DNA from: a virus
IMG/VR virus record: IMGVR_UViG_3300044982_000010
Location: 1 to 64,000 of that record
DNA: 64,000 bases
Reading direction: 5' to 3' (one strand)
In this document: piece after piece, positions 1 to 64,000 of the stretch
How the letters are laid out: each line of letters starts with the position of its first letter
How positions within the stretch are numbered: position 1 is the stretch's first letter
The notes under the pieces: model-generated
What the model was told of the DNA's origin: nothing
What the model saw: the letters and a program-made list of their open reading frames with translations, nothing else
Databases searched by the model: none
Position numbers and translations under genes: made by a program

Positions 1-13
1 TATCCAGCCATCT

Positions 14-33
14 AGGGGCGGATGAAACGCCCC
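14..33 (+). terminator. Short GC hairpin at the left end
   Basis: GGGGCG and CGCCCC arms flank a 7-base loop and are followed by a weakly T-rich stretch. If the genome is circular or circularly permuted this could terminate transcription from the right end. There is no clean T-run, so this is tentative. Confidence 0.3.
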
Positions 34-63
34 ACACCTTTCACTCAAGCGAGTAACCCTGCC

Positions 64-309
64 ATGAAAGCCATCCTCTTCTCTGCCGTCCTATGCGCAG
101 CTACGCCCGCGTTCGCTCAATACTCAGACTTCCAATCTCAGATGGATATGATGCAGTTGGACATGGGTGCCATAGCCGATGATATGGACGCCTTGACCGA
201 TGCAGAGATGCAACGCCATCCAGAGCGGTTCCAATACCGGCACGCGCCACGTGAGCAACAGACTTGCTTGTTTCGCCAAATCCTCCCCTTCATGCCGTGC
301 TTGCCATGA
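64..309 (+). CDS. Small secreted protein
   Basis: Unrecognised 81-residue protein. The start at 64 is chosen because it follows a palindrome copy and begins a typical Sec signal peptide: basic start, hydrophobic stretch to about residue 16, then an AFA-Q cleavage site near residues 17-20. An upstream in-frame ATG at 22 would bury the signal. The mature part is Met/Asp-rich and probably periplasmic. Its TGA overlaps the ATG of the next gene. Confidence 0.6.
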   Translation: MKAILFSAVLCAATPAFAQYSDFQSQMDMMQLDMGAIADDMDALTDAEMQRHPERFQYRHAPREQQTCLFRQILPFMPCLP

Positions 310-512
310 ACGCCTACGCCACCAAGCGCGCTGACGACATGCCGATGATGGCGACTGTGGTGCGCGAGCGCAAGTACCGCTACCGGGTGGTGATCAAGTT
401 CACCAAGTCGCGCCGCATTTACTCCGATGAGTTGGTGTTCGCGCGCACCGTCGCGCTGGCCAAGCGCCACATCCTCAAGATGTATCCGACCGTCAAGTTC
501 AAGAAAGGATAA
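306..512 (+). CDS. Small basic protein, unknown
   Basis: 68 residues, rich in Lys and Arg, with no recognised domain. The ATG overlaps the upstream stop (ATGA), which indicates translational coupling. The frame is open further upstream to 264, but that start has no ribosome site. Confidence 0.6.
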   Translation: MNAYATKRADDMPMMATVVRERKYRYRVVIKFTKSRRIYSDELVFARTVALAKRHILKMYPTVKFKKG

Positions 513-515
513 GCG

Positions 516-770
516 ATGAAGTCGCTTAAAGTGTTCAAGCTGCAACGCATCGAGCGCGCGATCACGAAGCGCGAACGCCGGGAAGAACTGGCGCTGCGCG
601 AGGCGCGCATTAAAGCGGCGCTGGCGCTGCCGTTTGCCGAGGCGCTGCCGCTGTTCCGTGAGGCGTGCAACGTGGACCCGAGCTTCGTGTTTCGTGACGA
701 CATCACCAGATGGTGCGCGCAGCACGCGAAGGAGATACTGGCGTTTCATGAGGAGAGAAAGAAGGGATGA
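516..770 (+). CDS. Small helical protein, unknown
   Basis: 84 residues, highly charged and probably helical, with many Arg and Glu in residues 10-35. The start has a good AAGGA site 7 bases upstream, three bases after the previous stop. The stop overlaps the next ATG. No function is assigned. Confidence 0.65.
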   Translation: MKSLKVFKLQRIERAITKRERREELALREARIKAALALPFAEALPLFREACNVDPSFVFRDDITRWCAQHAKEILAFHEERKKG

Positions 771-1045
771 CTAAGAATAACTTTACTGCGCTGGCGGCGG
801 CGCTCAAGGCGACTAAGCCAACTGGTGACGCAGGATGGCTTGAGCAATGGAACAACGACGTGATCGTGGTGATGAACATCTGCACCGTCATGAACCCGCG
901 CTTCAACAAGGGCAAGTTCATCGCCGCCTGTGGCGTGCCGAACATTCTCGATGACGGTATTACTGCTGGGATGCGAAAAGGTGGTCGTCAACTATCACCA
1001 AAGCGACGATTGAATACAACTTACGCGTGTGTTGACAAGCGTTGA
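767..1045 (+). CDS. Conserved-type small phage protein
   Basis: 92 residues starting at an ATGA overlap. The segment WLEQWNNDVIVVMN followed by FNKGKFIAACG resembles small unannotated proteins that recur in phage early regions; this is from memory of the pattern and is not a database match. The last codons overlap the -35 box of the promoter at 1032. Confidence 0.65.
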   Translation: MTKNNFTALAAALKATKPTGDAGWLEQWNNDVIVVMNICTVMNPRFNKGKFIAACGVPNILDDGITAGMRKGGRQLSPKRRLNTTYACVDKR

Positions 1046-1060
1046 CAACCATGCTAGTAT
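1032..1060 (+). promoter_or_regulatory. Sigma70-type promoter
   Basis: TTGACA at 1032-1037, 17 bases, TAGTAT at 1055-1060, upstream of the gene at 1100. A second TTGACA lies at 1042. The preceding bases (AATACAAC, then TACG and GTG before TTGACA) recur upstream of the promoter at 11424, so the two appear related. Confidence 0.75.
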
Positions 1061-1099
1061 TCTGGTGTGGCAGTTTTTGCTAACTCAAGGGAGTAACGA

Positions 1100-1360
1100 A
1101 TGAACGACAGTACGTCGCGGGACGCGCTGATTGCGCGCAACCTGCGCTGGATTGAGAGCGAGGGGCTGCATCCTCGCGTCATTGACTATGCCAAGCAATA
1201 CGCCAACCTGACGCATGGCGCGCTGAAGATCATGTCCGTCTACGAGACGGCGACCGACAGCGGTGACCCAGCGCAAGTGCGCCTCGCATGGGACGCGGTG
1301 ATCCGCTACCTGCGCACCCTGAAGCCTGCCTTTGAGGAGAGCGGGCGCAAGGCGGCGTAA
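1100..1360 (+). CDS. Small protein, unknown
   Basis: 86 residues, no recognised domain. The palindrome copy at 1083 (ACTCAAGGGAGT) provides the AAGGGAG ribosome site just upstream. It is the first gene of the transcript from the 1032 promoter. A hairpin (CCGTCAC 1371-1377 with GTGACGG 1386-1392) follows the stop. Confidence 0.65.
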   Translation: MNDSTSRDALIARNLRWIESEGLHPRVIDYAKQYANLTHGALKIMSVYETATDSGDPAQVRLAWDAVIRYLRTLKPAFEESGRKAA

Positions 1361-1399
1361 CGAACGTAGTCCGTCACCACCCCCCGTGACGGGCTGCTA

Positions 1400-1476
1400 G
1401 GGGCGGTGAGGCAATTCGTCATACGGTGCGTGTCGCTATGCGATCACAATCCGACATTCGCAATCCTCACCGCCCC
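1400..1476 (+). other. Long-range stem in the AAA+ gene leader
   Basis: A perfect 12-base inverted repeat (GGGGCGGTGAGG at 1400-1411, CCTCACCGCCCC at 1465-1476) encloses 53 bases in the intergenic leader before the ATPase gene. It would form a strong RNA stem. There is no T-run, so it is probably a leader structure or small RNA and not a terminator. Confidence 0.5.
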
Positions 1477-1510
1477 GCCTTTTCCCTCTAACCCACGAGA
1501 GTAAATACCG

Positions 1511-2626
1511 ATGAAGCTCAACCAACTGGAAGTCCGCTTGCCTGCGATGTACTACGCTGCATTGGAGGATGGCGGGCCATCGTATCTGGTCACCTCCGAT
1601 CCCGGTCGAGGCAAGACCTCGATCTTTCGAAGGTTCAAGCGCATTATGAAGCGCATTGATCCCGCCGCTAAGTGGGGCTTCGCGCTGATCAACGGAGCGA
1701 ACTTCACCCTGATGACCGGCATGGGGTTCATGGTCCCGAGCAAGGACGCCAAGGGGCGCGAAGTCAGCAAGTTCCAACTGCCGTATTGGTATCACGACTA
1801 CGACGAGCCTGACAAGACGCTCGATGAGTTCGACGGCGGCATCCTGCTGATCGATGAGTACGACAAGCTGGGGCTGGACGAGAAGAAGATCGTCGGCGAA
1901 GCGGCTCTGAGCAAGATGCTGGGCAATCATCGCTTGCCGCCCGGTTGGGTGGTGATGTTTGCGGGCAATCGGCTGACCAATCGTTCCGGCTCGACGCGCG
2001 ATCTCGATCATATGATCATGCGGCGTATCTCGCTGGAAGTGACCGACGATGTGGAATGCACAGTCGAATACTTTCGTTCGATCAACGTGCTGCCCGAGGT
2101 GATCCAGTTCGCGGAGGAGAACCCGCAACTGTTGTTTGAGCCGCAGCCCGAGGATCAGCGGCCTCGTTGCAGCCCGCGCACGCTGCATCAAATCGACATC
2201 CACCTGCGCTCGTTGATGAGGGCGTTCGATACGGATCAAATCCCGACCGACCCGCTGACGCAAGAAGACATCACGGGCGGGATTGGCAAGTCTGCCTGCG
2301 CGCAACTGGTGAAAACCATACGCTTGGGTCAGGAGTTGAAGCCGTACGAGGAGTACATCAACAGCCCGAAGACGGTTACTCTGCCGAGTAAGCCCGACGC
2401 CCAACGGCTCTTGTCGTACAAGATCGCCGCACGGGTGAGCGTCAAGGACGCCAAGCCTGCGCTGGAGTTCATGGCCCGCATGCCCGAGGAGCATCAAGTC
2501 ATGTTCGTGCGCATGGCGATCCAACGCAACTATCAACTGGCGTTCGAGCCGCATGTGGCCGAGTGGTGCGCCAAGAAGACGGCGCTGATCGCAGTCCTCA
2601 ACCGGTATAAGGCCGAGAACAAGTGA
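1511..2626 (+). CDS. MoxR-type AAA+ ATPase
   Basis: 371 residues. Walker A-like PGRGKTS is at residues 31-37 and Walker B ILLIDE at 111-116, followed by a sensor-1-like FAGNRLT segment near 154. This is the core of a MoxR/RavA-class AAA+ ATPase. Such ATPases usually work with a VWA-domain partner as a chaperone or remodelling pair, and a VWA protein is encoded shortly downstream at 3201. Start chosen at 1511, a few bases after palindrome copy 1491. An internal palindrome copy at 2378 is translated as VTLPSK. The target of the pair in a phage is unknown. Confidence 0.85.
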   Translation: MKLNQLEVRLPAMYYAALEDGGPSYLVTSDPGRGKTSIFRRFKRIMKRIDPAAKWGFALINGANFTLMTGMGFMVPSKDAKGREVSKFQLPYWYHDYDEPDKTLDEFDGGILLIDEYDKLGLDEKKIVGEAALSKMLGNHRLPPGWVVMFAGNRLTNRSGSTRDLDHMIMRRISLEVTDDVECTVEYFRSINVLPEVIQFAEENPQLLFEPQPEDQRPRCSPRTLHQIDIHLRSLMRAFDTDQIPTDPLTQEDITGGIGKSACAQLVKTIRLGQELKPYEEYINSPKTVTLPSKPDAQRLLSYKIAARVSVKDAKPALEFMARMPEEHQVMFVRMAIQRNYQLAFEPHVAEWCAKKTALIAVLNRYKAENK

Positions 2627-2799
2627 GGGTCCATCGGCGGCGTGATGCGTCCATCGACTTCGTAAGCAAAGATGGCGTGGAGTGGCTAGCAATCAATGCA
2701 ACCCGCATGAAACTGCTCCACATCCCTCACCGCTCAATGCGCCATCGGCGCTACGAGTTAAGTGTTGAACTCACTGAAATCAAAATGAAAGGTGACAAG

Positions 2800-3036
2800 A
2801 TGCGCTGCGTATTCGAGACAAAGCTGGCCGTCGATATCGACGTGAATGATGACAAGCTCCGGTTGGCGTTCATCGAGATGGTGACTCAGACCGCCCGCAA
2901 CATGTACGGCCCGACCGTGATGCTGGCGAAGAACGCGCCAGTCATATCGCTGAGCATGACCACGCGATCCGGCAAGCAGGACATCCCGCTGTTCCCCGAG
3001 AACGTTACTCAGGAGAGTGACGATGACGAAACGTGA
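2800..3036 (+). CDS. Small conserved-type protein, unknown
   Basis: 78 residues from the ATG at 2800, chosen for its AAAGGTG site 5 bases upstream. The frame is open back to a GTG at 2623 that overlaps the ATPase stop, so a longer, translationally coupled form (137 residues) is possible. The C-terminus is acidic and ends with a palindrome copy read as VTQESD. No domain recognised. Confidence 0.6.
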   Translation: MRCVFETKLAVDIDVNDDKLRLAFIEMVTQTARNMYGPTVMLAKNAPVISLSMTTRSGKQDIPLFPENVTQESDDDET

Positions 3037-3184
3037 TCGTCAAGAGTTCGCAGGCTACCTGCGCAACTGCACCGACCGGCAGGTGGCTGGCGTCTGGCAG
3101 AAAGAACGTAAGGCGAAGCGTTGGGCATACGCTCGACTGGCTGAAACCGAAGCGTTGAAGCGAGGAATTAGCCTTTCCCTCTAA
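3023..3184 (+). CDS. Small basic protein, unknown
   Basis: 53 residues, starting 14 bases before the end of the previous gene in another frame, just after the palindrome at 3007 whose AGGAG is the ribosome site. Lys/Arg/Ala-rich helix. The TAA overlaps the next palindrome copy at 3184. Pattern resembles small phage proteins of unknown role. Confidence 0.6.
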   Translation: MTKRDRQEFAGYLRNCTDRQVAGVWQKERKAKRWAYARLAETEALKRGISLSL

Positions 3185-3200
3185 CCCAAGAGAGTAAACA

Positions 3201-4604
3201 ATGCCGCTCGTTCAAACTGACATCAAGTCCCCGGTCGCTGGCGACACCGGCAGGTGGAAGAAGCTGAGCCTCGACGCGATCCGCAACCAGCTATGGGCGG
3301 AAACCAAGGCTGGCATGCTGTGGGCTGTCCCTTCCTATGCCGATATTTGGTTGGCGATGATGGTGGATCGCGACGGCGAGCAGGCGTGGTTCACCGACCA
3401 AGTTGAAACCGCTGCGACCGACGACAAGTTCCTCTACATCAACATGGAGTGGTTCTTTAAGCTCACGCTCGATGAGCGACTCTTTGTGGCGTGCCACGAG
3501 ATCGCGCACGCGATGTATGGGCATGCCGGTCTGTTCTACATGCTGCAACTGGCTGGCGAGATACGTTACTCAGATGGGTTAGTGCTGCCAGCCAACGGCG
3601 AGATGCTCAACGTCGCTGCCGATTATGTGATCAACGATCAATTGGTGCAAGCCAAGATTGGCAAGATGCCTTCAGGCGGTTTGCATTGGCCGGGCATGAT
3701 CAACGGCGACATGGGCGTGCTGGATGCGTATCGCATCTTGTACAAGATCAACAAGAGCCGCAAGCGCCGACCGGGTAATCAACCGGGTGATCAAGAGAGT
3801 GATCAACCGGGTGGGGGCAAGGTGGACGATGCGTGCAAGCGCACCACCAAGGACGGCATACCGCAAGGCGAGGGCAGTGGCAAAGCCTTCGACAAAGTAT
3901 TAAAGCCCGGTGGCGGTTCCGGCAAGAAGCCCAACAAGGCCATGTCGGAGAGATCGCAGGCCGAGTGGGACACGGCGGTCAACGCGGCGATGGAGAGCGC
4001 CAAGCTTCAGGGCAGGTTGCCCGCCAACTTGGAGCGGCTGTTTGTCAAGCGCTTGCAACCGAAAGCGGATTGGCGCGATCTCTATCGTCTCGCAGTCTCA
4101 CGTAAAGTGGGCAACGATAGATACACATGGGATCGGCTAGAGCCGCAACTGATCTATCGCGGCATCGGCGCACCGGGGCGCTCTTCGTATGGTTGCAACA
4201 TCATCGTGATCGTGGTCGATACTTCTGGATCGATTGACGAGAATACGTTCGCGGTGTTCATGGCCGAGACGACCTCGCTGCTGGAGCAGGCCAAGCCGAA
4301 GGCCATCGTGTTCGTCCAGTGCGACACCGACATCCAAGAGTGGGTGGAGATGGATGGGGTCAGCGATCTCTACCAATGCAAGCTCAAGATGGGCGGCGGC
4401 ACCAGCTTCAAAGAGCCGTTCCAACGGATCAAGGATGAAGGGCTGGAGCCTGATCTGCTGGTGTACCTCACTGATCTGTATGGTGACCAAGAAGAGATCG
4501 CGCCGCCGAGCTACCCAGTGATCTGGGGCTGCATCAACGAGCGGAAGGCGACGTGGGGCGAAACGGTGCAAGTGCCAGCACAAACGGGAGAGGGATCGAT
4601 CTGA
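3201..4604 (+). CDS. VWA-like protein with zincin motif
   Basis: 467 residues in two parts. The N-terminal half carries HEIAH at residues 99-103, a HExxH zinc-metallopeptidase motif. The C-terminal part carries DTSGS at 340-344, the metal-ion-dependent adhesion site of a VWA-like domain, with a later GGGTSF and a TD segment. A Gly/Pro/Lys-rich linker lies at about 190-245. This resembles the bacterial metallopeptidase-VWA (DUF2201-type) architecture that pairs with MoxR ATPases, consistent with the AAA+ gene upstream. A palindrome copy at 3568 is read as TAC-TCA-GAT-GGG-TTA, without the stop codon. Substrate unknown. Confidence 0.8.
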   Translation: MPLVQTDIKSPVAGDTGRWKKLSLDAIRNQLWAETKAGMLWAVPSYADIWLAMMVDRDGEQAWFTDQVETAATDDKFLYINMEWFFKLTLDERLFVACHEIAHAMYGHAGLFYMLQLAGEIRYSDGLVLPANGEMLNVAADYVINDQLVQAKIGKMPSGGLHWPGMINGDMGVLDAYRILYKINKSRKRRPGNQPGDQESDQPGGGKVDDACKRTTKDGIPQGEGSGKAFDKVLKPGGGSGKKPNKAMSERSQAEWDTAVNAAMESAKLQGRLPANLERLFVKRLQPKADWRDLYRLAVSRKVGNDRYTWDRLEPQLIYRGIGAPGRSSYGCNIIVIVVDTSGSIDENTFAVFMAETTSLLEQAKPKAIVFVQCDTDIQEWVEMDGVSDLYQCKLKMGGGTSFKEPFQRIKDEGLEPDLLVYLTDLYGDQEEIAPPSYPVIWGCINERKATWGETVQVPAQTGEGSI

Positions 4605-4692
4605 GTTAGCTAGCAAGCTCAGATTGAAGGCGGGATGGATGGCGAGTGCGAGTCCGCGGAGCGTGCAGTGACCTGTTCATCCCGCCGCTAAC
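4605..4692 (+). other. Structured leader before the 4708 gene
   Basis: GGCGGGATG at 4629-4637 pairs with CATCCCGCC at 4678-4686, enclosing 40 bases. GTTAGC just after 4604 can extend the stem with GCTAAC at 4687-4692, which runs into the palindrome carrying the ribosome site. The fold could influence translation of the next gene; this is inferred from pairing only. Confidence 0.45.
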
Positions 4693-4707
4693 TCAGGAGA
4701 GTAAGTG

Positions 4708-5505
4708 ATGAGTGATAAGCCTCTCTTCAAGCTATGGCCACCGACCACAACTATCACCTACGCCGATGCTGAAACGCGCGGCAAGCTGCGGCATTGGAAG
4801 AAGAAGCTGGCTGAGCGCTACGATGCGTTCGAAGCTGAGTATGCACGCGCGGATCGCATGAGCGTCGTTGGCGACATGGTGCGCGGCAGCACCTCCACCC
4901 GCCAGCGCGCCTACCAGAAACTAAACAAGATGTTTGGCCCCGGCGCGGTCAACGAGGGCGTTACTCTCCAGAGAAACAAGTCGCTGGCGATTTGGTCTTA
5001 TCTCAAGCCGCGCAACGCCGTCACCACTAAGACCAGCGATGATCTGAGCGAGGCTGAGCGCGCTTCGTTGATGCAGGACTGCGTGACGGTGAACTATGTC
5101 ATTGCGGGCGTGATTGGCGCAAGGGTTTGTGCCGCAGACGGGTTGTGGACGTTGGAGGTTCCCGACCACGCGCTAGGCCGCGCCGTCGAGCGCAGCGGCT
5201 ACCTCCAGCCCGAGGTGATCATCCGCGAAGCGCACATGAACCTGTTGTCGATGCCGGTGAGCCGGGTCAACGACATCCACTACATCAAGGCTGGGCCGGG
5301 ATGCTTTGCGGGCGAGCTTATTGTCTCCGACAAGGAAGCGACCTATCGCACCTCCATCCATGTGCGAGTGAAGACGTGGCTGGACGACAACATGATGGGC
5401 GACAACCAAGTGCCGATCACTGAAGTGGGGGCGCGAGGTCAGCGCTTGGGCGACAGCATCCTGCTGCCGCGTCCACTGTGGCTGCTTACTCAACGGAGTA
5501 AATAA
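4708..5505 (+). CDS. Unknown 265-residue protein
   Basis: No domain recognised. Start at ATG 4708, with AGGAG of palindrome copy 4691 eight bases upstream. The N-terminal third is charged and helical; the C-terminal half is mixed alpha/beta. The gene ends in palindrome copy 5488, read in frame as LLTQRSK before TAA. It lies just upstream of the XRE regulator, and the stop abuts that start. Confidence 0.75.
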   Translation: MSDKPLFKLWPPTTTITYADAETRGKLRHWKKKLAERYDAFEAEYARADRMSVVGDMVRGSTSTRQRAYQKLNKMFGPGAVNEGVTLQRNKSLAIWSYLKPRNAVTTKTSDDLSEAERASLMQDCVTVNYVIAGVIGARVCAADGLWTLEVPDHALGRAVERSGYLQPEVIIREAHMNLLSMPVSRVNDIHYIKAGPGCFAGELIVSDKEATYRTSIHVRVKTWLDDNMMGDNQVPITEVGARGQRLGDSILLPRPLWLLTQRSK

Positions 5506-5694
5506 ATGACCCTCGCTGAGTTCCTTGTCAAACGTCAAATGAACCCAGAAACGTTTGCGGCGCAAGTCGGCGTGCATGCGACGACTATCTATCGGTTGTT
5601 GGCCTACCGTACGTTCCCCAAGAAACAGAACCTCAAACGCATTCTCGCTGCGACAGATGGCGAGGTTACGGTTACGGAGTTAATCCGGCTATGA
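5506..5694 (+). CDS. Small XRE/Cro-like HTH protein
   Basis: 62 residues. The segment NPETFAAQVGVHATTIYRLL (about residues 13-32) fits a Cro/XRE helix-turn-helix, with a second helix turn after it and a short tail. Proteins of this size usually bind palindromic operators as dimers and act as repressors. It starts directly after the previous stop, with GGAG of palindrome copy 5488 as ribosome site. It is a candidate to bind the dispersed palindrome (inference). Confidence 0.75.
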   Translation: MTLAEFLVKRQMNPETFAAQVGVHATTIYRLLAYRTFPKKQNLKRILAATDGEVTVTELIRL

Positions 5695-5736
5695 CCCAAA
5701 GGGCTGGCTACGGTTGCCAGAAACACAGGAGTAAGC

Positions 5737-5934
5737 ATGTCAACACTCAGCCTTAATGCAGCTAACGTTTTCGAGCAATCGTTGACGGTTGACGAGATAC
5801 GCAAAGCTATGGATGACGATGGCGCGGCGGAAAACCTGCACGAAAAGATCGAGCAGTGGCTTGACGAGGCGCAAGGGCTAGTGTTCACCAATGAACACAA
5901 GCGAAGTTATCTGGTGATCGAAATCACCAACTAA
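5737..5934 (+). CDS. Small acidic protein, unknown
   Basis: 65 residues, acidic and helical, start preceded by AGGAG. No recognised domain. It ends an early block before a 187-base structured gap. Confidence 0.6.
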   Translation: MSTLSLNAANVFEQSLTVDEIRKAMDDDGAAENLHEKIEQWLDEAQGLVFTNEHKRSYLVIEITN

Positions 5935-6121
5935 GCTCCCTGCCAAGGGAACACTCTCGGCAGCGGGAGCGACGGCACCGGCTAGGTAGCGCCCCGTAGC
6001 TTACGGTAGAGCAGCGGGCAACGTGGAGCCTTCAAGATGGGGTTCGGGCCTTTGGCAGGGTCGCAGGCATAACTCCCGTGAAACCCCATAAACCGTCGCA
6101 ACTAAAAACAAGAGACGACCA
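5935..6121 (+). other. Structured intergenic region
   Basis: 187 bases without an open frame that I trust. It contains a CCGTA-gct-TACGG hairpin around 5995-6007, and ATGGGGTT near 6037 can pair with AACCCCAT near 6082. A GGTAGAGCA string resembles a tRNA D-arm, but no anticodon or T-arm can be folded. Probably a regulatory leader or small RNA. Confidence 0.4.
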
Positions 6122-6970
6122 ATGAACACACATCTCGTGAGTTACATCGACAAGAAGCTTGATGAGGCGGCTAACTTCGTCATCCGTTACATGCCGGTGA
6201 ACATGCCGACCGACCGGATTTACGAAGACTTGGTGGGCGAGCCGCACGTGGCGGCGGCGTTCCGCGAAGCGGTCAAGTACCTGCCGCCATCGGCGCTCAA
6301 CCGTCGTGCGATCCTCAAGCTGGGCGACCTGCTGCTCAACGTGTCGCTGCGGTTCGCTCCGACCGACGCCTATCCCGTGTTCCTGATGCCGAAGTATGAT
6401 CTGGCGGTTACTCACGAGAGTGAGTTGGGGCAGTCGATGAGCATGGCGATCCAAGTCACTCGCGAATGGGAGATGCTGATCAAGACGTGGGAGAAATTCA
6501 GAGAGGCCGCGCCTGATCCGCATACGCTTGGGTTCCTGTTCCCGTGGCTGCGCGAGATCATGCTCGACTTCCATGTCGGGCTGCTCGACGTGAGCATCAA
6601 GCGCAAAGCCGACCGTGAGAAGATCGAGCGCGAGGTGCGAGCGATCCAACGGCGCTTCCCGCCCAAGAGCTTCCCACGTCTGAGCATCGAGCTTAACCGG
6701 GTATGCCAGTCGGGCAAGCGGTTGTTCGGGCAGTACCGGATGCTGGAGGCTTCAACCAAGGACACCGATCTGACCCGCGCCGCGCTCAGCATCGACCGGG
6801 TGACCAATCTAAGCCCGGCATGGTTGAACGAGCATATGGAAGAGTGCATTGCCGGTTGGTTTGAAGAGACAATGGCGATCACCCGGCAAGACGGCAGCGA
6901 CATGACCGGGCGGCGGCGCAAGGCTTTCAAGGTCACCGTACCGTTCGTGACCCCACAGGAGAGAAGGTAA
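6122..6970 (+). CDS. Unknown 282-residue protein
   Basis: No domain recognised; predominantly helical by composition, with a basic middle (about 160-200). A palindrome copy at 6410 is translated as VTHESE. The stop overlaps the ATG of the HTH gene downstream, so the two are co-translated. The start is the first ATG after the structured leader, with a weak GAGACGA site. Confidence 0.7.
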   Translation: MNTHLVSYIDKKLDEAANFVIRYMPVNMPTDRIYEDLVGEPHVAAAFREAVKYLPPSALNRRAILKLGDLLLNVSLRFAPTDAYPVFLMPKYDLAVTHESELGQSMSMAIQVTREWEMLIKTWEKFREAAPDPHTLGFLFPWLREIMLDFHVGLLDVSIKRKADREKIEREVRAIQRRFPPKSFPRLSIELNRVCQSGKRLFGQYRMLEASTKDTDLTRAALSIDRVTNLSPAWLNEHMEECIAGWFEETMAITRQDGSDMTGRRRKAFKVTVPFVTPQERR

Positions 6971-7281
6971 TGGCAGGTTTCACCTACAAGTCATACTCGT
7001 TTGTGGACAAAGACCCGATGATTGATCAGGTGCGGACAATCATTCTGGACAGCCACGACACTTATAAGCAAATAGCGGAGGCGAGTGGTGTCACCGAAGG
7101 CACCATACGCAATTGGCTGGACGGCGCAACGAAGAAACCGCAAGCCGCCACCTTCAACGCCGTGCTGCGAGCGTTGGGCTACAAACTTACTATCCGCCAG
7201 CTTGCTGAAGCTGAGACAGTCGCGCCAACTATCAGCATGCGTCACGTGGTGCAGATGGCTAAATATCGGAAGCGCAAGTAA
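6970..7281 (+). CDS. XRE-family HTH protein
   Basis: 103 residues. YKQIAEASGVTEGTIRNWLD (about residues 32-51) is a clear helix-turn-helix of the XRE type, followed by AATFNAVLRALGYKLTI, the usual closing helices. It probably regulates transcription. Starts at a TAATGG overlap with the previous stop; its own stop runs into a degenerate palindrome copy at 7281. It is a second candidate binder of the palindrome. Confidence 0.75.
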   Translation: MAGFTYKSYSFVDKDPMIDQVRTIILDSHDTYKQIAEASGVTEGTIRNWLDGATKKPQAATFNAVLRALGYKLTIRQLAEAETVAPTISMRHVVQMAKYRKRK

Positions 7282-7297
7282 CTCGGGAAAGTAAACA

Positions 7298-7465
7298 ATG
7301 AGCGTGAACAATAAACGATCATACCCGTGTATTGAAGCACGCTTGAAGGAACTTGGCTACCTAGCGCGTGAACGCCAAAGGATCATCCACCGTGCGGCGA
7401 AGGGTTCTCCTAAGCATATCGAGTGGATCAGGCGCATGTATGTGCAACGCCATTGGAGAGCATGA
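7298..7465 (+). CDS. Small basic protein, unknown
   Basis: 55 residues, Arg-rich and helical. Start after palindrome copy 7281; stop overlaps the next start (ATGATG). The function is unknown. Confidence 0.6.
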   Translation: MSVNNKRSYPCIEARLKELGYLARERQRIIHRAAKGSPKHIEWIRRMYVQRHWRA

Positions 7466-7938
7466 TGCCGGTAAAATTTAAGGTCGGGTTCACCATCGAC
7501 GCGCAGACGCTGTTCGCCATGATGTCCAAGCTTCTGCCGGTGGACGACGTGACGGTGGAAGAACTGATCGAGCGCCCGCTGCCGTCCGACAGGCTGGTGC
7601 TACAACCTGTACCACCCGGCGCAATGGCGATCCTCAATGCCGCCAAGCAACAAACCAAGGCTAGGCTCAAGCCCAAACAATACAAGCGCCTACCGCGCAA
7701 ACCTTTGGACTTGCATGCAGGGATAAATAGGATCATTATGGAGGCGTTGTCGGACGGCTTTGCGCACCGCTCTGTGGACTTTAAGTCGCTGCTCAAGAAG
7801 GGCGGCTACTCCGAGAACTCAGTTGGCTCACGGCTTCAGAACCTGCGCGAGCATGGCGTAGTCGAACAGATGGGTGACGGCACGTGGAGATTGGCAAACT
7901 TCCCCGCAACCGCCACGACCGGGGCTGGCCGCGAGTAG
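7462..7938 (+). CDS. Winged-helix-like protein
   Basis: 158 residues. The C-terminal part (INRIIMEAL, then FKSLLKKGGYSENSVGSRL, then LREHGVVEQMGDGTWRLA) reads as a winged helix with recognition helix and beta wing; the N-terminus is unassigned and contains a basic linker (about 70-90). Probably DNA-binding. GGAG precedes the ATGATG start; 7465 is an equally good start. Confidence 0.65.
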   Translation: MMPVKFKVGFTIDAQTLFAMMSKLLPVDDVTVEELIERPLPSDRLVLQPVPPGAMAILNAAKQQTKARLKPKQYKRLPRKPLDLHAGINRIIMEALSDGFAHRSVDFKSLLKKGGYSENSVGSRLQNLREHGVVEQMGDGTWRLANFPATATTGAGRE

Positions 7939-7940
7939 AG

Positions 7941-8081
7941 GTGATCACGTTTGTTGTCGAGACTGATCAAAGCTGGCGCTTCTGCATTGAGCCAATGGGT
8001 TGGCGCGATGCTATATGGGAGCGTAGCGGTTACGTGGAAATTATTGTTTGGAAACCGATCCATGTTAAGAGTACAACGTAA
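7941..8081 (+). CDS. Possible small Trp-rich protein
   Basis: 46 residues from a GTG two bases after the previous stop, overlapping the next gene by 20 bases. The content is Trp- and Ile-rich and gene-like, but there is no ATG and the ribosome site is poor, so it is tentative. Confidence 0.4.
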   Translation: MITFVVETDQSWRFCIEPMGWRDAIWERSGYVEIIVWKPIHVKSTT

Positions 8082-8352
8082 GGCATGCGCCACCTGCGTC
8101 TACCGCGACGATAGCCCTATCAACGTGGCGGCGTTGGAGGCGCGCGTGCGCGATCCCTGTGGTGATTTCACCACATATCGTGTCTGCCATCACTCCGAGA
8201 ATGCGTGCTGCCGTGGCTTCTGGAACCGGCATAAGTGGAAGTTCCCGCTTGGGCAGATTGCTCAGCGCCTGAAGATGGTCGAGTACGTGGACGACCACGA
8301 GGTCACTCAGGTGAGTAAGGATGTGGCCAAGATGTTCAAGGACAAGACATGA
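8062..8352 (+). CDS. Cys/His-rich phage protein
   Basis: 96 residues with CATC at 9-12, a CHHSENACC cluster near 45-53 and a GQIAQRLKMVEYV tail. The cysteine layout suggests bound metal. Similar small proteins recur in phage early regions without known function. Palindrome copy 8305 is read as VTQVSK. The longer frame upstream (from 7951) overlaps other genes and is rejected. Stop overlaps the next ATG. Confidence 0.7.
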   Translation: MLRVQRKACATCVYRDDSPINVAALEARVRDPCGDFTTYRVCHHSENACCRGFWNRHKWKFPLGQIAQRLKMVEYVDDHEVTQVSKDVAKMFKDKT

Positions 8353-8513
8353 TCAGTTGGATCATAGCCGGGGTATGGATCGGGTTCGTGCTTGGCTATG
8401 TCGCCTACCACGTCGGCTACTGGCGCGGCTACAAGGGCGGGCTGGCGTATGGCATGGATAAGCTAGCGGACTACCACGAGTATACGATAAAGAACTTGCG
8501 GGGCTTGAAGTAA
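8349..8513 (+). CDS. Small single-pass membrane protein
   Basis: 54 residues; the first 20 (WIIAGVWIGFVLGYVAYHV) form a transmembrane helix, with a Tyr/Gly-rich cytoplasmic tail. ATGA overlap at the start and TAATG overlap at the end. Confidence 0.6.
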   Translation: MISWIIAGVWIGFVLGYVAYHVGYWRGYKGGLAYGMDKLADYHEYTIKNLRGLK

Positions 8514-8800
8514 TGCGCGATAGCCGGGTGCCGCCATCGAAGTGCTTAAACTGCGGTAAGCTCATGGATGCGGCGACAGATATCGAGAGCAACCATGTTC
8601 CGACGCCCGGCAGCATTGGCATATGCATGTATTACATGCACGTGATGGCGTACGCGGACGACCTGACGCTGCGAGAACCAAACGACGAAGAGATCAAGGA
8701 GCTAGCCGGTCACCCGGAATTGTTGAAGCATATGAAGATGCTGGGTAGCTTTCACCAATGGAGGAAGTTGCGAAATGCCGCGAAAAAGAAAGCACCATGA
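8513..8800 (+). CDS. CxxC-type small phage protein
   Basis: 95 residues; CLNC at 11-14 and a second Cys at 38 suggest a partial zinc ribbon. The middle (ESNHVPTPGSIGIC) matches a pattern seen in many phage zinc-ribbon-like proteins of unknown role. Overlaps the next gene by 26 bases. Confidence 0.65.
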   Translation: MRDSRVPPSKCLNCGKLMDAATDIESNHVPTPGSIGICMYYMHVMAYADDLTLREPNDEEIKELAGHPELLKHMKMLGSFHQWRKLRNAAKKKAP

Positions 8801-9071
8801 GACTTGCCCTTCGTGCGCGTTCATCCACGCGTACCGGCTCAAGTACGGCAAGCACCGGCACGACGAGAAGCCGTTCAACCATATGGTGCATAGCGCCATC
8901 AAGATCGCTGCTATCGTCCTCTCCAAGCTGGAGAACGAACAGAAGGCGAAGTTCATCGCCAACATGCTGGCGTATGCGGCGCATCTTGAAGGGAAGGACG
9001 TGGGCGGCGTCCTCATTAAAGATGGTGAGGTGATCACGCCGTCCGAGGCCAAGGAGCCGACCAAGCATTAG
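8775..9071 (+). CDS. Small protein with CxxC
   Basis: 98 residues with CPSC at residues 11-14 and a helical remainder. The basic N-terminus (PRKRKHH) suggests nucleic-acid contact. No family recognised. Confidence 0.6.
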   Translation: MPRKRKHHETCPSCAFIHAYRLKYGKHRHDEKPFNHMVHSAIKIAAIVLSKLENEQKAKFIANMLAYAAHLEGKDVGGVLIKDGEVITPSEAKEPTKH

Positions 9072-9072
9072 C

Positions 9073-9477
9073 ATGAGCAGCAACATCCCAGAGTATCATT
9101 CGTGGCAGATGATGAAGAACCGTTGCCTTAACCCCAATGCTGTAGACTATGCCTATTATGGCGGGCGCGGGGTTACGATTGATCCGCGTTGGCATTACTT
9201 CATGTTCTTCTTTGCCGACATGGGGCGACGACCAACACCTAAGCATACGCTTGAACGTAAGAACAATGCGCTTGGTTACTCAGCGAGTAACTGTTGTTGG
9301 GCGACACGAGAGACGCAAGCTCGTAACCGACCATACAATACACTCGATATGGCGCTCGCTAATCAGATACGGGCGCTCTACGCTACGGGGCAATATCGGC
9401 AGGTTGATCTTGCCCGCCAGTTTGGCTGCACGCAAGTGCTTATCTCTCAGGTCGTACGTCGCCTCATCTGGCGATAG
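9073..9477 (+). CDS. HNH-like endonuclease with C-terminal HTH
   Basis: 134 residues. YHSWQMMKNRCLNP, then YYGGRGVTI, then LERKNNALGYSASNCCWATR follow the pattern of phage HNH or AP2-linked endonucleases (Leu-Glu-Arg in place of the common Leu-Asp-Arg). The end (QVDLARQFGCTQVLISQVV) is a helix-turn-helix. This is the layout of free-standing homing endonucleases. The 3-base-spacer palindrome at 9278 lies inside, read as TAC-TCA-GCG-AGT-AAC. It sits just before the DNA polymerase gene. Confidence 0.7.
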   Translation: MSSNIPEYHSWQMMKNRCLNPNAVDYAYYGGRGVTIDPRWHYFMFFFADMGRRPTPKHTLERKNNALGYSASNCCWATRETQARNRPYNTLDMALANQIRALYATGQYRQVDLARQFGCTQVLISQVVRRLIWR

Positions 9478-9491
9478 AAAGGCGGTGGAAT

Positions 9492-11382
9492 ATGTTACGC
9501 ATATTCTTGGATTTTCGAAACGTTCTACGAGAACAAGACCTACACGCTCAAGTCTTTATCGCCGGTAGAGTACATCCTCCACCCGCGCTGGGAAACGCTG
9601 GGCTGCGGCGTGGCCATCGAGCATGAGCCTGCCTTCCTCCTGCCGAAGGACGACGTGGCTCCGTTCCTGCGCGGGATCAAGCAACCGTATGCGGCGATCA
9701 CGCACAACGCTTTGTTCGACGCCTGCATACTGGCGTTCCGCTACGGCATACATCCCGCCGCCCTGCTTTGCACGCTCAGCATGGCGCGGGCGACGATCTG
9801 GCACAGCACGCCCAACGGCAGGTTGAGCCTCAAGGAGTTGCTTAAGTTTCTAGAGCTACCGCAGAAGGCCGACTTCATCCAGCAAATGTCGGGCAAGCAT
9901 TACGCCGACCTAGAGAAAGACCCCGGCTTGCTGATGGGCTGGACCGGCTACACCCTCAATGACGTGGAGGGATGTAGAGAAATCTTTTTCCGCCTGCGCA
10001 AGGACTTTCCGGGGCAGGAAGCGCTGGTGATGGATCGGGTGATCCGCATGGCGACTCAGCCGGTGCTGCATGTGAACATGGTGGTGTTGGACGACTACCG
10101 CGACATCGTGCGGCAGCGCAAGCGGGACTTACTCTCGCGGATAAGTCTGACCGATCCGGGGCAGCTTAGGTCGGACGAGAAGTTCGCCCAGTTGCTACTT
10201 CAGTATGGTGTTGACCCGCCAATGAAGACCAGCCCAACCAATTCGAGCAAGAAGATTTACGCCTTCGCCAAGACTGACTACGCGTTCACTGATCTGCTGG
10301 AGTACGAGGACGTTGAGGTGCAGGCGCTGGTGGCGGCGCGCTTAGGCGTCAAGACGACCATCGAGGAAACACGATCTACCCGGTTGATCAACATTGGGCT
10401 ATGCACCAACAGCTTCCTCAAGGAACCTCTCCTGCCGGTCCCGCTCAAGTACGGCGGCGCGCACACGCATCGCTACTCGGGCGACTGGTTGCTCAACCTA
10501 CAGAACCTGTCGGCGCGCAAGAGCAAGGAGATACGCACGGCGATTGAAGCGCCGCCCGGCTACACCATCGTCGCTGTGGACGCGGCGCAGATTGAGGCGC
10601 GCATCGTGGCGTGGCTGGCAGGGGAAGAGGTTTTGCTGGAGATGTTCCGGCTGGGGCGGGACACCTACAAGGCGTTCGCCGCCATCATTTTCTCCACCCT
10701 GCTTACTCAGGTGAGTAAAGCTCAAAGATTTGTTGGCAAGACCTGCATCTTGGGGCTGGGCTTTGGCATGAGTGCCATCAAGCTGTGGCGCACCATCACC
10801 AACCTCGCGCGCGAGCAGGGGATCGAGATCGAGATCACACTGGAGAACTGCACCGAGTGGGTGGTGACCTATAGGTCTACGTATGTCGCCATCTGGCGCT
10901 GCTGGCAGGACATGGGCAACCTGATCCACGCCATCGTCAACGGCTATGGCGACGGCTGGGGTGTGGGGCCGTGCCATGTTGAAGGCACAACTATCATTTT
11001 GCCGAGCGGCCTGAAGCTATTCTACGACAATTTGCGCATGGAGGACGGCGAGTACTGGTATGACCAAGCGCAGTTCCGGCGCAAGCTTTACGGCGCGAAG
11101 ATGCTGGAGAACGTGGTGCAGGCGCTCGACCGGCAGCATGTGGTTGAAGCCGGGCTGCGCACCGAGGCCCGCGCACGGGAGCTAGGGATCGACGGCAGGG
11201 TGCTGCTCAACGTTCACGACGAAAACGTCCACTGCGTGCCTGACGAGCAGGCGTACGTGCTGGCTGAGATCGCGCTAGAGGAGATGCGGCGCAACGAGCC
11301 GTGGTGCGCCACCCTCCCTCTTGCCGCCGAGGTGAAGCTGGGTAGGAACTTTGGCGAGATGGAAGAATGGAAGCCCTCATAG
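9492..11382 (+). CDS. Family A DNA polymerase, apparent +1 frameshift
   Basis: Joined length about 629 residues. From ATG 9492 the frame reads MLRIFLDF; after a +1 shift at TTT-CGA (9513-9518) it continues ETFYENKTYTLKSLS into the long frame ending at 11382. LDFET is motif I of the DEDD 3'-5' exonuclease. Polymerase motif A DAAQIEAR is near residue 363, motif B RFVGKTCILGLGFG near 412 and motif C VHDEN near 574. The downstream frame alone could start only at GTG 9610, without motif I. GGTGG precedes 9492. Palindrome copy 10705 is read as LLTQVSK. The shift may be programmed, an inactivating indel or a sequence error. Confidence 0.85.
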
Positions 11383-11423
11383 GTTACAACTATAAGGCGA
11401 GTTAAATACAACCTCTACGGGTG

Positions 11424-11452
11424 TTGACAACAAGCGACACTTGTGTCATATT
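11424..11452 (+). promoter_or_regulatory. Sigma70-type promoter
   Basis: TTGACA at 11424-11429, 17 bases, CATATT at 11447-11452. The upstream bases resemble those at the 1032 promoter. It drives the wHTH gene and the replication genes that follow. Confidence 0.7.
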
Positions 11453-11485
11453 TGCGTCTTTGCGAGGTTTCAAAGGTCAATGCAA

Positions 11486-11800
11486 ATGGTGAACTTCATC
11501 ACAGAGGAACCGGACATCGAAGTTCCCGCCGACATGCAGACTTTGATGCAGGTCTTTGGGCTGGCTCCGATGGAGGCGCGGTTCATGCAGAGCATGCTGG
11601 TGCGGGGCTGGTCTGGCAAGGAGGAGCTACCCGAGGTGAGCTTCAGCATCCGGCAGCAAATTTACAAGCTTCGCAAGAAGCTGGAACCCCGACGAGTTTG
11701 GATCATCAATGATGCCTCTGGACGATACTCCATTCCCCCGAGCAGCAAGCGAGTGGTGCGGCAGATTATTGAAGCGGCTCTCGCCAACTCAGGAGAGTAA
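11486..11800 (+). CDS. OmpR-type winged-helix protein
   Basis: 104 residues. FGLAPMEARFMQSMLVRG, IRQQIYKLRKKL and a closing hairpin IINDASGRYSI match the DNA-binding domain of OmpR/PhoB-type regulators, without a receiver domain. Probably a transcription factor. AAAGG lies nine bases before ATG 11486; ATG 11480 is possible. The gene ends on the GAG-TAA of palindrome copy 11787, and that copy's AGGAG serves the next gene. Confidence 0.65.
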   Translation: MVNFITEEPDIEVPADMQTLMQVFGLAPMEARFMQSMLVRGWSGKEELPEVSFSIRQQIYKLRKKLEPRRVWIINDASGRYSIPPSSKRVVRQIIEAALANSGE

Positions 11801-11801
11801 G

Positions 11802-12263
11802 ATGGCTGATGCCCACAAGCAAATGCTGAGCGTGCTGGGTTTGGAAGACTCGATCCTGCGCGGCGGCGTGGGCGCTGCCCCTGACATGTGGAAAATGATC
11901 AACGCGTCAGAAGACGCCATGCGAGCGCAGCTAGCGCAATCGACAGAGCAGGCTGCGATGGTAGGCATGCAGGCGCAGAACTTTCCGCCCAACGTATCCC
12001 CGATTGGCCAGTTTCCAACCAACGGGAATGCAACTCAAGCATCGCTAGCGCCTCGCGCTCGCGAGATGTTCCTCAAGCGCATGGGCGGCATTCGTAACGA
12101 GTTGCGGATCGCTCCTGATGATTTCTTACAGTGTCATATTTATGGCGAGGTGGTGCATCTGTTCTATTGCTTTGGTGGTCGAGCGGGCGTTACTCAAGAG
12201 AGTATCGATCTGTTTCCCAGCGACACCCTGATCACGCAGTTCAGGATGGTTCTCTCCACATGA
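11802..12263 (+). CDS. Unknown 153-residue protein
   Basis: No domain recognised. Low-complexity Gln/Ala/Pro-rich middle, more ordered C-terminus. Start follows the AGGAG of palindrome copy 11787. Palindrome copy 12192 is read as VTQESI. The stop overlaps the next ATG. Confidence 0.7.
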   Translation: MADAHKQMLSVLGLEDSILRGGVGAAPDMWKMINASEDAMRAQLAQSTEQAAMVGMQAQNFPPNVSPIGQFPTNGNATQASLAPRAREMFLKRMGGIRNELRIAPDDFLQCHIYGEVVHLFYCFGGRAGVTQESIDLFPSDTLITQFRMVLST

Positions 12264-12457
12264 CTAAGATCGAGTTCGTTGAGTTTGAAGAGAAGCCTGA
12301 TCTCACCGGCTGGTATCTTGTCGAGTACGACAAGCTGGGAGGGGGGCCTACCGACAGCGTGGGGCCGTATGAAACTAAGACCGCAGCGCTGCGGATGTGG
12401 CGAGATCGTAAACCAGAGCCAAAGGAACTGAGCGATGCTGGACACGATGACAACTAA
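12260..12457 (+). CDS. Small protein, unknown
   Basis: 65 residues with a compact beta-like segment (GWYLVEYDKLGGG). Starts at an ATGA overlap and overlaps the start of the nuclease gene by 23 bases. Confidence 0.55.
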   Translation: MTKIEFVEFEEKPDLTGWYLVEYDKLGGGPTDSVGPYETKTAALRMWRDRKPEPKELSDAGHDDN

Positions 12458-13178
12458 GGTCAGGTCGTTCTCTTGGAGCTACTCCAAACTCAAGAACTTT
12501 GAAACCTGCCCCCGGCGCTACAAAGCGGTGGACGTGGACAAGACGGCTGAGCAGGGGCGCAGCGAAGCGCTGGACCGGGGCGACGAGTTGCACGAAGCGA
12601 TGAAGAACCGGGTGGCAGGGTCTACGCCCCTACCTGCCCACTTCGTCTATATGGAGCGCTGGGCCGAAAAACTGACAAGGGTTTTACATCCGTTCCAGAT
12701 CATCCAGTGCGAGTTGAAGCTCTCTTGCGACCGGCAGGGTAATCCAACTGGCTACTTCGACAAGACCACGTGGCTGCGCACCAAGATCGATTATCTTCGG
12801 TTCATGCCGGTAGAGGGGGACGGAAAGCCGGGCGAGAACCAAGACTTTGCTCATGTGGTGGACTACAAGACCGGGCGACCACCCAAGTACTGGGATGGCA
12901 CGCAGTTGTTGATCAACGCCCATCTGATCTTTGGACATTACAAGAGCATCGCTAAGATGCGGGTGGATTATCTGTGGACCGAGTACAACGACACCAACCA
13001 CGAGACGTTCTCCAGAGACGACACTCCTAAGATGTTCGACGCCTTACTCCCGCGAGTGAGCGCGCTGGAGGAAGCGCATGCGACCGGGAACTTCCCGCCT
13101 AAGCCTTGTGGGTTGTGCGAGGAGTACTGCCCAGTGACGACGTGTGAACACTACGGCAAGAGGATGGGGCGAGGATAA
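12435..13178 (+). CDS. Cas4/RecB-like PD-(D/E)xK nuclease
   Basis: 247 residues. SWSYSKLKNFETCPRRY at the N-terminus, H53, E93, D119 and DYKTG at 143-147 form the RecB/Cas4 exonuclease signature. C25 with C225, C228, C232 and C237 matches the one-plus-three cysteine layout that holds a 4Fe-4S cluster in Cas4 and AddB. Expected to act as a 5'-3' exonuclease in replication or recombination. AAAGGA lies upstream of ATG 12435. Its TAA overlaps the next ATG. Confidence 0.85.
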   Translation: MLDTMTTKVRSFSWSYSKLKNFETCPRRYKAVDVDKTAEQGRSEALDRGDELHEAMKNRVAGSTPLPAHFVYMERWAEKLTRVLHPFQIIQCELKLSCDRQGNPTGYFDKTTWLRTKIDYLRFMPVEGDGKPGENQDFAHVVDYKTGRPPKYWDGTQLLINAHLIFGHYKSIAKMRVDYLWTEYNDTNHETFSRDDTPKMFDALLPRVSALEEAHATGNFPPKPCGLCEEYCPVTTCEHYGKRMGRG

Positions 13179-13327
13179 TGCCATCAAAAGCTGAATACCA
13201 AGCAAAGGCAAAAATTGTAATTGACGAGCTATTCCCCAAACTCAGCGCGGAGGCGAGGGCGGCTCTTACGTTTTTAGTCGTAGATTTTCTGATGAGTCTC
13301 GACGCCGCCGCGATGGGGGATCAATGA
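13178..13327 (+). CDS. Small protein, unknown
   Basis: 49 residues, helical, with a hydrophobic stretch (AALTFLVVDFLM) too short for a confident membrane segment. Coupled by overlaps at both ends (TAATG and ATGA). Confidence 0.55.
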   Translation: MPSKAEYQAKAKIVIDELFPKLSAEARAALTFLVVDFLMSLDAAAMGDQ

Positions 13328-13530
13328 CCAAAGAGGGTGAACTGGAGGTGAACGACATCATCGAGGTGCGGCGCATGCGGTATCTCAAGGACGACCAATG
13401 GATACCGGCGCGGGTTACCTACGTTGATGACCGCAAGATCGAGGTGCAGGCGCTCAGGGGTACGTTCGACGGCACCCATGACCTTGAGGCGCTGCCGAGG
13501 AACCAACAGCCGGGAAGGTTTTGGCGATGA
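13324..13530 (+). CDS. Small beta-rich protein, unknown
   Basis: 68 residues; the pattern VNDIIEVRRM, WIPARVTYVDDRKIEVQAL suggests an SH3-like barrel. Function unknown. Overlaps at both ends. Confidence 0.55.
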   Translation: MTKEGELEVNDIIEVRRMRYLKDDQWIPARVTYVDDRKIEVQALRGTFDGTHDLEALPRNQQPGRFWR

Positions 13531-13766
13531 TTAAGGCGACTGTGGTTACTCAAGAGGGTAAGTTGAGCCTGCTGGTGATAGGGCTGAGCTTCGGCAATTT
13601 GAACAAGTTCCTTAAGCAGCCGGGCGACACATACATCAAGATCAACGGCAAGGAGATCAACGTCGATTTCGATGTGCTGCTGTTCTCTGGTCGAACCGAG
13701 GCCGAGATGGAAACGATGATGAAGCAGTTTATCGGCCCCAACACCAAAGTGAAGGATACGCGATGA
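13527..13766 (+). CDS. Small protein, unknown
   Basis: 79 residues from ATG 13527, which overlaps the previous stop. A palindrome copy at 13548 is read as VTQEGK only seven codons in. No domain recognised. Confidence 0.6.
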   Translation: MIKATVVTQEGKLSLLVIGLSFGNLNKFLKQPGDTYIKINGKEINVDFDVLLFSGRTEAEMETMMKQFIGPNTKVKDTR

Positions 13767-14041
13767 GTGGCGAACCGATAATGCTGGTGTGTACCAGATT
13801 GTCAGACATGACGGTGATGCACCCGAAGCAGATACAGGAGCTATGCTCCAAGTGTCAGCACGTGGTCGGCATCTACCCGACCGGGCAAGAGATGATGAAA
13901 AGATATCCAAAGATGAAGCTGGTGTGCGTGGGCTGCGCCGACTTAGGCGCGTTTGGTCCTGACGACGAGATTATTCCTGCCGGAACCATCGACGAGATTA
14001 TTCAAGAGAAGCGCGATAGCGTGCCATCGGGGAAAGCATGA
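13763..14041 (+). CDS. Two-CxxC zinc-ribbon-like protein
   Basis: 92 residues with CSKC near 28-31 and CVGC near 55-58, the spacing of a zinc ribbon. Probably binds nucleic acid or protein in replication. Coupled to its neighbours by ATGA overlaps. Confidence 0.6.
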   Translation: MSGEPIMLVCTRLSDMTVMHPKQIQELCSKCQHVVGIYPTGQEMMKRYPKMKLVCVGCADLGAFGPDDEIIPAGTIDEIIQEKRDSVPSGKA

Positions 14042-14412
14042 CGACGCCAGAAGGCCGCACTAAGAAAAGCATCGACCGCGTGCTGGCGGCATTCGACTTC
14101 GTGTATGCGTTCAAGCCGGTGCAGATGGGGCTGGGCGCTGCCGGGTTGGACTACCATTGCGTGGCCGGGGTGGCGTTCCTGATTGACGGCGAGGTTTGTA
14201 ACCTGCCGATTGCGTTCTTCATTGAGGCGAAGAAACCCGGTGGCGAACCGACCGGCAGGCAGGATACATTCCGCAAAGAGCGCAAGGAGAAGCAACACGC
14301 CAAGACGTTCGTGATCGATGACGACAACGCTAGCCTACAAGCGTTAGTCGAGTGGCTGGAACAGCTTGAGGCTCAGAATGAACGTACACGCGCCCTTGCC
14401 GACGACGTATAA
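14038..14412 (+). CDS. VRR-NUC-type nuclease
   Basis: 124 residues. GLGAAGLDYH followed by FFIEAKKPGGEPTGRQ gives the D and E-x-K pair of VRR-NUC endonucleases, which act on branched or structured DNA. The last residues are helical. The SNF2 helicase gene starts inside its 3' end, so the two are probably used together. Confidence 0.75.
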   Translation: MTTPEGRTKKSIDRVLAAFDFVYAFKPVQMGLGAAGLDYHCVAGVAFLIDGEVCNLPIAFFIEAKKPGGEPTGRQDTFRKERKEKQHAKTFVIDDDNASLQALVEWLEQLEAQNERTRALADDV

Positions 14413-15775
14413 GTTCCCACCTTCTGCGTTCCTCGTGCAGAAGCTGACGGCGGCTTTGTTCATCGAGAACGAGCGCGCCTATTGCTTGAACGAGCTAGGG
14501 ACCGGCAAGACAAGAAGCATCCTGTTCGCGTTCGACGCGCTCAAGAAGGCTGGCGTCGTTCAGCGGCTGTTGGTGATCTGCCCATTGACGGCGATGAAGC
14601 GCACATGGTGGCGCGAGGTCAAGCGCGAGTTCCCGTGGCTGACGGTGACCATACTCTATGGGTCTAAGCAACAGCGTGAGCAGAAGCTCATGCACAAGGC
14701 GGATGTCTACGTCATTAACCACGACGGGCTGAAGGTGTTGGAGAGCCAACTATCATCACGGCACGACATCAATGCAATATGCGCGGACGAGATCGCGGTG
14801 TACCGCAATGGCCGGGCCGAGCGCACTAAGATTTTTCGCGACTTCGTGCGTGGCAAGTTGTACGTGTGGGGGTTGACGGGTAGCCCGATCCCTCGCGCCG
14901 TTACCGACGTGTGGGGGCCATGCTCGTGCATCACCCCGCATACGGTGCCGAAGTGGTTCACCATCTTCCGTGATCAACTGATGATCAAGGCCACCCAGTT
15001 CAGGTGGGAGCCTAAGCCTCATGCCGAAGAGCGCGCGGTTGCCTGCATGCAGCCCTCTGTGCGCTTTCGCTTGGACGAGGTGACCGAGTTACCCCCGAGA
15101 GTGATCAACTACTATGATGCACCGCTATCTCCCAAGCAGGAATATGTCTATGAAAGCATGCGCAAGGGCGCGTTGGCGCTCGTTGGCAGCGACAAGATCG
15201 ACGCACTCAACGCCGGGGCTATACTTAGTAAACTCTTACAAATTGCCATCGGATATGTTTACACCCGCGATGGTAAGACTGTGGCGCTACCAAATACGCC
15301 ACGGCTTCAGCTTATCCTCGATTTGATCGATAGCACGGCGCACAAGGTTCTCCTGTTCGCGCCCTACAAGAGCGTGGTGAAAGCGTTGAGCCAGATGCTG
15401 GCGGACAACCAGATCGACCATGCCGTCATTACCGGCGATACTCTCCTGAGTAAGCGCAACGAGATTTTCAACGCGTTCCAAGAAACGCGCGACCTTAAAG
15501 TGATTTGCGCCCATCCGGCGTGCATGGCGCATAGTCTCACGCTCACCCGCGCCACGACGACGATCTGGGCCGGGCCGGTTACGTCGTTGGAGATTTTCAC
15601 CCAAGCCAACGCCCGCACCTACCGGGTGGGGCAACAGCACAAAACTCTGATTGCGATGGTGGGCGGCACACCGGCAGAGAGAAAGATTTACAAACTCCTA
15701 GGTCGCAACGAGGCGCTGCAAAATCGCTTCTTGGAGATCATGGAAGACATTACAGAGGATTACGCTCTTGAGTAA
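14378..15775 (+). CDS. SNF2-like DNA helicase
   Basis: 465 residues. Walker A ELGTGKT at about 39-45, a DE-x-x Walker B at 137-140, motif III GLTGSPI, and motif VI QANARTYRVGQ near the C-terminus define an SNF2/superfamily 2 ATPase. Such phage proteins remodel or unwind DNA during replication or repair. GAGG precedes ATG 14378. Palindrome copies at 15091 (ELPPRV) and 15440 (DTLLSK) are inside. The stop lies in the copy at 15775. Confidence 0.85.
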   Translation: MNVHAPLPTTYKFPPSAFLVQKLTAALFIENERAYCLNELGTGKTRSILFAFDALKKAGVVQRLLVICPLTAMKRTWWREVKREFPWLTVTILYGSKQQREQKLMHKADVYVINHDGLKVLESQLSSRHDINAICADEIAVYRNGRAERTKIFRDFVRGKLYVWGLTGSPIPRAVTDVWGPCSCITPHTVPKWFTIFRDQLMIKATQFRWEPKPHAEERAVACMQPSVRFRLDEVTELPPRVINYYDAPLSPKQEYVYESMRKGALALVGSDKIDALNAGAILSKLLQIAIGYVYTRDGKTVALPNTPRLQLILDLIDSTAHKVLLFAPYKSVVKALSQMLADNQIDHAVITGDTLLSKRNEIFNAFQETRDLKVICAHPACMAHSLTLTRATTTIWAGPVTSLEIFTQANARTYRVGQQHKTLIAMVGGTPAERKIYKLLGRNEALQNRFLEIMEDITEDYALE

Positions 15776-15780
15776 CTCAC

Positions 15781-15987
15781 ATGAGTAAGTTCGATTGGGA
15801 GGAAATCGAAGTGACTTACCTCCATCATACCGATAGTGCGGTCTTGGTCAACATTACCGGCAACCTGCAAGGTGGCGTGTGGCTCCCTAGGTCGCAAGTC
15901 AAGTGGGAGGTCGAGGAGTATCCCAGAGGCACGACGATTACGATTATGGCCCCGGAGTGGCTATTGGAGAAGGAAGGTTTGATTTAA
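15781..15987 (+). CDS. Small protein, unknown
   Basis: 68 residues, beta-rich, unrecognised. The start codon lies inside palindrome copy 15775: ACTC-ACATGAGTAAG gives ATG-AGT-AAG. A hairpin with T-run follows the stop. Confidence 0.65.
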   Translation: MSKFDWEEIEVTYLHHTDSAVLVNITGNLQGGVWLPRSQVKWEVEEYPRGTTITIMAPEWLLEKEGLI

Positions 15988-15994
15988 CATAGTT

Positions 15995-16014
15995 AAAAGT
16001 GGGATCACTTTTTT
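15995..16014 (+). terminator. Short hairpin with T-run
   Basis: AAAAGTG at 15995-16001 pairs with CACTTTT at 16006-16012, followed by more T. It follows the replication block and may reduce read-through to the next genes. Confidence 0.55.
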
Positions 16015-16077
16015 ACCTTGAAAAATTTTTCAGGGTTTTGGAAGCCTAATAGGCGAAAAAAGAAGGAGCAGTGAACA

Positions 16078-16572
16078 ATGACGTTTGATTTGGGAACCCG
16101 CATCAAGCAGGTGCGGGCGGCGGAAGCCAAGATGAAGGCCGAGGAAGCCGAGCTTGAGGCGAAGCAGAAGCCGCTCAAGGATTGGGCTGCGACGGCGCGA
16201 GCGGAAATCCTTGAGTTCCTCAACGCCACCAACCAGAAGAGCGCCAACACCGAGTGGGGAACGACCTATTGGAAACCAAAGGTCACCTACCGGGTGGTGG
16301 ACAAAGACGAGTTCCGGCGTCATGTCATTGGCGTGGAGGCATGGGAGCTTGTGACGTGGGGTGCTGCGGGCAACGCCGCCGAGGCGTTCACTGAGGAGCA
16401 TGGCACGCCGCCACCGGGATGCGAGCGCAACAGCGTGCGCATTCTCTACATCAACCCTCCGGTCAAGCCGCGCACGCGGGTGACCAAGGCCAGTGAAAGC
16501 AACGGGAGCGCACCGACAACGGAGGAAGAGACGGACGAGATGGCTGGCGAGCCTGCTAACGCACCCGAGTAA
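16078..16572 (+). CDS. Coiled-coil protein, possibly Gam or Gp157-like
   Basis: 164 residues. The first 45 are a charged coiled coil (AAEAKMKAEEAELEAKQK); then comes a compact beta region (TTYWKPKVTYRVVDKDEF) and an acidic disordered tail. The order resembles phage host-nuclease-inhibitor-type proteins, but I cannot name the family with certainty. Good AAGGAG upstream. Confidence 0.6.
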   Translation: MTFDLGTRIKQVRAAEAKMKAEEAELEAKQKPLKDWAATARAEILEFLNATNQKSANTEWGTTYWKPKVTYRVVDKDEFRRHVIGVEAWELVTWGAAGNAAEAFTEEHGTPPPGCERNSVRILYINPPVKPRTRVTKASESNGSAPTTEEETDEMAGEPANAPE

Positions 16573-16608
16573 CCCACCTGAGTAAGTGGCAACCAAAAGA
16601 GGATAGAC

Positions 16609-17781
16609 ATGAACCAAGTTGTACAGAAGCCGCCCACGGGGCCGGTCGCGATCTCTGGCCGGTGGGCGAAAGTCCCACGGGACAACACCGACCTGTCGCA
16701 GGGCGTAGCCCTTAGCTTTCCTATCTTGGCGATAGGCACCAACCAATGGGTGGTGAGGTGGAAGGGCGAAGATAGATTGGTCAAAATCCCCAACACGGAA
16801 TACCCCGCTCCGTTCGTGGACGTAGTGGTCCTCAAGGCGCAGAAGGATATGTCGCGGGTGTTCTACGCCAGCGGCTACGTGCAGGGGGTGCGTGGGAAGA
16901 AGCCCGACTGCTGGTCGAGCGACGGGGTGCGGCCCGACGAGACGGTCGCCCAGCCGGTCAACTCGGTCTGCGCCACCTGCCCCAACGCCCAGTGGGGGTC
17001 AGGCGGATCCGCCGCCGCGCCTAAGGCGCAAGCCTGCCAGCAGCGCAGGAGGACGGTCGTAGTGCCGTACAACCAGCAGCCCTATGACCTCACCAACGAG
17101 GCCGAGGGTGGCCCCATGCTTCTCTCTGTGCCGCCCGGCTCGCTCACCAACTTGGTGCGCTACAGCGAGCAGTTGGACGCGATGGACTTGGCGGACGGCA
17201 GCAAGGGCATGCCTTACGCAGCCTGCGTTACTCGCCTGAGTTACGAGCCGCTGTTGAAGTTCTCCAAGGTGGTGTTCCAATATATCAAACCCTTGGACGA
17301 CGCCGAGAGCGACGTGATCATCGCCTTGCAGGATGCCGAGGCGGTCAATCGCATCTTGCAGTCGAAGATCAACATCGACGGCGGCGAGGTGGACCACGCG
17401 GACGGCGGCGCGGCAGGTGGGGGAGGGGGCCAGTCGCAGGTGCAGGCTCCTCCGAGGCCGTCGCAGGGGGTGCCGAGGCAGGGAGCGCAAGCGCAGCCAG
17501 CACCCGCACCCGCACCCGCACCGGAAGCGCAGGCCCCGCCGCCGCCGCCGCCCCCAGCGCCGCAGAAGGTGGGTGGGCATGGGATCACCGAGGCTGTCTC
17601 CAAACCAGCCACGCCGCCCACGTCTACGCGTACGGTCAACACCGCCAAGCCAGCGCAGCCCGCGCCTCACAAGGTGACTGCGCCAGTGGACGATGAGACG
17701 GTGGATGAGGTTACCCCTCCCCCTGCCGGGTCGATTGCCGATAAAATGTCGGCTATGTTCGACAAGCTGATGGGAGAGTAA
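16609..17781 (+). CDS. Zinc-motif protein with Pro/Ala-rich linker
   Basis: 390 residues. The folded N-terminal 230 residues contain CWSSDGVRPDE and CATCPNAQWG with a later CQQRRR, a four-cysteine metal site. Residues about 270-320 are a Pro/Ala/Gln low-complexity linker (PAPAPAPA and PPPPPPP). The end is an acidic amphipathic helix (IADKMSAMFDKLMGE). Placed between the coiled-coil protein and the primase, it may be a single-strand DNA-binding or replication-assembly protein; this is inference. Palindrome copy 17230 is read as VTRLSY. Confidence 0.7.
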   Translation: MNQVVQKPPTGPVAISGRWAKVPRDNTDLSQGVALSFPILAIGTNQWVVRWKGEDRLVKIPNTEYPAPFVDVVVLKAQKDMSRVFYASGYVQGVRGKKPDCWSSDGVRPDETVAQPVNSVCATCPNAQWGSGGSAAAPKAQACQQRRRTVVVPYNQQPYDLTNEAEGGPMLLSVPPGSLTNLVRYSEQLDAMDLADGSKGMPYAACVTRLSYEPLLKFSKVVFQYIKPLDDAESDVIIALQDAEAVNRILQSKINIDGGEVDHADGGAAGGGGGQSQVQAPPRPSQGVPRQGAQAQPAPAPAPAPEAQAPPPPPPPAPQKVGGHGITEAVSKPATPPTSTRTVNTAKPAQPAPHKVTAPVDDETVDEVTPPPAGSIADKMSAMFDKLMGE

Positions 17782-17842
17782 CTCTCGTGAGTAAGGGGCG
17801 GGCCATGCACCCGCCCCATCACACCGTTCTGGGGAGAACAAG

Positions 17843-20794
17843 GTGGATAAAGATGGTTTGGATTTTCTAGCGCAAGCTGCCGTCATTGATAGTGGGTCTT
17901 GGTTCAACGTCCATCGCCGGTTGACGTTTCAGGATGGTCGCCCGGCCATCATGCCGGGCAGTGCGCATCAATCACTTCGTACGGCGGCGCAGGACGCGGA
18001 CTATTGGTCCCAGCGTAAAGGCCAGTGCGTCTACCTCGCACAGGGCATTTTTCGTAACGCCGGGGAGATGGGCCGGTACTATCCGAAGGCGATCCGGCAG
18101 GAGCCGAACCTTATCGGCTGCAAGAACCTGTACATGGACATGGATGTGAAGGCGGGAGCGTACGCCTCGCATCGCGAGGTGCTGAAAGCGATCCACGACT
18201 TCATTCGTCAGAGCAACCTGCCGTGGCCCAACTTGTTGGTGGGCAGCGGCAACGGTGGGGTGCATAGCTACTGGACCTTGGACACTGACTTTGATGTGCG
18301 CGAGTTCCGCCGCATGGCGGCGCAATTGGTCGCCGCCGTCAACCAGCACGGGCTGATCATCGACCAGAACTGCACCAGCGATCCCGTCCGCCTGATGCGA
18401 ATGCCGGGAACGTGGAACTTTAAATACGCCACGCACGACGGCAGCGTACTACCGACGCCGGTCACGCTCCTGTTCCGCGAGCCGAAGCTCACGCCCCTGT
18501 CTACGATGCAGAAGGAGTTGAACCGCTTCAAGCCAGTGGCGACGGCGAGCGCAGGAGGTACTCAGCAGAGTAAGCCGGGCCTCAACGACGATCTATCTGG
18601 GGGCATGAAGGGTGGCTACGCTCCTGCAAACATTGACATGGTGGCTACGTTCTGCCCCTTCATTCGTGAGACACTGGACAAGGCTGGCTCCAATCTTGTT
18701 GGCGAGCCGCACTGGAAGCTGGTTGCTGGTCTATCTTGTCACTGCGATGATCCATCTACGACTGTGCATCGCTTGGCGGGCAAGCATCCAAACTATACGC
18801 ACGAAGGCACAGAAGATAAGCTGGCAGTGGCATTACAGGCGCGGGCGAACCGCCCGAGCATTGGCCCAGAGAAATGCGCCACCATCCACAACACTTACAA
18901 AATCCCTCAATGTGCAACCTGCCCTCACCTTAATTTGGGCACCACCCCACTATCAATTCAGTTTAAGCAGCCCAACAATTCAGCTTTTACGGGGTCCGCC
19001 GCCAACCGTAGTCCCAACTCAATAGACTTGCCGAGAGGTTACTATCGTGGCAACGACGACCTGATCTACAAGTCCATCATTCTAGACAAGGGCGGCGGCA
19101 CGGAGCAGGTTCTGGTATTCGAGTATCAGATCATGCCGGGAACCGCCCACATCGAGGCAGGCAAACCGTTCCAGTTTGTGTTCGACACCGTGCAGGGGGG
19201 TAAGCGGGTCACCAAGCGGTTCGACATGACGATCATTGCCGACAATACCGCCTTTGCCAAGGCGTTCGCCGCCGAGGGGCTACCGATCACCATCAAAGTC
19301 GATCTTCCGAGGATGCTCGTGGCAAACTACCTGAAGGAACTACAGAAGAAGCCAGAGACGCTGGTCGATGTGCCAGCCTTCGGCTGGAGCCAAGACTATA
19401 AGGGCGATATGGGTTTCGCCTTCGCCGGGAAGTTCTTCTCCCCTGCCGGTGACTTCAAAGCCAACCGTCCCGGCGACGGGGTAGAGGATTACCGGGTGAC
19501 CGGCACCGAGAGGCCGTGGCGGGCGCTATCAAGGATTTTACTCACGTCCGAGCGGCCTGACCTGTGCTGCATGGCGGCTTCGACATTCGCCGCACCGCTG
19601 GTGGACATGACCGGACACGCCGGGTTACTCCTTGGGTTAATCTCAGGCAAGTCCGGCATCGGGAAATCAACCACGCTTCTCTTCGGTCAAAGCGTGTGGT
19701 CGAAGCCGGTCGTGGGTGGTCTGAGCGACACTGTGATCTACACCTTTGCCAAGTGCGCCATGCTGCGGCACCTGCCTCTGTTCTATGACGAGATCAAGGG
19801 CGAGAAGCAGATGAAGGCGATGACCGAGTTGGCGTTTCAGTTGACCGGGGGCCGCGAGAAGGGCCGCGCCAACCGCATGGGCAACATGCGGGCGATCAAA
19901 GAGTTCCGCACCCTGTGCGGGTACTGCGCCAACGCGTCCATCGTCAACGCCGTACGCGAGGAGGACAAGGGAACGGACGCCTCGTGGTTGCGCATGTTTG
20001 AGATGCAGGCGATAGACGCGCCGAACACCGAGAAGGAATTTGCCTATGAGGTGAACGAGCATCTGACGGCGTTGCACTTCAACTATGGCGGCGTCGGATT
20101 GATCTACGCCAAGCACCTTGGTGAGAACCACGAGACGATCTCCAAGATGCTGGTCGCCATGCAGCGGCGGGTATCGCAAGACCTTGGCGCGGACCCCAAG
20201 ATACAGCGCTATTGGATCGACGCCATATCCACCGTGCTGCTGGGCGCAATGATCGCCAACCTGCTGGGGCTGGGCATGTTCCCTGTCGAAGCGATGAAGA
20301 CCTATATGTACTGGGAGTTCCGGCGCATGGCGCAGGAGATGGCGGAAAACCCGAACGACTACGGCACCGACATTGCTCTGGTGAGTACGTTGGGCGCGTT
20401 CCTCAACGAGAAGCTGCCGCGCAACACCATCGTGCTTAGTCGTACACAAATTGGTCCGGGCAAGCCGAGCAACGACATCAAGATCATCAACGACGCGATG
20501 AACAAGCAGTGGGGCGCGCTGGAGGTGCAGCTATCGGGTAGCCCGTTGCTGCTGCGCATCACCGACAGTTCGCTGAGCGCGTGGTGCAAGCGCACCGGAC
20601 GACCCAAGTCTAACTTGTGCGCGGCGATGAAGAAGCGCCTGAACGCCAAGATGCTGAACGTCGTCATTGGCGCTGGCACCAAGATGGCTGGGGCGAAGGA
20701 GAACTCGTGGGTCATCGAAGCGACCGGCACGGTGTTGGAGGACACGCTTGAGTACATCATAGCCCACGGCAAGTTTGAACCCAACAGTCCCTAA
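17843..20794 (+). CDS. Primase-helicase (AEP + ATPase)
   Basis: 983 residues from a GTG with GGGGAG six bases upstream. The N-terminal archaeo-eukaryotic primase domain has DMD at 99-101, GSGNGGVHSYW near 134 and DPVRLMRMPGTWN near 181. A cysteine cluster (CATCPH) lies near 355. The C-terminal DUF927-like ATPase has Walker A GKSGIGKST at about 603 and a DE at 649-650. Together these make primers and unwind DNA for the family A polymerase. Palindrome copy 18560 is read as GGTQQSK in the linker after the primase domain. Confidence 0.85.
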   Translation: MDKDGLDFLAQAAVIDSGSWFNVHRRLTFQDGRPAIMPGSAHQSLRTAAQDADYWSQRKGQCVYLAQGIFRNAGEMGRYYPKAIRQEPNLIGCKNLYMDMDVKAGAYASHREVLKAIHDFIRQSNLPWPNLLVGSGNGGVHSYWTLDTDFDVREFRRMAAQLVAAVNQHGLIIDQNCTSDPVRLMRMPGTWNFKYATHDGSVLPTPVTLLFREPKLTPLSTMQKELNRFKPVATASAGGTQQSKPGLNDDLSGGMKGGYAPANIDMVATFCPFIRETLDKAGSNLVGEPHWKLVAGLSCHCDDPSTTVHRLAGKHPNYTHEGTEDKLAVALQARANRPSIGPEKCATIHNTYKIPQCATCPHLNLGTTPLSIQFKQPNNSAFTGSAANRSPNSIDLPRGYYRGNDDLIYKSIILDKGGGTEQVLVFEYQIMPGTAHIEAGKPFQFVFDTVQGGKRVTKRFDMTIIADNTAFAKAFAAEGLPITIKVDLPRMLVANYLKELQKKPETLVDVPAFGWSQDYKGDMGFAFAGKFFSPAGDFKANRPGDGVEDYRVTGTERPWRALSRILLTSERPDLCCMAASTFAAPLVDMTGHAGLLLGLISGKSGIGKSTTLLFGQSVWSKPVVGGLSDTVIYTFAKCAMLRHLPLFYDEIKGEKQMKAMTELAFQLTGGREKGRANRMGNMRAIKEFRTLCGYCANASIVNAVREEDKGTDASWLRMFEMQAIDAPNTEKEFAYEVNEHLTALHFNYGGVGLIYAKHLGENHETISKMLVAMQRRVSQDLGADPKIQRYWIDAISTVLLGAMIANLLGLGMFPVEAMKTYMYWEFRRMAQEMAENPNDYGTDIALVSTLGAFLNEKLPRNTIVLSRTQIGPGKPSNDIKIINDAMNKQWGALEVQLSGSPLLLRITDSSLSAWCKRTGRPKSNLCAAMKKRLNAKMLNVVIGAGTKMAGAKENSWVIEATGTVLEDTLEYIIAHGKFEPNSP

Positions 20795-20809
20795 CTCAGG
20801 AGAGTAACA

Positions 20810-21058
20810 ATGAACGAAAGCCAAGAACCCGCACGCCCCGTACTCCCCGCTATGCCATCCCGCATGTCTCACTTCGATGACATAGGTGATATCGCTAAGA
20901 AGTCCGTTGGTATGCGCTCGCTACGGCGGGCGGCGGCAGTCAACGCCGTGGTGATGGCGCGTGAGCATGCCCAGCGCGCATTGGAGCCGTTCACTCAGTC
21001 TGATGCCGATGTGATCATGGCGATCATGGAGCTACTGGAGAAGGTCGCCGGGGCATGA
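20810..21058 (+). CDS. Small helical protein, unknown
   Basis: 82 residues, with a disordered Pro-rich N-terminus and helices after about residue 30. The AGGAG of palindrome copy 20794 is its ribosome site. ATGA overlap with the next gene. Confidence 0.6.
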   Translation: MNESQEPARPVLPAMPSRMSHFDDIGDIAKKSVGMRSLRRAAAVNAVVMAREHAQRALEPFTQSDADVIMAIMELLEKVAGA

Positions 21059-21297
21059 CAGACTTACCTCCCAACTACCTAGAAAAGCAAGCGAAGTGGG
21101 TCAAGCGCATGCAGAAAGCTGGGCTATTCCCACCTGATCCTCCCGCTGTCCCTACCGAACCATCTCTGCCGGAAGGCCAGTGGCGGATGACGAGCCAGCC
21201 TGATGGTATGGTGTTCGTTGAAGTCAACAACGTCCCTGTTCCAACAGAGGTAGCGAAGAAACTTTTCGACCTCGTGATGGGAACAGAAGCGTCGTGA
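21055..21297 (+). CDS. Small protein, unknown
   Basis: 80 residues, no domain recognised. Starts at an ATGA overlap and its stop overlaps a GTG start. Confidence 0.55.
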   Translation: MTDLPPNYLEKQAKWVKRMQKAGLFPPDPPAVPTEPSLPEGQWRMTSQPDGMVFVEVNNVPVPTEVAKKLFDLVMGTEAS

Positions 21298-21584
21298 GGG
21301 CGTCAACTATCATCTTACTCGCGGGGGTAGGCTATGCCCACGTTCAACCAGTTTACGCTCAGCATTGCTATAGTCGCTGGCATTATCCATATCCGCAACG
21401 CTGTGGCTTATACGCGCGGACGAGCGTCCCTGTACGGGTTCTACCAAGCAGCGTTACTCCTCCCCATCATATTGATAATCATATACCACTGCCTGACATG
21501 AGCGCGGCATGGAACGTTGACGATCTTAGCGAAGGGATGCAGCGCCTCAAGGCGCTGCGTTCGCTTACTCAGGAGGGTAACTGA
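21294..21584 (+). CDS. Small secreted Cys-containing protein
   Basis: 96 residues from GTG at a GTGA overlap. Hydrophobic N-terminus (TIILLAGVGYAHV) ending VYA-Q suggests a signal peptide cut near residue 22. The mature start HCYSRWHYPYPQRC has two Cys that could form a disulfide. A periplasmic role is inferred. Palindrome copies lie at 21317 and 21567, the second overlapping the stop. Confidence 0.6.
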   Translation: MRASTIILLAGVGYAHVQPVYAQHCYSRWHYPYPQRCGLYARTSVPVRVLPSSVTPPHHIDNHIPLPDMSAAWNVDDLSEGMQRLKALRSLTQEGN

Positions 21585-21778
21585 TGGGAAATTTTTCAGC
21601 TATGACTGAAGAAGAAATTATGACCTACTTTATGAACCACATGGAGACTAATGGTCAATACGCTATAGCGTTCGCCATTATGGCGCTCAAGACTGAACTT
21701 GCAGGCCAGCTTACGGATATCTATGAGATGCTTGACGGCATAACCACTCAAATTAAAGTTCTTGCCGATAACGTTTAG
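21584..21778 (+). CDS. Small helical protein, last rightward early gene
   Basis: 64 residues, amphipathic helices, unknown. AGGAGG of palindrome copy 21567 is the ribosome site. It ends 73 bases before the convergent PEP-CTERM gene. Confidence 0.6.
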   Translation: MGNFSAMTEEEIMTYFMNHMETNGQYAIAFAIMALKTELAGQLTDIYEMLDGITTQIKVLADNV

Positions 21779-21782
21779 GTAA

Positions 21783-21814
21783 TAAAAAGGGTGGGCCACG
21801 GGAGTAGCCCACCC
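21783..21814 (-). terminator. Rho-independent terminator of the PEP-CTERM gene
   Basis: On the minus strand an 8-base perfect stem (GGGTGGGC 21807-21814, with its partner at 21789-21796) and a 10-base loop are followed directly by TTTTT. The same hairpin may slow rightward transcription. Confidence 0.85.
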
Positions 21815-21850
21815 AAGTGTACGTAAGCCCCAATGAACGAAAGCTTACGA

Positions 21851-22501
21851 TTAGAATACCTCGCGCAACTCCCGTCGCTTGCGCATGCCCAAGAACGCCA
21901 AGCCGCCGAACCCCAGCAGGAGCATCGCCCACGTCGAGGGTTCAGGCACCCCAGTGGTCAACTGGATCGAGCCGCCAAACGACTGACGCGGCGCAGTGAA
22001 GTCCACCGCGAACTGCGTCTCGTCCGAACTGAACGCGCCGGTCGCCGCCGACACCGGGCCGAACGAACCATCGAGCAACGCCACCGGGAAGGTATGCGTG
22101 GCCAGCAACCCGCCATTGGCGAAGGTGCTTTCAGTCGTCGGGCCGGGGTCGTTGGTCAAACCGTTAACCGTGAACGTGCTGAGCGTGTTGCCAAGCCCAA
22201 GGATCGCGCTCTGAATAACGTCCACCGTCAGCGTGTGCGCGCCGCTGAAGCCTGCCGCTGCGGTGGCGTCGAGGGTGACGCTGGACAAGTCGGCGTTGGG
22301 CAGGATGGGACTGCCCTGCGCAGCGATGGTGATGTTGGCGAAGTTGGCGTCGTTGGCGGTGAGGCTCGCCGCACCCGTGGTGACTCCGGTAATATTGTCG
22401 ATCAGTGCGCCGTTGTCGAACACTTCGATCTGCAACGTCGCACTCGCGGGGGTAACCCCTACAGCGGCTAGCACCGCCGCACTCATTAGAAACCTATTCA
22501 T
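21851..22501 (-). CDS. PEPxxWA-CTERM exported protein (moron)
   Basis: 216 residues. The N-terminus is a signal peptide (RFLMSAAVLAAVGVTPASA). The body is Thr/Ala/Gly-rich and beta-like. The end is VPEPSTWAMLLLGFGG, a hydrophobic helix, then RKRRE: a PEP-CTERM sorting signal of the PEPxxWA type, known as the target of host exosortase in bacteria making exopolysaccharide. Start 22501 is preferred because GGAG lies nine bases upstream. It has its own promoter (22550-22578) and terminator. A palindrome variant at 22442 is read as VTPASA inside the signal peptide. Likely acquired from a host; role at the cell surface unknown. Confidence 0.85.
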   Translation of the reverse strand: MNRFLMSAAVLAAVGVTPASATLQIEVFDNGALIDNITGVTTGAASLTANDANFANITIAAQGSPILPNADLSSVTLDATAAAGFSGAHTLTVDVIQSAILGLGNTLSTFTVNGLTNDPGPTTESTFANGGLLATHTFPVALLDGSFGPVSAATGAFSSDETQFAVDFTAPRQSFGGSIQLTTGVPEPSTWAMLLLGFGGLAFLGMRKRRELREVF

Positions 22502-22549
22502 CTGTCCGATCTCCATTCCCCAGAGGCGAACCTTTCGCCAATGCGCAAA

Positions 22550-22578
22550 AGTATAACATAATGGTGTGAATGTGTCAA
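22550..22578 (-). promoter_or_regulatory. Sigma70-type promoter of the PEP-CTERM gene
   Basis: Minus strand: TTGACA (22573-22578), 17 bases, TATACT (22550-22555). It is about 50 bases before the chosen start. Confidence 0.8.
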
Positions 22579-22581
22579 GAC

Positions 22582-22609
22582 ACTGGCGGGAATTAGTTTT
22601 CCCGCCAGT
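22582..22609 (-). terminator. Hairpin ending the leftward structural operon
   Basis: Perfect 10-base stem (ACTGGCGGGA and TCCCGCCAGT) with an 8-base loop just after the stop of the 22618 gene. The T-run is poor, so termination may be weak or the hairpin may protect mRNA. Confidence 0.55.
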
Positions 22610-22617
22610 TCATGTTG

Positions 22618-23142
22618 TCACTCTAGATCGACAATCGCGTTCTCGTTCTTCATCCAACGCTTCTCAGGTCCGCCACCCTCCCTGCCGCTGCCCACGGTGG
22701 GGAAACCGCGCATGCGGATAACGCTCTCGCTATCGTCCGGTGCAGGAACCGCCGCCGTGGTCGGGTCGATGGGAGTACGATATGCGCCGGTCGTGGTGGT
22801 CAGTCCCGGCACCGCGTCGGGAAGCGGCTGTTCTTTTGCCGGGCTGGCGCGGGTCACGTCGGCACCTAGCGCCAACAGCTTGTCGCGCAGGTCTTCGTCG
22901 TCACCCACCCCCATCGTCGCGCGCTCGTAAGCCGCGTCGTCGGCGCGCTTGAACGCTGCGGCGGCTTCCTCAGCGCGCTGGCGCAACGTCTCTTCCGTCG
23001 AGCGCTTGGGCGGGCCGTTGGCGGGCATAGGTCCGCCACCGCCGCCCTTGGTGCGCTCCATATCCCTTGTGGCGTTGGGATTGTCCATCTGCTCGCGGGT
23101 CAGCGGCGGGGGTCGGGATGGTGTCTGTGGTGCTTGTGCCAT
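22618..23142 (-). CDS. Unknown Pro/Gly-rich protein
   Basis: 174 residues, disordered N-terminus, a charged helical segment (EETLRQRAEEAAAAFKRADD) in the middle. Last gene of the leftward operon. GGAGA ribosome site upstream. Probably a minor virion or lysis-region protein; no domain recognised. Confidence 0.65.
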   Translation of the reverse strand: MAQAPQTPSRPPPLTREQMDNPNATRDMERTKGGGGGPMPANGPPKRSTEETLRQRAEEAAAAFKRADDAAYERATMGVGDDEDLRDKLLALGADVTRASPAKEQPLPDAVPGLTTTTGAYRTPIDPTTAAVPAPDDSESVIRMRGFPTVGSGREGGGPEKRWMKNENAIVDLE

Positions 23143-23160
23143 ATCGCTTCTCCTACGGCC

Positions 23161-23382
23161 CTATGACGAACCGGAAGGCGGGCCGTGCGCGCTTCCGTTA
23201 TCCTTGCCTCTGCTGAACCAATAGCCCATGATGATGGCGCTACCGGCAGGGATGGTGATCAGAAGTCGATCAACGATCTTCTGATTGTGGATGATCTCCG
23301 TGCCACACAGAACGAGCGTGATCATCGCCCCGACTGCCCAGATGATGGTGACGATAAGATCAGGGCGAAAGTTTTTCATCAT
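23161..23382 (-). CDS. Holin-like membrane protein
   Basis: 73 residues with two hydrophobic segments (LIVTIIWAVGAMITLVL and LLITIPAGSAIIMGYWF) and a hydrophilic tail. Size, topology and overlap with the M15 peptidase gene (ATGATGA) fit a holin that releases or activates the endolysin. It could also be another small membrane protein. Confidence 0.65.
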   Translation of the reverse strand: MMKNFRPDLIVTIIWAVGAMITLVLCGTEIIHNQKIVDRLLITIPAGSAIIMGYWFSRGKDNGSAHGPPSGSS

Positions 23383-23840
23383 GCAAATCCGTGGCGCGTG
23401 CCTTTAGTGTCGATAGTCAGGGCCATGTGGCGCGGCTCGCCCGCGCTCAGCCCGAGATGCACCCAAGTGTCATATTCGTGGATCAACTGATCGATGCCAA
23501 GCTTCTTCATGTGTGAGTGCAGATGCTTGCAAATCTGAAGAGGGGTGCCGAAACCCGGACACGAGAAGTCAACCGCCAGCCCGCTCATGTGGGCGCTGTT
23601 CTTGCTCCCTCCCACTGCCGCATTGACTTGCGGAGAACGATAGCCGGAACTGATCAACACTGGATGATCGCCAAGCAGCGTGCGCACGTCCTCCATCACT
23701 TCGGCAGTGCGTTGGAGGCTGGCCCGTTCTGGACTGCCCATTGGCGGCACATTGTTCAAGCCCATGCGCGCCGCCGTCTGGCTGTCGGTCATCTCTTCCA
23801 AAGTGAAGTGCGGCGTAAGCTCCGTCACTTCTGCCCCCAT
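23379..23840 (-). CDS. Endolysin, peptidase M15 (VanY/L-Ala-D-Glu type)
   Basis: 153 residues. LISSGYRSPQVNAAVGGSKNS followed by AHMSGLAVDF gives the H-x6-D zinc motif of M15 peptidases, with the third ligand in WVHLGLS. These cleave peptidoglycan stem peptides. No signal peptide is seen, so release needs the holin encoded next. It overlaps both neighbouring genes. Confidence 0.85.
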   Translation of the reverse strand: MGAEVTELTPHFTLEEMTDSQTAARMGLNNVPPMGSPERASLQRTAEVMEDVRTLLGDHPVLISSGYRSPQVNAAVGGSKNSAHMSGLAVDFSCPGFGTPLQICKHLHSHMKKLGIDQLIHEYDTWVHLGLSAGEPRHMALTIDTKGTRHGFA

Positions 23841-23998
23841 CGCTTCCAGCCGCCTGTGGCGGGCTTGACCCCGCCGCGTGCGACTGCGCCGCCCTTGGCC
23901 AGCTTGGGGCTGGGGCCGGGGTAGACCAAGGCTTCCGCCTTGTTGTTCTCGAACGCTTGGTGAGCGGAGCTTTCTTCCTTGCTTTTACCCTTGTTCAT
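23825..23998 (-). CDS. Small KGG-type protein
   Basis: 57 residues, basic, with PSPKLAKGGAVARGGVK, a KGG motif also found in several virion proteins here. Starts at an ATGA overlap with the 23995 gene and overlaps the endolysin start by 16 bases. Function unknown. Confidence 0.55.
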   Translation of the reverse strand: MNKGKSKEESSAHQAFENNKAEALVYPGPSPKLAKGGAVARGGVKPATGGWKRWGQK

Positions 23999-24255
23999 GT
24001 CTTCCTCGCCCGGTTAGTCTTGCTGTTGTATTTGAAGTCGGATGGTTTCCCACCAGAGTAACTCGCCTGCCGGTCCTTGGCCCGCTCGCCCGGCGTCATC
24101 TCGCCGCGCTTCGCGCCCTTGGCGGTCGCTTCTTGCGTGCCGGGCTTGAGGTTGCCCGACTTCTGGAGCGCGCTGGTGGCGATGGCGAAGGCGTTAGCCT
24201 TGGGCTTGCCCTTCGCTTCCAACTGACCCACTAGCCTGTCCAGTATCTTCGGCAT
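23995..24255 (-). CDS. Small conserved-type phage protein
   Basis: 86 residues. KANAFAIATSALQKSGNLKPGT is a pattern recurrent in small phage structural-region proteins; role unknown. GGGAG of palindrome copy 24263 is the ribosome site. A degenerate copy inside is read as Y-S-G-G-K near 24063, lacking the TAA. Confidence 0.65.
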   Translation of the reverse strand: MPKILDRLVGQLEAKGKPKANAFAIATSALQKSGNLKPGTQEATAKGAKRGEMTPGERAKDRQASYSGGKPSDFKYNSKTNRARKT

Positions 24256-24277
24256 GCGACTTACTCCCGTGGGTAAC

Positions 24278-24298
24278 GGGAGGGGTTGCCCCCTCCCG
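24278..24298 (-). terminator. GC hairpin between structural genes
   Basis: CGGGAGGGG and CCCCTCCCG arms around a short loop just downstream of the 24307 gene on the minus strand. No T-run, so a weak terminator or processing site. Confidence 0.4.
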
Positions 24299-24306
24299 CT
24301 TAGTTG

Positions 24307-24960
24307 TTAGCGTCCGAGCCGTGACTTCGGCTGCGCGGTCGGCGGCAGACCATGATCGGGCTGCGGGGGCTGAGTTTCCGGCCCCTCGCCTTCATCGGGG
24401 AGGCCCTGATCCGGCGACGGCGGCTTGATCTCGACTACGATGTAGCGATAACCAACCCCTTGGATCGCCGCCAGCACCAGCGCTTTGCCAGTGGGCGCAG
24501 CACCCGGAGGAAGCGGGGGCCACACCGTACCCGGAGGCGGGTCAGTCGGGGGAAGCGGATGGCCCGGCACAGGGGGAAGGCCCTGATCCGGTCCAATCGG
24601 CCACACTGGAAGTTGTCCAGCGCTGCCGCCCTCACCGTCCTCGTCTACGCCCCACCCCGGATCGACCGGACGACCCGGACGCGGCGGACGGTTGCCTACA
24701 TGCGGCGGACGGCCCGAACCCGGAGGCCGGTTGCCGGGGCGCGGCGGACGCCCCTGACCCGGAAGCCCCTGATCGGGGTGACCGGGGAAGCCGCCCCAAC
24801 CCGGAGGCAAGCCGTGATCGGGATGTTCCCCCAGACCCGGAAGCTCCTGATCGGGGTAACCCCCTTCGTCAATGCCCCAGTCAGGAGGACCACCTCCACC
24901 GGGGCGACCGCCACTGGGGCGCTCGACAAACTGAATATACGCCCATGAACCTTTTGGCAT
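24307..24960 (-). CDS. Pro/Gly-rich protein with PDQGLP repeats
   Basis: 217 residues from ATG 24960 (GGAG eight bases upstream). The middle is a proline/glycine-rich array with repeated PDQGLP, PDHGLP and PDQELP units. A short folded segment (GKALVLAAIQGVGYRYIVVEI) follows and the array resumes at the end. Similar proteins are common in phage structural regions; probably a virion or tail-associated protein. Confidence 0.65.
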   Translation of the reverse strand: MPKGSWAYIQFVERPSGGRPGGGGPPDWGIDEGGYPDQELPGLGEHPDHGLPPGWGGFPGHPDQGLPGQGRPPRPGNRPPGSGRPPHVGNRPPRPGRPVDPGWGVDEDGEGGSAGQLPVWPIGPDQGLPPVPGHPLPPTDPPPGTVWPPLPPGAAPTGKALVLAAIQGVGYRYIVVEIKPPSPDQGLPDEGEGPETQPPQPDHGLPPTAQPKSRLGR

Positions 24961-25006
24961 TGCGTTTTCTCCACTGTTGACCCACCCCAATTGGTGCGTC
25001 GAACCT

Positions 25007-25183
25007 CTATCGTATATACCCTAACAGCAACAGAACGATGACGATGATTAACAACACCCCCACGATCCCGATGCCGTAGTTCCCGCCGCCGTAGCCGTAT
25101 GGCACGCCGAAGCGAGTTCCGCCGAAGCCCCCTAGTAAGATTAGCACTAGTAAAACTACTAGGAGAAGGCCCAGCGGAGACAT
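25007..25183 (-). CDS. Small two-helix membrane protein (DUF3309-like)
   Basis: 58 residues: a hydrophobic helix (LLLVVLLVLILLGGF), a Gly/Tyr-rich turn and a second helix (VGVLLIIVIVLLLLGYI). GGAGG six bases upstream. The pattern resembles DUF3309 small membrane proteins. It could contribute to lysis as a second holin-like protein (inference). Confidence 0.7.
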   Translation of the reverse strand: MSPLGLLLVVLLVLILLGGFGGTRFGVPYGYGGGNYGIGIVGVLLIIVIVLLLLGYIR

Positions 25184-25293
25184 TAAACCCTCCTATACTT
25201 AGCTAGCTGGCGTCGGCATATCGTACGTCCTCGTCGCAGCGTCACGACAAACCCACGATTTCTACGACAGCGACAAGTAAACGCCTCCCTCAT
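25183..25293 (-). CDS. Tiny Arg/Cys-rich protein
   Basis: 36 residues, Arg-rich with three Cys. AGGAG of palindrome copy 25298 lies just upstream and its TAA overlaps the ATG of the membrane protein gene (TTTAATG), which supports translation. Function unknown. Confidence 0.5.
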   Translation of the reverse strand: MREAFTCRCRRNRGFVVTLRRGRTICRRQLAKYRRV

Positions 25294-25308
25294 CTTAACT
25301 CTCCTGAG

Positions 25309-25590
25309 TTACTTGTCAACCGGCACGTGGTATTTGGTTTGCCCGGCTCGCCACGAGCGGTTCTTCTTCGCGCTCTCAACGCGCTCATTGGAGAGCTTGT
25401 TCGCTCCACCTCCCGCAAGCGGCGTAATGTGAGCCACATCGCCAGACGGAGCGTGACCCAGCTTCTTAGTCTCCGCTCGGCGCGCTTCATTGCGCTCCGC
25501 ACGGTGCTTGATCTGCTCGGGCCGTCCCTGATACTCGGCGTACTCATGCTTGTAGTTCCTTTTGCTCGGTGGGTTCTTACTGGTAGGCAT
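25309..25590 (-). CDS. Small HNH-like or structural protein
   Basis: 93 residues, very basic. KHEYAEYQGRPEQIKHRAER followed by AHITPLAGGGANKLSNERVES resembles small HNH-related phage proteins, though the full HNH triad is not clear. Starts inside the end of the giant gene with CAGGAG upstream. Its stop overlaps palindrome copy 25298. Confidence 0.6.
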   Translation of the reverse strand: MPTSKNPPSKRNYKHEYAEYQGRPEQIKHRAERNEARRAETKKLGHAPSGDVAHITPLAGGGANKLSNERVESAKKNRSWRAGQTKYHVPVDK

Positions 25591-28500
25591 GCTCGTACTC
25601 CTGCGCTAACCCGCCCTCTTTTCTCGGCACCTTCACCCCCAGCACGGTCTTCTCGCGTGAGGCATGCTTGGCCTTGAGCGCCGCGCCCACGCTCTGCCGC
25701 GCAGCCTCGTCCGCCTTCATCGCTTTCTGCAAGGCGAAATGCCCGGCCAGCAAGCGCTCGCGCTCGACGCCTGAGAAGCCCAGCATCTGAAGCAACTCGT
25801 CGCCCATCGAACCGGGCTGAGTGATCTGCTGCTTGCCCGCCATCTGCCCCTCGGTCGCCAGCCGGTAGGTCTTGAACATATCCTTCAGAGTGCCGGGCAG
25901 GAAGCTCTCGCCCGCCCGCTCGTAATCCCCCTGCTCGGCGTCATGCAGAGCTTGCAACCACTCCACCCCCATGCCGACTGACGCGCCCGCCAGCGACTTG
26001 GCGGTGTAAGCATACAGATCATCTGGTCTGTCCGACGATGGCTCACCAAACAGGAACCCAGCGTCGAACCCGGTGCGATGGCCCAAGCTAGGTCCGTACG
26101 GCCCCATCATCCCCGGTAGGCCGTCATGGATCGCCTTCGCCGCCGTCTCGCCAAGGTTACTCACCAGAGTACGGTAGAACCTGTCGTCCCAGTCGGCAGG
26201 GGAAGGCCCACCCAAGGCTTGCCCGCCCAGTCCGACCAGCTTGGGCAAGTCCATCGGCATGCCGCCCATGCCGCCCAGCGCCGCAGCGGTTCCCAGTTGG
26301 TAGGCCAGCGTCCAGCGCGCTTCGTTGTCGCCCGCGCCGCCCATCTTCTCGGGCAGCGACTTGGCGATGTTGCGGTACATCATGATGGCGAGGTTCATCG
26401 GCTGCTGCCGGAACTGCATGATCGGGCGGATGATCGGGTTCTTGAACGCAGTCGCCGCGTTGGTAGGCGAGAACACGCCATGCGTCTGCTCGATCACCCG
26501 GCGCGAGTAAGCCAGCGCGTTGGCGTTGCCCGCATCCTTGCCCTTGTGCATGTCACGCTCAAGCCGGTAGGCGTTCAAGGCTGTGGACAACCTGTTGTTC
26601 GCCTCCATCGCGTCGGTGAATTGCCTGACGATGGCGTTGGTGCGGTCCATGCCGGAACCACTGAACACGGACGCATCGAAGGCGCTATGCAGATGCTCGG
26701 TTTCCCACATCTTCATCAGCGCATCGCGCTCGTCCTTGTGCTTGAGGCCATTGATCATGCGCAGCACCGGGTCCACCCCGTGCGCCATCGCCACCGCCTT
26801 GTCGATGTTCTGCTCGCCGCCCGACTTGTAGACCTTGACCCCGGCCCGCACCCCTTCCATCAGATTGTGGCCCATGCCGCCCAAGTCTCTCATCGCTTGG
26901 CGCTGGCCCTGTAGCGACTTCCAATAGCCGTGCCGCGCCGCCATCATCGGCACCGAATAAATGTAGGGATGGATTTGCGACAACAGGATGTGCGACGGCC
27001 TTGCGAGGAAGTTGATGAACGCCCACGTCATCATCTTATGCATGAACGGCGAGGATGTGGACCCCATCGGGCTGGCGTCCCGGCCATAGACCCGGTTCAT
27101 GTACTCGTGCGCGACGATGCTTCGTCTGAGCGCGTTGTCCGGGTCGACGCTGCGCATCGCTCGCTCGTGCGCGTCGAGCCGGTCCATCGCCTCGTTCAGT
27201 TCCGGCGCGTGCGACTGCCGGGCGATATGGAAGTTGATCGCCTTGGCGTAGGCATGCAGCCCCGCCGCCGTGTCGAACTTCGCCCCGGCCACCTTGCGGG
27301 CTTGGATCATGTGCGACGACATGCCGCCTCTGGACGAGAGCATCATCTGCCGGGTGATATCCTTGAGGTGCTGCTTCTCCGCGTCGGTGAAGTTCTCATT
27401 GCTGTCGATCTTATGCTCGATGATCTTCTGATCAGCGCTGTTGATCTTTGACCACGCCTGCTCGTCGCGCTTGTCCATCACCCCCGACAAGTTCTCAACT
27501 CCATCCGCCGCCATCGCCTGCCGGTTGCGCTCGGCCTCGGCCCTTGAGGTCGCAGTCTGGTAGTTCTGACGCTCAAGCGACACACGATATTTAGACGTGA
27601 TATCCCCGACTGACGCCGCTTCCTCGCCGGTCACCCGCGTGATCTCACCAGTGGACGTGTCCTTGTGGTAATTGATCTCGCGCACCGTGGCTTTCATCCG
27701 GGTGCCGGTGGCGTAAGCGTGCGCCTGCGCCTCGGTGTCGAACTCGCGCACGTGGTCAGGGAGTTCCTCACCTGAGTAAGCCACCTCCTTCCCACCCTTT
27801 GGCATCGGGTAATAGCCGTTGACCACCTGCCTGCCATCACCACGTTGCGAGTTGAAGAACACGTCCTTGCCGTTCTGCAAGCGGTAGGCTTCGTGCAACT
27901 GATCAGCCACGCCCAGTTTCTCGTAGTGGGTCCAATCGGCCTCGGTCATCTCGTTGGTGCGGGCGCGGGTCATCACTTCGTCGCGAGTCGAACCCTTGGG
28001 GGCGGGGAACAACGGCAGCACGTTCTCCACGATGATCCTCGCCGCCTCGCCCTGCTTGTCCATGTAGTACTTCTTCTCGGCCCGGTAGCGCTTCTGAAGC
28101 TCTTCCGGCAGGTGACGATAGAGCGCCCGCGCCTCGTCGCCAAACTTGTCCCGCTGGTAGTAGCGCCGCGCCGCATCCGCTGGGTTCTTCGGCACTGCGG
28201 GCGCTTCCCGGTCGGCATGGATATTGTAGCGTAGCGACATGTCCAAGAGTTTTGCGTAGTTGGGCATAGAGGAAGCGTAGGTCTTGTCCAACATGTAGCC
28301 GCGATTGATGATGTCCGTGTCCTTGCCCATCAATTGCGAGTAGGTGCGCGACACCTTGTCGCGGGCGTGGTTGATCGCCTCCAGAATTTTACCCCTAGCG
28401 TCCTCAAACAGATGCCCGTGCATGTCGTTCAGCCACGTCCCGCTAAGCAGCTTGGCGGTGCCGCGCATGATGCTGCCGCCCAGATTGTGGATCGTGTCCT

Positions 28501-31500
28501 TGCCGTACTGCTTCACCAATGTGCGGTCGATATCCTTGACCCGCGACAGCGCCTCCTTGGGCGAGCGATAGAACGCTTCTTGGTCGCGCTCGGGCGGCGC
28601 TTCCTGCCGCGCCCATTTCGGTCGCGCAACCCGATCCTCGCCCGCCTCCATCTGGCGTTTTGCCAATCGGCCTGTCGCCGCCATCAGGTCGCCCGCGCCG
28701 CGTGGATCGCGCCACATCAGTTGCTCACCCAGCGACATCGCTGCCTCGATGGCGCTCACATCGCGTGGCCCCAGCCCCAACGCATCGCGGATGATCGCCA
28801 GCGCCCCTTCCCACATCGTCATCTTGCGCCACTTGGAGATGCCGATATCGTTCGCCAGTTGATCGCTGATCTTTACTCCCTTGAGTAACTCCTGCATCTT
28901 CGGGTGGGTCATCATGCCAGTCAGAAATTCTTTACGGCTGGACAGATAATAACCGATCTGACTGCGCTCCTTCGTCGTCATGTCGGGGAGGTTCTTCAGC
29001 ACCTCGACCCGTAGCCGCTCCATCAGCTTGCCAAGGCCGGGATTCTCGGAGATCGCGATCTCGGTGGCGGCGTGGAACGCCTCGTGCAGGGGCGTGTCGG
29101 GCGAAATATGGTCGGCATTGAGAATAATGACCGGCTTGCCGTCAAGCCCTTCGGGATGGAACGCGCCATAGGTCACCTGTCCGGGCCGGTTGCCCATCAC
29201 CCGGTTCATCTCGTCGTTGCTGAGATAATGCACAGGCGTGTCGCCCGCGATCCTGACCACCATATCGCGTAATTTACCCATTGCCTGCGCTGCGCCAGAC
29301 GCATAGCGGCCTACCTTGTAAGTCTCCTTGATCGCTTGCTCAGCGTCGGTGGTGCGCGACGGGCGGACGTTGACCTTGCCCAGCGCGCCATCCAGTTGGA
29401 TTTCCCCCTTGCCGGGCGGGCCTTCGTCCTCCCGCAACCCCTTAAGATAATACTCGGGGCCGACTAGCTCTTCCTCCTTGCTCCATTTGCCCCGGCTCTT
29501 GCGCACCTCGGTCTGGAACCCGGTCGCCTGCTTGACCGGTGTGTAATGCTCACCCTCTTCCACTTCGATGGGCGGACGCTCCTGCGGCGCAGTGCGCGTT
29601 TCCTCCCGCGCCAAGCGCTCACGCGCCACCCGGTCTTGATCCATCAACTTGGCGCGAGCAGGCGAGATAATCTCAGGCTCAGTGGGAAGAGCGCGCTTCT
29701 TGAGGTCGGCTTCGGCCTTCAGCTCGGCTTGGCGCTTGGCCTCTTTCTCTCGGGCTTCCCGTTCTTGCGCTTCCTTCTCTTTGAGCCGCTCGCCCATCGT
29801 GCGCTTGGCTTCTAGGGCTTTTTCGAGTTCGCGCTCGTGCGCCTCGTCGGCTGTCTCTTCCGCCTCAGTTCCCTTGGTGGCTTCTACATCCTCGACGCCT
29901 GTCTCCTTCACTCCCTTGCCGCGCTCGGCGGCTGTCTCGCGCCCACTCTGAGCGCGTTCGCCCAGCACTTCGTTGTAGGCGTCCTCGCCGCCCGTCAACA
30001 AGCGATGCTCGTTATGCAAAAACCGCATGTAGTCTTCAGTCTTCGCCTTGGCTCCCTTGCCCAAGAGTAATTTCGCTTCGTACAGGATCAGCGCTTTGTT
30101 GGAGTGCCGCGCCCCCTCGTCGGTTCGATGCTTGGCCTTCTGCATCATCTCGTACTTGGAGGTCTTGGCGTCCTCCAGCATCTCCTTGAGGCGGGACATA
30201 AGCGCCGCCCGCGCGCCCTTGCCACCCTCTTTGGAGGGATCAATCGCTCTGGCTTCAATCTCCTTCGACGGATGACGGTTCACCACCTCGTCAGCGATGC
30301 GGTTGTTGGCGGCTTGCGCCTCGTTGCGCTTCTTGTCCTTGCTCGGCTTCATCTCCTCTTTGGGCTTGATCACCTTGGCCGTGGGTTGCTCGGTCGCCAC
30401 CCGCTCGGCGGCGGCGCGGTCGGCTTCCGCCTGCCGTGCGGCGGCTTCTCGTTCCTCAGGCGTCTCGCTACGAAGAACTCTTCCTTTGGGTTCGGCAGGG
30501 GGAGTTTCTTTCGCCAGACCGATACGCGCCGCCTCGGCGTCTGCCGCCTCACGGATTTTATCCGCCTCGGATTTCTCTGGGACGTAACCCTCAGTGCCGA
30601 AATATTCGTGGAACAGCAGCTTGGCGGTGTCCTCCCCCATCGGCATCGGGTCTTTACCGGGGGCGACCTTGAGATAGGGCTTACCCTCCGGGTCCGGGTT
30701 GCGATAGAGTTTTATCCCAGCCTTGTTCTCAGCCAGCAACTCAGGCTCGGGTGGCTTACTCGCTTGAGTAACCGGCTCTTCACGCGTTTGTGATACATCC
30801 GTAGGTTGTACAGATGGCTCCTGTACTTCTGTAGGTTGTGCCTCCACCCCAGCCCCCGGCGCTTCTGCACGCTCGGGAGCCGGGGCGGGCTTTGCTCCAG
30901 CCACGGGAGAGGGTTCAGGGGCCTTCGCCGCCTGTGCGTCGATCTTATCACGAAGCGTACCGTCCTGCGCGGCAGCTTTGAGCGTGTCCTTGGTCCATTT
31001 GCTCCCTCGGCTATGGTCGTAGAGCACCGTGCCGCCGTCATCGGGCAGCTTGAGCTTGCCATAGCGCCACTTTTCTTGAGCAATATCAGGGACTTGCGCT
31101 CCTTTGGGGACGATCACCGCATCGCGCGGGTGGCTCGGGTCGAGAAGCTCGGCGTGCTGCTGGGCCAGCACGGCGGGATCGACCGGAGCCGGGGCAGGGC
31201 CGGGCGCTGGCTGGGGTCCAGTGGTCGGCTGAGAGGGTGATGGCCCGGCAGGGACTTGGGCCTCTGGCGGCCCTCTCTGTGGCTCCTGAGCGCTTTCTCC
31301 TGTAGGTTGTGCAACCGGAGGCGGTTGTACTACAGTCTCAGCCTGTGGTTTACTCTCTTGAGTAACGTCAGCAGGGGTAGAAATAGGGACGCTTTTTGTC
31401 CCCGCTTCTAGCGTCGGGTCGGCAAGAGGAGAAGTCGGAGGGGCTGGCCCAGCGGCAGTTTCGTCTTTGGGCGGGGCGGTCTTAGCTCGCTCCTTACTCT

Positions 31501-32386
31501 CAGTGGCGACCTGCTCGGGTGGCGTGCGCGGAACAGTAGCTTTCCCCCCTGTTTGGGTTGGGTCGCGATGTGCGCCGCTATGCGCCGCCTTGAACGCTGC
31601 GCCCTGCTCTGCTCCCTCTTCACCAGCGCCAATGATGGCGGATGGATCGTACTCTTTTCGCTTACCGGCAGCGATCTCAGATTGCTGCGATGCAGCTTCA
31701 CCCCCTGCCGCACCCGCGCCGAACGTCGCCGCGCCTTCCGCCACGCCAAGCGCCCTATCGACAATGGGCGTGGTGACGATCTTACCCGTCAGGCCAAGCT
31801 CGGGTATCAAACCCGTCGCCGCGCCAATGCCGAACTGCGTGAGTTTTTGTGCTGGCGTCAGTTCATAACCCTGTCCCACCGCCCGGTTCTGCGCTGTCCC
31901 GAGTTGCTGCCCACCCATCAGCCCGCCAACAACCACAGGAGCGAATGGACCGGCTAGCGCCGCAGGCGCAGCTATGGCTGCAACACCGGGAGCCGCCTCG
32001 GCGGCGGACACTAACGGATGCTTAAAGAACCCCGGCGCTTGCGCGGCTGGCGTCATGCCCTGCTCGGCTTCACGCGCAGCTTGCTCTTGGCTAAAGGCGA
32101 AAGATTGCGTCGCCGCTTGTGGCGCACCCGGCTCCTGCACCGCCGCCACAGCGCCAGCCGCTTCCGCTGCTACATCATGTCCGCCAGCTTTAACACCCTG
32201 CCACACATCGCCCCATGTCGGACGCCCGCCCGCCGCCACATAACCCGATACGCTCGCACCGGGGTCGGCAAGGAGAGGTTTGGTCAGGATATCATAGGGA
32301 TCAGGCGGCTCGATGGGCGCAGTTGGAGGTGCAGACGGCGCTAACGGCGTCATCAAGCTGACATATGGATCGCTGGCGTCAGCCAT
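25577..32386 (-). CDS. Giant polyvalent-type virion protein
   Basis: 2269 residues. Order: Ala/Gly-rich N-terminus; a Pro/Glu low-complexity region with Gln-Pro repeats (about 260-440); a charged coiled-coil part (about 600-900); a HEAFHAAT (HExxH) zincin motif near residue 1100; and a long C-terminal part with RPIMQFRQQPMNLAIMMY, resembling the PLxRFG end of phage polyvalent proteins. Such proteins are packaged and injected with the DNA and act early in infection. Five palindrome copies lie inside (26159, 27766, 28875, 30758, 31352). Start follows palindrome copy 32391. Confidence 0.75.
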   Translation of the reverse strand: MADASDPYVSLMTPLAPSAPPTAPIEPPDPYDILTKPLLADPGASVSGYVAAGGRPTWGDVWQGVKAGGHDVAAEAAGAVAAVQEPGAPQAATQSFAFSQEQAAREAEQGMTPAAQAPGFFKHPLVSAAEAAPGVAAIAAPAALAGPFAPVVVGGLMGGQQLGTAQNRAVGQGYELTPAQKLTQFGIGAATGLIPELGLTGKIVTTPIVDRALGVAEGAATFGAGAAGGEAASQQSEIAAGKRKEYDPSAIIGAGEEGAEQGAAFKAAHSGAHRDPTQTGGKATVPRTPPEQVATESKERAKTAPPKDETAAGPAPPTSPLADPTLEAGTKSVPISTPADVTQESKPQAETVVQPPPVAQPTGESAQEPQRGPPEAQVPAGPSPSQPTTGPQPAPGPAPAPVDPAVLAQQHAELLDPSHPRDAVIVPKGAQVPDIAQEKWRYGKLKLPDDGGTVLYDHSRGSKWTKDTLKAAAQDGTLRDKIDAQAAKAPEPSPVAGAKPAPAPERAEAPGAGVEAQPTEVQEPSVQPTDVSQTREEPVTQASKPPEPELLAENKAGIKLYRNPDPEGKPYLKVAPGKDPMPMGEDTAKLLFHEYFGTEGYVPEKSEADKIREAADAEAARIGLAKETPPAEPKGRVLRSETPEEREAAARQAEADRAAAERVATEQPTAKVIKPKEEMKPSKDKKRNEAQAANNRIADEVVNRHPSKEIEARAIDPSKEGGKGARAALMSRLKEMLEDAKTSKYEMMQKAKHRTDEGARHSNKALILYEAKLLLGKGAKAKTEDYMRFLHNEHRLLTGGEDAYNEVLGERAQSGRETAAERGKGVKETGVEDVEATKGTEAEETADEAHERELEKALEAKRTMGERLKEKEAQEREAREKEAKRQAELKAEADLKKRALPTEPEIISPARAKLMDQDRVARERLAREETRTAPQERPPIEVEEGEHYTPVKQATGFQTEVRKSRGKWSKEEELVGPEYYLKGLREDEGPPGKGEIQLDGALGKVNVRPSRTTDAEQAIKETYKVGRYASGAAQAMGKLRDMVVRIAGDTPVHYLSNDEMNRVMGNRPGQVTYGAFHPEGLDGKPVIILNADHISPDTPLHEAFHAATEIAISENPGLGKLMERLRVEVLKNLPDMTTKERSQIGYYLSSRKEFLTGMMTHPKMQELLKGVKISDQLANDIGISKWRKMTMWEGALAIIRDALGLGPRDVSAIEAAMSLGEQLMWRDPRGAGDLMAATGRLAKRQMEAGEDRVARPKWARQEAPPERDQEAFYRSPKEALSRVKDIDRTLVKQYGKDTIHNLGGSIMRGTAKLLSGTWLNDMHGHLFEDARGKILEAINHARDKVSRTYSQLMGKDTDIINRGYMLDKTYASSMPNYAKLLDMSLRYNIHADREAPAVPKNPADAARRYYQRDKFGDEARALYRHLPEELQKRYRAEKKYYMDKQGEAARIIVENVLPLFPAPKGSTRDEVMTRARTNEMTEADWTHYEKLGVADQLHEAYRLQNGKDVFFNSQRGDGRQVVNGYYPMPKGGKEVAYSGEELPDHVREFDTEAQAHAYATGTRMKATVREINYHKDTSTGEITRVTGEEAASVGDITSKYRVSLERQNYQTATSRAEAERNRQAMAADGVENLSGVMDKRDEQAWSKINSADQKIIEHKIDSNENFTDAEKQHLKDITRQMMLSSRGGMSSHMIQARKVAGAKFDTAAGLHAYAKAINFHIARQSHAPELNEAMDRLDAHERAMRSVDPDNALRRSIVAHEYMNRVYGRDASPMGSTSSPFMHKMMTWAFINFLARPSHILLSQIHPYIYSVPMMAARHGYWKSLQGQRQAMRDLGGMGHNLMEGVRAGVKVYKSGGEQNIDKAVAMAHGVDPVLRMINGLKHKDERDALMKMWETEHLHSAFDASVFSGSGMDRTNAIVRQFTDAMEANNRLSTALNAYRLERDMHKGKDAGNANALAYSRRVIEQTHGVFSPTNAATAFKNPIIRPIMQFRQQPMNLAIMMYRNIAKSLPEKMGGAGDNEARWTLAYQLGTAAALGGMGGMPMDLPKLVGLGGQALGGPSPADWDDRFYRTLVSNLGETAAKAIHDGLPGMMGPYGPSLGHRTGFDAGFLFGEPSSDRPDDLYAYTAKSLAGASVGMGVEWLQALHDAEQGDYERAGESFLPGTLKDMFKTYRLATEGQMAGKQQITQPGSMGDELLQMLGFSGVERERLLAGHFALQKAMKADEAARQSVGAALKAKHASREKTVLGVKVPRKEGGLAQEYEHAYQ

Positions 32387-32425
32387 TGTTACTCACGCGA
32401 GTAAGTCGCCCGGTGATGGTAGACA

Positions 32426-35400
32426 TCATTGATTTAACTCCGGGTACAACTGCCTCTGTTCAGGCGGCATTTGCTCAACTGGCACACGCTCTGGCAATTT
32501 CAGGGATGGCCCCGGCCCTGCCGCTGGACGCCCGCCGCTCCAGAAATCAGGTCCGGTCGGCCCCGGTAGGGCGCGAGGTGGCGCGGCGGCGGGTGCGGCA
32601 GGCGCGTTTGGCGTCGGCTTCGGTTGAGCGTTGGCGAACTCCTGCTTGATACTGGCGATCTTATAACCATCCTGCCTCGGCAGGAACAGTCTGACGCCGG
32701 GGTCGCCTTGCTGCTGGTGAACGACAAACTGATCCAACTCCTGCCCGTGCCGGGTCACCGGCGTCGGCCTGCCGTCTATCGTGTACACCCCACGCGCCAA
32801 CCCATCCACCAGATCATGCACGTCGCCAAGCGCCATATGCGTGTTCCACGTCACTGCATCGCTGGCGATATTAACCACTGTGGTCGCTCGTTGTAGACCT
32901 CCGGTGGCTGCGGCTCCGGGCGTTGGCGGAAGGTCGTAGGCTTTACCCAGTGCTTGCGCCGAAGCGTGTTCATCCAAACTACCATCACTCTTGTACACGG
33001 CGTAGCGAGGCAGCGATGCCGTCACCGCCATCGGGGTCGTGTCCTTATAGGTTTCACCTCGTTGCGTTGGGGTTAGTGGCGCTTGCTCCTCGTAAGTCCG
33101 CGTCGTCCCTACGTCCGTGCGCTTGTTCTCCTCAATCTTAGCCGCCGCAGCAATTTGATCTTGAGTGCGCTTGTCTGCGGCTGCATCGGCGCGAGTCTGT
33201 TTAGTCAGGTCACGCCGCGATGTAATGTCTGAGGCGATATCACGTCGCCGTGCGTCAATATCGTCTTGCATCAATTTTTGGTTCTGCTGCACCGCCGCTT
33301 GGTACTGTTGCTCGCGCTCGCGATACGCGGCTTGAACTTGCGGCGCATAGCTCTTGAAAGTTACTTGATCGATAGGCGGCGGCGAGCGTAGCACACGTCC
33401 GCCAACGATAGGCCGCATATCGGCAGTGAAGTACTTAGCGCTACCATCAGGGTTCATGTTCGCCTGAATAGGCACTTGCTGGTAAGCGACGCTATGCTCA
33501 AAGTCCACGTCCTGACTGCCCGCTGCCGGAATGTCGGCGGTGGATGGCGTCGTCGGCGCAGCCGGTATGCCATGCCTCCCAGCACCGGGTACAGGCGCAG
33601 CCGCCGCTATACTACTATCGGAAGTCGGCGGTGGGGCGGCGGTTTGCGCCGTGGTCGTGTCGGGGCTGCGACCGGGCGACGGCGCAGGAGCCGTTGCGGC
33701 TGTCTCCGGGGATGCAGGCGCGGCTCCCGGTCCGGGCAGGGCAGGCTTACTCACGGGAGTAAGCACAGGCGGCGCATTGGCAGGGGCAGTTGGCGGCGCA
33801 GTTTGGTCGTCGTACGTCGGTCCCATCGCAGTAATCTGTTCGTTCGCTTGCGCCTGCGCTGCTTTATCAGCGTCTTCCTTGCCCTGCGCGATAGCGTTGG
33901 CGCGGCGGTTGGTTTGCGCTTCCGCGAATGTGTGATCATATTTGGCCGCTTGGCTCTCCAGCGCGTTCCACTGAAGCTTGCCGAGACGCCCCAGCGAGGT
34001 CGCCCGCTCAAGAATTTGCACCGCCGCACCCTGCTGCTGCCACAGCACTTGGCCGTTGAGGTTCTTGCCCTGCACCGTCACCGTCTTGCCGTCAGGGTTG
34101 AGCGTCATGTGAACCAGCCGCCCGTCAGGCACCGCGTCAGACGCTTGGTTGGCGTAGTCGATGGCCTTATGGATGTCACCGTTGTACAACGCCTTGGAAG
34201 CTTGGTCGGACAGGTTCTGCGAGGCGAACACCGAATAGTGCAGAATGCTCGCAGCCAACCTGCCTGCGGTCGCGTCGTCGCCGCGCGCCATCGCCCACTT
34301 CCAACCCTGCTCCAATCCGAGAATGTTGCGATAAGAGGTCTGAAGCTCGTGGTTGGGATCGTTAATGTCGTTAAGCTCCTCCGCGTTCTGATGCGTAAAA
34401 TACGTCGCGCCATCCGGGGAATTGGTGGCGAATTGCTGCCGGTTGGTCTGCGTGTCCGGGTTGGTGGCGATAGCCGGGTGCGCCTGCGCCCCACTCACAA
34501 GGCCCAGATGCTCGCCCAGCCAGTGCAACCCAGAAGTGATCGCGCCGATCAAACCTCTGGAAGGATTGCCAGCGTCGTCCTTGCCTTGCGGCATGGTCTG
34601 ATCAGGCGGCGGGTTGTTGTCATGCAACTGACCCGCGCCCTGTGCGGGTTGTGCGGGTTGTGCAGATTGCGCGCTGATGTCCTGCGGGTTAATGTACCAA
34701 CCGGGGTCTTTATCAGAAGTGGGCGTCGGCGGCGAGGCGGACTGCGCGCTCCCTGCATCCTCCCGCTCATCTTGCGCATCCATGAACGCCATGCTTTGCA
34801 AAGTGCCCATATCGCCAGCGCCGGGGTCCACCCCGCCGCCGTCATCGAACGCCACCACGCCGCCGCGCGCCATCGGCAGGGAAGGGATAGCGCCAGCGGT
34901 GTACACTGGGGCAGAAGTCTGGGTCACCCCCTTGCCGACCGGTGCGCCCGCGCCCGCATAAGTCGCCGGGTTGTAGTAATAAGGCGGAATTTGCTGCTGA
35001 CCGCCACCAGACAGGCCGGGCGGCATGCCCAACGCGCTCGGGCTGACATCGCCGGATTGATCCACCCCGCCGCCCATGTCGAAGCGCTTAGTTACTCGCT
35101 TGAGTAAGGGGCCTCCCTTGGCCGAGAGTATTGTGCTGTTACTGTTCTGAGTGCCGGAAATCTGGCCGGGAGAAGTTTGGTTGAGGAGATCGTTCGACCC
35201 TACACTGTAGTTGGTGCCGCCCGTGCTTGAAGTGTTGGCGAACCCAGCCCCGGTTTGCGCGTCCACGTTGGGATCGTAGCTCTTGGCTTGGATCGCATTG
35301 GGAAGTCCCGGCGCACCCGTGGTGGTGGTCGCCGTGGGGTCGATGGTAGCGACATCGACAATGGGTTGGCCCTGATTGACGATGCTCTGCGGTGCAGGCG

Positions 35401-38400
35401 CTGGCTCGCTCAGAGGCGTCGGTGCAGTTGGCGCAGTCGGCCAGACCGCGTTCGGCATGATGCTAAACTGAGAGAACGCGCCCGCGCCAAAGGGGTCGCC
35501 GCTTCCGCCTGCGGCGTAATAGGCGGAAGCCTGCTGCCCTTGCTGGCCCTCCAGCGTGACCGCTTGCTGTTGCTGATCGGCCCACGCCTGCTGATTGGGC
35601 GCAAGCTGACTCTCGGGCGTGCCTGACCAGCCGCCGCCAATATCTGGCCCAACATATTGAGGGCTGAAATAATATTGCTCTGCCGGGGTCCGTGACCCCT
35701 GATAGCCGACAGGGGTGTAAGGGACCGTGCCAGCGTCAGCGAACTTCAACGTCGGGCGCGCGGGTATCCCGCCTTTGGCAAGCTTCTGACGAGGAATAGG
35801 CCCGCCCTTGCGCGACAGGATCGTCCCACCTGCACCGGAAATCTGACCGGGGCTAGTCTGTTGCAACAGGTCGTTCGACCCTACGCTGTAGTTGGTGCCA
35901 CCTGCGTTCGACGTGTTAGCGAACCCGGCCCCGGTTTGCGCGTCCACGTTGGGGTCGTAGCTTTTCGCCTGCACCGCGTTCGGCACTCCCGGCGTGCCGG
36001 TCGTAGTCGTAGTGGTCGGATCAACAATCGTCGTCGCCGCAGGCATGTTGGTGATGTTCTGCACCGAAGGCGGATTGATGACCGGCGCAGGGGCGGGCGC
36101 AGGCGCGGGCGTTGGCGCGGCAGGAGCAGGCGCAAGAGGTTGCCACGTGCCAGCCAGCATCGCGTTATATTGCGACAATTGATCCGGGGTCATCTTTGAC
36201 CAATCAGTGGTCAAAGTCTGCCCACCCGGCCCGCCTTGCCCCGGCCCATAGGATGTATAGTAGGGTGCGCTTTGCCCAGTGAGATCGACCGGCGTCATAC
36301 CGGGTAGACCAGTCATATACTGATCCGCCGCTAACGTATTTCCCGATAAGCCGCTCGTAGGCGTTGCCGGGGCGGCTGGCGTATAGGATGGATATTGCGA
36401 AGATACCGGCGCAGTCCCACCGCCTTGCAGCTTGATCGTCGGACGCGAGGGTATCCCTCCTTTAGCGAACTTCTGGATCGGCCCGCCCTTGCGCGAGGCG
36501 GTGGCGATGTCACCCAGATCATCTGGACGAATGGGTGGCATCGGGGCAGGGACAGACTGCCCGCCGCGCGCTCCTTGGCCCTGAGTGAGGACGATGTTGC
36601 CGGATGGGTTCATCGTCGGGCCGGGATACGGCGTCGGCCCGCCACCGGGTGGCGATAGGATTTCTCCCTGTGCCGGTGACGAAGGCGCACTCGGTTGCAC
36701 CGGCTGCGGCGCACGCTGTGCCAATGGCGGGTTTGGCCCCCACAAGTGTGACAAATCCAACGCCGTCGTCAAAAGTGCGCCGCCTCGCACATTGGTTGGA
36801 TCGGCGTTGGGCCGGGCCACCGTGGTGAACATGCCGCCGCCCGGTTGGTTACTCGGCTGAATAACTGCGGGACCGGCAGGGGAGGATACTGGCTGAGCGG
36901 CAGGGGAAGGCTTATCGGCGTCAGTCGGCGCACCTACCGCAGTTTGACCCCGTACATTCTGTTGCGGTGGCATGTGGCTGTAGGTGAGCGGCAGGGTGGT
37001 GCGCCCCGGCCCTTCCGGCCCCATCTGTGAGGGAGGAACAGGCACGGACGACGGCGTAATCCCCACGTTGGGCGGCGCACCCGTACGCTGGGGCGGACCC
37101 ATAACCGGACGGTTTGGAATGGCCGAAGGCGTGATCCCCACATTGGGCGGCGCACCCGTTCTCTGGGGTGGGCCTTGCTGCGGGCCGGGTCCGTAGGGTG
37201 TCGTGCGCGGATCGAGGTTGGTGGTGGCGATGGCGTGCGGCGGGATCGCCGGTCCCGGTCGCTGGTGAACAGAAGTGGCAACGCCAGAGGACGGCTGGTC
37301 GGAAGGTGACAGGGGCCTCGTATTGTACACATTTTGATCGGGCGGCGCATAAGGACTTTCCGGTCCCTCCTGCGTCGTTGGCGGCGGCGGCAGTTCAGAC
37401 GGGCGGCGGATGGTGGTATCCGGTTCCGGCGCTTCGTGCGGGCCGGGAGGCGGCGGCTCATCCGCTTCTCTGAGACCGGGTGGCACATCAAACTGAGGTT
37501 GCGCCCGGTGCGCCTCCAAGTCCCTGCGCGCCTTCTCAGCCTGCTCGGGGGTCAGTGCGATGTCGGTGTCGCCCGCCACCTGATAAGAACCATCAGCCCG
37601 CGCCGTCGTAACCGGTTTAGAGGCAGACGACCCATCAGCTTGCGTATCCCCCGGCACTGCGCGACGAGCGCTGTAATTGGACAGCGGCACCCAGCGCTCG
37701 CCCACTTTGCCAACTTGAGCGCGTGGGATAACCCGACCCGACTGCATCGTGTAGCTGCCGGGCGTGCCTCTGGTATCCGTCTCGTTGCCAGCGATGATCT
37801 TGACTTCAGGACCATTCCGTCCCTGCCGAATTGGTCCCTCAGCAAAGCCGACATGAGAACCATCGTTGGCGACGATGACATCGCCTGCTTGAATGCCCTT
37901 CGACTCGACGGCGCTGCCCCACGTTCGGTAATCCCCGGCGACCGCCCCCGGACCCGTCTCAGTGCCGGGGCGCACCGTCGTTGGAATGGGCAGGCCGTTC
38001 TTATGCAGAGCAGCGCTGACGAAAGAGGCGCACCATGCGCTCTTGTGCGGATCGAGGTCTTGCCCGCCATTATGCAGAAAATCCATAACCTCCTGATGGT
38101 CAGGCACCTCGCCCTTACCCAACATCGACTTGGCGTCTTTAAGGGCGTTCTGGACTGCCGCCACCGCTTCCGGCTTCTTGTCGGCAAGCTCCGGGCTGTT
38201 CAACGGCGATTGCTGTTGTTGCTGGTTTTGCGCAGTCCGAATGGGCTGACTCAAATCCTGCGGCAGCGCCTTGTCATAGGCGACCGCACGAGCGATATGC
38301 TGTGCAAACGCCGGTATGCCGGGGCCACCCTCAGTCATGCCCTCAAAGTGATGCTCCCATGAATTGGCTGCACCCTCGACCGTGTTCTCTTTTTTGAGTT

Positions 38401-38965
38401 CTTCGATGGCTTGAGCATATTTAGGGTTGGTGTCGATCTCGCGCTGGAGGTTACCCCAGTTCGCCTCGTAGCTGCTCGTGTCGAGATTATTGGCTTTGGC
38501 GTAATTTTCAAAGTCAGTGCGACGTGGGCTACCTTCCGTATCGGTCCATTGCGCGTAACCCAGCCCAGAGTGCGGGCCGGAATGTCCCACCTCCTGCATC
38601 ACCTTGAAGTCGCCACTCTCATAACCCATAGTGCCGACCGCACCAACCGCCTGATCACGAGTCAGGTGATATTTCTGCGCCATGTCGCTGGCAAGCCGCT
38701 GCGCGGTGTCCATCCCACCACCGCCGCCTCCACCGCCACCGCCGCCCCCACCCAACGCGCCTCGGCCTTGAGCGATCTGGTTTTGAAGCTCAGCGTCTTT
38801 TTGTTGCTGCGCGGTTAACTTAGGGTGCGTAGCCGCCCAACCCCGGTCCTTATAGTACTGGGCGCGAGCTTGGTACAATTGCATCGTCATGCCAAGCCGC
38901 ATCATGGCGATGAGGCTATCGGAAAAACCCTTGGCGAACGATCCGTAGTGTTTGCCCATAGGCAT
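32426..38965 (-). CDS. Giant ejection protein with two murein hydrolase domains
   Basis: 2179 residues. After a short Gly-rich stretch, residues about 85-235 (MAQKYHLTRDQAVGAVGTMG, then WEHHFEG) resemble a phage tail lysozyme domain. Residues about 300-440 hold WCASFVSAALHKNG and GSHVGFAEG, the Cys and His of a CHAP/NlpC-type amidase or peptidase. The rest is Pro/Gln-rich linker with KGG motifs, an internal duplication near 35.2 and 35.9 kb, then a more folded C-terminus. Probably opens the cell wall during DNA entry. Palindrome copies at 33749, 35094 and 36851 are inside. Confidence 0.75.
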   Translation of the reverse strand: MPMGKHYGSFAKGFSDSLIAMMRLGMTMQLYQARAQYYKDRGWAATHPKLTAQQQKDAELQNQIAQGRGALGGGGGGGGGGGGGMDTAQRLASDMAQKYHLTRDQAVGAVGTMGYESGDFKVMQEVGHSGPHSGLGYAQWTDTEGSPRRTDFENYAKANNLDTSSYEANWGNLQREIDTNPKYAQAIEELKKENTVEGAANSWEHHFEGMTEGGPGIPAFAQHIARAVAYDKALPQDLSQPIRTAQNQQQQQSPLNSPELADKKPEAVAAVQNALKDAKSMLGKGEVPDHQEVMDFLHNGGQDLDPHKSAWCASFVSAALHKNGLPIPTTVRPGTETGPGAVAGDYRTWGSAVESKGIQAGDVIVANDGSHVGFAEGPIRQGRNGPEVKIIAGNETDTRGTPGSYTMQSGRVIPRAQVGKVGERWVPLSNYSARRAVPGDTQADGSSASKPVTTARADGSYQVAGDTDIALTPEQAEKARRDLEAHRAQPQFDVPPGLREADEPPPPGPHEAPEPDTTIRRPSELPPPPTTQEGPESPYAPPDQNVYNTRPLSPSDQPSSGVATSVHQRPGPAIPPHAIATTNLDPRTTPYGPGPQQGPPQRTGAPPNVGITPSAIPNRPVMGPPQRTGAPPNVGITPSSVPVPPSQMGPEGPGRTTLPLTYSHMPPQQNVRGQTAVGAPTDADKPSPAAQPVSSPAGPAVIQPSNQPGGGMFTTVARPNADPTNVRGGALLTTALDLSHLWGPNPPLAQRAPQPVQPSAPSSPAQGEILSPPGGGPTPYPGPTMNPSGNIVLTQGQGARGGQSVPAPMPPIRPDDLGDIATASRKGGPIQKFAKGGIPSRPTIKLQGGGTAPVSSQYPSYTPAAPATPTSGLSGNTLAADQYMTGLPGMTPVDLTGQSAPYYTSYGPGQGGPGGQTLTTDWSKMTPDQLSQYNAMLAGTWQPLAPAPAAPTPAPAPAPAPVINPPSVQNITNMPAATTIVDPTTTTTTGTPGVPNAVQAKSYDPNVDAQTGAGFANTSNAGGTNYSVGSNDLLQQTSPGQISGAGGTILSRKGGPIPRQKLAKGGIPARPTLKFADAGTVPYTPVGYQGSRTPAEQYYFSPQYVGPDIGGGWSGTPESQLAPNQQAWADQQQQAVTLEGQQGQQASAYYAAGGSGDPFGAGAFSQFSIMPNAVWPTAPTAPTPLSEPAPAPQSIVNQGQPIVDVATIDPTATTTTGAPGLPNAIQAKSYDPNVDAQTGAGFANTSSTGGTNYSVGSNDLLNQTSPGQISGTQNSNSTILSAKGGPLLKRVTKRFDMGGGVDQSGDVSPSALGMPPGLSGGGQQQIPPYYYNPATYAGAGAPVGKGVTQTSAPVYTAGAIPSLPMARGGVVAFDDGGGVDPGAGDMGTLQSMAFMDAQDEREDAGSAQSASPPTPTSDKDPGWYINPQDISAQSAQPAQPAQGAGQLHDNNPPPDQTMPQGKDDAGNPSRGLIGAITSGLHWLGEHLGLVSGAQAHPAIATNPDTQTNRQQFATNSPDGATYFTHQNAEELNDINDPNHELQTSYRNILGLEQGWKWAMARGDDATAGRLAASILHYSVFASQNLSDQASKALYNGDIHKAIDYANQASDAVPDGRLVHMTLNPDGKTVTVQGKNLNGQVLWQQQGAAVQILERATSLGRLGKLQWNALESQAAKYDHTFAEAQTNRRANAIAQGKEDADKAAQAQANEQITAMGPTYDDQTAPPTAPANAPPVLTPVSKPALPGPGAAPASPETAATAPAPSPGRSPDTTTAQTAAPPPTSDSSIAAAAPVPGAGRHGIPAAPTTPSTADIPAAGSQDVDFEHSVAYQQVPIQANMNPDGSAKYFTADMRPIVGGRVLRSPPPIDQVTFKSYAPQVQAAYREREQQYQAAVQQNQKLMQDDIDARRRDIASDITSRRDLTKQTRADAAADKRTQDQIAAAAKIEENKRTDVGTTRTYEEQAPLTPTQRGETYKDTTPMAVTASLPRYAVYKSDGSLDEHASAQALGKAYDLPPTPGAAATGGLQRATTVVNIASDAVTWNTHMALGDVHDLVDGLARGVYTIDGRPTPVTRHGQELDQFVVHQQQGDPGVRLFLPRQDGYKIASIKQEFANAQPKPTPNAPAAPAAAPPRALPGPTGPDFWSGGRPAAGPGPSLKLPERVPVEQMPPEQRQLYPELNQ
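35163..36030 (-). repeat. Internal ~180-base duplication in the ejection gene
   Basis: Two similar copies, about 35163-35345 and 35848-36030, each encode a block including KSYDPNVDAQTGAGFANTS, GTNYSVGSNDLL and TSPGQISG. They differ at many third positions, so the duplication is not recent. Confidence 0.75.
37064..37165 (-). repeat. Tandem repeat in the ejection gene
   Basis: Two adjacent similar units encode RTGAPPNVGITPS with GPPQ before each. Part of the Pro-rich linker. Confidence 0.6.
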
Positions 38966-38983
38966 CGAAGTTACTCGCGTGAG

Positions 38984-40288
38984 TTAAGCGGGCATGCTGG
39001 GGATCGCGCCCCGCGTCGTACCCATGTGCGGCGGACGGGAGACGAACGCGGGCTGCTGGGGTATCGCCTGTGTCGGCTCGCCGCCGATGTCGTCGCGCTG
39101 AGTAAACTGTTGCTGACTCCTGCGCGCCATATCGATCTGCTTGGCAAAGTATTCATGACCCTTCCACGTCGCCACGTCCTTGGGAATGACGAACTCGTTG
39201 GCGGTGAGCAACGCAGGCACGTCGTCGGTCACCTGTCCGTTAGATGGGCTGGCATGGGCTGGCACCCCACCGCCCGGCGTAGCATCGCTGGGAAGCGCAC
39301 CGGGCGGGTATTGCGCAGGCGGCATAGGTGAGGGTGGTATGCCGGTCGCACCCCCTCCTTGCGTGGGCGTGAGTTGCGGATCGGTCGGCCCGCCATCGTC
39401 AAATTTATAAATCGACCCACCCTTAGCGGCCCGTAAAAATCCTCCGGGCATCGCCCCTAACCCAACCAAGCTTCCTAGCGCACTGCCAAACCCAGCCATC
39501 TCGGTCGCGCCCGCTTGCGCGAACTCGGCTTGAGATTGATTGTAGCCGTTGACTGCACCGACGTAGGAGTTCATCGCCCCGGTGCCAGCGTTGAACCACG
39601 CTGTCGGGTTGGTCATCGCAGTCGAACCGGTGGACAGATTGCTCTGCGATGTGCCTGCCGCCCCGGACGCCAATCCTCCTGCCGTGCCTGCCGCCCCCGT
39701 GCCTGCTTGAGTCAATCCTTCAGTGGCGTTGACCAGCCCGCGCCCAGTGTTGATCGCCTGTCCTTCCAACCCCATCTGCTGCATGCGCAAGGTCTGCGCC
39801 GCCGTGGTGCCAGCGGCGGCTTCCGCCGCGCCCAGCATCGGTTGAGTGGAAGCAAACAAGCTCGCGTATTTTGGCGACCCTACGTTGACACCATAGCCCC
39901 TAAGCGTCTCGGCGGCGGTGTTGACCCCCGCCATGCCCTGCTCAGCCACGTCGCCCATCGCCTGCCCACGCGCCTCGGCAATGGCGCTGGGCGAGGCCCA
40001 AGTCTCGGCTTGGCCCGCGAACTGCTGCTCAAGCGGCGCATAAGTCTGCTGGTACTCCTGCCACTGCGCCGCGCTCTCAGCCTGTGATTGCGCGAGCGAC
40101 TGCGCTTCCTGATTGGAAAGGTCGATCTGCGCCTGCTCAGACTGATCGACCAGCGGCTGTTCTTGGTTCCAGACGCTCTGCGTCCATTGCAACTGCTGCT
40201 CACCAAGCGCGTAAGCTTGCTGCGCAGCTTGAGCAGACGCCATCGCTTCCATCATGCCGGATTGATCTGCGCTGCCCTTATCACCCAT
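38984..40288 (-). CDS. Internal virion protein, coiled coil plus KGG tail
   Basis: 434 residues. The N-terminal 130 are Gln/Glu/Ala-rich helix; the middle is Gly/Ala-rich with hydrophobic stretches that could insert in a membrane; then AAKGGSIYKFDDGG and a Pro/Gly region; the end contains ALLTANEFVIPKDVATWKG. Next to the two giant genes, this fits a podovirus internal core or ejection protein. Start after palindrome copy 40296. Confidence 0.65.
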   Translation of the reverse strand: MGDKGSADQSGMMEAMASAQAAQQAYALGEQQLQWTQSVWNQEQPLVDQSEQAQIDLSNQEAQSLAQSQAESAAQWQEYQQTYAPLEQQFAGQAETWASPSAIAEARGQAMGDVAEQGMAGVNTAAETLRGYGVNVGSPKYASLFASTQPMLGAAEAAAGTTAAQTLRMQQMGLEGQAINTGRGLVNATEGLTQAGTGAAGTAGGLASGAAGTSQSNLSTGSTAMTNPTAWFNAGTGAMNSYVGAVNGYNQSQAEFAQAGATEMAGFGSALGSLVGLGAMPGGFLRAAKGGSIYKFDDGGPTDPQLTPTQGGGATGIPPSPMPPAQYPPGALPSDATPGGGVPAHASPSNGQVTDDVPALLTANEFVIPKDVATWKGHEYFAKQIDMARRSQQQFTQRDDIGGEPTQAIPQQPAFVSRPPHMGTTRGAIPSMPA

Positions 40289-40313
40289 TTGTGTTACTCA
40301 CTTGAGTAAGGCT

Positions 40314-40817
40314 CTACTGCATCATGCCGACTGTAGACATGCCCGCCAACGGCAGGTTAATATCGTTGGTTCGTTCCGGTGGCGCGTACTCGATATAGGG
40401 CATCTGCATGTCGAGCCATTTGCACTCTTCCCGGCGCATGCTCATGATGTACATGCCGTTCATGGGGCCATTGTACACGTCTTCCAGCAAATATTCATCC
40501 TTGAAACCCAGCTTGAGGTTGGCGTTGCGCGCTCGCACGTTGCTCTCTGGCACCAACCCTATGAGTTTTTTCACCTTGAGTTGGTTAAACGGATAGTCGA
40601 ACGCCAGATAGATCATCTCCCGGTTCACCCAGTGCGGGTCGAACCCAGCCATGTGGATCGCCACCGAGCCGCCCCGATACTCGGTGAACAGCACACCCCC
40701 CAGCAAGCGATCCGTCTCGTTGTAGCGCGCGATGCAATGGTGCAGCGTCGGCACGAACTGAATGTGCGCGGCGCGGGCAATCGCCTTGATCGCGTGAACG
40801 TCATCGATCCGCATCAT
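40314..40817 (-). CDS. GNAT-family acetyltransferase
   Basis: 167 residues. RLLGGVLFTEYRGGSVAIHM, LAFDYPFNQLKVKKLIGLV and NVRARNANLKLGF reproduce the beta-strand and acetyl-CoA-binding order of GNAT enzymes. It lies in the structural operon and starts at an ATGATG overlap. Substrate unknown; could modify a virion or host protein. Confidence 0.75.
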   Translation of the reverse strand: MMRIDDVHAIKAIARAAHIQFVPTLHHCIARYNETDRLLGGVLFTEYRGGSVAIHMAGFDPHWVNREMIYLAFDYPFNQLKVKKLIGLVPESNVRARNANLKLGFKDEYLLEDVYNGPMNGMYIMSMRREECKWLDMQMPYIEYAPPERTNDINLPLAGMSTVGMMQ

Positions 40818-41146
40818 GGGAGCCTCACCGACCTGACGATGGGCGGCAGGGGAAAGGTTCGCCTCACGCGAGGAGCCTTCCCCAGCGCGGCGCTGGCGGC
40901 GGCGGGCGTAGCCGCCGCACCCACTGCGCTCTTGCTGGCGGCGATCTGATTGGCGACGAACGAAGTCAGCCCCGCGTTAGTGACGAAGATTTGCGCCGCC
41001 GACGAAGGTGTGTAGTTCGTGTTCGGCTCCTGCGCGTTCATGATGATCATGGTCATCGACTGACGCACGGCGTCGAGAGTCGCCCGGATCGAGTCCATAT
41101 CATTACCGGGCGACGGAATGCTTGGATAGATGCTCTTGCCTGCCAT
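40814..41146 (-). CDS. Small structural-region protein
   Basis: 110 residues, Ala/Ser-rich, no domain recognised. Starts at a TAATG overlap with the nozzle-like gene and ends overlapping the acetyltransferase start. Confidence 0.6.
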   Translation of the reverse strand: MAGKSIYPSIPSPGNDMDSIRATLDAVRQSMTMIIMNAQEPNTNYTPSSAAQIFVTNAGLTSFVANQIAASKSAVGAAATPAAASAALGKAPRVRRTFPLPPIVRSVRLP

Positions 41147-43446
41147 TACGCCGCCTTAAGCTCTTTAACTGAAGAAGCAACTTTGAAGAACCGCATCGCA
41201 ATCTGACCCTCGAATTGAAACTCCCATAGCTCGGCTTTGAGGCCATTGGTGATCAACAGCACCTCACCCGACTTCTGGATTTCCCGGACCACAATCTCAT
41301 TGCCGTCCGCGTACACCCGGCAGATCAGATACTGAGTCGTCGGGTCGAAAACTTGCGCCTGATCGGTATTCCGCGCGCCCAACGTAATCTGCACCTCGGG
41401 CGGCACGTCGAACAAGGTCATGAACGCCTTAAACTGCTGCGGCGCGGTGAAGCGGAACTTCTTGGTCTTCCACTGCCAGCTTCTCAGCGTCGTCGCGCCG
41501 GGGTTGCCTTGCGGCGGGTTCCACTGCATCACCGCCCCACCCCCCTCCAAGACAAAAAGCTGCCCAGATAACTCATCTGAGTAACAATTGACGACCTCAG
41601 TGCTAGAAGGGGTCGGGCGCAAATAGGTAAACGGCACGTTCGGCACCGAGCTATCGATGACAAAACCCAGATACCCCAACCCGTCGTCGCTGGGAATGGG
41701 CGCACTCTTGATGAACCCGGCGTAGCTCGATCCATACTTGCCCGCCGCCCACTGGGGAGGGAGAAGCGAATAATGGAACTCTTTCTCGTAAATCTGAAGG
41801 GTGATGTTCTGAGTGCCGCCCGTGTTCAAAAGCTGGATGCCGTTGGGCGAAGCATAATACGCGCCCTCGCCCGCCGCCACGATGGACCCACGCGAGATGC
41901 ATGGTTCGTTGGCGGTGATCTTACCGATGGTCATGGTGTCAGGAGTGACGCCGGTCGCAATAAACGGCGAACCCTCGGTCATCACGTTGAGCGAGGTGCC
42001 GTTGGCGGTCAGCCCGACGATGGGATAGTCCACCGTCAGCGCGTACTGAGGTGGCCATGCGTGAGGGAGGTAAGCTGCTGAAAACCACACCTCGCGCTTA
42101 TCAGTGCCGGTAAACCCGGCTGCGATGCCGTTGGCCATCATCACCACGCCCTGCAAACCCGCTGGGGGAGGGGCATAGCCAATTGTATCGAGGACGAGAT
42201 TGGCGGTGATACTGGCGTCCGACGCGCTATCGGTGATCGTCACCGTGCCAGCCGGATTGATCGGCACCTCGGTGACTTGGTAATAAGTGGCGTTACCCGA
42301 AGAGTCGGTGACGGTCCTATATAACCTATAGTGACCGGGGTTCATCGCCCGTCCGGTATTGTAGCCCGGTGGAGGGGCCGGAATAACGATGACCCACGTC
42401 CCGTTGCCGTCACCCGACGCCACGGTCGCCGGGGAGGGTTGCCCTTCCTCGGAAAAGTCGTTGACGTAAGTGTAGACGTAAGCGCGCGTCTCTGGCAACG
42501 AAGTGAGAAACTGGATGGTGTCGCCAGCCTGCACGCCAGCGCCAACCACGGCGTTGCTGATCGTCACCTGCCCGGCAGGGTTGTTGATCGTCTCGACCGT
42601 GCAGCCGGATACAAGCTGGTTGCTGTTGTCGAACTGGAAAGTGTCGCCAGCATTCACCGGGTCAAGCAGATTGACGCTGATCACCACTTGGGTGGCGTTG
42701 ACGGCGGAAACCACCGTACCGGGAAAGACCGCTGCCGGGTTGGACGTGCATATGCAGGTCATGCCGGGGGCGATATTGTTCGGCGCAGTGCCGGTGCTGG
42801 AGAAGTTCAGCGTCGTCGTGCCAACGGCGCTTGGCAAGGTCGTCGCAGCGGTCAGCCGGTGGTCCGTTAGATCAACGACGTTCATGCCAACAGTGACGGA
42901 GCCAAGCGTGTTAGCGGTGAACTGCAACACTTCGCTACCCACGGCGGAAGCGCCAGTGGTCGTCATGACAATCGAAGATGACGGCGGGGTGACGGTGGGC
43001 GGCGTGCCGGGCGCGGGAATGCCCAAGATGTAGCCCGGCAGGGGAGGATCGGCCTGCATGTTCGCCAGCGTGTTGTACATTGGTGGCGGCACGGCGGCAG
43101 GCCACGCCGGGTTATCGCCTGTGCTAGTGTATTGGTCGCTGGGGAAGAAGTAATATCGGTTGTAGGTATCGCCCACCGTAGGGTTGCGGATGGTGGTCAT
43201 GTAGGGGTCGGGGAACTCCAGCCACAGTGACCCAGCGCTGGAGAAGTCGGGCGGGTTGGCGGTGTTGGTGGGTATCCGGTAGACTTGCTCGGTGTCGGTA
43301 TACTGAGCATTGAACACCGGCTGGGCGGCGCGGAAGCCGCGCACCTGTCCACGATACAGCCAACAGTTATTCGCCAACTGCCCGTTGTTGTCGGGCAGAA
43401 GGACCGGATCGCGCAGCGGCAGCATGCCGCTGAAATCTGCCACCAT
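41146..43446 (-). CDS. Tail tube or nozzle-like structural protein
   Basis: 766 residues from ATG 43446; a TTG at 43458 is an alternative start. Beta-rich throughout, starting MVADFSGMLPLRDPVLLPDNNGQ. The location after fibre and tube genes and the length fit a podovirus tail tubular protein B (nozzle); sequence recognition is limited. Central Ig-like segments (about 150-380) are Thr/Val-rich. Palindrome copy 41571 is read as Y-S-D-E-L. Confidence 0.6.
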   Translation of the reverse strand: MVADFSGMLPLRDPVLLPDNNGQLANNCWLYRGQVRGFRAAQPVFNAQYTDTEQVYRIPTNTANPPDFSSAGSLWLEFPDPYMTTIRNPTVGDTYNRYYFFPSDQYTSTGDNPAWPAAVPPPMYNTLANMQADPPLPGYILGIPAPGTPPTVTPPSSSIVMTTTGASAVGSEVLQFTANTLGSVTVGMNVVDLTDHRLTAATTLPSAVGTTTLNFSSTGTAPNNIAPGMTCICTSNPAAVFPGTVVSAVNATQVVISVNLLDPVNAGDTFQFDNSNQLVSGCTVETINNPAGQVTISNAVVGAGVQAGDTIQFLTSLPETRAYVYTYVNDFSEEGQPSPATVASGDGNGTWVIVIPAPPPGYNTGRAMNPGHYRLYRTVTDSSGNATYYQVTEVPINPAGTVTITDSASDASITANLVLDTIGYAPPPAGLQGVVMMANGIAAGFTGTDKREVWFSAAYLPHAWPPQYALTVDYPIVGLTANGTSLNVMTEGSPFIATGVTPDTMTIGKITANEPCISRGSIVAAGEGAYYASPNGIQLLNTGGTQNITLQIYEKEFHYSLLPPQWAAGKYGSSYAGFIKSAPIPSDDGLGYLGFVIDSSVPNVPFTYLRPTPSSTEVVNCYSDELSGQLFVLEGGGAVMQWNPPQGNPGATTLRSWQWKTKKFRFTAPQQFKAFMTLFDVPPEVQITLGARNTDQAQVFDPTTQYLICRVYADGNEIVVREIQKSGEVLLITNGLKAELWEFQFEGQIAMRFFKVASSVKELKAA

Positions 43447-43463
43447 CACCGTGGGCAAAGCGC

Positions 43464-43829
43464 TTACTCTTCTTTACTCTCTTGAGTAACTCTCGGGCGA
43501 TTAAGCTTGTCAATCAGCTTCTTCCCATAGTCATGCTCGGCTTGGGTGCGCTTGGCGTACACCGCCAGCGCCTCCTTGCCCGCCTGCATCTCGGCTTCAG
43601 TCGCCTCGTTCACCCTCTCTTCGTCAACGTTGGGAGGCGGGGCCATATTGGGCGCGGGCGGGATGCCGTGGATGTTCATCCGCATCAAAGGCGGCTGCTC
43701 AGGCGGCACGGTCGCCGCCGCGACATGCGCGCCAGTCAGGGGAGCGCTGGGCGGCGCGACGGGCTTTGGAGGAGACGGTGCAACGTGGGTTGCGCCATGC
43801 AGCGGGTTGGGCCTCGGAGGTTGCGCCAT
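43464..43829 (-). CDS. Small Pro/Ala-rich protein
   Basis: 121 residues, disordered N-terminus rich in Pro, then a helical end (EEVNEATEAEMQAGKEALAV in composition). AAAGGA ribosome site upstream. The C-terminus is palindrome copy 43476 read as VTQESKEE. Unknown. Confidence 0.6.
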   Translation of the reverse strand: MAQPPRPNPLHGATHVAPSPPKPVAPPSAPLTGAHVAAATVPPEQPPLMRMNIHGIPPAPNMAPPPNVDEERVNEATEAEMQAGKEALAVYAKRTQAEHDYGKKLIDKLNRPRVTQESKEE

Positions 43830-43830
43830 G

Positions 43831-45168
43831 TTATCGTCCTTTGGTTACCGTAATGGAGGTCGGAGAAGAGTTCTCTATCGCTTCAAGCCTCGCGTCGAGG
43901 TCTTTGACCGCGTTAACCAGCGTCGCAATCAGCGGCATGAGTTCGATAGCAAGCGTGTTCTCGTCGTGATCCCGCACGGCGTGCGGCAGTGCCTCTTGCA
44001 TTTCCTGCGCGACGAAGCCCAATTCCTCGCGATCCGGCACGGACCATGTCACGTCGGCGGGCGGATCGTCATGGATGGTGCGATGGTAGCGCCGGGGCCG
44101 CATCAGCCTGACTTGCTCGATCCCATCTGGGGCGTCCGTGATGTCCCGCTTGAGATCAACGTCTGAGCCTTGGCCCAGCACGCCAGAAATTGAGAGGTTG
44201 CCAGCAGGATCGCAGACCATAACTGCGCGGCTGTTGCTGTCGTACCAAAGTCGCGTCCCACTCGCCTTGTCGAAAATATACCGCCAGCTTGTACCTGTCC
44301 GAATATCGGCGCTCTCGCCGAACCCCCAAGAGCCAGTGTCAGAATAGACGTTACAAGTACCATACATTGCGATATTTGAGCCGTTGTTTGGGATATTTAT
44401 AACCGTGCCAACACTAAGGGTTGAAGCGACTGCCACAGTACCGGCATTAAGGTCTATCTCATTAGCCGGACCCATCGTAATGTTCGCGCTACTATACACA
44501 TCAACGAGAGTGGTTTGCCCAGTCGCAACATTGAAATACAACACCAAACGATTGGTGCTGCCATCAGTCATAAATATAACTGGATTAACGCCTCCTGCCG
44601 GGCCGGGAGGAATGACGATCTGCCCACCCGGCACCCCCAAAGACCCACCAATATTTGCATTGCCAGTAATCCCCAAGGCACCAGCATTAAGATTGCCAGA
44701 AAAAATTCCGCTCGGCCCACTAAGGTTGCCACTTAATGCGCCACCCGCAAGCGGCAAATAGGTCGCTACTGCTGAGTCCACGTATTGCTTCGGCGCGGCT
44801 CCCAAAGCTGACACCGGATTGGCGTTCAGGATCAGCGCGCCGGTCATCGTTCCGCCTGACACTGGCACGTATGTGCCAGTGACATCGGCCATCGTCGCCA
44901 CTTGCGACCATTGGTTGGCGGTGAAAGGACCGGGCGAGATCACGGCGATGGCGCGCTGAATGCGCCCACCTTGAATGACGTGATCGCCAATCGCATAAGA
45001 CGTAGCATTGGAGAAAAATCTCACACCGATCAAATCTTGCGCTGTGTTTGCCGCGTTAACCACGCCAAGTTGCGCGTCGGCAAAGTTGGCGTAAAGCTCA
45101 CCCGGCTGACGCCCAGTAGGACGACTACCAGCGGTGCTGGAGCGGAGGGATTGAACGCGTCCGGTCAT
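43831..45168 (-). CDS. Tail fibre with S74 intramolecular chaperone
   Basis: 445 residues. The C-terminal 110 (SDVDLKRDITDAPDGIEQVR, then MRPRRYH and LGFVAQEMQEALPHAV) form an S74 endosialidase-type chaperone that trims itself after fibre trimerisation. The middle is collagen-like and beta-helical with Gly/Pro/Asn. The start shares PVSALGAAPKQYVDSA with the neighbouring fibre (PVNPLDAAPKQYVDNS). Probably a host-receptor-binding fibre. Confidence 0.85.
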   Translation of the reverse strand: MTGRVQSLRSSTAGSRPTGRQPGELYANFADAQLGVVNAANTAQDLIGVRFFSNATSYAIGDHVIQGGRIQRAIAVISPGPFTANQWSQVATMADVTGTYVPVSGGTMTGALILNANPVSALGAAPKQYVDSAVATYLPLAGGALSGNLSGPSGIFSGNLNAGALGITGNANIGGSLGVPGGQIVIPPGPAGGVNPVIFMTDGSTNRLVLYFNVATGQTTLVDVYSSANITMGPANEIDLNAGTVAVASTLSVGTVINIPNNGSNIAMYGTCNVYSDTGSWGFGESADIRTGTSWRYIFDKASGTRLWYDSNSRAVMVCDPAGNLSISGVLGQGSDVDLKRDITDAPDGIEQVRLMRPRRYHRTIHDDPPADVTWSVPDREELGFVAQEMQEALPHAVRDHDENTLAIELMPLIATLVNAVKDLDARLEAIENSSPTSITVTKGR

Positions 45169-45183
45169 GGCTATATAGCCCTT

Positions 45184-47121
45184 TCAAAACGTACCACAAT
45201 CAATATTGAGCGTGGTTAGACTGTTATCGACATATTGCTTCGGCGCGGCGTCGAGCGGGTTGACCGGGTTACCCACGAGAGTTAAAATCCCGGTCATGGT
45301 GCCACCCGCTATCGCCAGTCTTGTCGTATCGGTTGGGTGAACGTGGTCGCCGCGCGTAAACGCAGGCGCGGACCCGGACGACCCTACGCCATTCATCGCA
45401 GGCACAGCATTCGACGCCACTGGCACGTTGGCGACCAACGCATAAGGCGCAAGCGCGTTAGCGACTTGCGCCGCCGTCTGGTAGCCCGCTGGATTGGTCG
45501 CCGCGTAGCGCGAGGTATCGACCGGATGCACGTGATCGGCTCGCGCCCATGTCGTCGCTACACCAATCGCGTTCACCCCGTCCATCAACGGAAACGTCGT
45601 CGCGCCAAGCGGCACCTGCGTGATCAGCGCGTAAGGCGCAAGCAGGGCGCTGGTCGCTGCATCCCAATCGGTGATATCGCTAGTGTCAATGTTTGCCCAC
45701 GTGGCGTCGATACGCACATAGGCCGTGCCATCCTGCGGCGCTTCGGGAAGCCCCGCGCCGCTGGCAGTCGCCACCCACGCGCCATTCTGCCGTGCATAGG
45801 CCACGCCATCGAGCGGCGCTTCAGTTGGCGGCGCGGGTATCCACCCCAACGTGCTTGAAGTATTCAAGGCAGCAAGAATTTGCCCCGGCTGACCGCCATT
45901 GATTTGCAATGATGCCGGGCCGTTAGGGATAATCAAGCCGGGGGCGCTGATCGCGCCGGTAAACGTACCGCCACGCAAGGGCATGAACGCCGACAGCGCC
46001 GTCGCTACGTTAGCGGCGCTCTGATAATTGTTCGGGTTGCTCGCCGGATAAGCCGCTGTCCAACCTGCGTTCAACCGCCCATACAGCGTGCCATCGAAGG
46101 GCGCGTCGTACTCAATGCCGGAATAAGGCGTCGGGAGCCAAGCGTTGTTATTGCGACTATAAAAATTACCATCGGCTGGCGCGTCAGCCTGAATAGGCGT
46201 CACCAGCCAATTGCTATTACTCCGTGAGTAAAGCAGCCCAGTACTAGGCGCGTCAGGCATGATCGGCGGAAGCAGGGACCACCCGCCACCGCTACGCGCA
46301 TAAAGATTGCTATTGACCGGCGCATCGACTTGGATCGCGTCCGCTTGCCACGTGCCGTTGTAGCGTCCAAACCGGATGCCGCCACCCGGCGCTTCCGTGA
46401 CATACTGGGGAAGTTGAAGCCACGCATTGTTGCGGCGCGTGTACATCGTGCCGTCAGCAGGCGCATCAGACTGAATAGGGTCTGGCACCCAATTGCCGTT
46501 ATAACGACTGAAAATAATATTGCTGCTCGGCGCGTCAGTCACTAGATCAGTTGACGCCAACGTCTCCCAGAACAGGTTCACGCCATCCGTCGCCCACTCA
46601 TACAATATCTGGGTATTCGAGTTGTACCACTGATCCATCACATTGGGATTGGCGGGCGGCGCGCTGCCCCAGAAATAGCGCACGGCGCTATTCACATAAC
46701 CCTGCGACCCCAACGGCAGTTGCGTGTACAGCCACGGCACTGGATTGATTTGCGCGCAGTCACAGTCGCCAGCCGAGGGAATGTTGATCACCAGCACGTC
46801 GGCGCGCGGGCCGCTCTCAGTGCTGGCGTTGACCGAAATCTGATATTGCTGCCCCTCGATCCCACCACTGAGCAAGAACGTCAAGACATTCCCCGCCGCG
46901 TTAAGCTGCGGGTAAGCCACCACCAGTTGCGGATTGCTGGCTACGTCAACGCTGAAAGTGTAACTCTCAAGCGTGACAGTCGGCTCAAGCTGACTGTAGT
47001 CCAGCACCACCAGCGTCTGATCGCTTAGCTGCTTGATGTACGGGCCAAACGCCTGCGTGTCGTCAGCGTAAAAGTAAACGCTATCGGTATTGATGACGCC
47101 AGATGGCAGAGCAAAGCCCAT
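45184..47121 (-). CDS. Tail fibre with repeated short units
   Basis: 645 residues. The N-terminal 180 are homologous to the next gene upstream (DYSQL-PTVTLESYTFSV, GGIEGQQYQISVN, DQWYNSNTQILYEW). The middle has six or more tandem units of the form DAP-x-DG-x-x-Y-x-R-x-N-x-x-W. The end (GVNAIGVATTWARADHVHP) is repeated twice and ends PLDAAPKQYVDNS. A virion attachment or adaptor fibre. The 3-base-spacer palindrome at 46219 lies in one unit (LYSRSNS). Confidence 0.8.
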   Translation of the reverse strand: MGFALPSGVINTDSVYFYADDTQAFGPYIKQLSDQTLVVLDYSQLEPTVTLESYTFSVDVASNPQLVVAYPQLNAAGNVLTFLLSGGIEGQQYQISVNASTESGPRADVLVINIPSAGDCDCAQINPVPWLYTQLPLGSQGYVNSAVRYFWGSAPPANPNVMDQWYNSNTQILYEWATDGVNLFWETLASTDLVTDAPSSNIIFSRYNGNWVPDPIQSDAPADGTMYTRRNNAWLQLPQYVTEAPGGGIRFGRYNGTWQADAIQVDAPVNSNLYARSGGGWSLLPPIMPDAPSTGLLYSRSNSNWLVTPIQADAPADGNFYSRNNNAWLPTPYSGIEYDAPFDGTLYGRLNAGWTAAYPASNPNNYQSAANVATALSAFMPLRGGTFTGAISAPGLIIPNGPASLQINGGQPGQILAALNTSSTLGWIPAPPTEAPLDGVAYARQNGAWVATASGAGLPEAPQDGTAYVRIDATWANIDTSDITDWDAATSALLAPYALITQVPLGATTFPLMDGVNAIGVATTWARADHVHPVDTSRYAATNPAGYQTAAQVANALAPYALVANVPVASNAVPAMNGVGSSGSAPAFTRGDHVHPTDTTRLAIAGGTMTGILTLVGNPVNPLDAAPKQYVDNSLTTLNIDCGTF

Positions 47122-47124
47122 GAC

Positions 47125-47982
47125 CTACTCTTTCATCGTACTGGCTGAAGGCGACGCGAACCACAGCATGAACACCATGCTGTCTGCGCCCGGCGCTTGA
47201 GCAAAGGTGATCTTATTGTCTACCGCCGTATATTGGGTGGTGGCGTCCTGCCACACGCCGTCCACCGACACGAACAGGGTGTTTGATCCGTTGATCGTCA
47301 CCGGCACCCCGATCACCGCTGATATCGTGAACGTCGTCGTCACCCCATCCGGCAGAATAGGCGTAATGTTGAGAATGTTGGCGCTGCCACCCGCACCACC
47401 GCCAGTGGCCGACAGCGACCAGAAGCTGGTCAACCCGTTGCTGACGAAATCCCACAGCACAGCAGTCGAGGTGTCATACCAGCGGTCCAGCAAATTCGCC
47501 CCCACCGGGGGCGTAGCGCTGACAAAAAACCGTGGCGCGGTGTTCACAGTGATCGAACCATCGCCGCTGGTCGCCCCGCCACCGCCCGGAAGCGGCCAAG
47601 GCGACGGAAGGACCATGCAGCACTCACCCTCGCCAAGCACGTTGACCGTCAGTACGTCAGTGCGTATCTCAGTATCTGCGAGCGTCGTGTTGATAATGAT
47701 CTCGTAAGCGCGTCCGCCGATACCCCCCTCGACATAGAACGTCAGGAGGGTGTCAGTCGTATCGATAGCCGGGCTGTCAATCCATAACTGCGGCGAGCCA
47801 CCCGGCCTAACCCGGAACGAGTAACTCAGGAGAGTAACCGCAGGGATAAGCTGACTATAGTCCACGCTGATCAACGAGCGCGCGTCTAAAGGCTTGGTGT
47901 AAGAGCCAAGCTGACCCAATGCGCTAGCGACGAACGACGTTGGATCGGCCTGCACGCCCGGTATGAGATAAGGATAATTCAA
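47125..47982 (-). CDS. Fibre-adaptor paralogue of the next tail fibre
   Basis: 285 residues from a TTG that overlaps the tube gene stop (TTGA); the longer frame to 48228 overlaps that gene and is rejected. The body aligns with the N-terminal part of the 45184 fibre: VDYSQLIPAVTLLSYSF, GGIGGRAYEIIIN, DRWYDTSTAVLWDF. Likely a tail protein that anchors fibres. Palindrome copy 47824 is read as VTLLSY within the shared segment. Confidence 0.65.
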   Translation of the reverse strand: MNYPYLIPGVQADPTSFVASALGQLGSYTKPLDARSLISVDYSQLIPAVTLLSYSFRVRPGGSPQLWIDSPAIDTTDTLLTFYVEGGIGGRAYEIIINTTLADTEIRTDVLTVNVLGEGECCMVLPSPWPLPGGGGATSGDGSITVNTAPRFFVSATPPVGANLLDRWYDTSTAVLWDFVSNGLTSFWSLSATGGGAGGSANILNITPILPDGVTTTFTISAVIGVPVTINGSNTLFVSVDGVWQDATTQYTAVDNKITFAQAPGADSMVFMLWFASPSASTMKE

Positions 47983-48737
47983 GACACGTACCCCGTATAA
48001 GAGCCGAAGTACCTGAAGCGACTGTTCCACCCGGTGGGGAAGTTCCAGCGCTGCGCGCCGAAGCTGAACATGTTCCTGATTTCTGTACGAGCCAGCCCAA
48101 CCGCCTCGTTGAACTTGCGCCCGTGATATTGCGACCCCGGCACGGAGGAGTAAGGCTTGCCCGGTTGCAGCATCAGATGGCAAATCACCCCTGACGCCAA
48201 CCCGGACAGGTACTTCTCCATGATCCAATCAGGCGGGGTGACGAACCCGTCCGGGTCGGTAGGGTCGCAGGTGTTGAGCGCCACCGTGGCGATCCACGTC
48301 TCGTTGACATAAGGGTTCTGAAAGATGCGCAAGATCGGACACTTGGAGCCAGCATTCAAAAGTGCCCCCGCGCGCTGCGTCCGAAAGATCGGGTTCTGGG
48401 CCTCTGTATAGGGCTGATCCTCACTCTGCGTCACCGAGAGGTACTGGGGAGGACACATCGGTACGTATTGAGGAGGCCAAGGTCCAACGGGCGGCGGGGG
48501 CGAGCGCGGGCGAGCCAACCCCATCAGCCGGTTCACCACCACGTTCTGCCCGGTGGTTAGCTGATAGTCGTTGGTCTGCGGAATAATGTAAATAGGCAAC
48601 TCCAAGAGCCAGATATTGGTGCGCTGGAAAAACTCCTTGAGAGTTTCATAAATCTGCATACGGACCATGCCGTCGAGCGCACCCGGCGCATTGATCCGCA
48701 CGATGTCACTCAAACGCGCCATGTTGGTGGTGGTCAT
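47979..48737 (-). CDS. Tail tubular protein A-like (gp11-like)
   Basis: 252 residues. Starts like podovirus tube or gatekeeper proteins (VRMQIYETLKEFFQRTNIWLLE), with a later LPGKPYSS-like segment and NEAVGLARTEIRNMFSFG. Position between the connector-like gene and fibre genes supports the role. Starts shortly after the stop of the 48745 gene. Confidence 0.65.
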   Translation of the reverse strand: MTTTNMARLSDIVRINAPGALDGMVRMQIYETLKEFFQRTNIWLLELPIYIIPQTNDYQLTTGQNVVVNRLMGLARPRSPPPPVGPWPPQYVPMCPPQYLSVTQSEDQPYTEAQNPIFRTQRAGALLNAGSKCPILRIFQNPYVNETWIATVALNTCDPTDPDGFVTPPDWIMEKYLSGLASGVICHLMLQPGKPYSSVPGSQYHGRKFNEAVGLARTEIRNMFSFGAQRWNFPTGWNSRFRYFGSYTGYVS

Positions 48738-48744
48738 AGCGCCC

Positions 48745-49140
48745 TCATGCCGCGTTCAACATCAGGATATGCTGCTGGAACTTCGCCATGAAGCCCTGCG
48801 CGCGTTGATCTTGCGTGTCGGCCACATCGTACATTTGCAGCCAACCGGTGATAAACCAATAGATCGAAGTGACATATTTGGAAGGAACCGGCACCAAAGT
48901 GTCAGTATCCGTGGTCGTATACCCGCCCGGTATGCCGTCGCCAATGTCGCCCTTGGTCAGCGGGCGCTGATACTTCAAGTCCAAGAAGATATCGGGCCGC
49001 AGCCGTTGCATCTCAGACACGGCGATATTGAGCGCGCCCACGATATCCGCATCGGCATACCTGTAAGGCGCAACCAAGTCCTGCAACAGGCTGCGCGCTA
49101 TCGCCATGTACTCGCTTACGGGTGCATAGGTCTGCGCCAC
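48745..49140 (-). CDS. Head-tail connector-like protein
   Basis: 131 residues. Helical, with YRYADADIVGALNIAVSEM, a pattern of phage adaptor proteins that bind the portal ring. GTG start with AGGAG of palindrome copy 49145 seven bases upstream. The final assignment is by context. Confidence 0.6.
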   Translation of the reverse strand: MAQTYAPVSEYMAIARSLLQDLVAPYRYADADIVGALNIAVSEMQRLRPDIFLDLKYQRPLTKGDIGDGIPGGYTTTDTDTLVPVPSKYVTSIYWFITGWLQMYDVADTQDQRAQGFMAKFQQHILMLNAA

Positions 49141-49160
49141 ACTTACTCTCCTGAGTGAGC

Positions 49161-49194
49161 GGCCCCGGCGCTACGAGCATCAAGCGCCGGGGCC
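49161..49194 (-). terminator. Strong hairpin after the capsid gene
   Basis: Perfect 12-base GC stem (49161-49172 with 49183-49194) and a 10-base loop, 38 bases after the capsid stop. No T-run on either strand. It may stabilise the capsid mRNA or partly terminate. Confidence 0.6.
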
Positions 49195-49232
49195 TGACAG
49201 GCGGCGTACGTCAACGACGGGAGGTCGGACGC

Positions 49233-50225
49233 CTACGGACCCGCCTGCGTCACGATGGCCTGCGCGATAGCCTTGTTGTCCAAGACCTGCCGACCATAGA
49301 CCTGCAACCCACGGAGGATTTGGCCGAACGTCCGCTCCGAACGGATCGTCTCGACGTTGGTCATCTGCGAGGCGAAGGTCAGTCCATGTGCGTGACCGCC
49401 ATAGATCACCCACTCGCCCGCCGCCAGCCCGGCAGCAACGCCGAACGGCAGCAGGTTGGACGCGTAGATGGTGAACCGGTCAATCTGGCCGAACTTGCCG
49501 TTACGCAAGATACTGACCTGATCACCCGAGACGAACACCTCGCGCAATTCCGAACGCTTGAGTTGGAACGTCGCCCACGTCGGCATGACGACCCAGCGTC
49601 CGGTTTCAGGGATGTTAAGCTCATCCAACGCCTGCCCAATCCGCAACAGCACGTCGATGATTTCGACCTGCCCAGTGGCTGGGTTGCGCCCGACTGTGGC
49701 GACCGGGTTGCCGGTGACGCCGAGGTTGATGTTGCCCGAGATCGCCCCAGCGGCCACGCCCATGTTGGCGGGGTTGGCTTGGTTCATCAGGAACAACAGC
49801 ACGTCGGTATCGACGGTGATCTTCATCTGCTCGGACGCGTCATCCGCCCAGATGGAGAGGTTGTTGATGTCCGACTGCTTCTCAATCACGTCATCCAAGA
49901 TCGCGGCGAAATACTTGCCTTGGTCGATAGTGAGTTCCACCGCATTGCCAGCGGGTCGCTGAAGGGCGAGGTCGCCGTTGACCAAGTAGTTGTTGATCAC
50001 CAGCGTCGGCTTGGTGCGAATCTTGACTCTATCGCCGTAGGACTTGATCTCGCCTTCGTAGTCGGTGTTGCTGATCGCCGCCAGAACCGTGGCGGCGTAG
50101 AACTTTTCGATCAGCTTGCCCGACCAGATTTCGGGAATAAAACCAGCGGCGACATAGTCAGTCGAAGTGCTACCCGAAGGGTAGATAGGGGGTTGTGTCG
50201 CGGAACCCGCGAGGCCGAGAGCCAT
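49233..50225 (-). CDS. Major capsid protein
   Basis: 330 residues. FIPEIWSGKLIEKFYAATVL at about 29-48, RVKIRTKPT and a C-terminal VYGRQVLDNKAIAQAIV fit the HK97-fold coat protein of the P22-like or N4-like type. GGAG eight bases upstream of ATG. It follows the scaffold gene in transcription order, as expected, and a strong hairpin follows the stop. Confidence 0.8.
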   Translation of the reverse strand: MALGLAGSATQPPIYPSGSTSTDYVAAGFIPEIWSGKLIEKFYAATVLAAISNTDYEGEIKSYGDRVKIRTKPTLVINNYLVNGDLALQRPAGNAVELTIDQGKYFAAILDDVIEKQSDINNLSIWADDASEQMKITVDTDVLLFLMNQANPANMGVAAGAISGNINLGVTGNPVATVGRNPATGQVEIIDVLLRIGQALDELNIPETGRWVVMPTWATFQLKRSELREVFVSGDQVSILRNGKFGQIDRFTIYASNLLPFGVAAGLAAGEWVIYGGHAHGLTFASQMTNVETIRSERTFGQILRGLQVYGRQVLDNKAIAQAIVTQAGP

Positions 50226-50253
50226 GATACATCTCCGTTAGGCTCGATTGATC

Positions 50254-51429
50254 CTAGCGGATACGTCCCTCATTTCCCGCGCTAAAGAGAGCGGCTTCAA
50301 TTGCCGCCGCTTCAGCTTCTCGTCCAGCGTATTTGCCAGCCGTCTTGTCGCGGTAGAATTGGGTTATATCCGCACGTGCGAAGATCGGCTTCTCGGGGGG
50401 GACAGTCGTTTGCCCCGTCTTGGCTCTGCCCGGCGCTGCAAATTGCATGAGGTCAACCTGCGGGGTGGGGGCGGGTAACTCTCGTGAGTAACCTGCTCCA
50501 TTGCCCGGTTGTTGACCTGCGCCATTCGCAGGGCTACGTGCAGCCACATCAGATAGGAAGCTTCTGAAAATGTCCACAACCTGACCTGTCTGGTTTGAGT
50601 TGTGGGCAGCATCCAAAAAAGTCCGTCGTGTCCGGTGCGAGATCGGATCGATCTGATCCAGCCACGCCCCAAACTGTGGGCTATGGTTTATTGCATCCCA
50701 GTTCGGCACCTCCTGTGCTAGGTCTTTGTACATCTGCACGCGAGCGTCGTAGACGACGGTGTTCTGCACCCCGCCGACCTGACGCTTAACCTGTTGAAGC
50801 TCGCCCACCACTTGCTGGAGCAGCGGTTCGTAAACTTCCGCTGCTCGCCGCCCCATCACATCCATAAGCTCGGGGCCAAACTCCTCAATCTCTTTTTGCG
50901 TGACCCGCCTGCCGGGCGGTGGGGGTCTAACGTCAAATCTTACCCCTGATCCTTCTGACGTAGGCGGCGGGGTCACCTGCGCCATCAACCGCTGCATATC
51001 GGTGACCTGTTGGGTCAGCCTGCGCTTATCTTCCGTCTCCCGGTCGTAGCGCCCCTTGAGCGACTTGAACTGATGTTCCCAATCCTCTGGCGTCTGCGGC
51101 TGGGGAGGCGTAGGCGCAGGCGGCGGGGTAGTTCGCGATTGCAGCCGAGGGTCGTTCGGATCGGGCGGATTGGGCGAGCGCGGGTCAAAGTCGGCAGTGA
51201 TCACAGTGCTAGGCGGTGTATTCGGCACGGGAGGTCTGGTGGTAGCGCCAATGGGCTGATCCGCGCCAGACGCCGCGTTGGCGGCTTTCGCCTCCTTGGC
51301 CTGCTGCACCAGCGCGTTGGCGCGCTCAGTGGCGGCGCGCACCCCATCAGGAACTTTCACGCTGGTGTCGGGTTTACCGCGCGCCGTTGCGCCGCCGATT
51401 GCTTCATGCCCTTGGATCGTGTCCGCCAT
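50254..51429 (-). CDS. Scaffold-like protein
   Basis: 391 residues. Disordered Ala/Pro-rich N-terminus, central coiled coil (FKSLKGRYDRETEDKRRLTQ), conserved-type helical part and a disordered end. Immediately before the capsid gene in transcription. This order and the composition fit a head scaffolding protein. Palindrome copy 50478 is read as Y-S-R-E-L. Confidence 0.65.
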   Translation of the reverse strand: MADTIQGHEAIGGATARGKPDTSVKVPDGVRAATERANALVQQAKEAKAANAASGADQPIGATTRPPVPNTPPSTVITADFDPRSPNPPDPNDPRLQSRTTPPPAPTPPQPQTPEDWEHQFKSLKGRYDRETEDKRRLTQQVTDMQRLMAQVTPPPTSEGSGVRFDVRPPPPGRRVTQKEIEEFGPELMDVMGRRAAEVYEPLLQQVVGELQQVKRQVGGVQNTVVYDARVQMYKDLAQEVPNWDAINHSPQFGAWLDQIDPISHRTRRTFLDAAHNSNQTGQVVDIFRSFLSDVAARSPANGAGQQPGNGAGYSRELPAPTPQVDLMQFAAPGRAKTGQTTVPPEKPIFARADITQFYRDKTAGKYAGREAEAAAIEAALFSAGNEGRIR

Positions 51430-51430
51430 T

Positions 51431-51727
51431 TTATTTCTTCAGTTTGCTCGCCAAGTTTTCGATATGGATGAAGTCGTCCCGCAAATCTCTCATTCTTCGG
51501 TTCATGCCGACGTTAACCTGAGACTCCAACGCATTCGCTGACAGCGCCCGCTCGTACTCATACAACGTGAACGCCTTGAACGCCTCTATGAACGTCGCCC
51601 ACGCATCAGGACTAACCTTACTTAGTGAGTAAGTCGCCCTGAGATACTCATCCCGCTCCTCGCTCACGTCATAACTCAGGTCAAAACACTCTACGAGGCT
51701 TCGAGGTATTGAGGAGCGGCGGCCCAT
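51431..51727 (-). CDS. Small protein, unknown
   Basis: 98 residues from ATG 51727 (51742 is another start). Helical, charged. The 3-base-spacer palindrome at 51620 is read as TAC-TCA-CTA-AGT-AAG. Overlaps the 51681 gene by 47 bases. Its position fits a structural accessory. Confidence 0.55.
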   Translation of the reverse strand: MGRRSSIPRSLVECFDLSYDVSEERDEYLRATYSLSKVSPDAWATFIEAFKAFTLYEYERALSANALESQVNVGMNRRMRDLRDDFIHIENLASKLKK

Positions 51728-51959
51728 GTTCAATGATCGCATCTATCAGATCGGGCTTCTCGCCCTTTTCGCCCGGCTCCTCCTTGCAATAGCAGTTGGT
51801 CATGATCCGCTCGGGACCAAGCCCAACCACCTCCTTGCCGACGATGCTCCACAGGCCGGGAAGCTGCTCGCGCTTGCCGCCCGCGCCATAATCGTGAACG
51901 CCAATATCGGTGTCGCCGCACTCTTTGCTGTCCTTGCGTTGCTCGGATTTCTTATCCAT
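51681..51959 (-). CDS. Small Cys/Lys-rich protein, unknown
   Basis: 92 residues, hydrophilic, with Cys at about 14, 56 and 58. Starts just before the Tad2-like stop. No domain recognised; coding status supported mainly by operon packing. Confidence 0.5.
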   Translation of the reverse strand: MDKKSEQRKDSKECGDTDIGVHDYGAGGKREQLPGLWSIVGKEVVGLGPERIMTNCYCKEEPGEKGEKPDLIDAIIEHGPPLLNTSKPRRVF

Positions 51960-52230
51960 CCACGTTCTCCCAATCGTCCGCCAGCAAGTCGGCCTGCGAA
52001 CACAACCAAGGCACCACATACCCCTGCGCCGTTTTCATGTCCACATGGGCGTGGTAGTCAACCTCCTTGCCGACCAACTCAGGACACGCCTTGCCCATCG
52101 GCCTGTCAGCCTCGACCTTAAACGTGGAGCCGGGAACGAGAAAGAGATACATCCCCTTGCCGTTCCACCCCGCGCGCCGGATGCGCCCGCCGCTCCTCAA
52201 CCTGTTCACCGCCTGCCCGATATCCATCAC
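51952..52230 (-). CDS. Tad2-like (DUF2829) anti-Thoeris candidate
   Basis: 92 residues. The pattern RRAGWNGKGMYLFLVPG, then MKTAQGYVVPWLCSQADLLADDW, is that of DUF2829, the family of Tad2. Tad2 proteins sequester the cyclic ADP-ribose signal of the bacterial Thoeris defence, and some also bind cyclic oligonucleotides. The surrounding genes are structural, so it would be expressed with the virion genes. The start at 52230 (or 52227) follows palindrome copy 52233. Confidence 0.75.
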   Translation of the reverse strand: MMDIGQAVNRLRSGGRIRRAGWNGKGMYLFLVPGSTFKVEADRPMGKACPELVGKEVDYHAHVDMKTAQGYVVPWLCSQADLLADDWENVDG

Positions 52231-52243
52231 TTACTCAACCGAG

Positions 52244-52603
52244 TTAGAGTTCCTCAATGATCGCGTTCAATGTTTCCGCGATCTCCCGCGTCAACGGGAC
52301 AAAGCGATGATAATCCATGTTGTCGCCGGGCATCGCCAGCAGGGGGGTATCGATCCCCTGCGTCAGGATGACGGTGTTAATGTATTCGACGCACGGACGC
52401 AAGAAATATAACGGCATCCGCTCATCAATGTTCGACTGCGCCGGAACCAACACCTTAGAGCTTTCCAGCCCAAAGCAGTACTCCAAAATCTCGTTAGTCC
52501 TATCGCATATCCTTGCGACGATCTCCCGCCGCTCGCTCAGACCGCAATCAGCGTGAACCACCGCCAGCGGCGGCTTGGGAAAATTGCGCAGCACCACGTT
52601 CAT
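52244..52603 (-). CDS. Unknown 119-residue protein
   Basis: No domain recognised. Mixed alpha/beta with FGLESSKVLVPA and DYHRFVPLTREIA segments. It overlaps the Ig-like gene at the start. Confidence 0.6.
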   Translation of the reverse strand: MNVVLRNFPKPPLAVVHADCGLSERREIVARICDRTNEILEYCFGLESSKVLVPAQSNIDERMPLYFLRPCVEYINTVILTQGIDTPLLAMPGDNMDYHRFVPLTREIAETLNAIIEEL

Positions 52604-53121
52604 GGGATCGCCACCCCGCCACTGGTAGCGCTGGCAGTGCCTTGCGGATTAAGCGCAGTGCAGGTGACGGTCAGCGTCGTGCCTTGATCGGCGGCAACAA
52701 TGGCGTGGGTGGTGCCGCTGCCACCGTCAATCAGCGCACCATTGCGCCGCCAGCCGTAAGTATAGGTGTTCGGCCCATTGTCCCACTGCCCCGGCGCGGC
52801 GGTCAGCACGTCGCCCACCGCCGTACCCCCAGTAGCGTCAATCGTCGGCAGAGCGGTATTGACGGGCGGACCCACTTGGCCCGCCTCCGACAGCAGCGCG
52901 TTGAGCGCCGGAAGGAACCCGCTATAGTCCAAATCAGGCAGTGCAGGCAGCGCCTTGGCGACCCGCGCCACATTGATCCAGTGCAGGTAATTCCGCTGAC
53001 TATTGGCCATCGTCGGCGCGGGCATCTGGTTGGGAGCCAGCCCTATCGCCGCGCCTACGGCGCGAAGGGCAACCACCCGCGAGCCAAAGTCTACGTCGAG
53101 GATTTCGTCCATCGCAGCCAT
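52600..53121 (-). CDS. Virion protein with Ig-like C-terminal domain
   Basis: 173 residues. The N-terminal half is unknown and helical. The C-terminal half (GTAVGDVLTAAPGQWDN, YTYGWRRNGALIDG, TTLTVTCTALN) is an immunoglobulin-like beta sandwich, common on phage capsid decorations and tails where it binds surfaces. AGGGA site upstream. It overlaps the downstream gene by four bases. Confidence 0.65.
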   Translation of the reverse strand: MAAMDEILDVDFGSRVVALRAVGAAIGLAPNQMPAPTMANSQRNYLHWINVARVAKALPALPDLDYSGFLPALNALLSEAGQVGPPVNTALPTIDATGGTAVGDVLTAAPGQWDNGPNTYTYGWRRNGALIDGGSGTTHAIVAADQGTTLTVTCTALNPQGTASATSGGVAIP

Positions 53122-53233
53122 ATCACATTCCCTAAAGTTTATGCCCGTGACATATCAGAACAGTACGGGAACAGACTTACTCTACCGTGAACGAATCAGG
53201 TACGCACGTCCCACGCACACAAAAGAGAGCTTG

Positions 53234-53521
53234 TCAACCCTCTTGAGTAGCTTTTCCTGAAATTCCCGGCACTTTCTTGCCCGCGTGACCCTTGCCGAAC
53301 ATCTCGCTCGACCCGCCGCCATCGGCCATCCGCACGCCCTCGGTGTAGGCTTCCTTCTCGGGGCCGATCCGATCCGCCACTACGCCGTCCGCGCCGCCGT
53401 TGGAACTCTTCCCCGACACGCCGCTTTCAGCTTCGTGCGCGGTGCCTTTGCCGAACATCTTGGTCGATCCGCCTTTGGCAAAGAAGTCAGGCTTCTCCGA
53501 CCGGCTCATTTCTTTGGGCAT
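53234..53521 (-). CDS. Small KGG/GKG-motif protein
   Basis: 95 residues from ATG 53521, chosen for AGGAG nine bases upstream; an in-frame GTG at 53560 inside palindrome copy 53555 would give GTG-AGT-AAG. It carries FAKGGSTKMFGKG and DGGGSSEMFGKG, two halves of an apparent internal repeat. Unknown, likely virion-associated. Confidence 0.55.
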   Translation of the reverse strand: MPKEMSRSEKPDFFAKGGSTKMFGKGTAHEAESGVSGKSSNGGADGVVADRIGPEKEAYTEGVRMADGGGSSEMFGKGHAGKKVPGISGKATQEG

Positions 53522-53556
53522 CTCTCTGTCTCCTAGATCGAGTTCTAGTTGCTTAC

Positions 53557-53748
53557 TCACGAGAGTTTGCTCTCGTTGCCTCCGCGCGCCTTAGCCGCTC
53601 GCGGTTTGGCGTCAGGCCCGCCAATCCCTTTGGCGTCACGCTTGTCACGCACCACTGGCACGTCCTTGGGCATCTTGTCCACCCCGCCATGCTTAAGCGG
53701 CTTTGAGCTTAAGTTCTGAGTCGAGGTGAACGGACGCGCCTTAGCCAT
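53557..53748 (-). CDS. Small basic KHGG protein
   Basis: 63 residues, Lys/Pro-rich, with LKHGGVDKM and KARGG. Ends in TGA within palindrome copy 53555. Starts overlapping the next gene upstream. Confidence 0.55.
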   Translation of the reverse strand: MAKARPFTSTQNLSSKPLKHGGVDKMPKDVPVVRDKRDAKGIGGPDAKPRAAKARGGNESKLS

Positions 53749-54116
53749 CACTCGAAACTCCCCTGCGGCTTGACACGAGCCTTGGTGTCACCCTTGCTCT
53801 CTCCCCTGACAGAACCGCCTTTCTCGAATTTCTTCGCCCCCAACCCTACGGTTCCTCCTTTGGCAAAGCCGCCAGAACCACCCATGCCGCCGCCACCCGG
53901 CATCGGAGGAGGGCCGGAGCCACCCGGCATCGGGGAAGCAGCGCCCGCGCCCATCGGCGGTTTGGGAGCGGGCGGTCTGGGAGGAGCCGCGCCGATAGCG
54001 GGCGGGGGGCCTCCCATCGGCTTGCCCGCCATCGCTGTTGGAGGTGCGCCCGGTTTGCGTCCGCCGCCGCCCATCTTCGCCATTCCCGGTCCCTTCATTC
54101 CTCTAATTCTCGGCAT
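53748..54116 (-). CDS. Gly/Pro-rich protein with KGG motifs
   Basis: 122 residues. Low-complexity Gly, Pro, Met, Ala, ending FAKGGTVGLGAKKFEKGGSV. GGAG eight bases upstream. Disordered, probably virion-associated. Confidence 0.55.
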   Translation of the reverse strand: MPRIRGMKGPGMAKMGGGGRKPGAPPTAMAGKPMGGPPPAIGAAPPRPPAPKPPMGAGAASPMPGGSGPPPMPGGGGMGGSGGFAKGGTVGLGAKKFEKGGSVRGESKGDTKARVKPQGSFE

Positions 54117-54558
54117 TTGGCTTTCTCCGTCCCATATTCACGGGAGTGCCGTCAAGAAGCGGAAGGCCAAGCGCATCCTCCCAATCCTCCCGCGCCGTCA
54201 CGCGCATGTTCTCGACCCTCGTCACCGGCACCGTGCTGAGACGATCCCGCACGTCACGCCAATCCGCAGGCACGCCGGTCAGCATGCGGTACGCCCACAA
54301 ATCAACCTCATCGAAGGCATAACAGATCAGATTGCCCACCTTGAGCGGGCGCGGCCCCGACTGCCCGCTCTCAAACGCCTCCAGCTTCTGACTGGTCAGC
54401 GCCTTGCCAAACCGTTGCCTGAGATACAAAACCGCATCATCTGACGCGACATAACCAGACGGGATCGCTTCCGGCCATTGCTCGATCAGCGGGCGGCGTT
54501 CTTGCGCCTGCTTTCTAAGCTGTTCGTCCCTCATCGCGTCAGCTAGGCTACGGTTCAT
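54103..54558 (-). CDS. Possible AlpA/excisionase-like HTH protein
   Basis: 151 residues. YVASDDAVLYLRQRFGKALT, then GPRPLKVGNLICYAFDEVDLWAYRML, resembles the winged helix of MerR or AlpA/excisionase-type proteins. GAGGAGG lies inside the portal end. A transcription or packaging role is inferred; a portal-accessory role is also possible. Confidence 0.55.
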   Translation of the reverse strand: MNRSLADAMRDEQLRKQAQERRPLIEQWPEAIPSGYVASDDAVLYLRQRFGKALTSQKLEAFESGQSGPRPLKVGNLICYAFDEVDLWAYRMLTGVPADWRDVRDRLSTVPVTRVENMRVTAREDWEDALGLPLLDGTPVNMGRRKPNAEN

Positions 54559-57092
54559 TGTGGCCCTCCTCCTATCGGCGCACCGCCGCCGTAGTTCGGA
54601 TTGACTGTATTTGTTCTTGGTCCTTGATCGCGGTTTACGCCCATCGGGCCTTGCGGCTGACCGGGCGGCGGTTGGGGGGGTCCGCCGCCACCCGGCGCAC
54701 CGCCCGGTGGACGGCCAGCTTGCGGTGAGCCGGGCTGTCCACCTTGTGCAGGCGGTCCATTCGGCCCCATTGCATGGCCGACCATGCCCTGCTGCTCGGC
54801 CATCGCTTGGGCCTGCTTTTCCTTCTGATCCATCTCTTGCTCGGAAGGAACGATATTCTCGCCCGGCAGACCGATCTCGGTGGCGACGTTTCTCAAGACT
54901 TGGGCGCGGCCCTTCGGCCCAATGATCTGCATGTCAATCGGGTTAGCGGTCAACTGGAGGAACTCAAGCTGACGGGCGCGTTGCGTCTCACGTTGCTGAG
55001 CCACTGCCACGCCCAGCACCCTGATCTTCTCTTCGCCCGTCAGCAAGCCGTCCGTGTCGGTCAGCATCACCATATCCAGAAGCCCGTTCAACACCCCATC
55101 GATGACATCCCTATCGATGTTCGACGCCACCGTCTGGAGTATCTTGGACGAGTTCTGCATCAGCATCGACAGCCCGCTCGCCGTGCGGCCTAAGCCACCG
55201 GCAGGCGGGTTGCCGGTCATGAACTTCGGGATCGCTGAGTGTTCATCAGCCAGACCAGAGAACGCCATATAGACTTGAAGAAGCTCCTGAGAGTTCGACG
55301 CCGGGGAGAAAAACTCGACGGCTTTCTCGGTGTTGTTCCCGAACGGATCAGATTTGACATGCCAGCGCTTCCACGGGTACATGGCTTCGCCGTCCTCGCC
55401 ATCCGAGAGACGGTCGTCGTTGATCACCGCTTGTGGGCCAGAAGAGATCGAGAGGTTATTGACCAGCGCCCTCAAGGTGGCGTTCATCACACTGGCGATA
55501 TCGCTCAGCAGATCGGGAAGCCCGTTCCCACATGGATTGCCCGGCACCTTCTCGAAAGAAGTCAGATAGTAATTGTGACGCTTACGCGGAGAAAGCGCTA
55601 GCTGGACCTTGATAATGTGCCTGCCAATAAGCCACGCGTTGATGAAATAGTCTCTAAGCGGATCGGGTATGCTGGCGGGGTCCATGCCGATCTCCAAAAG
55701 GTATCGGCCTTGGCAATTCCCTTGGAACTCTAAGCATGCGATAAGACCACTCTGGTTGAACCTTGGGTCTTCACGACTTTCAAGAATGGCGCGCTCAGCA
55801 TCCGTTTGGTCCCAGTTATCGACCAAACCGCCTCGACCATATTCGTCAAGGACCGCTCGCACCTCATCGGTGTTGAAGCCCGGCAGGTCCAAGAGGTCGT
55901 TAATTTCAGATCGAGTAAGACGCGAGCGCTGGATGATGTTGGCATCGGCTATGTCCGATACGCCGGGGGTCCAATAAATGTCGAATGGCGATACCCGCTC
56001 CCAGCATAGCATCGGCATGTCCACAACTTGTGGCTTAGCGATCTGCGGTTGTTTGGGAGGGTTACTCGCCTGAGTAAGTGGGCCACCCATCGGCCCCTGA
56101 GTGGAAGGCGCACTGGGGCCGGGCAACGCCTGTTGCGGTTGCCCCGACCACGGCGCTTGATCTTTCGACCATTTGACTTGGGTCTTGATGCGGACGGTCG
56201 GGCCTTTGATACACGCATACGGAAAAAGCGGAAGGTCCACCAAGAACTCTGCTAGTGCAGTGTAGAAACCCCCTTGAGCAAGATGTTCCTGTAGTTTGTC
56301 CTCCGCGATCTTTGCTTGTTGCACCGCCTTGCGCTTAGCTTGTTCTTTGGCATCCTCCATCATCGCATCGTAGACATCTCTGACTGCGGAGGGATCGGGT
56401 AGAGGTGGAGGCGGGGGAGGGGGAGGCAGGCCCGCACCGGGACCGGGAGGCGCAGGTATGCCCGGAGGTATAGCCCCAGCATGTGCGCCCTGAGACGGCC
56501 CCGACGCGTGCGAGGGTATACTGGCGTCAATGAAACTTGGATGTATACCGGCTTGCTGTCCATAGGCATGCGCCGCCGCCGTTCCGATCTGGTGCGCCGC
56601 TTGGGCTTGGGCTGCTTGGAAGTGCGCTTGTACCGCTTGTTGCACAGTCTCTGAGATGTGCTGACCAATCGCCTGAATGATCTCAGGCGGCACTTCCGGG
56701 TCGCTGCTCGGCTCAATCCCCCACGGGCGATCGGTGCCTAGGTAGACATCTCGCAGTAGGGAACTTGTTCCCCTACACTTCATCGCGATGGTGCGGGCGT
56801 ACACGTTCGAGCCGCCGAAGCGCTTGATCTCTTCGATCACGTTCGACTCGTACACCCCGTCGAACGCTCTTAACGCAGCGAGCAACCGATCCGACCAGCC
56901 ACGACCGACAGTATCGCGGTGTCGTCGCATCAGCGTATATTGATCAGTGACGAAACCGGCGAGGCCCTGCGGGGGTGCGCTCTCAGGTGGCGCGTACGCC
57001 TGTGCGCGTGCCGCGTCCATCACTTGTTGAGCCTGCGCTGTGCCGTCCCGCCCTACGACGCGCAAAGCCGGTGCGCCCGGCAGCGCCGCCAT
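54555..57092 (-). CDS. Portal protein
   Basis: 845 residues from ATG 57092. The frame runs to 57149, but a promoter -10 at 57134-57139 would exclude that start, and AAGGA lies before 57092. Features: RRHRDTVGRGWSDRLLAALRAF at about 55-75, disordered Pro-rich insert around 165-240, long mixed core and a Gly/Pro/Gln-rich tail after about 775. Size, position next to the terminase and the tail fit a podovirus portal. Palindrome copy 56064 is read as PLTQASNP in the linker. Confidence 0.75.
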   Translation of the reverse strand: MAALPGAPALRVVGRDGTAQAQQVMDAARAQAYAPPESAPPQGLAGFVTDQYTLMRRHRDTVGRGWSDRLLAALRAFDGVYESNVIEEIKRFGGSNVYARTIAMKCRGTSSLLRDVYLGTDRPWGIEPSSDPEVPPEIIQAIGQHISETVQQAVQAHFQAAQAQAAHQIGTAAAHAYGQQAGIHPSFIDASIPSHASGPSQGAHAGAIPPGIPAPPGPGAGLPPPPPPPPLPDPSAVRDVYDAMMEDAKEQAKRKAVQQAKIAEDKLQEHLAQGGFYTALAEFLVDLPLFPYACIKGPTVRIKTQVKWSKDQAPWSGQPQQALPGPSAPSTQGPMGGPLTQASNPPKQPQIAKPQVVDMPMLCWERVSPFDIYWTPGVSDIADANIIQRSRLTRSEINDLLDLPGFNTDEVRAVLDEYGRGGLVDNWDQTDAERAILESREDPRFNQSGLIACLEFQGNCQGRYLLEIGMDPASIPDPLRDYFINAWLIGRHIIKVQLALSPRKRHNYYLTSFEKVPGNPCGNGLPDLLSDIASVMNATLRALVNNLSISSGPQAVINDDRLSDGEDGEAMYPWKRWHVKSDPFGNNTEKAVEFFSPASNSQELLQVYMAFSGLADEHSAIPKFMTGNPPAGGLGRTASGLSMLMQNSSKILQTVASNIDRDVIDGVLNGLLDMVMLTDTDGLLTGEEKIRVLGVAVAQQRETQRARQLEFLQLTANPIDMQIIGPKGRAQVLRNVATEIGLPGENIVPSEQEMDQKEKQAQAMAEQQGMVGHAMGPNGPPAQGGQPGSPQAGRPPGGAPGGGGPPQPPPGQPQGPMGVNRDQGPRTNTVNPNYGGGAPIGGGPQ

Positions 57093-57133
57093 CCCTCGCT
57101 GTCCTTGTACCCACTTGCCACGGTAACATAAGA

Positions 57134-57162
57134 GGTATACCATGCTCACATAACACTGTCAA
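57134..57162 (-). promoter_or_regulatory. Sigma70-type promoter for the structural arm
   Basis: Minus strand: TTGACA (57157-57162), 17 bases, TATACC (57134-57139). It directs transcription of portal and downstream genes. Confidence 0.75.
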
Positions 57163-57176
57163 GTAGGGTGTGAAAA

Positions 57177-57710
57177 ATGTTTAATTTGACAGCGGACGAC
57201 GAGCAACGGCTGCGCGCACTCGCTGCCGGATTAGCCAAGGATATGGAAGACACCGACAAGCTGCTGGAGCGACTCGGGTTTACACGCGAAGACTACAACG
57301 AACTGGCGGAAACCCGCGCGTTCAAGACTGTCCTCAATCAAGCCCTGAGCGAATGGGAGGGCGCGAGCAACACGCATAAAAGAATACGCCTGAAAGCAGC
57401 GACCAACATCGAGCAGGCTCTCCCCCATTTTTTCCACGCCATGACCGACGACAAAGAGCCGTTAAGCTCGCGGGTGAAAGCGTTCGAGATCGTCGCCCGC
57501 GTCGGCAACCTCGGCAACCCGGACGTGATCCCACCGGGCGGGGGCCAGTTCTTCAAGCTGGAGATCAACCTCGGCGGCGGTCGCGCGCCACTGGTGTTCG
57601 ACAACGTGACGGACACACTGACGGATATTGAATCGGGGGTCGAGACTTACTCACCTGAGTTACCCCAGATCAGCCGGGCATGGACCGGCAGGGAGAGGGA
57701 GCCGCTATGA
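57177..57710 (+). CDS. Small terminase subunit candidate
   Basis: 177 residues. Helical N-terminus (LTADDEQRLRALAAGLAKDM, then RLGFTREDYNELAETRAFKT), long helices, and an acidic disordered tail; the pattern resembles small terminase proteins that recognise DNA ends. The location beside the large terminase supports this. Rightward, opposite to the terminase and portal. Palindrome copy 57649 is read as Y-S-P-E-L. Confidence 0.6.
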   Translation: MFNLTADDEQRLRALAAGLAKDMEDTDKLLERLGFTREDYNELAETRAFKTVLNQALSEWEGASNTHKRIRLKAATNIEQALPHFFHAMTDDKEPLSSRVKAFEIVARVGNLGNPDVIPPGGGQFFKLEINLGGGRAPLVFDNVTDTLTDIESGVETYSPELPQISRAWTGREREPL

Positions 57711-58024
57711 TGGACAATAAGCCCGAACTGAAGACGATCCCCCGCGTCCTAGACCCCAATCAGAAGCTGATCAACCTCGTGCGGGAAGTTCTCAAGGACG
57801 CCAAGGAGGGCAAAATCCACGCTCTCGGCATTGCGGTCGGAAGAGTGGATGACAACGCTGGCTCCGACAACGGGCGCTGCACCGAAACAATATGCGCTGC
57901 GTCTGACGGCTGGCTTCATACGCTGGCCACGGCAGTGAACGGATTGGCGTTTCGGATGAACTACGAGCGCTACAGCCAAGGCAGCAAGCTGCCGGTGGCG
58001 GAAATGGACGACAAGGATGAGTGA
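57707..58024 (+). CDS. Unknown 105-residue protein
   Basis: ATGATG at an ATGA overlap with GGGAG upstream. C-terminal half weakly resembles small phage proteins with CTETICAASDGWLHTLATAV. Unknown function. Confidence 0.6.
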   Translation: MMDNKPELKTIPRVLDPNQKLINLVREVLKDAKEGKIHALGIAVGRVDDNAGSDNGRCTETICAASDGWLHTLATAVNGLAFRMNYERYSQGSKLPVAEMDDKDE

Positions 58025-58310
58025 GTTTCACGTCGGTGATCGTGTGATCAAGCGCGGCGAAGATAGCCAGTTTGAGGGCGAGGTGGTGGCGCTGTTCACC
58101 AAGCGCAACGGCAAAACCCTGCGCTACGTGATCGAGAACGACGACGGCGTGCTGCATATCGCCGGGCCGAAGCAACTGCACTGGATCGCCAAAGGCTTTA
58201 TCGTCACGTCCACGCTAGCGAAGAAATTGGGCGTCGAACCGGACGAGGGGGTCGCAACCGGCTCACCACACGCCCCAGCACCCACGCATAAGCCCCTTGG
58301 TTGCCGGTGA
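58017..58310 (+). CDS. KOW/SH3-like small protein
   Basis: 97 residues. VGDRVIKRGEDSQFEGEVVAL, then RYVIENDDGVLHI is an SH3-like barrel pattern. Its last 107 bases lie opposite the end of the terminase gene in antisense. Confidence 0.65.
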   Translation: MSEFHVGDRVIKRGEDSQFEGEVVALFTKRNGKTLRYVIENDDGVLHIAGPKQLHWIAKGFIVTSTLAKKLGVEPDEGVATGSPHAPAPTHKPLGCR

Positions 58311-59748
58311 CCAAGCAGGCATACTGAAGACAGTCCGCGACATCGCTCCACGGATGAAGTTTCTCAGGCACGGTTTTTTGGTACGTGCCGCCCGACTTAT
58401 CCTGATCCACTTCAAACTTATACTGCCCGTTCAAGGCCGAGACGAGGGTGGGACATCGTGTCCCGTCGATCAGTATGGCGGGTCCACCCGCGACGTTGCG
58501 CCCGAAGAAGCTCTCCACCCCTCGTATGCGCGGGTCAAGGTCGTTGGTCGGCGCTGGCTCGGCGTTCAACCCGCACCCTTTCAGGAGATCAAACGCGTTC
58601 ATCTCAAACAGGCTGTCTCGGGCCATGCCGGTCGGGTCGCCCACCAGCACGACGGGACGGCCAGCGTAGCGTTGCTGGATCAGCACCGGGATCAGGTTTT
58701 GCCTGATGTGAAGCTGTAAGCCGATGTTGTCGCCGGTCGGCCCACGCCCCGGAATTTCTTCTAGGACCAAGAGGCGACCAGAGTGGTCGAGTTGAGTGAT
58801 GAGCGACCACGGCGACCGCCCGAAATCCTGCCCCACCACAAGCATGCGGCTATACACAGGGTCCAGAGGAGTGGGGCTGACATGGTAGTCATATTTGAAG
58901 CTCTCCGCGAACACCGCCGCGCCGGATGGATCGCGCCCGAACTGCGACCACACATACCTCCTGATGTAGTCAGGCGAGCCAACGCTCAAGAGCCGGTTGT
59001 AGTATCCCATGCCCTGCTGGATGCGGCGCGGGTCGTTCTCGTCCAAGAGCATCGTCTCGGCGGTCTGATTGAGATGGGCAAGGTTTTCCGCCCCGTCGAT
59101 CTGCTCCCCGGTCACCGGGTCAAAGCTGGGGTAGACATGCCCGCCCGGCTGATGGAACACCTGCCACTCGGGCGGCGGCTTGTCGAGGAAATTCGCCCAC
59201 GGCGTATGAATGATCGGGGCGTTGGTGTCCATCCAGATGCCTGACCACGTGCAGGCCCCGAACTCGTTATTGGGATAACGCCCGACGCGCCCGGCGATAT
59301 CGCTGAGCAGATCAATGTCAGTCTCGATGCACTCGTTGACGTACGCCGCCGTAAGTTGCAAGCTCAAGAGCCGCTTCACGTCGTCAGGCTCATCCAACGG
59401 GATGAACGGCCATTCGGACACCACATCGCCGTACTCGATGTACAACGTACTTTCCGACACTTTCCAGTCCGCCAAGCACCCAAACCAGCCGCGCACGTCC
59501 TTGAGGACCGTGGCTTTTGCGTCCTTCAGGCTCTGTCGGATGATCGCGATGCGGGAATAGCGCCTGCCATCGGCATGGGAGGGGGCCTGCTCGGCCATCC
59601 TCCGGGCGGCCTCCACGATGCACGCGGTGGTCTTGCCTGATCCGACCGGACCCCAGATCAGCCGTCCAAACGCACTAGACTGAAGGAACGAGGAGATGGT
59701 GGGCGGGGCGTTATAGGTCCACTGCTGCCGTACTGATCCAGTTCGCAT
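58204..59748 (-). CDS. terL: Large terminase subunit
   Basis: 514 residues. Walker A GPVGSGKT at 33-40; a Walker B-like region near LTAAYVNECIETD; nuclease domain with VVGQDFGRSP near 300 and VVLVGDPTGMARD near 370. This ATPase/nuclease cuts and pumps DNA into the head through the portal. The consensus promoter at 59966-59994 lies upstream. The 3' end overlaps the convergent 58017 gene by 107 bases. Confidence 0.9.
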   Translation of the reverse strand: MRTGSVRQQWTYNAPPTISSFLQSSAFGRLIWGPVGSGKTTACIVEAARRMAEQAPSHADGRRYSRIAIIRQSLKDAKATVLKDVRGWFGCLADWKVSESTLYIEYGDVVSEWPFIPLDEPDDVKRLLSLQLTAAYVNECIETDIDLLSDIAGRVGRYPNNEFGACTWSGIWMDTNAPIIHTPWANFLDKPPPEWQVFHQPGGHVYPSFDPVTGEQIDGAENLAHLNQTAETMLLDENDPRRIQQGMGYYNRLLSVGSPDYIRRYVWSQFGRDPSGAAVFAESFKYDYHVSPTPLDPVYSRMLVVGQDFGRSPWSLITQLDHSGRLLVLEEIPGRGPTGDNIGLQLHIRQNLIPVLIQQRYAGRPVVLVGDPTGMARDSLFEMNAFDLLKGCGLNAEPAPTNDLDPRIRGVESFFGRNVAGGPAILIDGTRCPTLVSALNGQYKFEVDQDKSGGTYQKTVPEKLHPWSDVADCLQYACLVTGNQGAYAWVLGRVVSRLRPPRPVRRPISSLAWT

Positions 59749-59847
59749 TCGCTTGCCACGTCTTTCTCGTTCTCCCCCACCCCTTAATCCCCCACCCCTT
59801 AATCCGGCAGGGTAAGGTTTAACTTCAAGCCTTCAGAACGAAAGTTA

Positions 59848-59890
59848 CCCCCAGCCCAAGGGACAGACATCTTGGGACTGGGGGTTTTTT
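59848..59890 (+). terminator. Rho-independent terminator
   Basis: CCCCCAGCCCAAG (59848-59860) pairs with CTTGGGACTGGGGG (59871-59884, one mismatch), followed by TTTTTT. It would stop rightward transcripts that cross the terminase gene. Confidence 0.85.
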
Positions 59891-59965
59891 GCCGCAAGGG
59901 TCTTTTGTGATTGCACCCTTGGTGTTCCCTTCGCCCGTGGCAGGAGCGCGAGTCCACTAATCCTG

Positions 59966-59994
59966 ATTATAGTATGGCGCATGTTGTTTGTCAA
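59966..59994 (-). promoter_or_regulatory. Perfect-consensus sigma70 promoter for the terminase
   Basis: Minus strand: TTGACA (59989-59994), 17 bases, TATAAT (59966-59971). Both boxes and spacing match the consensus. Palindrome copy 60021 sits 27 bases upstream of the -35 box, a plausible regulatory position. Confidence 0.9.
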
Positions 59995-60060
59995 GAGGCT
60001 AGGATGCTTTGGAGTGACTTACTCACATGAGTTTGAAGACTTGAGGGCGGGTTCGGCTTT

Positions 60061-60089
60061 ACTGTATTTACTTGGTGAATACTTGTCAA
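60061..60089 (-). promoter_or_regulatory. Possible second leftward promoter
   Basis: Minus strand: TTGACA (60084-60089), 17 bases, TACAGT (60061-60066). The -10 box matches 4 of 6. It would also read toward the terminase. Confidence 0.5.
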
Positions 60090-60585
60090 GTCGGTCTTCT
60101 GGCTACGATATATCGTAAACTCATATCGATGGGTGGTATTCATATTGTACAGTGGGGGAGTGTGCGATGTTCCCTGACCCAATATTTTGTGCGTTCACCT
60201 AAACGCGCCCACCCCGGTGCCACCCCCCGGTCCAGATGGGGTGGCCACCCCCTGCTTCCCCCCAGAGTAGGCTACGAGGTGGAAACACGTAAAGCCGCAG
60301 TATCCGGCGAAACCTCGGAGACGACCCCTCCACGGGCAGGGTTCGCGGCGCTAGTGCGCTAAGTCGGTGCGTCCGACGAATGTCACTCAGGGGAGTTAGA
60401 AAACGGTGGAGCGCCACCCCTGAAACAACAATGATCTACGCCCATGCCTTGTCCAACGATAAGCTGAGAATGGTGCAAATTCCCACGGTAAGCGGATGAT
60501 GACAAACAAGGCATGACGATGGAAGTGACCAGCCCCGATTAGTTAGCGAGGGCGGATCGTGAGACATCGTGAAGAGTAACTGTGA

Positions 60586-60622
60586 GGCGGCGCGGCTTAA
60601 CCGCGCCGCCTTCAGTTGTTCT
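60586..60622 (+). terminator. GC hairpin, likely terminator
   Basis: Perfect 10-base stem (GGCGGCGCGG 60586-60595, CCGCGCCGCC 60601-60610), 5-base loop, then a T-rich stretch. Precedes the rightward late small genes. Confidence 0.65.
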
Positions 60623-60631
60623 TCCAAGCTA

Positions 60632-60643
60632 ACTCACGTGAGT
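60632..60643. repeat. Most symmetrical palindrome copy
   Basis: CTAACTCACGTGAGTTAG is a perfect 18-base inverted repeat with the core ACTC-ACGT-GAGT, about 30 bases before the 60673 gene. Confidence 0.85.
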
Positions 60644-60672
60644 TAGTTTCGAGGAACAACTGGAGAAAGCTC

Positions 60673-60912
60673 ATGAAAATCCACAAAGGTATGGTGAACG
60701 CCAGAGTAGTCACGCAAGTGACCGCTCACTATCGCCATGCGGTCTATCAGACGCAAGACGCGACAGGAACACTTCCTGCGTTTGGCGTGCAACACGTCAT
60801 GCCCGCGCGTGCAGTGAACACGATACACATTCCGACTGCAACCGAGTCCGCACGTAAGTGCAAACTCGTAAAGTCGGGTGGCAAGCTCGTTCGTCGGGTG
60901 ACCTACCGATGA
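60673..60912 (+). CDS. Small basic protein, unknown
   Basis: 79 residues from ATG 60673 (GGAG 8 bases upstream; a longer frame to 60616 is not preferred). Beta-like, basic, unknown. Stop overlaps the next ATG. Confidence 0.6.
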   Translation: MKIHKGMVNARVVTQVTAHYRHAVYQTQDATGTLPAFGVQHVMPARAVNTIHIPTATESARKCKLVKSGGKLVRRVTYR

Positions 60913-60995
60913 ACGACGCGCCCAATCGTGAACAGGAAGAGTTGGAGCGCTACGACGCGCTTCAACGCTGGCTTGACGCGCAAATTGCGCGCTGA
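60909..60995 (+). CDS. Tiny helical protein
   Basis: 28 residues, amphipathic helix (EELERYDALQRWLDAQ), coupled by an ATGA overlap. Short and tentative. Confidence 0.4.
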   Translation: MNDAPNREQEELERYDALQRWLDAQIAR

Positions 60996-61379
60996 ACACC
61001 GGCATGAGGGTGATTTCTGTAAATCTCCCTCATTCCAGTATTCAGTTAAGGCATAATTTCGGGTTATGAGAACCCGGCAGGGAAAAGTGTCAGTTATCAC
61101 TGAGACTTAGCACATATGAGTGTGTAATTCATTATTCATATATATATATAAAGACCCTAGGCAAAATTTTTTGCTTATGGGCCTACGGCATGGGGCGCGT
61201 AACTCACGCGAGTAACCTCCCTAGAGCTTTCATTGCGCTGGCGATAATGAATTAGCGTAAGTCATTGATATCGTTACACATTCAGCTCATGGTTGTAATG
61301 AATAAGCCATGCAATCGCTGGTTAGTTGATATATACAGTAGTTGTGTATACACTACTCATGTACACAGGAGTTGTATAC
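60996..61379. other. AT-rich control region
   Basis: About 385 bases without a gene. A hairpin ATGAGGG..CCCTCAT at 61004-61033, CGGGTT/AACCCG at 61060-61076, an AT-rich run with five TA steps at about 61137-61152, a GCAAAA/TTTTGC inverted repeat at 61161-61174, an 11-base inverted repeat (TAATTCATTAT at 61125-61135, ATAATGAATTA at 61244-61254), palindrome copy 61202, and operator-like sites from 61330. Could be an origin or a switch region. Confidence 0.45.
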
Positions 61380-61380
61380 A
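61345..61380. promoter_or_regulatory. Evenly spaced TGTATACA-type operators
   Basis: TGTATACA at 61345-61352, TGTACA at 61360-61365, TGTATACA at 61373-61380; centres are 14 bases apart. The last site abuts the ATG. Spacing and position suggest autoregulation by the encoded regulator. Confidence 0.6.
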
Positions 61381-61586
61381 TGAAAACCAATCCACGCTTA
61401 GTGTTGTCCCGCATGTACGTTGACGCTCAACGCCTGAAGGCTTGGGCGGACGATAGCGGTTCGACTAAACAGCAACAGCTTGCTGACTTCTTTGTCCAAG
61501 CTCTGTTCCGTCTATGCGCTACAGATACGTTCCCTTTAACCAACAACATGGAGAGTGATGACAATGCTGAACATAAGCTACCGTAA
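61380..61586 (+). CDS. Ribbon-helix-helix-like regulator candidate
   Basis: 68 residues from ATG 61380 with AGGAG at 61367. RLVLSRMYVDAQRLKAWADD then STKQQQLADFFVQALFRLC fits a short beta strand plus two helices, as in Arc/CopG proteins. Together with the evenly spaced sites upstream it looks like a self-regulated repressor. The homology is by pattern only. Confidence 0.55.
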   Translation: MKTNPRLVLSRMYVDAQRLKAWADDSGSTKQQQLADFFVQALFRLCATDTFPLTNNMESDDNAEHKLP

Positions 61587-61749
61587 GGTGGGCGGACTTC
61601 GGTTCGTTAAGATCGGACGCCTCACCTTCATGTGGTGCGTGTCGCGCAGGTACTCGCAAGCTCGCAGCAAACCTCTCCATGCCGGATCGCGGCGGCGCAC
61701 CCAGCGCGCACAACCCGTGCAACCTCTCTTGTTGACGGGACTCAGGTGA
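61558..61749 (+). CDS. Small basic protein, unknown
   Basis: 63 residues, Arg-rich with a short beta-like start. GGAG at 61550 precedes ATG 61558; 61564 is another start. Overlaps the regulator gene. The end overlaps palindrome copy 61740. Confidence 0.5.
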   Translation: MTMLNISYRKVGGLRFVKIGRLTFMWCVSRRYSQARSKPLHAGSRRRTQRAQPVQPLLLTGLR

Positions 61750-61844
61750 GTAAGCTCGACGCCCTTCTCATCATCGCGCTCGTGGTGTTCTGCATCATGC
61801 CATGCGGCGCTGTTCTCCTCGATGCACTGGGAGTTCTACCGTAA
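61746..61844 (+). CDS. Tiny membrane protein starting in the palindrome
   Basis: 32 residues: GTG-AGT-AAG start within palindrome copy 61740 then a hydrophobic helix (LLIIALVVFCIMPCGAVLLDAL). Its TAA overlaps the next ATG (TAATG). Confidence 0.5.
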   Translation: MSKLDALLIIALVVFCIMPCGAVLLDALGVLP

Positions 61845-62119
61845 TGTATCGAACCACCAATCCGCCCGGCATTGGCATACGCGGGCGCACTAACAACGGA
61901 CGCGCGGCGTGCTGGGCGCTCATGCTCATGGACAAGCGCATCGAACTGCCTGTTCACACCGACTGGTGGATGCGCGGCGCGCGCTACGGCAAGGTGACAT
62001 CCATCGGCAAGGATGCGCGCTGGGTCTATGTCAAGCTCGACGCGCTGCCCACTAAGCACAAGCGCATCAAGCTGTGGGCCATCGACTACGAGTACGCTAA
62101 GATCAACCCCGCGCTCTAA
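61844..62119 (+). CDS. Unknown 91-residue protein
   Basis: Basic with a beta-like pattern (YGKVTSIGKDARWVYVKLD). Coupled to the membrane protein by TAATG. Unknown. Confidence 0.6.
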   Translation: MYRTTNPPGIGIRGRTNNGRAACWALMLMDKRIELPVHTDWWMRGARYGKVTSIGKDARWVYVKLDALPTKHKRIKLWAIDYEYAKINPAL

Positions 62120-62130
62120 TACTGAGCGCG
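62111..62130 (+). terminator. Small GC hairpin
   Basis: GCGCTC and GAGCGC arms overlap the end of the 61844 gene. No T-run. Possible weak terminator or leader structure. Confidence 0.35.
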
Positions 62131-62153
62131 CTCACACACCACAGGAGGTTGCC

Positions 62154-62171
62154 ATGCAACCCGCGCACTAA
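62154..62171 (+). CDS. Possible five-codon leader peptide
   Basis: AGGAGG (62143-62148), five bases, then ATG-CAA-CCC-GCG-CAC-TAA. A perfect ribosome site on a five-residue frame suggests a leader or translational control. No attenuator hairpin is obvious. Tentative. Confidence 0.35.
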   Translation: MQPAH

Positions 62172-62277
62172 ACATGCGCGCGACAGCAAGAGCGTAACTC
62201 AGCATTGATAGCGTCCACGTCGGCACGAGCAGTCGAATGGGCGCTATCAGTAGTGAGTTAACTCAGGAGAGTAAGAT

Positions 62278-62487
62278 ATGCGCACAATGCCGAAGCGCGC
62301 AACCAAGCGCGAGCTACCCACGGATGGCACGGTGCTGGTGATCAACGACAGTCGTGACGCCACACAGGACTATTACCTGCCCGCCGAGCGCGCCGAGCGC
62401 CTGTTCGACATGGGCAAGCTTTGCATGGTCATGGTCTACTCAGGCAAGTGGGACTATGCAACCGCCGATGGGCATAAGGTATACTGA
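62278..62487 (+). CDS. Small protein, unknown
   Basis: 69 residues, mixed alpha/beta, unknown. AGGAG of palindrome copy 62261 is its ribosome site. Confidence 0.6.
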   Translation: MRTMPKRATKRELPTDGTVLVINDSRDATQDYYLPAERAERLFDMGKLCMVMVYSGKWDYATADGHKVY

Positions 62488-62542
62488 GCAACCCAAAGGC
62501 GTAACAACCAGCGCAACTATCAACACGCGCGATATGTGTGCT

Positions 62543-62564
62543 GCGTATGCAAGTACACATACGC
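62543..62564 (+). other. Hairpin upstream of the late promoter
   Basis: GCGTATG (62543-62549) and CATACGC (62558-62564) with an eight-base loop. No T-run. It lies 31 bases before the -35 box of the next promoter. Confidence 0.4.
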
Positions 62565-62594
62565 AATAAGTGTCATTTGGTGTAACTTTACCAC

Positions 62595-62623
62595 TTGACA
62601 TGCGCTATCAGGCGTGCCATCAT
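62595..62623 (+). promoter_or_regulatory. Sigma70-type promoter
   Basis: TTGACA (62595-62600), 17 bases, CATCAT (62618-62623). Transcription would start near 62630, ahead of the ATG at 62709. Confidence 0.65.
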
Positions 62624-62708
62624 TAACCCTTTCACTGCCGGTCTACAAGACCAGTATGGATCACTGGTGACGAGTGTTTACAGTCACAGAAAGCACGAGG
62701 TATTGGAT

Positions 62709-63710
62709 ATGGCGCGTAAGGCATTGAATACCGGCAACGAGGTTGACGAGGCCGAAATTGTCACTGAGAACCCCGAGGCGGTCGTGGATCAGGAGTGGAA
62801 CGCTGCCGATCCGGACGCGGCGGCGGTCGAACACGAGAGCGAAGTCACTCAGGAGAGTGAGGTGACTAACCCCGCTCCGACTGAGCAGGAGATCGCGGAT
62901 CAGGAAGCCGCAGGCGTGAACGTCGATGCGGCCGACGCCAAGCGCACCACGGCTCGCCAGAAGAAGGCGCTGCTGAAGAAGATCGGTGACATTGGCGAGG
63001 CGTACGGCGCTGGTAAAACGTCGATGATCGAACTCGCTCAAGAAGTGACCGAGGCGGCCGTCAACAAGACCGTGGGCGAGAGCGATGCCGAGGACTTATA
63101 CAAGACCTTCAAGGCTCGCGCCGACAAGCGCTCCACCATTGCCGCCGAGAATGGCGGCGTCGTGGTACCTGACGAGGTGGCCGTGATCGGCTCGCTCGAT
63201 CAGCAGGTCAGCAAGGTGCGGACGTTCATCAAGCTGGGCAACACCTTCGATGACGGCGTCGATATCGTTGAGCGCGCCATCGCCGTTCACCTCGCGGCCA
63301 AGGCGGCGGCGAGCAATCCCAAGGCGGTGATGTCGGGATCGACCTACACCGTGATCGGCTCCATCGCCACCGAGCAACTCAAGGATAAGTGGGGCGGCGC
63401 GGCGATGAGCAACGCGCAAATGCACGAGCATATCGCTCGCAGCGTCACCGAGCAGGGTCCGCCGACAGGGGCGGACAAGGTGCGGCAGGCGCTCGACAGC
63501 GCGATCAGCGCACGCAAGGGCGCAAGCTCGCAGAAGTCGCATCGTCCTCCGGTCGAGAGCCAGCACTTGGACGACGCCATCGACGCGCTCTATCGGGCGC
63601 TGGGTGACGCCTCGCCAGCGGCTCAGGCGGCGTTCGACAAGGAGCAGGAAGACGCCAAGGCAAAAGCTGAGGCGGCGGAAGCGCGGAAGGCCAGCAAGAA
63701 GGCCGCGTAA
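62709..63710 (+). CDS. Unknown Ala/Lys-rich protein
   Basis: 333 residues from ATG 62709 (GAGG site; the frame upstream to 62595 would start inside the promoter). Acidic disordered N-terminus with palindrome copy 62847 read as VTQESEVT, a helical middle, a folded part (about 160-250) and an Ala/Lys/Glu-rich tail ending KASKKAA. It has its own promoter and terminator. No family recognised; DNA binding is possible from the basic tail (inference). Confidence 0.65.
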   Translation: MARKALNTGNEVDEAEIVTENPEAVVDQEWNAADPDAAAVEHESEVTQESEVTNPAPTEQEIADQEAAGVNVDAADAKRTTARQKKALLKKIGDIGEAYGAGKTSMIELAQEVTEAAVNKTVGESDAEDLYKTFKARADKRSTIAAENGGVVVPDEVAVIGSLDQQVSKVRTFIKLGNTFDDGVDIVERAIAVHLAAKAAASNPKAVMSGSTYTVIGSIATEQLKDKWGGAAMSNAQMHEHIARSVTEQGPPTGADKVRQALDSAISARKGASSQKSHRPPVESQHLDDAIDALYRALGDASPAAQAAFDKEQEDAKAKAEAAEARKASKKAA

Positions 63711-64000
63711 CAACTTACTCGCAAGGGTAAAGAGTAACTCCGCGCTGCTCTCCCCAGACAGCGCGGGGCTTGCGCCGTCGCTTGGTTAATTCTAGGCGGC
63801 GGCGTTTTTGTGAGCGCAACTATCAACAAAGCTTCGCGTGCGCACAGGCTCTTCGCAGTGGGTCACCGCGCCAACCCCTAGCCATGGAGTGGGACTGTCA
63901 TGTTACCCGTGCGGCGGTGAGCGCCGCCCCCGTACACTCGGCCCTCATAGCGGCCACATCTCACCAGCCGCAGTCCTCTCCTAAATCATCACGGTTCACT
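63711..64000 (+). other. Right-end region without a gene
   Basis: Contains palindrome copy 63717, CCGCGCTG/CAGCGCGG arms near 63739-63764, the terminator below, and a GCGGCG/CGCCGC hairpin at 63911-63927. I see no convincing gene. Confidence 0.5.
63773..63810 (+). terminator. Likely terminator of the last gene
   Basis: CGCCGTCGC and GGCGGCGGCG arms (one mismatch) around a 13-base loop, followed by TTTTT. Confidence 0.65.

What the first reader, a model, noticed from the sequence alone, without database searches (positions are those of the whole stretch)
21783..22578. A phage moron with a PEPxxWA-CTERM sorting signal
A leftward gene between the two arms has its own TTGACA-17-TATACT promoter and a T-run terminator, and encodes a signal peptide plus VPEPSTWA, a hydrophobic helix and a basic tail. 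PEP-CTERM proteins are anchored or processed by host exosortase and linked to exopolysaccharide. A phage copy could alter the host surface, for example exclude other phages or affect biofilm.
Basis: partly seen in the sequence, partly recalled or inferred. Interest (0 to 1): 0.85.

Follow-up and report, generated by a model that had tools for sequence, protein, structure and literature searches.

The report
Phage gene borrowing host surface-sorting signal
A soil phage, and dozens of otherwise different relatives, carry an exchangeable gene whose protein ends in the tag bacteria use to send proteins to their own surface, so the phage probably redecorates the host cell it infects, most likely to keep other phages out.

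Summary
Window 21851-22501(-) encodes a 216-aa protein with a signal peptide, an all-beta ectodomain and a C-terminal VPEPSTWA-helix-basic tail that passes the Pfam and NCBIfam PEP-CTERM cut-offs. It has its own consensus promoter with an extended -10 element, and a strong terminator. It is not a one-off. At least 65 IMG/VR contigs carry the same ectodomain (mostly about 80% identical), in phage lineages that often share no flanking gene. The ectodomain is absent from 272 Bradyrhizobium and 385 alphaproteobacterial genomes. In the window's own lineage the slot always holds a PEP-CTERM gene, but the ectodomain is swapped between near-identical promoter and terminator 'bookends'. Purifying selection acts on the ectodomain (dN/dS about 0.1) and on the PExxTW motif. 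No phage record searched encodes an exosortase. Plausible hosts (Bradyrhizobium and other Hyphomicrobiales carrying the same tags) do; exosortase is sporadic in that genus (19/149). Best reading: a phage accessory protein displayed by the host's exosortase, probably for superinfection exclusion. Sorting is well supported by sequence; function is inferred. The same ectodomains also occur on a second, uncatalogued phage tail (VPGPxxGAGLPG). The true host is not proven, and lysogeny ('moron') is not supported.

The parts
22583..22608 (-). 10-bp hairpin (CTGGCGGGAA...TTCCCGCCAG) separating the gene from the upstream leftward gene
   Evidence: Fold z = -8.0; near-identical in sister phages L056 and L273
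22573..22578 (-). -35 box TTGACA
   Evidence: kept in W, L056, L273 and L077
22550..22558 (-). Extended -10 (TGT-TATACT), 17-nt spacer
   Evidence: L056 and L273 lack 2 bases here but keep TTGACA-17-TACGAT with TG
22511..22514 (-). GGAG ribosome-binding site for the start at 22501
   Evidence: read from sequence
21851..22501 (-). Coding sequence of the phage PEP-CTERM protein, 216 aa plus stop (221 aa if the ATG at 22516 is used)
22439..22501 (-). N-terminal signal peptide (MNRFLMSAAVLAAVGVTPASA), no lipobox cysteine
   Evidence: sequence; hydrophobic helix 2-14 in the model; no lipobox in 49 distinct members
21950..22438 (-). F1 ectodomain, about 10 beta strands, phage-restricted
21872..21949 (-). 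PEP-CTERM signal: VPEPSTWA, transmembrane helix, basic tail
   Evidence: VPEPSTWA mean column majority 0.94 versus 0.53 for helix plus tail
21822..21849 (-). Hairpin CGTAAGC...GCTTACG just after the stop codon
21781..21814 (-). Intrinsic terminator GGGTGGGC...GCCCACCC-TTTTTATT

Best explanation
The gene is a self-contained, exchangeable phage cassette. Host sigma-70 RNA polymerase can transcribe it from its own promoter early in infection. [quoted passage not shown] There the conserved beta ectodomain most likely covers or alters the structure competing phages use to enter (superinfection exclusion), the role that Cor plays in other phages. Shown by sequence: transcription signals, targeting signals, selection on them, spread between phages, ectodomain swapping, and exosortase in plausible hosts. 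Inferred: the host, processing, surface display and the exclusion function. My confidence is about 0.85 that the product is exosortase-sorted and about 0.45 for exclusion as its role.
For: PEP-CTERM cut-offs passed. Same ectodomain in at least 65 viral contigs, with strong positive controls in 14 F1 phages, and in none of 272 Bradyrhizobium and 385 alphaproteobacterial genomes. The ectodomain travels independently of the genome: 1178 locus pairs with no shared flanking protein have median 87.8% identity, 592 pairs with a shared one 88.0%. The sister phage L056 is only 84.8% identical, while 39 loci without shared flanks are 87-92% identical to the window. Four sister contigs (three distinct phages) have a PEP-CTERM gene in the same slot, with F1 (L056) or F2 (L273/L275, L077) ectodomains; the bookends are near-identical in the window, L056 and L273. 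Ectodomain dN 0.083 and dS 0.92; VPEPSTWA is kept while the helix drifts. Exosortase is single-copy in 15 of 16 tag-bearing genomes and in none of 15 phage records. The exosortase examined in one of them is XrtV (324 bits, cut-off 313), next to an EpsD-like gene. PEPxxWA proteins number 10-32 in most exosortase-bearing Bradyrhizobium genomes sampled and zero in most others. Nearest cultured phages of two lineages infect Rhizobium and Ochrobactrum.
Against: No direct evidence of the host, secretion, processing or exclusion. The ectodomain fold matched nothing significant (model pLDDT 61). Strong purifying selection is unlike the fast diversification often seen in arms-race proteins. In most lineage-A loci no strong promoter of its own was found and the gene follows the replication genes. 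Flanks compared were at most 5 kb per side.
Confidence: 0.5

Rival explanations
1. The product modifies the host exopolysaccharide or cell aggregation (floc or biofilm), for instance keeping infected cells in a clump so that progeny find new hosts, rather than excluding phages.
For: PEP-CTERM proteins are tied to exopolysaccharide loci (PMC1569441) and to floc formation in Zoogloea and Aquincola (PMC9850573, listed); the XrtV gene examined has an EpsD-like neighbour.
Against: No carbohydrate-binding domain found by sequence or fold. A short lytic cycle leaves little time to build matrix.
Confidence: 0.22
2. A lysis-related envelope protein (for example a spanin substitute) that helps breach the outer membrane after the endolysin acts.
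For: The gene lies near an M15 endolysin and a two-helix, holin-like ORF in the window, L021, L035, L058 and L077; N- and C-terminal membrane segments with a beta ectodomain recall unimolecular spanins (own knowledge).
Against: No lipobox in any of 49 distinct F1 members, so the outer-membrane anchor that defines a u-spanin is missing. Its own early-type promoter and terminator separate it from the lysis genes. A mere membrane anchor would not need the conserved PExxTW motif. The M15 endolysin family was not found within reach in most lineage-A loci.
Confidence: 0.12
3. A decoy substrate that saturates the host exosortase and so stops display of the host's own surface proteins.
For: Strong independent promoter; typically one PEP-CTERM gene per phage record (15 of 16 F1/F2 records have exactly one) against 10-32 in most exosortase-bearing hosts sampled.
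Against: A decoy would not need an ectodomain under such strong purifying selection or defined, exchangeable ectodomain families.
Confidence: 0.08
4. A host gene picked up by accident, or a mis-assembled contig.
For: PEP-CTERM genes are common in some soil Hyphomicrobiales.
Against: The same gene is in at least 65 contigs, sits beside phage replication, tail or lysis genes in the lineages checked, is absent from sampled host genomes and is under purifying selection.
Confidence: 0.02

Closest known systems
PEP-CTERM / exosortase (EpsH; XrtV subtype) protein sorting in bacteria
   Same: Signal peptide, VPEPSTWA-helix-basic tail, single-gene transcription unit; a matching exosortase in candidate hosts
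   Different: Encoded by phages, with ectodomain families not found in the bacterial genomes searched; sigma-70 promoter, whereas a sigma-54 motif is described for part of the bacterial PEP-CTERM genes (PMC1569441)
Phage surface exclusion proteins such as Cor of phi80 and N15, and Llp of T5
   Same: Small phage-encoded secreted protein from its own transcription unit, proposed to act at the host surface
   Different: Those proteins use a lipoprotein route (own knowledge); this one would use exosortase. Exclusion itself is not shown here
FxDxF family PEP-CTERM proteins (NF038126)
   Same: Best NCBIfam full-length match, 38 bits over residues 44-208
   Different: Below the curated cut-off of 50 bits
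TIGR03118 proteins with a putative exosortase-interaction domain reported among viral genes in Yellowstone hot springs (PMC11003980)
   Same: A published mention of virus-encoded proteins with an exosortase-type C-terminus
   Different: A different family, listed only as horizontally acquired genes without analysis of sorting, exchange or host

Membership tests
PEP-CTERM protein (PF07589 / TIGR02595) | C-terminal PEP motif, transmembrane helix and basic cluster above the curated cut-off | tested here: met
   31.2 bits against 20.7 and 28.1 against 16; 35.2 bits in the genome search
PEP-CTERM protein (PF07589 / TIGR02595) | N-terminal signal peptide | tested here: met
   Hydrophobic N-terminus with an ASA cleavage-like site; helix 2-14 in the model; kept in all three families. 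No dedicated signal-peptide predictor was available
PEP-CTERM protein (PF07589 / TIGR02595) | Exosortase in the cell where it is made | tested here: inconclusive
   None in the phages; one in 15 of 16 tag-bearing candidate hosts, but the true host is unknown
PEPxxWA-CTERM / XrtV pair (NF035944 / NF035943) | NF035944 score at or above 35 bits | tested here: not met
   33.7 bits in the window; 18 of 20 members match at E up to 0.01, best 4.5e-10
PEPxxWA-CTERM / XrtV pair (NF035944 / NF035943) | XrtV in the genome that carries such tags | tested here: met
   L160 exosortase 324.1 bits to NF035943, cut-off 313; one genome typed
FxDxF family PEP-CTERM protein (NF038126) | Score at or above 50 bits | tested here: not met
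   38 bits
Superinfection exclusion protein of the Cor/Llp kind | Lipoprotein signal with lipobox cysteine | tested here: not met
   No lipobox in 49 distinct F1 proteins
Superinfection exclusion protein of the Cor/Llp kind | Blocks infection by other phages | not testable with these tools
   Needs an infection experiment
Unimolecular spanin | Outer-membrane lipoprotein signal plus C-terminal transmembrane segment | tested here: not met
   C-terminal segment present, lipobox absent
Prophage moron | Own promoter and terminator, inserted between phage genes | tested here: met
Prophage moron | Temperate phage that expresses it as a prophage | tested here: inconclusive
   No integrase or phage repressor among about 40 ORFs scanned, one weak regulator hit; not every ORF was scanned, expression not testable

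The most novel reading that the evidence does not exclude
Soil phages of Hyphomicrobiales run a modular surface-display system. A small set of phage-only ectodomains is swapped in and out of a conserved cassette and attached to one of two interchangeable C-terminal sorting tags: the host's PEPxxWA/XrtV tag, or an uncatalogued VPGPxxGAGLPG tag read by an unknown enzyme. The ectodomains define exclusion groups among competing phages.
Probability: 0.3. Interest if true: 0.85.

Novelty: new variant of a known kind. Interest (0 to 1): 0.66.

Why it matters
Exosortase is a sporadic trait: 19 of 149 Bradyrhizobium and 11 of 150 genomes of the order sampled here carry it. Dozens of unrelated phages dedicate a gene to it, which suggests that surface display through exosortase is useful to the phage and makes exosortase a candidate factor in host range or phage competition. 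It offers small, natural exosortase substrates for studying a poorly understood sorting pathway. The ectodomain swap gives a direct test of whether ectodomain type predicts which phages can co-infect. I found no report of this in the open papers searched, apart from one passing mention of a different family in hot-spring viruses (PMC11003980).

Tried and rejected
Host-gene contamination: rejected. Fold identification: only weak, inconsistent matches to beta proteins, no E at or below 0.001. Common ancestry of the F1, F2 and F3 ectodomains: profile comparison gives probabilities of 6%, 1% and 0.2%. An own promoter as a universal feature: only some lineages have one. My first flank-sharing calculation was flawed by antisense ORFs inside the gene; it was redone with the gene masked. 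INPHARED has no F1 match even at E 10; F2 gives only chance-level hits. Exact GAGLPG tags were almost absent from the sampled bacteria (0 of 150 in the order, 2 of 61 Bradyrhizobium), so the partner enzyme of that tag could not be inferred by co-occurrence. Exosortase in the genus Rhizobium was not tested.

Full report
WHAT IS THERE. The leftward gene at 21851-22501 (216 aa from the second ATG; 221 aa from the first) lies in the gap between the rightward replication arm, whose last ORF ends at 21778, and the leftward arm, whose nearest gene is 22618-23142. It has a signal peptide, a roughly 160-residue ectodomain, and VPEPSTWA followed by a hydrophobic helix and a basic tail. The tail passes the curated PEP-CTERM cut-offs of Pfam (31.2 against 20.7 bits) and NCBIfam TIGR02595 (28.1 against 16), and falls just short of the narrower PEPxxWA model (33.7 against 35). 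AlphaFold with the family alignment gives helix, about ten beta strands, helix, at modest confidence (pLDDT 61). No solved or viral structure matches convincingly.

TRANSCRIPTION UNIT. TTGACA-17-TATACT with an extended -10 at 22578-22550(-) is the second-best sigma-70-like site in the 64 kb. The terminator at 21814-21789 ends in a T run. Two further hairpins flank the gene, and the regions holding all three structures fold far better than shuffles.

THE PHAGE. The genome holds a family A DNA polymerase, SNF2 helicase, DUF927 primase/helicase, M15 endolysin, tail fibres, a portal-like protein and a terminase. No integrase or phage repressor appeared among about 40 ORFs scanned, only one weak regulator hit, so the phage is probably lytic. 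The closest cultured relatives are Rhizobium phages RHph_TM3_14A, TM29, TM27A and TM27B (terminase 46%, primase 29%). The one examined, RHph_TM3_14A, has no PEP-CTERM gene.

A WIDESPREAD, PHAGE-RESTRICTED ECTODOMAIN. A scan of IMG/VR found 154 relatives; 65 of the loci listed carry the same ectodomain, called F1 here. Profile searches hit 14 of 14 F1 phage records tested, most near E 1e-91. They hit none of 272 Bradyrhizobium genomes, none of 385 Alphaproteobacteria, and none of the exosortase-bearing bacteria. INPHARED has no match.

THE GENE MOVES BETWEEN PHAGES. With the gene masked, 1178 pairs of loci share no flanking protein, yet their ectodomains have median 87.8% identity, the same as the 592 pairs that do share one (88.0%). 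The window's genomic sister L056 is 84.8% identical, less than 39 loci without shared flanks (87-92%). Flanks were at most 5 kb per side. Synonymous sites are strongly diverged (dS about 0.9, up to 2 in single pairs) while dN is 0.03-0.15, so the ectodomain is under strong purifying selection and the exchange is not merely recent.

ECTODOMAIN SWAPPING IN A FIXED SLOT. Relatives of the window's primase in IMG/VR are L274 (same contig as L056) and L273/L275; L077 is a more distant relative. All carry a PEP-CTERM gene in this slot: F1 in the window and L056, an unrelated ectodomain F2 in L273/L275 and L077. The DNA alignment of the window, L056 and L273 shows near-identical promoter, hairpins, signal-peptide region and terminator with only the ectodomain replaced in L273. 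Where the window has two extra bases at the -10, all versions still keep TTGACA, a 17-nt spacer and TG. F1, F2 and F3 were found only in viral contigs among the sequences clustered, and profile comparison shows no convincing relation between them.

SELECTION ON THE SORTING SIGNAL. Across 49 distinct F1 proteins the signal peptide and terminal helix are only about 55% identical to the window, while VPEPSTWA columns average 94% majority residue. A plain membrane anchor would not need this.

EXOSORTASE. No phage record encodes one. Of 16 bacterial genomes found through the same tag, 15 have exactly one. The one typed is XrtV, beside an EpsD-like gene. Exosortase is sporadic: 11 of 150 in the order and 19 of 149 in the genus of Bradyrhizobium jicamae. 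PEPxxWA proteins number 10-32 in most exosortase-bearing Bradyrhizobium genomes sampled and are absent from most others. Of the F1/F2 phage records checked, nearly all carry exactly one PEP-CTERM gene; G018 carries two.

MECHANISM. Host polymerase can transcribe the cassette early. The protein is exported by Sec, held by the C-terminal helix, cut by host XrtV at the PExxTW site and delivered to the surface or exopolysaccharide. I judge superinfection exclusion most likely, because exclusion is the best-documented reason for a phage to place a small protein at the host surface and because ectodomain types alternate between close relatives. The steps after export are inferred from the bacterial system (PMC1569441). 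The main rivals are exopolysaccharide or aggregation change, a lysis role, and a decoy substrate.

A SECOND TAG. One F1 copy (L057, same contig as L354) has VVPGPVVGAGLPGVIVGCGFLVLLAMTRRK in place of the PEP tail. Of 120 such proteins with signal-peptide-like starts, 85 have ectodomains that match a PEPxxW-tailed protein, up to 88% identical. No NCBIfam model covers this tag as such, although one such protein passes the 'cistern' PEP-CTERM family cut-off over its whole length. Exact matches are almost absent from the Hyphomicrobiales genomes sampled. This suggests a second, interchangeable sorting tag of unknown enzyme.

LIMITS. The host is inferred. IMG/VR contigs may be fragments. Exosortase presence was tested in candidate hosts only. 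The literature search covers open-access papers only. One published mention of virus-encoded proteins with a putative exosortase-interaction domain (TIGR03118, hot springs, PMC11003980) concerns another family.

Noticed in passing
L057:1339-1995 and L276-L395 (viral contigs): Uncatalogued C-terminal tag VPGPxxGAGLPG plus hydrophobic stretch and basic residues in at least 120 viral stretches; 85 of 120 such proteins share ectodomains with PEPxxW-tailed proteins, suggesting an interchangeable second sorting signal.
   Followed up: partly
L396, L398, L399 (genome G231 contig C2, about 2.66-2.68 Mb): Three exact VPGPxxGAGLPG tags within about 17 kb in one Bradyrhizobium genome, in which no exosortase match was listed; not checked whether this is a prophage.
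   Followed up: no
L209, L234, L249: Nearly identical 180-aa PEP-CTERM proteins in three roughly 40-kb IMG/VR records that by their numbering look like isolate prophages.
   Followed up: no
window 23379-23840(-) and L021, L035, L045, L058, L014, L015: The M15 endolysin is 78-85% identical in phages whose other flanking genes differ from the window: another exchanged module.
   Followed up: partly
window 59994(-): A perfect TTGACA-17-TATAAT promoter, with another 10/12 site at 60089(-), in the region upstream of the terminase gene.
   Followed up: no
L079 42239-45322 (MN988472): The Rhizobium phage protein annotated 'putative integrase' is the relative of the window's DUF927 primase/helicase; the annotation is probably wrong.
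   Followed up: no
window 33626-33704(+): A tRNA-Pro call lies antisense inside the 2179-aa ORF 32426-38965(-); probably spurious.
   Followed up: no
window 25577-32386(-) and 32426-38965(-): Two giant adjacent ORFs of 2269 and 2179 aa; the first matches only an unknown phage family, phrog_37402.
   Followed up: no
window 21294-21584(+): A small secreted-looking protein with the motif CYSRWHYPYPQRC at the arm junction, with relatives in L056, L066, L069 and L077.
   Followed up: no
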